12,097 nucleotides of DNA, from contig JALOPC010000032.1 of NCBI GenBank assembly GCA_025454095.1, positions 1 through 12,097 of the forward strand, read 5' to 3'. This stretch comes from Syntrophales bacterium (GTDB lineage Bacteria > Desulfobacterota > Syntrophia > Syntrophales > UBA2192). The notes below the pieces were generated by a model. It was given only the letters and a program-made list of their open reading frames with translations. It ran no database searches and was not told where the DNA came from. This document shows positions 1 to 12,097 of the stretch, one piece after another. The position numbers and the translations under genes were made by a program. How positions within the stretch are numbered: position 1 is the first letter of the stretch; each line of letters starts with the position of its first letter.

Positions 1-318
1 GTCGAAGCGGCGCTTCATCCGCTCGATGGCCCAGAAGAGGTTGCGCGCCGTGGGGCGCGACTTCGCGAAAGCCTCGCAGAGCCTCGCGAAGGACTTGCGA
101 GCCTCCGGGACGGATCCCTCGGGGAGCTGCAGGGCGCCCAGGGCGATCCCCATGGCGGCGGCCACTCCGATGGCCGGGGCGCCGCGTACGGTGAGGTCCT
201 TGATGGCCTCGACCACGTCGCGCCAGTCCGTGAGGGTCAGGTAGTGCACCTTCCCCGGCAGGGCCTTCTGGTCGATGAGCACGACGGCGGCGTCGGCCCA
301 GAGAATGGTTCGGATCAT
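1..318 (-). CDS. mtnA: S-methyl-5-thioribose-1-phosphate isomerase, N-terminal part
   Basis: Only the first 106 codons are present; the gene leaves the window at its left edge. The family converts 5-methylthioribose-1-phosphate to methylthioribulose-1-phosphate in the cytoplasmic methionine salvage pathway. The N-terminus ([20 protein letters not shown]) has the usual opening of the family. The conserved [11 protein letters not shown] segment lies at residues 45-55, and [10 protein letters not shown] lies near the edge. The ATG at 318-316 overlaps the gatB stop as ATGA, so translation is probably coupled to gatB at the end of a gatCAB-mtnA transcript. The gatB reading frame also runs into this gene in frame because of a lesion in gatB. 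Related eIF2B-like isomerases share the fold, but the N-terminal motifs favour MtnA. Confidence 0.87.
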
Positions 319-1626
319 GACCCCGAAAGCATCTTCTTGAGCAGGTCGTTGACGAGCTGCGGGTTGGCCTTGCCCCGGGTGAGCTTCATGGGTGAGGCCC
401 TTCTCCTTGACAATCTCGGCGGGCTTCTTCGAGGACTTGACCATCTCCTCGAAGACCTCCTTGGCGATCTTGCCGCTGATGGTCCCGTTCTCGATGAGGT
501 TGATCATCTCCGCCACGTGGGCGGGCGTCACGGGGCTGTCCTTGATCTCGCGCTTCTGCTCGTTGAGGTACCGCAGCAGATCCCCCATGACCCAGTTGCT
601 GACGATCTTGGGCTTGCCGCAGAGCTTCACCGCCTCCTCGTAGAAGTCGGCCAGGGCCCTCGTCGTGGTCAGCACGCTCGCGTCGTAGACGGGGATGCCG
701 TACTGCGCGATGAAGCGGTCCTGCTTCTCGAGCGGAAGCTCGGGGAGCGCCCTGCGGACCTCCTCGATCCACTCGCTGGAGATCAGGATGGGGACGAGAT
801 CCGGGTCGGGGAAGTAACGGTAGTCGTGGGCTTCCTCCTTGCTGCGCATGGAGTGGGTCTGTCCCTGGGCGTCGTCCCAGAGGCGCGTCTCCTGGACGAC
901 CGCGCCGCCGCTCTCCAGGATGTACTGCTGGCGCTTGATCTCGTACTCCAGGGCCCGCTGGACGTTGCGGAAGGAGTTCATGTTCTTGAGCTCCGTGCGG
1001 GTGCCGAAGGCCTCCTGGCCCCTGGGGCGGATGGAGACGTTGGCGTCGCAGCGGAAGGAGCCTTCCTCCATGTTGCCGTCGCAGATCTCGAGGTAGACGA
1101 GGATGTCGCGCAGCCTGCGCAGGTACTCGCCGGCTTCCTCGGGGCTGCGCATGTCGGGCTCGCTCACGATCTCGATGAGGGGCACGCCCGTGCGGTTGAA
1201 ATCGACGTAGCTCCAGGGGTTGCGCTCGTCGTGGACGAGCTTGCCGGCGTCCTCCTCCATGTGGATGCGGGTGATGCCGATCCGCTTCTTCTCGCCGTTG
1301 AGCAGGATGTCGATGTGCCCGTGCTCGGCCAGGGGGTGGGCGTACTGGGAGATCTGGTAGCCCTTGGGCAGATCCGGGTAGAAGTAGTTCTTCCGTGCGA
1401 AGTTCTCGTAGGCGTTGATGCTGCAGCCGGTGGCGAGCCCCATCCGGATCGTGAACTCCACGACCTTGCGGTTCAGCACGGGGAGCACGCCCGGCATCCC
1501 GAGGCAGATCTGGCAGGTGTGCTCGTTGGGCCCCGCCCCGAATTTGGTGGAGCAGCCGCAGAATATCTTCGAGTCGGTCAGAAGCTGGGCGTGGACCTCC
1601 AGCCCGATGACGGTTTCGTAAGCCAT
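315..1626 (-). CDS. gatB: Asp/Glu-tRNA amidotransferase subunit B, damaged near its 3' end
   Basis: GatB binds the mischarged tRNA and phosphorylates its Glu or Asp before amidation in the GatCAB complex. The ATG shares one base with the gatA stop (TAATG). The N-terminus reads [15 protein letters not shown], with E10 and H12 at the positions of family metal ligands. A zinc-type CxC...CxxC set lies at C23, C25, C38 and C41. The frame is intact through residue 412 (IVKEKGLTH). The typical C-terminus, [20 protein letters not shown], then appears in another frame from 389 and ends at TGA 317-315. From remembered homologues, about 41 codons of the YqeY-like tail domain are missing between them. 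A net loss of 122 bases would fit the frame change. Without correction, the upstream frame stays open into mtnA. A sequence or assembly error is plausible because GatB is normally essential. Confidence 0.88.
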
Positions 1627-3083
1627 TAGAGTTTCGGCCTCCTTCGTTCGATTCCGGAATGTCGCTCGTAGGCGTGGGCGACCTGGAGGAGTTTTCCCTC
1701 CTCGAAGTGGCCCGCCTGGAACTGGACCCCGATGGGCAGGCCCGACTGCGTGTACCCGCAGGGCACCGAGATGCCCGGGATGCCCGCCAGGTTCGTCGAG
1801 ATCGTGAAGATGTCCGACAGGTACATCTGCAGGGGGTCGTCCATCTTCTCGCCGATCTTGAAGGCGGGCGTGGGGGTCGTGGGGGTGAGGATCACGTCGC
1901 AGGTCTTGAAGGCCTCCTGGAAATCGCGTTTGATCAGGGTGCGCACCTGGGAGGCTTTCTTGTAGTAGGCGTCGTAGTAGCCCGAGGACAGGGCGTAGGT
2001 GCCGATCATGATGCGGCGCTTCACCTCGGCGCCGAAGCCCTGCGAGCGGGTCTTCTTGTACATCTCCATGAGATCTCGCCCGTCGGCGGATCGGTAGCCG
2101 TACTTCACGCCGTCGTAGCGGGCGAGGTTGGAACTCGCCTCGGCCGGCGCGATGATGTAGTAGACCGCGAGACAGTACTGCGTGTGGGGAAGCGAGATGG
2201 GGACGCTTTTCGCGCCGAGGCCCTCGATCACCTGGATCGTCCTTTTCACGGCGGCGTCGACCTCGGGGTCGATGCCCTCGATGAAATACTCCTTCGGGAT
2301 CCCCACGGTGAAGCCCTTGATGTCCTTGCCGATGAAGCTGCGGTAGTCGGGGACGTCCATGGGCACCGACGTGGACTCCATGGGGTCGTAGCCAGCGATG
2401 GCGTTCATCATGATGGCCGCGTCCTCCACGTCCTTCGTGAACGGGCCGATCTGGTCGAGCGACGAGGCGAAGGCGACGAGGCCGTACCGGGAGACGCGCC
2501 CGTAGGTGGGCTTGAGGCCCACGACCCCGCAGAGCGCCGCCGGCTGGCGGATGGAGCCGCCCGTGTCGGAGCCCGTGGCTGCGATGCACTCGTCGGCGGC
2601 CAGGGCCGCGGCGGAGCCGCCGCTGGAGCCGCCGGGGATGCGCTCCAGGTCCCAGGGGTTGCAGGTGGGTCCGAACCAGGAATTCTCCGTGGAGGACCCC
2701 ATGGCGAACTCGTCCATGTTGGTCTTGCCGACAAAGACGGCGCCTTCGCCGCGCAGTTTCCTCACCACCGTGCCGTCGTAGGGCGGCACGAAGTTGTGCA
2801 GGATGTGCGAGCCGCAGGTCGTGCGGACGCCCTTCGTGCAGTGGATGTCCTTGAGGGCGACGGGAATGCCCGTGAGCGGTTTGAGGGTTCCCTTCCGGAT
2901 CTCCTCGTCGGCCCGCTTCGCTTCCTCGAAGGCCTGCTCCTTCATGACCGTCGTGAACGAGCGGACCCGCTCCTCGACGGCATCGATGCGCTTGAAGACG
3001 TCCGTGACGATCTCCGTCGACGTCACTTCCTTCTTCCTGATCAAATCCTGTAAACCGTGTATGGTCAGTTCGTTTAATGTCAT
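1626..3083 (-). CDS. gatA: Asp/Glu-tRNA amidotransferase subunit A (amidase)
   Basis: This is the glutaminase subunit of GatCAB. It releases ammonia from glutamine for conversion of Glu-tRNA(Gln), and probably Asp-tRNA(Asn), to the amidated forms. The 485 residues are full length for the family. The amidase-signature triad is visible: K78 in ALKD, the cis-serine S153 in GGSSGGS, and the nucleophile S177 in [10 protein letters not shown]. The amidase core covers roughly residues 25-470. It lies 62 bases after gatC, a gap holding a GGG-every-7 tract, and overlaps gatB by one base. No strong Shine-Dalgarno sequence precedes the ATG; only a purine-rich AGAAAGAGAG stretch is there. A gatCAB operon is the usual arrangement and implies that the cell charges tRNA(Gln) and/or tRNA(Asn) indirectly. 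Confidence 0.97.
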
Positions 3084-3106
3084 TACAGACTCTCTTTCTG
3101 TTTCTT

Positions 3107-3144
3107 CCCGATACCCGATACCCGATACCCTATCCCCGATACCC
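3107..3144 (-). repeat. GGG-every-7 tract between gatC and gatA (six G-runs)
   Basis: On the coding strand GGG recurs six times at an exact 7-base spacing; the plus-strand CCC runs start at 3107, 3114, 3121, 3128, 3135 and 3142. Units are GGGTATC, with one GGGGATA variant. The tract starts one base after the gatC stop and ends in GGGAAG. The pattern meets the standard G3-N4 criterion for an intrastrand DNA or RNA quadruplex. Similar tracts occur at 3504-3534, 9995-10025 and 7984-8000. Confidence 0.85.
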
Positions 3145-3145
3145 T

Positions 3146-3433
3146 TTACTCAATGACCTTCGGCACCCGGTAGCAGTTGCCGCTCTCCGAGGGGGCATTG
3201 GCCAGCGACAGCTCATGGGGCAGCGACTCCCGGACCACGTCCTCCCGGAAGGCGTTCTGGATGGCGATGGCGTGCGTCTCGGGCTCGACGCCCGTCGTGT
3301 CGACCTCGCCCAGCTTCTCCATGTAGAGAAGGATGTTGTTGAGCTGAGTGGTGAACTTCCCCTTCTCCTCTTCGCTGAACTCGAGCCGCGCCAGGTGCGC
3401 CACGTATTCGACCTGTTCCTTCGTGATCTTCAA
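3146..3433 (-). CDS. gatC: Asp/Glu-tRNA amidotransferase subunit C
   Basis: GatC is the small subunit that wraps around GatA and GatB and stabilises the amidotransferase. The predicted protein has 95 residues, as usual for the family. It shows the typical start, [18 protein letters not shown], and an ending with [10 protein letters not shown], like the family's C-terminal RVP segment. I place the start at TTG 3433-3431 because a clean GGAGG (3446-3442) lies 8 bases upstream. A longer frame from TTG 3448 would begin inside that ribosome binding site. It is first of gatC-gatA-gatB-mtnA and lies 115 bases after the deacetylase gene. No clear promoter was seen in that gap, so co-transcription with the deacetylase is possible. 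Confidence 0.93.
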
Positions 3434-3503
3434 TGTGTCAGCCTCCAAAAAACATTACCGCCTAATCGATAGACGGCATTCGTCTTGCTCGTTGTCTTTT
3501 CTT

Positions 3504-3534
3504 CCCGATACCCGAGACCCTAGACCCGATACCC
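3504..3534 (-). repeat. GGG-every-7 tract between the deacetylase gene and gatC (five G-runs)
   Basis: Five CCC runs on the plus strand start at 3504, 3511, 3518, 3525 and 3532, an exact 7-base period. On the coding strand the units are GGGTATC, GGGTCTA, GGGTCTC and GGGTATC, followed by GGGAAGAAAAG. It lies 14 bases after the stop of the deacetylase gene. It matches the tract between gatC and gatA in unit, orientation and trailing GGGAAGAAA. Confidence 0.83.
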
Positions 3535-3548
3535 GCCGCGCAGCAGCA

Positions 3549-4607
3549 TCACTGGAAGCATTTCCAGTATGGCTTGATCTGGCCTATCACCGAGTCGATC
3601 GTCCGGTTGATCGACGCATCGGCCTCGCCTTCATGGCGCCGGAGGTCCGCCTCGGTAACCCGGGTGGCCCCGCTCATCTCCTCGAGGACGACCTTGCTGC
3701 CCTCCGCAAGACCCCCCAGGTGATAGCCGCCCTCGAGAACGGCGGCAAACCGGCCGCCGCAGCACGTATCGGCAATGTCCATGAGCACCCGGGCAAGCAT
3801 CCCGAAACCCGACGGCGTGACCTTCATCCCCCCCAGGGGATCGCGGAAGTAGATGTCGAACCCCGCCGAGAGCAGAACGATTTCGGGCATATACTCGTAC
3901 GCCAGGGGCTGGAGAACCCGCCGGAAGACCCGCAGGTACTCGGCATCGCCGGGCCCGGTCTTGAGGGGCACATTAACCGTGTATCCCTGCCCGTCGCCCC
4001 GGCCGGTTTCCTGGAGACTGCCCGTCCCGGGGTAGTAGGGGTACTGGTGGGTCGAAAAATAAAGGACCCGGGGGTCTTCGTAGAAGGAGTGCTGCGTGCC
4101 GTTGCCGTGGTGGAGATCCCAGTCGACGATGAGGACCCGCTTCATCCCGAGGACCTTGATCGCGTGCATCGCCCCGATGGCGACATTGTTGAAGATGCAG
4201 AAACCGGCCGCGCGGCTTGCCTCGGCATGGTGACCCGGCGGCCGCACAAAGGCGAAGGCATTCCGCAGATCGCCTTTCGCGATGCCGCCGACGCAGTTGA
4301 GGAACCCGCCCACGGCCAGCTTGGCCACCTCGTAGGACTCGCCGGAGGCCTCCGTGTCGGGGTCGAGGTAGGTGTGATCCTTCCCCGCCGACTGGGCGAT
4401 CATCTTCACGTACGAGTGCTTGTGGATCATCTCGATCTCTTCGTCCAGGGCGACGCGCGGCTTCACCTCCGTGAATTTCCCTGCCATCTCGGGGCCTTCG
4501 AGCATCTTGTAGATCGATTCCAGACGCTTCGGGCTTTCGGGGTGGTAATGGCCGGTTTCATGACGGAGGTACCGGTAATCTTTTACGATTCCAGTGGCCG
4601 ATGCCAT
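3549..4607 (-). CDS. Histone deacetylase family zinc amidohydrolase
   Basis: The family uses a zinc-bound water to hydrolyse acetyl-amide bonds; bacterial members act on acetyl-lysine proteins (AcuC-like), acetylpolyamines or related substrates. The substrate here cannot be read from sequence. The 352 residues carry the full active-site set: paired histidines in RPPGHHAE (H126, H127), DWDLHHGNGT with the expected zinc ligands D164 and H166, the third ligand D251 in SAGFD, and EGGYH with the probable catalytic tyrosine Y295. No signal peptide or membrane segment is seen, so it is probably cytoplasmic. The ATG at 4607 follows a GAGGGGG site about 5 bases upstream. It is divergent from the tat genes and upstream of gatCAB on the same strand. 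AcuC, HdaH or acetylpolyamine amidohydrolase are all possible names. Confidence 0.92.
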   Translation of the reverse strand: MASATGIVKDYRYLRHETGHYHPESPKRLESIYKMLEGPEMAGKFTEVKPRVALDEEIEMIHKHSYVKMIAQSAGKDHTYLDPDTEASGESYEVAKLAVGGFLNCVGGIAKGDLRNAFAFVRPPGHHAEASRAAGFCIFNNVAIGAMHAIKVLGMKRVLIVDWDLHHGNGTQHSFYEDPRVLYFSTHQYPYYPGTGSLQETGRGDGQGYTVNVPLKTGPGDAEYLRVFRRVLQPLAYEYMPEIVLLSAGFDIYFRDPLGGMKVTPSGFGMLARVLMDIADTCCGGRFAAVLEGGYHLGGLAEGSKVVLEEMSGATRVTEADLRRHEGEADASINRTIDSVIGQIKPYWKCFQ

Positions 4608-4700
4608 AGGCGCCCCCTCGGGGTTGAGATCGGAAGGAAACCTCTACCACACAATACCTTAAAAATCAAAAGGATTCCCTTGCGCGGACGGCCAAAAGCC

Positions 4701-4729
4701 TTGACAATGGGGGAGACAAAAGCTATTTA
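4701..4729 (+). promoter_or_regulatory. Sigma70-type promoter for the tat-mrcA genes
   Basis: A perfect -35 hexamer TTGACA at 4701-4706 is followed after 17 bases by TATTTA at 4724-4729; TTTAAT at 4726-4731 is an alternative -10 with a 19-base spacer. Transcription would start near 4736, leaving about 26 untranslated bases. It lies in the 154-base divergent gap between the deacetylase and Tat genes. No equally good promoter was seen on the minus strand there. Confidence 0.6.
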
Positions 4730-4761
4730 ATCCGAATTCCGCAACTTGCGAGGTATCTGCC

Positions 4762-5052
4762 GTGTTCGGCATCGGCATGCAGGAACTGATCATTATCCTG
4801 ATCGTGGCGCTCATCTTCATCGGGCCCAAGAAGCTCCCCGATCTGGCCAAGTCGCTGGGCAAAGGGGTGGCCCAGTTCAAGGGCGCCATGGACGACGTGA
4901 AGGGAACCTTCGACGACGGCATCAAGAAGGAAATGAATCAGGTCAAGGACTCCCTCCTCGAGGACAAGAAGGAGGAGAAGGCGCCGTCGACGCCCGCGGA
5001 CCCCTACGCGACGGCGGAAGAAAAGAAAGAAAAACCGGGGAACCAGGCCTGA
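4762..5052 (+). CDS. tatA/tatB: Twin-arginine translocase TatA/TatB family protein
   Basis: This is a pore-forming or receptor component of the Tat pathway, which exports folded proteins across the inner membrane. The 96 residues show the family layout: a short periplasmic N-terminus (MFGIGMQE), one membrane helix at about residues 7-20, an amphipathic helix at about 24-45 (KLPDLAKSLGKG), and a charged lysine/glutamate-rich tail. The GTG start at 4762 has a weak GAGG 8 bases upstream. E8 and the hinge GPKKLP resemble TatB, whereas the short length and tail resemble TatA. No second member lies before tatC, so this protein may serve both roles or a separate TatA may be encoded elsewhere. Confidence 0.93.
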   Translation: MFGIGMQELIIILIVALIFIGPKKLPDLAKSLGKGVAQFKGAMDDVKGTFDDGIKKEMNQVKDSLLEDKKEEKAPSTPADPYATAEEKKEKPGNQA

Positions 5053-5077
5053 GAGGTGTGTTCGCCGACGGCACCGT

Positions 5078-5107
5078 GACTCTGGAATCCGACCGGGCTC
5101 CGGAGTC
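5078..5107 (+). other. Inverted repeat in the tatA-tatC gap
   Basis: GACTCTGGA (5078-5086) can pair with TCCGGAGTC (5099-5107), forming a 9-bp stem with one G-U pair and a 12-base loop. No proper T-run follows, so it is not a convincing terminator. It might slow polymerase, protect mRNA ends or set the TatA:TatC ratio; none of these can be shown here. Confidence 0.45.
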
Positions 5108-5131
5108 GATTTGTGTTGGGACCATTTTCCC

Positions 5132-5170
5132 GACCAGACAGACCCAATGACGAAAAAGACCAGATAGACC
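5132..5170 (+). repeat. Degenerate roughly 9-base periodic GAC tract before tatC
   Basis: GAC recurs at 5132, 5141, 5149, 5158 and 5167, spacings of 9, 8, 9 and 9, with the near-identical blocks GACCAGACAGACC and GACCAGATAGACC at its ends. It ends 3 bases before the tatC ATG, and that ATG is followed by another ACC. It occupies the place where a Shine-Dalgarno sequence would be expected; none is visible. Confidence 0.55.
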
Positions 5171-5173
5171 GGC

Positions 5174-5929
5174 ATGACCGAACCCAACGAAGACAAGATG
5201 CCCCTGACCTCCCACCTGGAGGAACTGCGCAAGAGGCTTGTCCGGAGCCTGGCCGCCGTGGGCATCGCCTTCATGGCCTGCTTCTTCTTCAAGGAGGATC
5301 TCTTCCGGATCGTCGCCCAGCCGCTCGTGAGCGTCATGCCGGCCGGCAGCCACCTGATCTACACGGGGCTGCCCGAGGCCTTCTTCACCTACATCAAGGT
5401 GTCCTTCTACGCGGGCCTCTTCGTCGCGAGCCCCTTCGTCCTGTACCAGGTCTGGAAATTCATCTCGCCGGGGCTCTACCCGGGCGAGCGGAAGTTCGTG
5501 GTCCCCTTCGTGACGGTCTCGACGCTGCTGTTCGCAGGCGGGGTCTCCTTCGGCTACTTCCTGGTGCTCCCGTCGGCGTACAAGTTCTTCCTGGAATTCA
5601 CCACCGATTTCCTCAAACCCATGCTCTCCATGCGGGAGTACCTCACGCTGACGCTCAAGCTGCTGCTCGCTTTCGGGGTCATCTTCGAGATCCCCGTGTT
5701 CCTCTTCTTCATGACGAAGATCGGCCTGGTAACGCCGCGCAAGCTGGCGCGGATGCGCCGCTACGCGATCGTGGTGTGCTTCATCGTGGCGGCGCTGATC
5801 ACCCCCACGCCGGACGCCTTCACGCAGTGCATGATGGCGATCCCCATGATCGTCCTCTACGAGGTCGGCATCGTCGTCTCCAAGCTCGCCGTCCGGCGAA
5901 AAGACGCCGATGACCGTGAAACATCCTGA
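5174..5929 (+). CDS. tatC: Sec-independent translocase subunit TatC
   Basis: TatC is the inner-membrane receptor that recognises twin-arginine signal peptides and recruits TatA. Its 251 residues are typical. The conserved cytoplasmic N-terminus SHLEELRKRL (13-22) is followed by about six hydrophobic segments, near 24-39, 74-92, 110-132, 156-178, 196-211 and 218-238. Signature loops are visible: SPFVLYQVWKFISPGLYPGERK spans about 86-107, and FEIPV spans 171-175 with the conserved glutamate E172. The ATG at 5174 lacks a recognisable ribosome binding site. The stop overlaps the next gene's start (TGATG), pointing to coupled translation. It lies 121 bases after the TatA/TatB gene. Confidence 0.97.
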   Translation: MTEPNEDKMPLTSHLEELRKRLVRSLAAVGIAFMACFFFKEDLFRIVAQPLVSVMPAGSHLIYTGLPEAFFTYIKVSFYAGLFVASPFVLYQVWKFISPGLYPGERKFVVPFVTVSTLLFAGGVSFGYFLVLPSAYKFFLEFTTDFLKPMLSMREYLTLTLKLLLAFGVIFEIPVFLFFMTKIGLVTPRKLARMRRYAIVVCFIVAALITPTPDAFTQCMMAIPMIVLYEVGIVVSKLAVRRKDADDRETS

Positions 5930-7968
5930 TGACGCCGGGTAACCGATCCTCCATCAAGAGAGCCGTCGTCCGGAAGGCCCGCAGAAGCCGGGTTTTCCGA
6001 TGGATCTTCTCGTTCATGATCGTCGTGGGAATCTTCGCGGGCATCGGCGCCGCGGGGTTTCTCGCCTGGCTGATCCACGAGTCCCCGAGCGTCGACACCC
6101 TGAAGGACTACCGGCCGAGCACCACGACGCGGATCTACTCGGACAAGAACGAACTCATCGACTCCTTCTATGCCGAGGACCGCCGGGTCGTCCCCATCGC
6201 CGAGATCCCCGACGTGGTCATCAAGGCCTTTGTGGCCGGCGAGGACGCGCGCTTTTTCCAGCACGAGGGGCTCGACCTGATCGGCATCTTCCGCGCCTTC
6301 GTCAAGAACATGATCGCCGGCGAAATCGTCCAGGGCGGCAGCACCATCACCCAGCAGGTGGCCCGGTCGCTCTACCTTTCGCCCGAACGGACCTTCACGC
6401 GCAAGATCCGGGAGGCGATCCTCGCGTACAAGATCGACCGCTACCTGAAGAAGCAGGAGATCCTGGAGCTCTACCTCAACCACATCTACCTCGGCCACGG
6501 GGCGTACGGGATCGAGGCGGCCTCGCAGAGCTACTTCGGAAAGTCCGCACGCAACCTCACGCTGCCGGAGGCGGCCATGCTGGCCGGCCTGCCGAAGGCG
6601 CCCAGCCGCTTCTCGCCCTACGTGAACATGGAGAGGGCCCGACAGCGGCAGGCCTACGTCCTGACCCGGATGCAGGAGGACGGCTACATCACCCCCGCCG
6701 CGAAGGACAAGGCGATCAAGGAGCCCGTCAAGCTCATCTCGTCGAAGCCCCGCGAGAAGATCGCCCCCTACTTCACGGAGAACGTGCGCCGCTACATCCT
6801 CGAGAAGTACGGATCCGACGCCCTCTACCGCGAGGGGCTGGAGGTCTACACGACGATCAACGCGGAGATGCAGAGGGCGGCCAACGAGGCCGTCGAGCGG
6901 GGCATCCGGGAGATGGAGACGCGGGAGAAGTTCACGCCGGGCGAGCTGCAGGGGGCCCTGCTGTGCATGGATGCGCGGACGGGCGAAGTCAAGGCCATGG
7001 TCGGGGGCCGGGACTACAAGAAGAGCGAGTTCAACCGGGCCACCCAGGCCCGGCGGCGCCCCGGGTCGTCGTTCAAGCCCTTCGTCTACACGGCCGCCTT
7101 CGACAAGGGGATGACGCCGGCGACGGTCATCCTCGACTCGCCCATCATCTTCAACGACGCCACCCGCGGGGAGTGGAAGCCCCAGAACTTCGAGCACAAG
7201 TTCTTCGGGCCCACGACGCTGCGGACGGCCCTGACCTTCTCGCGCAACGTGGTGACCGTGAAGCTGCTCCAGGAGCTGGGCCTGGCCTACGTCATCGACT
7301 ACGCGCACAACATGGGGATCAACTCGCCGCTCACCCGCGACCTCACGCTCGCCCTCGGGACCTCGACGGTGACGCTCCAGGAGATGGTCCGGGGCTACGG
7401 CGTTCTCGCCAACGGCGGCAGGCGTGCGGAGCCCTACTTCATCCGCAAGATCGTCGACCGCAACGGCCACGTCCTCGAGGAGCAGGCCCCCCAGGTGGAG
7501 CAGGCGATCGACCCCCGCGTGGCGTTCCTGACGACGTCGGTGCTGCAGAACGTCGTCCAGGAGGGAACGGGAGAGCGGGTCAAGGCGATCGGCCGGCCCG
7601 TGGCCGGCAAGACGGGGACGACGGACGACTACTTCGACGCCTGGTTCATCGGCTACACGCCGTCGCTCGTGGCCGGCGTGTGGGTGGGCTTCGACGCGGA
7701 AAAGACGATGGGCCGCTCCGGCGTGGGCGGCCGGGCCGCGGCGCCCGTCTGGCTCTACTTCATGGAGCAGGCCCTCAAGGGGCTGCCCGTGGAGGTCTTC
7801 GCGGCGCCCGAAGGCGTCGTCTTCGCCCGCATCGACCCCAGGACGGGCCTGCTGGCCAACCCGGGAACGAAGGACCCCGTCTTCGAAGGCTTCCTCGAGG
7901 GGACGGCGCCCAAGGAGTACGCACCCCCTTCGAGCGACGAGCCCGCAAGCGAGCCGGTCAGGCCCTAG
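5929..7968 (+). CDS. mrcA: Bifunctional penicillin-binding protein 1A
   Basis: This class A PBP polymerises lipid II into glycan strands and cross-links peptides in the periplasm. The 679 residues comprise a short basic cytoplasmic tail, one membrane helix (about 24-48), a GT51 glycosyltransferase domain (about 70-240) and a transpeptidase domain (about 340-620). Catalytic features are the GT51 glutamate E105 in EDARFFQHEG, QGGSTITQQ at 135-143, and the transpeptidase motifs SSFK (S380 nucleophile, K383), SRN (438-440) and KTGT (561-564). It is shorter than the roughly 850-residue Escherichia coli PBP1A, with a smaller linker between the catalytic domains. The Pro/Glu/Ser-rich C-terminus looks disordered. 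The ATG overlaps the tatC stop by one base. Confidence 0.95.
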   Translation: MTPGNRSSIKRAVVRKARRSRVFRWIFSFMIVVGIFAGIGAAGFLAWLIHESPSVDTLKDYRPSTTTRIYSDKNELIDSFYAEDRRVVPIAEIPDVVIKAFVAGEDARFFQHEGLDLIGIFRAFVKNMIAGEIVQGGSTITQQVARSLYLSPERTFTRKIREAILAYKIDRYLKKQEILELYLNHIYLGHGAYGIEAASQSYFGKSARNLTLPEAAMLAGLPKAPSRFSPYVNMERARQRQAYVLTRMQEDGYITPAAKDKAIKEPVKLISSKPREKIAPYFTENVRRYILEKYGSDALYREGLEVYTTINAEMQRAANEAVERGIREMETREKFTPGELQGALLCMDARTGEVKAMVGGRDYKKSEFNRATQARRRPGSSFKPFVYTAAFDKGMTPATVILDSPIIFNDATRGEWKPQNFEHKFFGPTTLRTALTFSRNVVTVKLLQELGLAYVIDYAHNMGINSPLTRDLTLALGTSTVTLQEMVRGYGVLANGGRRAEPYFIRKIVDRNGHVLEEQAPQVEQAIDPRVAFLTTSVLQNVVQEGTGERVKAIGRPVAGKTGTTDDYFDAWFIGYTPSLVAGVWVGFDAEKTMGRSGVGGRAAAPVWLYFMEQALKGLPVEVFAAPEGVVFARIDPRTGLLANPGTKDPVFEGFLEGTAPKEYAPPSSDEPASEPVRP

Positions 7969-7983
7969 CGGCCTCGCGGCCGC

Positions 7984-8000
7984 GGGTGTCGGGTTTCGGG
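7984..8000 (+). repeat. Short GGG-every-7 tract after mrcA (three G-runs)
   Basis: GGG at 7984, 7991 and 7998, in units GGGTGTC, GGGTTTC and a final GGG, begins 15 bases after the mrcA stop. It has the same 7-base phase and coding-strand orientation as the tracts in the gat and ilvBN gaps. Only three runs exist, so it could not form an intramolecular quadruplex alone. A GC-rich hairpin (GCGGCC/GGCCGC, about 7968-7983) lies immediately upstream and lacks a T-run. Confidence 0.6.
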
Positions 8001-8002
8001 TT

Positions 8003-8027
8003 CAAGAGAAAAATCTCTTGACAAGAG
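8003..8027 (+). promoter_or_regulatory. Palindrome centred on the ilv -35 element, possible operator
   Basis: CAAGAGA (8003-8009), AAAA, TCTCTTG (8014-8020), A and CAAGAG (8022-8027) make two overlapping dyads. CTCTTG-A-CAAGAG is a perfect 13-base palindrome that contains the TTGACA -35 hexamer. A repressor bound there would block RNA polymerase. The binding protein is unknown, and chance symmetry around TTGACA is possible. Confidence 0.4.
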
Positions 8028-8046
8028 CCCGGTTTTATTGCATAAG
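8018..8046 (+). promoter_or_regulatory. Sigma70-type promoter of the ilv leader-ilvBNCD operon
   Basis: The perfect -35 TTGACA (8018-8023) is separated by exactly 17 bases from CATAAG (8041-8046). The expected start is near 8053, giving an attenuated leader RNA of about 160 bases up to the first terminator. A weaker copy with the same geometry, TTGACC-17-CATAAA, lies before ilvD. Confidence 0.72.
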
Positions 8047-8078
8047 GGGCCTCGTTTTCACCCACTGGAGAGGATTTC

Positions 8079-8162
8079 ATGATCCGTCAGATTATTTCGA
8101 GCTTCCTGGTCGTCGTTGTCGTCGTCATCGTACAGGCGGGGACCGCAGCTCGCACTCTCTGA
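8079..8162 (+). CDS. ilvL: Branched-chain amino-acid leader peptide of the ilv attenuator
   Basis: This is a 27-residue cis-acting peptide gene. Its ATG at 8079 has a strong GGAGAGG site (8067-8073) 5 bases upstream and it ends at TGA 8160-8162. Codons 10-18 read Leu, six Val, Ile, Val without interruption (8106-8132), and Ile also occurs at positions 2, 5 and 6. A ribosome short of charged Val, Leu or Ile tRNA would stall there. The arrangement matches the principle of the enterobacterial IvbL and IlvL leaders, although the sequence is different. It lies about 27 bases after the expected transcription start and 137 bases before ilvB, and overlaps the pairing segments described next. The peptide itself probably has no function after it is made. 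Confidence 0.85.
   Translation: MIRQIISSFLVVVVVVIVQAGTAARTL
8098..8152 (+). promoter_or_regulatory. Protector (1:2) hairpin of the ilv attenuator
   Basis: CGAGCT (8098-8103) pairs perfectly with AGCTCG (8147-8152), and GGTC (8108-8111) with GACC (8141-8144). The first arm contains the Leu10 and first Val codons, so a ribosome stalled there would prevent this stem. It sequesters the arm needed for the antiterminator. Confidence 0.65.
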
Positions 8163-8195
8163 TGGAAACATAGAGCAAAACGAGCCGCGGCCCCC
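8138..8195 (+). promoter_or_regulatory. Antiterminator (2:3) of the ilv attenuator
   Basis: GGGGACCGCAGCTCG (8138-8152) can pair with CGAGCCGCGGCCCCC (8181-8195) at 13 of 15 positions, with two A-C mismatches. This uses the whole 5' arm of the first terminator. A ribosome paused at the leader stop (8160) should cover part of the 8138-8152 arm and favour termination. Confidence 0.7.
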
Positions 8196-8213
8196 GAAAG
8201 ACCGCGGCTTTTT
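8183..8213 (+). terminator. First intrinsic terminator (3:4) of the ilv attenuator
   Basis: AGCCGCGG (8183-8190) and CCGCGGCT (8202-8209) form a perfect 8-bp stem with an 11-base loop, followed by five T (8209-8213). It lies after the leader peptide stop and before ilvB, as expected for an attenuator. Confidence 0.85.
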
Positions 8214-8229
8214 CGTACCGAAAAGCCGC
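8204..8229 (+). promoter_or_regulatory. Second-tier antiterminator (4:5) linking the two terminators
   Basis: The 3' arm and T-run of terminator 1, GCGGCTTTT (8204-8212), are perfectly complementary over 9 bases to AAAAGCCGC (8221-8229), the 5' arm of terminator 2. Two more pairs (8214-8215 with 8219-8220) extend the stem across a bulged T. No T-run follows, so this stem would not terminate and would disable terminator 2. It excludes both flanking terminators. Confidence 0.6.
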
Positions 8230-8255
8230 AACGGAAAAGCGTTCGCGGCTTTTTT
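8221..8255 (+). terminator. Second intrinsic terminator (5:6) before ilvB
   Basis: AAAAGCCGC-AACG (8221-8233) pairs with CGTT (8240-8243) and GCGGCTTTT (8245-8253), a 13-bp stem with one bulged C and a six-base loop, ending in six T (8250-8255). It lies 28 bases before the ilvB ribosome binding site. A tandem second terminator is unusual in an amino-acid attenuator. Confidence 0.82.
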
Positions 8256-8298
8256 GTTGTCATCATCCTTATTCTTCGTGATCGGAGGAGGTAGTCCC

Positions 8299-9989
8299 GT
8301 GAAAATGAAAGGAACCCAGATCTTGCTCGAGTGCCTGAAGGCGGAAGGCGTGGACGTCATGTTCGGATACCCCGGCGGGTCCGTCATCGACATCTACGAC
8401 GAGCTGCACCGCAACCCCGCCGTCAAGCACATCCTGGTCCGCCACGAGCAGGCGGCCGTGCACGCCGCCGACGGCTACGCCCGCGCGACGGGGAAGGTCG
8501 GCGTGGCCCTGGCCACCTCCGGCCCGGGGGCCACGAACACCGTGACCGGCATCGCCACGGCGAACATGGACTCCATCCCCATCGTCGTTTTCACGGGGCA
8601 GGTCCCGACACATCTCATCGGCAACGACGCCTTCCAGGAGTGCGACATCACGGGCATCACCCGGCCCTGCACCAAGCACAACTACCTCGTCCGCAACCCC
8701 GACGAGCTGGCCGGCACCATCCGCGAGGCCTTCCACATCGCCCGCACGGGCCGTCCCGGGCCGGTGCTCGTCGACCTGCCGAAGAACGTCATCGCCGCCG
8801 AGGTGGACTACGACCCGGCCAAGATCCGGATCGACTCGACCCGGCTGTCGCTTCCGCCCAAGCCCTCCTCCAAGAAGTACGTCCAGCTCCTGGAGATGCT
8901 GAGGGCCGCAAAGCGGCCCATGCTGATGACAGGCGGCGGCATCCTGCTGGGCAAGGCGTCGGAGGAACTGCGGTCCTTCGCCCGGAGGGCCAAGCTCCCG
9001 GTCACGTCGACCCTCATGGGCCTCGGCGCCTTCCCGGGCTCGGACCCGCTCTTCCTCGGCATGCCGGGGATGCACGGCACCTACTTCGCCAACATGGCCA
9101 TCAGCCACTGCGACCTGCTCATCTGCATCGGCGCCCGCTTCGACGACCGCGTGACGGGCAAGCTCGAAACCTTCGCCTCCAACGCCCAGATCATCCACGT
9201 CGACGTGGACCCCTCGTCGATCAACAAGAACATCGTCGTGGACCTGCCGATCGTGAGCGACGCGAAGAGCGCCCTGGAGAACATCAACCGCCTGCTCAAG
9301 GACAACAGCTACACGGCCACCGACGCGGAGCGCAAGGACTGGCTCGAGCAGATCGAGTCGTGGAAAAAGAAGGCGCCCCTGTCCTACTGCCAGGATAGCG
9401 AACACATCAAGCCCCAGTGCGTCATCGAGACGCTCCACGAAATCACGAAGGGCAAGGCCATCATCACCACCGAGGTGGGCCAGAACCAGATGTGGGCGGC
9501 CCAGTTCTACCGCTACGACGACCCCAACACGTTCATCTCCTCGGGCGGTCTCGGGACGATGGGCTACGGATTCCCGGCGGCCATGGGCGTGAAGCTCGCT
9601 TTCCCCGACCGGATCGTCGTGGACATCGCCGGCGACGGCAGCATCCAGATGAACATCCAGGAGATGGCCACGTGCATGCAGTACAAGATCCCCGTGAAGA
9701 TCGTCCTGCTCAACAACGGCTATCTCGGCATGGTCCGCCAGTGGCAGGAGCTCTTCTACGAGAAGCGCTACTCCAACACGGACATGACCTTCCAGCCCGA
9801 CTTCGTGAAGGTGGCCGAGGCCTACGGCTGGCAGGCCCTGCGGGCGCGGTTCTCGAGCAGGGGCTCTTCACCGACCGGCCCTGCCTCATGGACTTCCAGG
9901 TGTCCCGCGAGGAGTGCGTCTACCCCATGGTGAGGCCGGGGGCCTCCATCAGCGAGATGACGCTGGGGACGCGGGAGATGACGAACTGA
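8299..9989 (+). CDS. ilvB: Acetolactate synthase large (catalytic) subunit, frameshifted near its 3' end
   Basis: This ThDP- and FAD-dependent enzyme condenses pyruvate with pyruvate or 2-ketobutyrate, the first shared step of Val, Leu and Ile synthesis. I choose GTG 8299 because GGAGGAGG (8284-8291) lies 7 bases upstream; ATG 8305 is the alternative. A frame open back to 8116 merely crosses the attenuator. The catalytic glutamate E50 is in RHEQAA, and the ThDP/Mg motif runs from GDGS (445-448) to NN (472-473). The frame is good to about residue 515 (AYGWQALR, base 9841). The family-like C-terminus, with PCLMDFQVSREECVYPMV, then continues in another frame from about 9846 to TGA 9987-9989. About 10 codons with a net loss of 3n+1 bases appear to be missing. 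Uncorrected, translation stops at 9933 (544 residues). Confidence 0.92.
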
Positions 9990-9994
9990 AAAAC

Positions 9995-10025
9995 GGGTAT
10001 CGGGGTTAGGGTCTTGGGGTTCGGG
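9995..10025 (+). repeat. GGG-every-7 tract between ilvB and ilvN (five G-runs)
   Basis: GGG occurs at 9995, 10002, 10009, 10016 and 10023, an exact 7-base period, in units GGGTATC, GGGGTTA, GGGTCTT and GGGGTTC. It starts 5 bases after the ilvB stop on the coding strand. Five runs satisfy the quadruplex pattern. The rest of the 119-base gap is purine-rich and holds the ilvN ribosome binding site. Confidence 0.84.
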
Positions 10026-10108
10026 TAAAGACCCAGGCGAAGAAAAGGCAAGAGACCGGGACCGACGAAAGGCGGCCCGGAATTCATATCAAAGGAAGGC
10101 GCGGAATC

Positions 10109-10594
10109 ATGGACAAGAAAGAAAACGTCATATCCCTGCTCGTCAACAACAAGCCCGACGTTCTGGCCCGGGTGGCAGGGACCCTCGGCGGCAAGGGGTA
10201 CAACATCGAGACGCTCTGCGTGGACGTCACGATCAACCCCGACGTCTCCAAGATCATCCTCACCACGATCGGCACCAAGGCGACGGTGCAGAAGATCGAA
10301 GCGCAGCTCGCGCGGCTCATCGACGTCATCAAGGTGGAGAACCTCACCGACGTGGAGACGGTGAAGCGGGAGCTCGTGCTGATCCGCATGAGCCTCACGG
10401 CGGACAACAAGAACGAATTGATCCGGAGAATCAACCAGCTCAACTGCAAGATCCTGACCTTCAACTCGGACCACTGCGTCCTGGAGTTCAGGGGAAGCAA
10501 GGCGGAAGTCGACAAGGTCCTGGAGACCCTGAAGCCCCTGGGCATCGACGACATCGCCCGGACGGGCATCGCCGCGCTGGAACGCAAGAACTGA
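10109..10594 (+). CDS. ilvN: Acetolactate synthase small (regulatory) subunit
   Basis: The protein activates IlvB and confers feedback inhibition, usually by valine. Its 161 residues match the longer IlvN/IlvH type. An N-terminal ACT domain begins ENVISLLVNNKPDVLARVAG (residues 5-24) with GKGYNIETL after it, and a C-terminal domain runs from about residue 85. The ATG at 10109 follows AAGGAAGG ending 9 bases upstream. It is third in the leader-ilvB-ilvN order. The 119-base gap from ilvB, holding a G-rich tract, is longer than the tight spacing often seen for ilvBN. No lesion is visible. Confidence 0.96.
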   Translation: MDKKENVISLLVNNKPDVLARVAGTLGGKGYNIETLCVDVTINPDVSKIILTTIGTKATVQKIEAQLARLIDVIKVENLTDVETVKRELVLIRMSLTADNKNELIRRINQLNCKILTFNSDHCVLEFRGSKAEVDKVLETLKPLGIDDIARTGIAALERKN

Positions 10595-10599
10595 GAATC

Positions 10600-10634
10600 C
10601 GTGGCTCGTGTCTCGCGGCTTGTGTTTCGTGTCC
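10600..10634 (+). repeat. Five tandem heptads after ilvN
   Basis: Five uninterrupted 7-base units, CGTGGCT, CGTGTCT, CGCGGCT, TGTGTTT and CGTGTCC, begin 5 bases after the ilvN stop. The unit differs from the GGG tracts but keeps the same period. Reverse-complement-like units occur at 10714-10755, so the two arrays could pair imperfectly around the terminator between them. Confidence 0.75.
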
Positions 10635-10640
10635 GAAAAT

Positions 10641-10666
10641 AGGCAGGGGGATATTTGCCTTTTTTT
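10641..10666 (+). terminator. Probable intrinsic terminator between ilvN and ilvC
   Basis: AGGCA (10641-10645) pairs with TGCCT (10656-10660), and upstream A residues can pair with part of the following run of seven T (10660-10666). The stem is short with a 10-base loop, so termination may be partial. If active, it would lower ilvC and ilvD expression relative to ilvBN. Confidence 0.5.
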
Positions 10667-10695
10667 CAGGGACGGATCGAACCCGATTCCGACGG

Positions 10696-10712
10696 CCGGG
10701 CGCCACGCCCGG
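10696..10712 (+). other. GC-rich hairpin in the ilvN-ilvC gap
   Basis: CCGGGCG (10696-10702) and CGCCCGG (10706-10712) form a perfect 7-bp stem with a three-base loop. No T-run follows. It sits between the probable terminator and the second heptad array and may act as an RNA stability element or pause site; function is unknown. Confidence 0.5.
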
Positions 10713-10713
10713 T

Positions 10714-10755
10714 TCGCGACGCGCAACACCCGCCACGAAACACGAGGCACCCATC
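10714..10755 (-). repeat. Inverted heptad array before ilvC
   Basis: Six 7-base units run across 10714-10755: TCGCGAC, GCGCAAC, ACCCGCC, ACGAAAC, ACGAGGC and ACCCATC. Their complement reads like CGTGTTT units, so the array is inverted relative to 10600-10634. Over the best-matching 19 bases about 16 positions pair. It ends 16 bases before the ilvC ribosome binding site. Confidence 0.6.
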
Positions 10756-10780
10756 ATCAACCACTAAGCAAGGAGGAACC

Positions 10781-11809
10781 ATGTCAAAGCTCAACATCGG
10801 CGGGGTGGTCGAAGACGTCATCACCTCGGAGGAGTTTACGCTGGAGAAGGCCCGCGAAGTGCTCAAGAACGAAGTCGTGGCCATCGTCGGCTACGGCGTG
10901 CAGGGGCGCGGCCAGGCCCTGAACCTGCGCGACAACGGGATCAACGTCATCGTCGGCGAGGAGTACAACACGAAGAAGGCCGAGGAGGAAGGCTGGGTGC
11001 CCGGCAAGACCCTCTTCCCGCTCTTCGAGGCCGCCAAGAAGGGAACGATCATCCAGTACCTCATGTCGGATGCCCAGCAGAAGTCCCTGTGGCCCCAGCT
11101 GAAGCCGACCCTCACCAAGGGCAAGGCCCTGTACTTCTCCCACGGGTTCTCCATCGTCTACAAGGAGCAGACCGGCGTGATCCCGCCTGCGGACATCGAC
11201 GTCATCCTGGTGGCCCCCAAGGGCGCCGGGCGCACCGTGCGCGACAACTACCTGGCCGGCAGCGGCATCAACTCGAGCTACGCCGTCTTCCAGGACGCGA
11301 CGGGGCGGGCCCTCGAAAGGACGCTGGCCGTCGGCGTGGCCATCGGGTCCGGCTACCTCTTCCCGACGAGCTTCGAACACGAGGTCTGGAGCGACCTGAC
11401 GGGCGAGCGGGGCGTTCTCATGGGCTGCCTGGCCGGCGTTCTCGAAGCCCAGTACAACGAACTGCGCAAGCGGGGCCACAGCCCCAGCGAGGCCTTCAAC
11501 GAAACCGTCGAGGAGCTCACCCAGAGCCTCATGCCGCTGGTCGCCCAGAACGGGATGGACTGGATGTACGCCAACTGCAGCGCCACGGCCCAGCGCGGGG
11601 CCCTGGACTGGAAAAACCGATTCCGGGATGCCGTCGCGCCCGTGTTCACCGAGCTCTACGACCGCGTCAAATCCGGCAAGGAAACGGAGATCGTGCTCAC
11701 GACGGGCGCGGCCTCCGACTACCGGGACAAGCTGGCCAAGGAGCTCGATGTCATGCGCAACTCCGAGATGTGGCAGGCCGGCGCCGTGGTGCGCTCGCTG
11801 AGGCCGGAG
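10781..11809 (+). CDS. ilvC: Ketol-acid reductoisomerase, stop codon missing
   Basis: IlvC converts acetolactate or acetohydroxybutyrate to the dihydroxy acid by Mg-dependent alkyl migration and NAD(P)H reduction. ATG 10781 follows AGGAGG (10771-10776). The Rossmann motif GYGVQG is at residues 37-42. Expected metal-binding acids lie in DLTGE (D205, E209) and ETVEE (E241, E245). The 343 residues through AVVRSLRPE (base 11809) match a class I enzyme, in which this motif normally sits just before the C-terminus. Here no in-frame stop follows: the frame continues through the C/T-rich gap and to the window edge, overlapping ilvD in another frame. I end the feature at the last family-like codon. 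The natural stop was probably lost by an indel or assembly error at about 11810. Confidence 0.93.
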
Positions 11810-11829
11810 GTCCGAATTCTTTGTCCGCT

Positions 11830-11866
11830 CTTCCTACCTTCCTCACTTCCGATCTTCCTGATCTTC
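11830..11866 (+). repeat. Octad CTTCC tract after ilvC
   Basis: CTTCC recurs at 11830, 11838, 11846 and 11854, an exact 8-base spacing, followed by a degenerate fifth copy. The tract lies just after the place where ilvC should stop. It resembles the other short-period gap tracts in position but not in unit or period. Confidence 0.6.
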
Positions 11867-11885
11867 AGGGGGAGGGAACCGACGG

Positions 11886-11914
11886 TTGACCCTCCCTTTG
11901 CCTTGTGGCATAAA
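11886..11914 (+). promoter_or_regulatory. Possible internal promoter for ilvD
   Basis: TTGACC (11886-11891), a 17-base spacer and CATAAA (11909-11914) copy the geometry of the ilv leader promoter (TTGACA-17-CATAAG). A start near 11921 would give about 25 untranslated bases. Such RNA would lack the 5' arm of the stem that can hide the ilvD ribosome binding site. Confidence 0.45.
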
Positions 11915-11941
11915 GAGACCATTCTGCACCCAAAGGGAGGG
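11890..11941 (+). promoter_or_regulatory. Inverted repeat able to mask the ilvD ribosome binding site
   Basis: CCCTCCCTTTG (11890-11900) is perfectly complementary to CAAAGGGAGGG (11931-11941), an 11-bp stem with a 30-base loop. The 3' arm contains the GGGAGGG ribosome binding site, 4 bases before the ilvD ATG. In read-through RNA from ilvC the site could be sequestered. Confidence 0.6.
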
Positions 11942-11945
11942 AAAC

Positions 11946-12097
11946 ATGCGAAGCGACCTGATGAAAAAAGGCGTGGAGAGGGCGCCCCACCGCTCCCTCT
12001 TCAAGGCCATGGGCTACACCGACGAGGAAATCGCGCGCCCCCTGATCGGCGTCGTCAACTCCTACAACGAGATCATCCCCGGGCACATCCACCTGCG
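11946..12097 (+). CDS. ilvD: Dihydroxy-acid dehydratase, N-terminal part
   Basis: This is the third enzyme of the pathway. It removes water from 2,3-dihydroxy-isovalerate or -methylvalerate with an iron-sulfur cluster. Only the first 50 codons are present before the right edge. The start [20 protein letters not shown], followed by [29 protein letters not shown], is the standard N-terminus, with the [12 protein letters not shown] segment characteristic of IlvD/Edd dehydratases. The opening and the ilv context favour IlvD over Edd. ATG 11946 has GGGAGGG (11935-11941) 4 bases upstream, within the stem described above. It lies 136 bases after the last family-like codon of ilvC and in a different frame. 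Confidence 0.93.

Follow-up and report, generated by a model that had tools for sequence, protein, structure and literature searches.

A tandem-terminator ilvB leader with a conserved helix between its terminators

Can a single stalled ribosome open two transcription terminators in series? The question is raised by the leader upstream of ilvB in the window, the whole 12,097-nt stretch of Syntrophales DNA analyzed here (contig G000:C281 of a 377-contig assembly). Attenuation in its textbook form uses four RNA segments and one terminator, and the E. coli trp, ilvGMEDA and ilvBN operons have leader-peptide attenuators in which alternative 1:2, 2:3 and 3:4 hairpins control a terminator before the first gene. 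The leader in the window likewise has a peptide rich in the regulated amino acids, the 1:2, 2:3 and 3:4 alternatives and a terminator ahead of the first gene, but it adds a second, downstream terminator and a conserved helix between segments 4 and 5. We put at roughly 0.6 the probability that it controls the ilvBN operon by ribosome-mediated transcription attenuation at two serial terminators, the 4:5 helix acting as a relay to terminator 2 (T2). The leader belongs to no Rfam family above threshold: Rfam 15 gives two matches in the window at E ≤ 1, both on the other strand and far below the gathering threshold, and 0 of 22 matches in 10 relatives exceed the threshold.

The original prediction came with the remark that its author knew of no described six-segment version. 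Literature term searches agree, yielding no coupled leader of this kind and, for the phylum, no described attenuator of this kind, which is weak evidence, with most subscription papers beyond reach. A caveat is the ermK leader of Bacillus licheniformis, cited in PMC4335068 as having two adjacent Rho-independent terminators. By that citing description, on which our comparison draws, ermK shares the leader peptide, the stalled ribosome and the two serial terminators, but it senses an antibiotic and is found in Bacillus. Because of this two-terminator precedent, we regard the present leader as a variant of ribosome-mediated attenuation and not as a new kind. In the accessible portion of PMC2965389, the rimP leader has a second terminator in tandem, one of them with a possible antiterminator; the additional terminator sits upstream and has an inverse motif, and no leader peptide is named there. 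The C. glutamicum ilvBNC operon has a three-hairpin attenuator, and thus also an ilv leader with a chain of hairpins, but as excerpted from PMC11857589 its third hairpin is an upstream anti-antiterminator and there is one terminator.

Anatomy and predicted folding of the leader

The predicted layout of a ribosome-mediated ilv attenuator with two terminators is supported by the leader ORF, the helices and the ilvB gene downstream (Table 1). The TTGACA hexamer, -35-like by comparison with the promoter consensus, and CATAAG form a promoter-like pair ahead of the leader ORF. The putative leader peptide is a short ORF in which a run of regulated-amino-acid codons (VVVVVVIV, 8109-8132) and the stop codon (8160-8162) lie close to the hairpins. 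Stems 3:4 and 5:6 are predicted intrinsic terminators upstream of the ilvB start at 8299, terminator 1 (T1) with a tail of U5 followed by C (8209-8213) and T2 with U6 (8250-8255). On reading, the ilvB frame is interrupted toward the 3' end of the gene, where the ORF at 8116-9933 finishes in an unrelated tail, and the expected C-terminus seems to be carried on in the overlapping ORF 9417-9989, through either a sequencing error or a real frameshift.

Table 1. Features of the leader and of the genes downstream of it, in window coordinates.
Feature	Position	Strand	Basis or remark
-35-like TTGACA	8018..8023	+	sequence; same in 6/6 aligned genus leaders
-10-like CATAAG, spacer 17 nt	8041..8046	+	6 aligned genus leaders; CATAGG in L003, otherwise unchanged
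Shine-Dalgarno-like GGAGAGGA, leader peptide	8067..8074	+	sequence
Leader peptide ORF MIRQIISSFLVVVVVVIVQAGTAARTL, stop TGA 8160-8162	8079..8162	+	translation
Control codons Leu, Val x6, Ile, Val	8106..8132	+	translation
Segment 1	8098..8111	+	partner 2 (folding)
Segment 2	8137..8152	+	partner 1 or 3 (folding)
Segment 3	8181..8196	+	partner 2 (antiterminator) or 4 (terminator 1) (folding)
Segment 4 (T1 3' arm; coupling-helix 5' arm)	8202..8213	+	folding, pair counts
Terminator 1 (T1, 3:4) with U5	8182..8213	+	folding, pair counts
Segment 5	8220..8233	+	partner 4 or 6
Coupling hairpin 4:5 (putative second-tier antiterminator)	8204..8229	+	-14.8 kcal/mol; covariation
Segment 6	8240..8254	+	partner 5 (folding)
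Terminator 2 (T2, 5:6) with U6	8220..8255	+	folding, pair counts
Shine-Dalgarno-like GGAGGAGG, ilvB	8284..8291	+	sequence
ilvB, acetolactate synthase large subunit, GTG start 8299	8299..9933	+	TIGR00118 755.9 bits over 8299-9798; ORFs
ilvN, acetolactate synthase small subunit	10109..10594	+	TIGR00119 135.9 bits

All six segments lie where they had been predicted, and the 1:2, 3:4 and 5:6 stems are present both in the sequence and on folding. ViennaRNA energies are -24.0 kcal/mol for 1:2, -33.2 for 2:3, -16.8 for 3:4, -14.8 for 4:5 and -19.3 for 5:6. The perfect 9-base complementarity claimed for segments 4 and 5 is confirmed: GCGGCTTTT (8204-8212) pairs with AAAAGCCGC (8221-8229), and a U.G pair (8213/8220) extends the helix. 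The 2:3 antiterminator also exists, with the small correction that 13 of 15 positions are paired over 8138-8152/8181-8195, leaving two A.C mismatches, while 7 further pairs extend the helix inward (8157-8175).

With nucleotides up to 8135 blocked, a mask that mimics a ribosome on the Val run, 2:3 forms (P = 0.93) and 3:4 does not (P = 0) at transcript length 8213; the antiterminator and T1 are mutually exclusive in masked folding of the window. Helix 4:5 then reaches P = 0.77 at 8233-8240, once segment 5 has been made. At 8255 the probability of 5:6 is 0.01, yet that of 4:5 is 0.02; here 5:6 gives way to another structure, with segment 4 paired to the T2 loop and to segment 6. At 8300 P(4:5) is back to 0.73. 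For a ribosome at the stop codon, P(3:4) is 0.94 at 8213 and P(5:6) is 0.75 at 8255 and 0.96 at 8300, and a mask to 8155, between both states, reproduces the behavior of the fed state. Without a stall (no ribosome, or a ribosome at the stop codon), 4:5 replaces 3:4 at equilibrium at lengths 8233-8247, so the helix is not stall-specific at equilibrium; 3:4 and 5:6 return at 8255.

From this anatomy we infer the following sequence of stalling, folding and effect on T2. In fed cells the ribosome would reach the stop codon, segment 2 would not be free for segment 3, and 3:4 would terminate transcription, any leak past T1 being caught by 5:6. On starvation for Val (Leu, Ile), a ribosome stalled on the Val run would allow 2:3 to form and T1 would fail, as in the classical step. 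The freed segment 4 would fold onto segment 5 as soon as the latter is transcribed and before segment 6 exists, and with 4:5 in place T2 might be weakened or lost, presumably for kinetic reasons. T2 is the only terminator that 4:5 can influence, because segment 5 is made after RNA polymerase passes T1.

Tandem leaders in the order and beyond

The leader peptide, 2:3, T1, T2 and 4:5 are kept in all five fetched congeners (L003-L007, ilvB 92-94% identical), each of which has an equivalent of the leader peptide. A sixth congener (G001, 77% complete) gives only a weak ilvB match and no match to R1, a covariance model of T1-T2 built from 33 ilv leaders with the 3:4 and 5:6 pairs and without the 4:5 pairs. 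Another member of the same family, G007, matches R1 at 1e-4 and lies outside the examined set. The AAAGCCGC..GCGGCTTTT stem core occurs in 7 distinct places (11 matches listed) in 7 genus genomes, 4 of them being the same T2, and the swapped core occurs in 3. A favorite terminator stem shared across the genus was considered and rejected on these counts.

Across the order, R1 matches 148 of 155 genomes at E ≤ 0.01 and 142 at E ≤ 1e-4. The class search used these same 155 genomes (142/155 at E ≤ 1e-4) and so adds no taxa. Because the ilv leaders behind R1 all carry GCCGC cores, the model under-samples those with other cores. A strict motif, requiring GCGG in both 3' arms, finds both terminators in 57 of 90 ilvB upstream regions, and GCCGC, which the motif does not require, is present in segment 5 of all 57. 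Three more regions (L142, L146 and L161) read as looser tandem versions. By reading, 25 of the remaining 30 regions have a single terminator with a CCGTTACC..GGTAACGG-type stem; L013 has too little upstream sequence, and no clear leader is seen in the ilvB upstream regions of L023, L164, L170 and L171. In a hairpin scan of 80 named ilvB loci, 79 showed nothing comparable to the tandem leader within 420 nt, the exception being L032.

The single-terminator leaders form another type of ilv leader within the order, with one CCGTTACC-type stem or its variants CCGTTGCC and CCGCTGCC (L017, L029, L031, L147-L150 and L152-L160). They resemble the leader of the window in preceding an ilvB and in having an Ile/Val-rich peptide where one is found, and differ from it in that no second terminator is seen. 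Genomes with such a leader at one ilvB often carry a tandem leader before a second ilvB-like gene.

The same layout is found at other operons. A further 78 R1 matches (60 + 18) were fetched within the order, of which 17 have Trp-rich leader peptides (WWW or WWWW: L255, L261-L266, L268-L274 and L276-L278). Most of these show a TrpE-like start downstream, and trpE is the following gene where visible. In most of these leaders the cores of T1 and T2 are both GCCGTG and not GCCGC. Five more have Phe-rich leaders (L259, L260, L267, L275 and L279), followed where visible by what reads as a LivK-like transporter protein; three short N-termini of these genes gave no profile match. The other 56 were counted as ilv from their leaders, an ilvB-like start being visible in most.

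R1 matches at E ≤ 1e-6 occur in 37 of 395 phylum genomes, 13 of which belong to the order, and matches were fetched from 20 of the 24 others. Of these 20, all but L298 read as leaders (19, L280-L297 and L299), and for 17 the gene that follows could be named: leuA (L280, L286, L289), ilvB (L283), trpE (L284, L291, L292, L295), DAHP synthase (L282, L290, L294, L297, L299) or ADTH synthase (L281, L285, L287, L288). Profiles confirm leuA for L286, ilvB for L283, trpE for L292, ADTH synthase for L285 and DAHP synthase for L282, L290 and L294, and PF04715 places TrpE directly downstream of L266, L284, L291 and L295; the remaining names come from reading N-termini. Neither L286 nor L289 has a clearly Leu-rich peptide, and no gene is assigned to the Trp-rich leaders of L293 and L296. 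The 4:5 duplex reaches -16 kcal/mol or better in 15 of the 20 matches.

In a motif-free trpE sample, the best 30 loci included 10 with a Trp-rich peptide by scan. Two terminators are present in L306, L313 and L317, L326 was read as tandem, and one terminator is present in L303, L312, L314, L318, L324 and L328. In L313 the T2 stem is altered to GUUGUGGA:UCCACAAC, with 4:5 retained through two G.U pairs.

Competition between 4:5 and terminator 2

The original prediction had 4:5 leaving segment 6 without a partner, so that T2 fails. Its first half is borne out by folding. Under the stall mask, 130 of 136 leaders form 4:5 ahead of the synthesis of segment 6, and with segment 3 sequestered 57 of 57 strict leaders do so (P ≥ 0.97). 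The second half is less secure: once segment 6 is present, 5:6 is back at equilibrium under the mask (P ≥ 0.7) in 88 of 136 leaders, and it lies above P = 0.5 in 32 of the 57 strict ones; of 6 leaders of the window's genus, it stays below P = 0.5 in 2. In 82 of 137 leaders 5:6 is more stable than 4:5, and T2 switches at equilibrium in 29 of 136. T1 switches in 59 of 136 leaders with one fixed mask, failing to do so in all three trp groups. L258, for which no leader was found, was dropped from this masked folding, and L251 did not parse.

If T2 does fail on stalling, the cause would have to be kinetic. The direct-path barrier from 4:5 to 5:6 has a median of 6.9 kcal/mol over 137 leaders (range 3.0-12.5, 80% within 4.6-9.1), with group medians of 4.3 to 10.9 kcal/mol. 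The window's genus, which has an AACG:CGTT toehold, lies near the low end with a median of 4.9 kcal/mol (range 4.2-6.6); families f15 and f4 are lower. With an assumed displacement prefactor of 10^6-10^7 per second, displacement is estimated to take roughly milliseconds or less in the genus and tens of milliseconds at the median barrier. By this estimate it would be comparable with nucleotide addition only at the median barrier, and not in the window's genus. We note that segment 6 carries one unpaired base (C, G or T) at position 8244, between the upper and lower T2 stem, in 6 of 6 aligned genus leaders; this base could slow the displacement of segment 4 by segment 6.

An alternative is that 4:5 is transient and is displaced by 5:6 through branch migration before the termination decision, leaving T1 as the only regulated terminator; T2 would then be a constitutive damper and set the ceiling on output. 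Both the return of 5:6 at equilibrium in 88 of 136 leaders and the barrier medians (6.9 kcal/mol over 137 leaders, 4.9 in the genus) fit such a scheme. We nevertheless consider it unlikely. Given the footprint of RNA polymerase, segment 6 emerges no earlier than about the termination point, so that displacement has little time, and a damper gives no reason for the covariation of 4:5 described below.

Covariation between segments 4 and 5

Could the 4:5 complementarity simply be inherited from the two terminators? Among 53 distinct leaders, the native 4:5 helix averages -15.30 kcal/mol, compared with -13.22 when arms are exchanged across families (permutation p 0.0002), and the effect holds within family f14 (p 0.03). 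No loss is seen on swapping for 3:4, 5:6 or 3:6. The arms exchanged were 13 nt long and cover nothing beyond the core and its outer side. When each of 46 groups is represented by one leader, the values are -17.31 native and -15.72 swapped, the native one being lower in all 400 draws; this set includes shortened arms (L289, L297, L299 and L326), an unintended L317 pair and the non-leader L298, while L291 (without a pair) was dropped.

Covariation scores agree with the swaps. In 33 ilv leaders, 4:5 scores 0.159 against 0.099 for shuffled alignments (0/500), 3:4 scores 0.094 against 0.083 (11/500) and 5:6 scores 0.086 against 0.085 (208/500). In 64 leaders from several operons, the 4:5 score is 0.211 against 0.161 (0/500), and those of 3:4 (0.269 vs 0.174) and 5:6 (0.300 vs 0.192) are also above all 500 shuffles. 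For example, 4:5 pair 43-82 is GC in 39 of these leaders, AU in 14, GU in 11 and unpaired in none. Permutation tests leave relatedness in, and the measures least inflated by it, the counts of pair changes and pair types, do not exceed shuffles for 4:5: pairs changed on both sides number 2 vs 1.6 and further pair types 8 vs 7.7 in the 33 ilv leaders, and 6 vs 4.6 (89/500) and 14 vs 15.5 (490/500) in the 64 leaders. For 5:6 in the 64 leaders, both counts do exceed shuffles.

Individual sites were also compared, in a numbering whose core positions p=0..7 are partly fixed by the parsing pattern. At p=8 in family f14, segment 5 pairs with segment 4 only in 25 of 36 leaders and with segment 6 only in 4. 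Here the U-tract of T1 is broken by the G in segment 4, and the base opposite that G in segment 5 (C in 22 leaders, U in 3) costs T2 a pair, so neither terminator accounts for these bases. At p=-1 in family f13, where a base is gained in segment 5, it pairs with segment 4 only in 11 of 12 leaders and with segment 6 only in 0. Over all 123 distinct leaders, the balance is that expected for a T2 stem, with 12 pairing with segment 4 only vs 65 with segment 6 only at p=-1, and 4 vs 47 at p=-2. The covariation signal rests on few lineage-level changes. The outcome named beforehand as refuting, related leaders that keep 3:4 and 5:6 and lack covariation in 4:5, did not arise: covariation in 4:5 is seen in the scores, the swaps and the f13 and f14 sites, but the pair-change and pair-type counts do not rise above shuffles. 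On these sequence comparisons, 4:5 appears to be kept by covariation beyond what 3:4 and 5:6 explain.

This bears on the idea that the leader is a classical four-segment attenuator with an independent back-up terminator, T2 being a copy of T1 and 4:5 a by-product of the shared stem. The GCCGC/GCGGC core is indeed common to T1 and T2 in the 57 strict ilv leaders (the GCGG half by construction), no tandem leader with unlike cores is found among the other 33 ilvB regions, 5:6 is stable alone, and at p=-1 and p=-2 over the 123 leaders segment 5 more often sides with segment 6. Against this idea, segment 5 tracks segment 4 and not segment 6 at the informative positions of f14 and f13, and T1 and T2 retain the 4:5 bases although their loops and upper stems show no apparent relation. 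Most trp leaders changed the cores of T1 and T2 together (to GCCGTG), L313 held 4:5 by its two G.U pairs while 5:6 changed, and few terminators of the genus have this core. The covariation weighs against an independent back-up terminator, a reading we rate slightly below the already unlikely damper.

It is very unlikely that 4:5 is itself a third terminator or a pause hairpin and not an antiterminator. The suggestion comes from f14, where the helix looks terminator-like because segment 5 runs straight into a U-rich stretch, mostly U5C, in 41 of 41 ilv leaders, with 4:5 energies of -9.6 to -17.7 kcal/mol. As a general role it was rejected, such a run being confined to the f14 ilv leaders and found in 0 of 96 other parsed leaders, the window's included; moreover, a biosynthetic operon that terminated during starvation would defeat its purpose. 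A post-transcriptional role of 4:5 in the stability or processing of read-through mRNA would suit the close energies of 4:5 and 5:6 in many groups but leaves the tie of the helix to two-terminator leaders unexplained, and we give it hardly any credence.

We retain the relay reading for the window. Its extension to a phylum-wide class of attenuators at Val/Ile/Leu, Trp and Phe/Tyr operons, in which one stall flips the chain of helices from 1:2 to 5:6 and opens both terminators, 4:5 is under compensatory selection of its own and the design is reused across operons, has in our judgment a little better than an even chance of being right. If one stall does switch two terminators through a relay helix, leaders could be built as cascades with lower leak, in which a tight off-state equals the product of two leak rates and the on-state is not lost. 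The natural variants in cores, energies, barriers and the U-run lineage amount to a mutation series for testing cotranscriptional strand displacement, and the leaders supply regulatory annotation for amino-acid operons of the phylum.

Tandem hairpins outside leaders have weak 4:5 complementarity, with a median of -7.2 kcal/mol in 17 pairs vs -15.6 in 128 leaders, in a small control that includes four pairs from trp leaders (L313, L317 twice and L326) plus L322 near trpE. The tandem hairpins of L322 have an unrelated GGGGC core and a 4:5-type complementarity of -16.5 kcal/mol.
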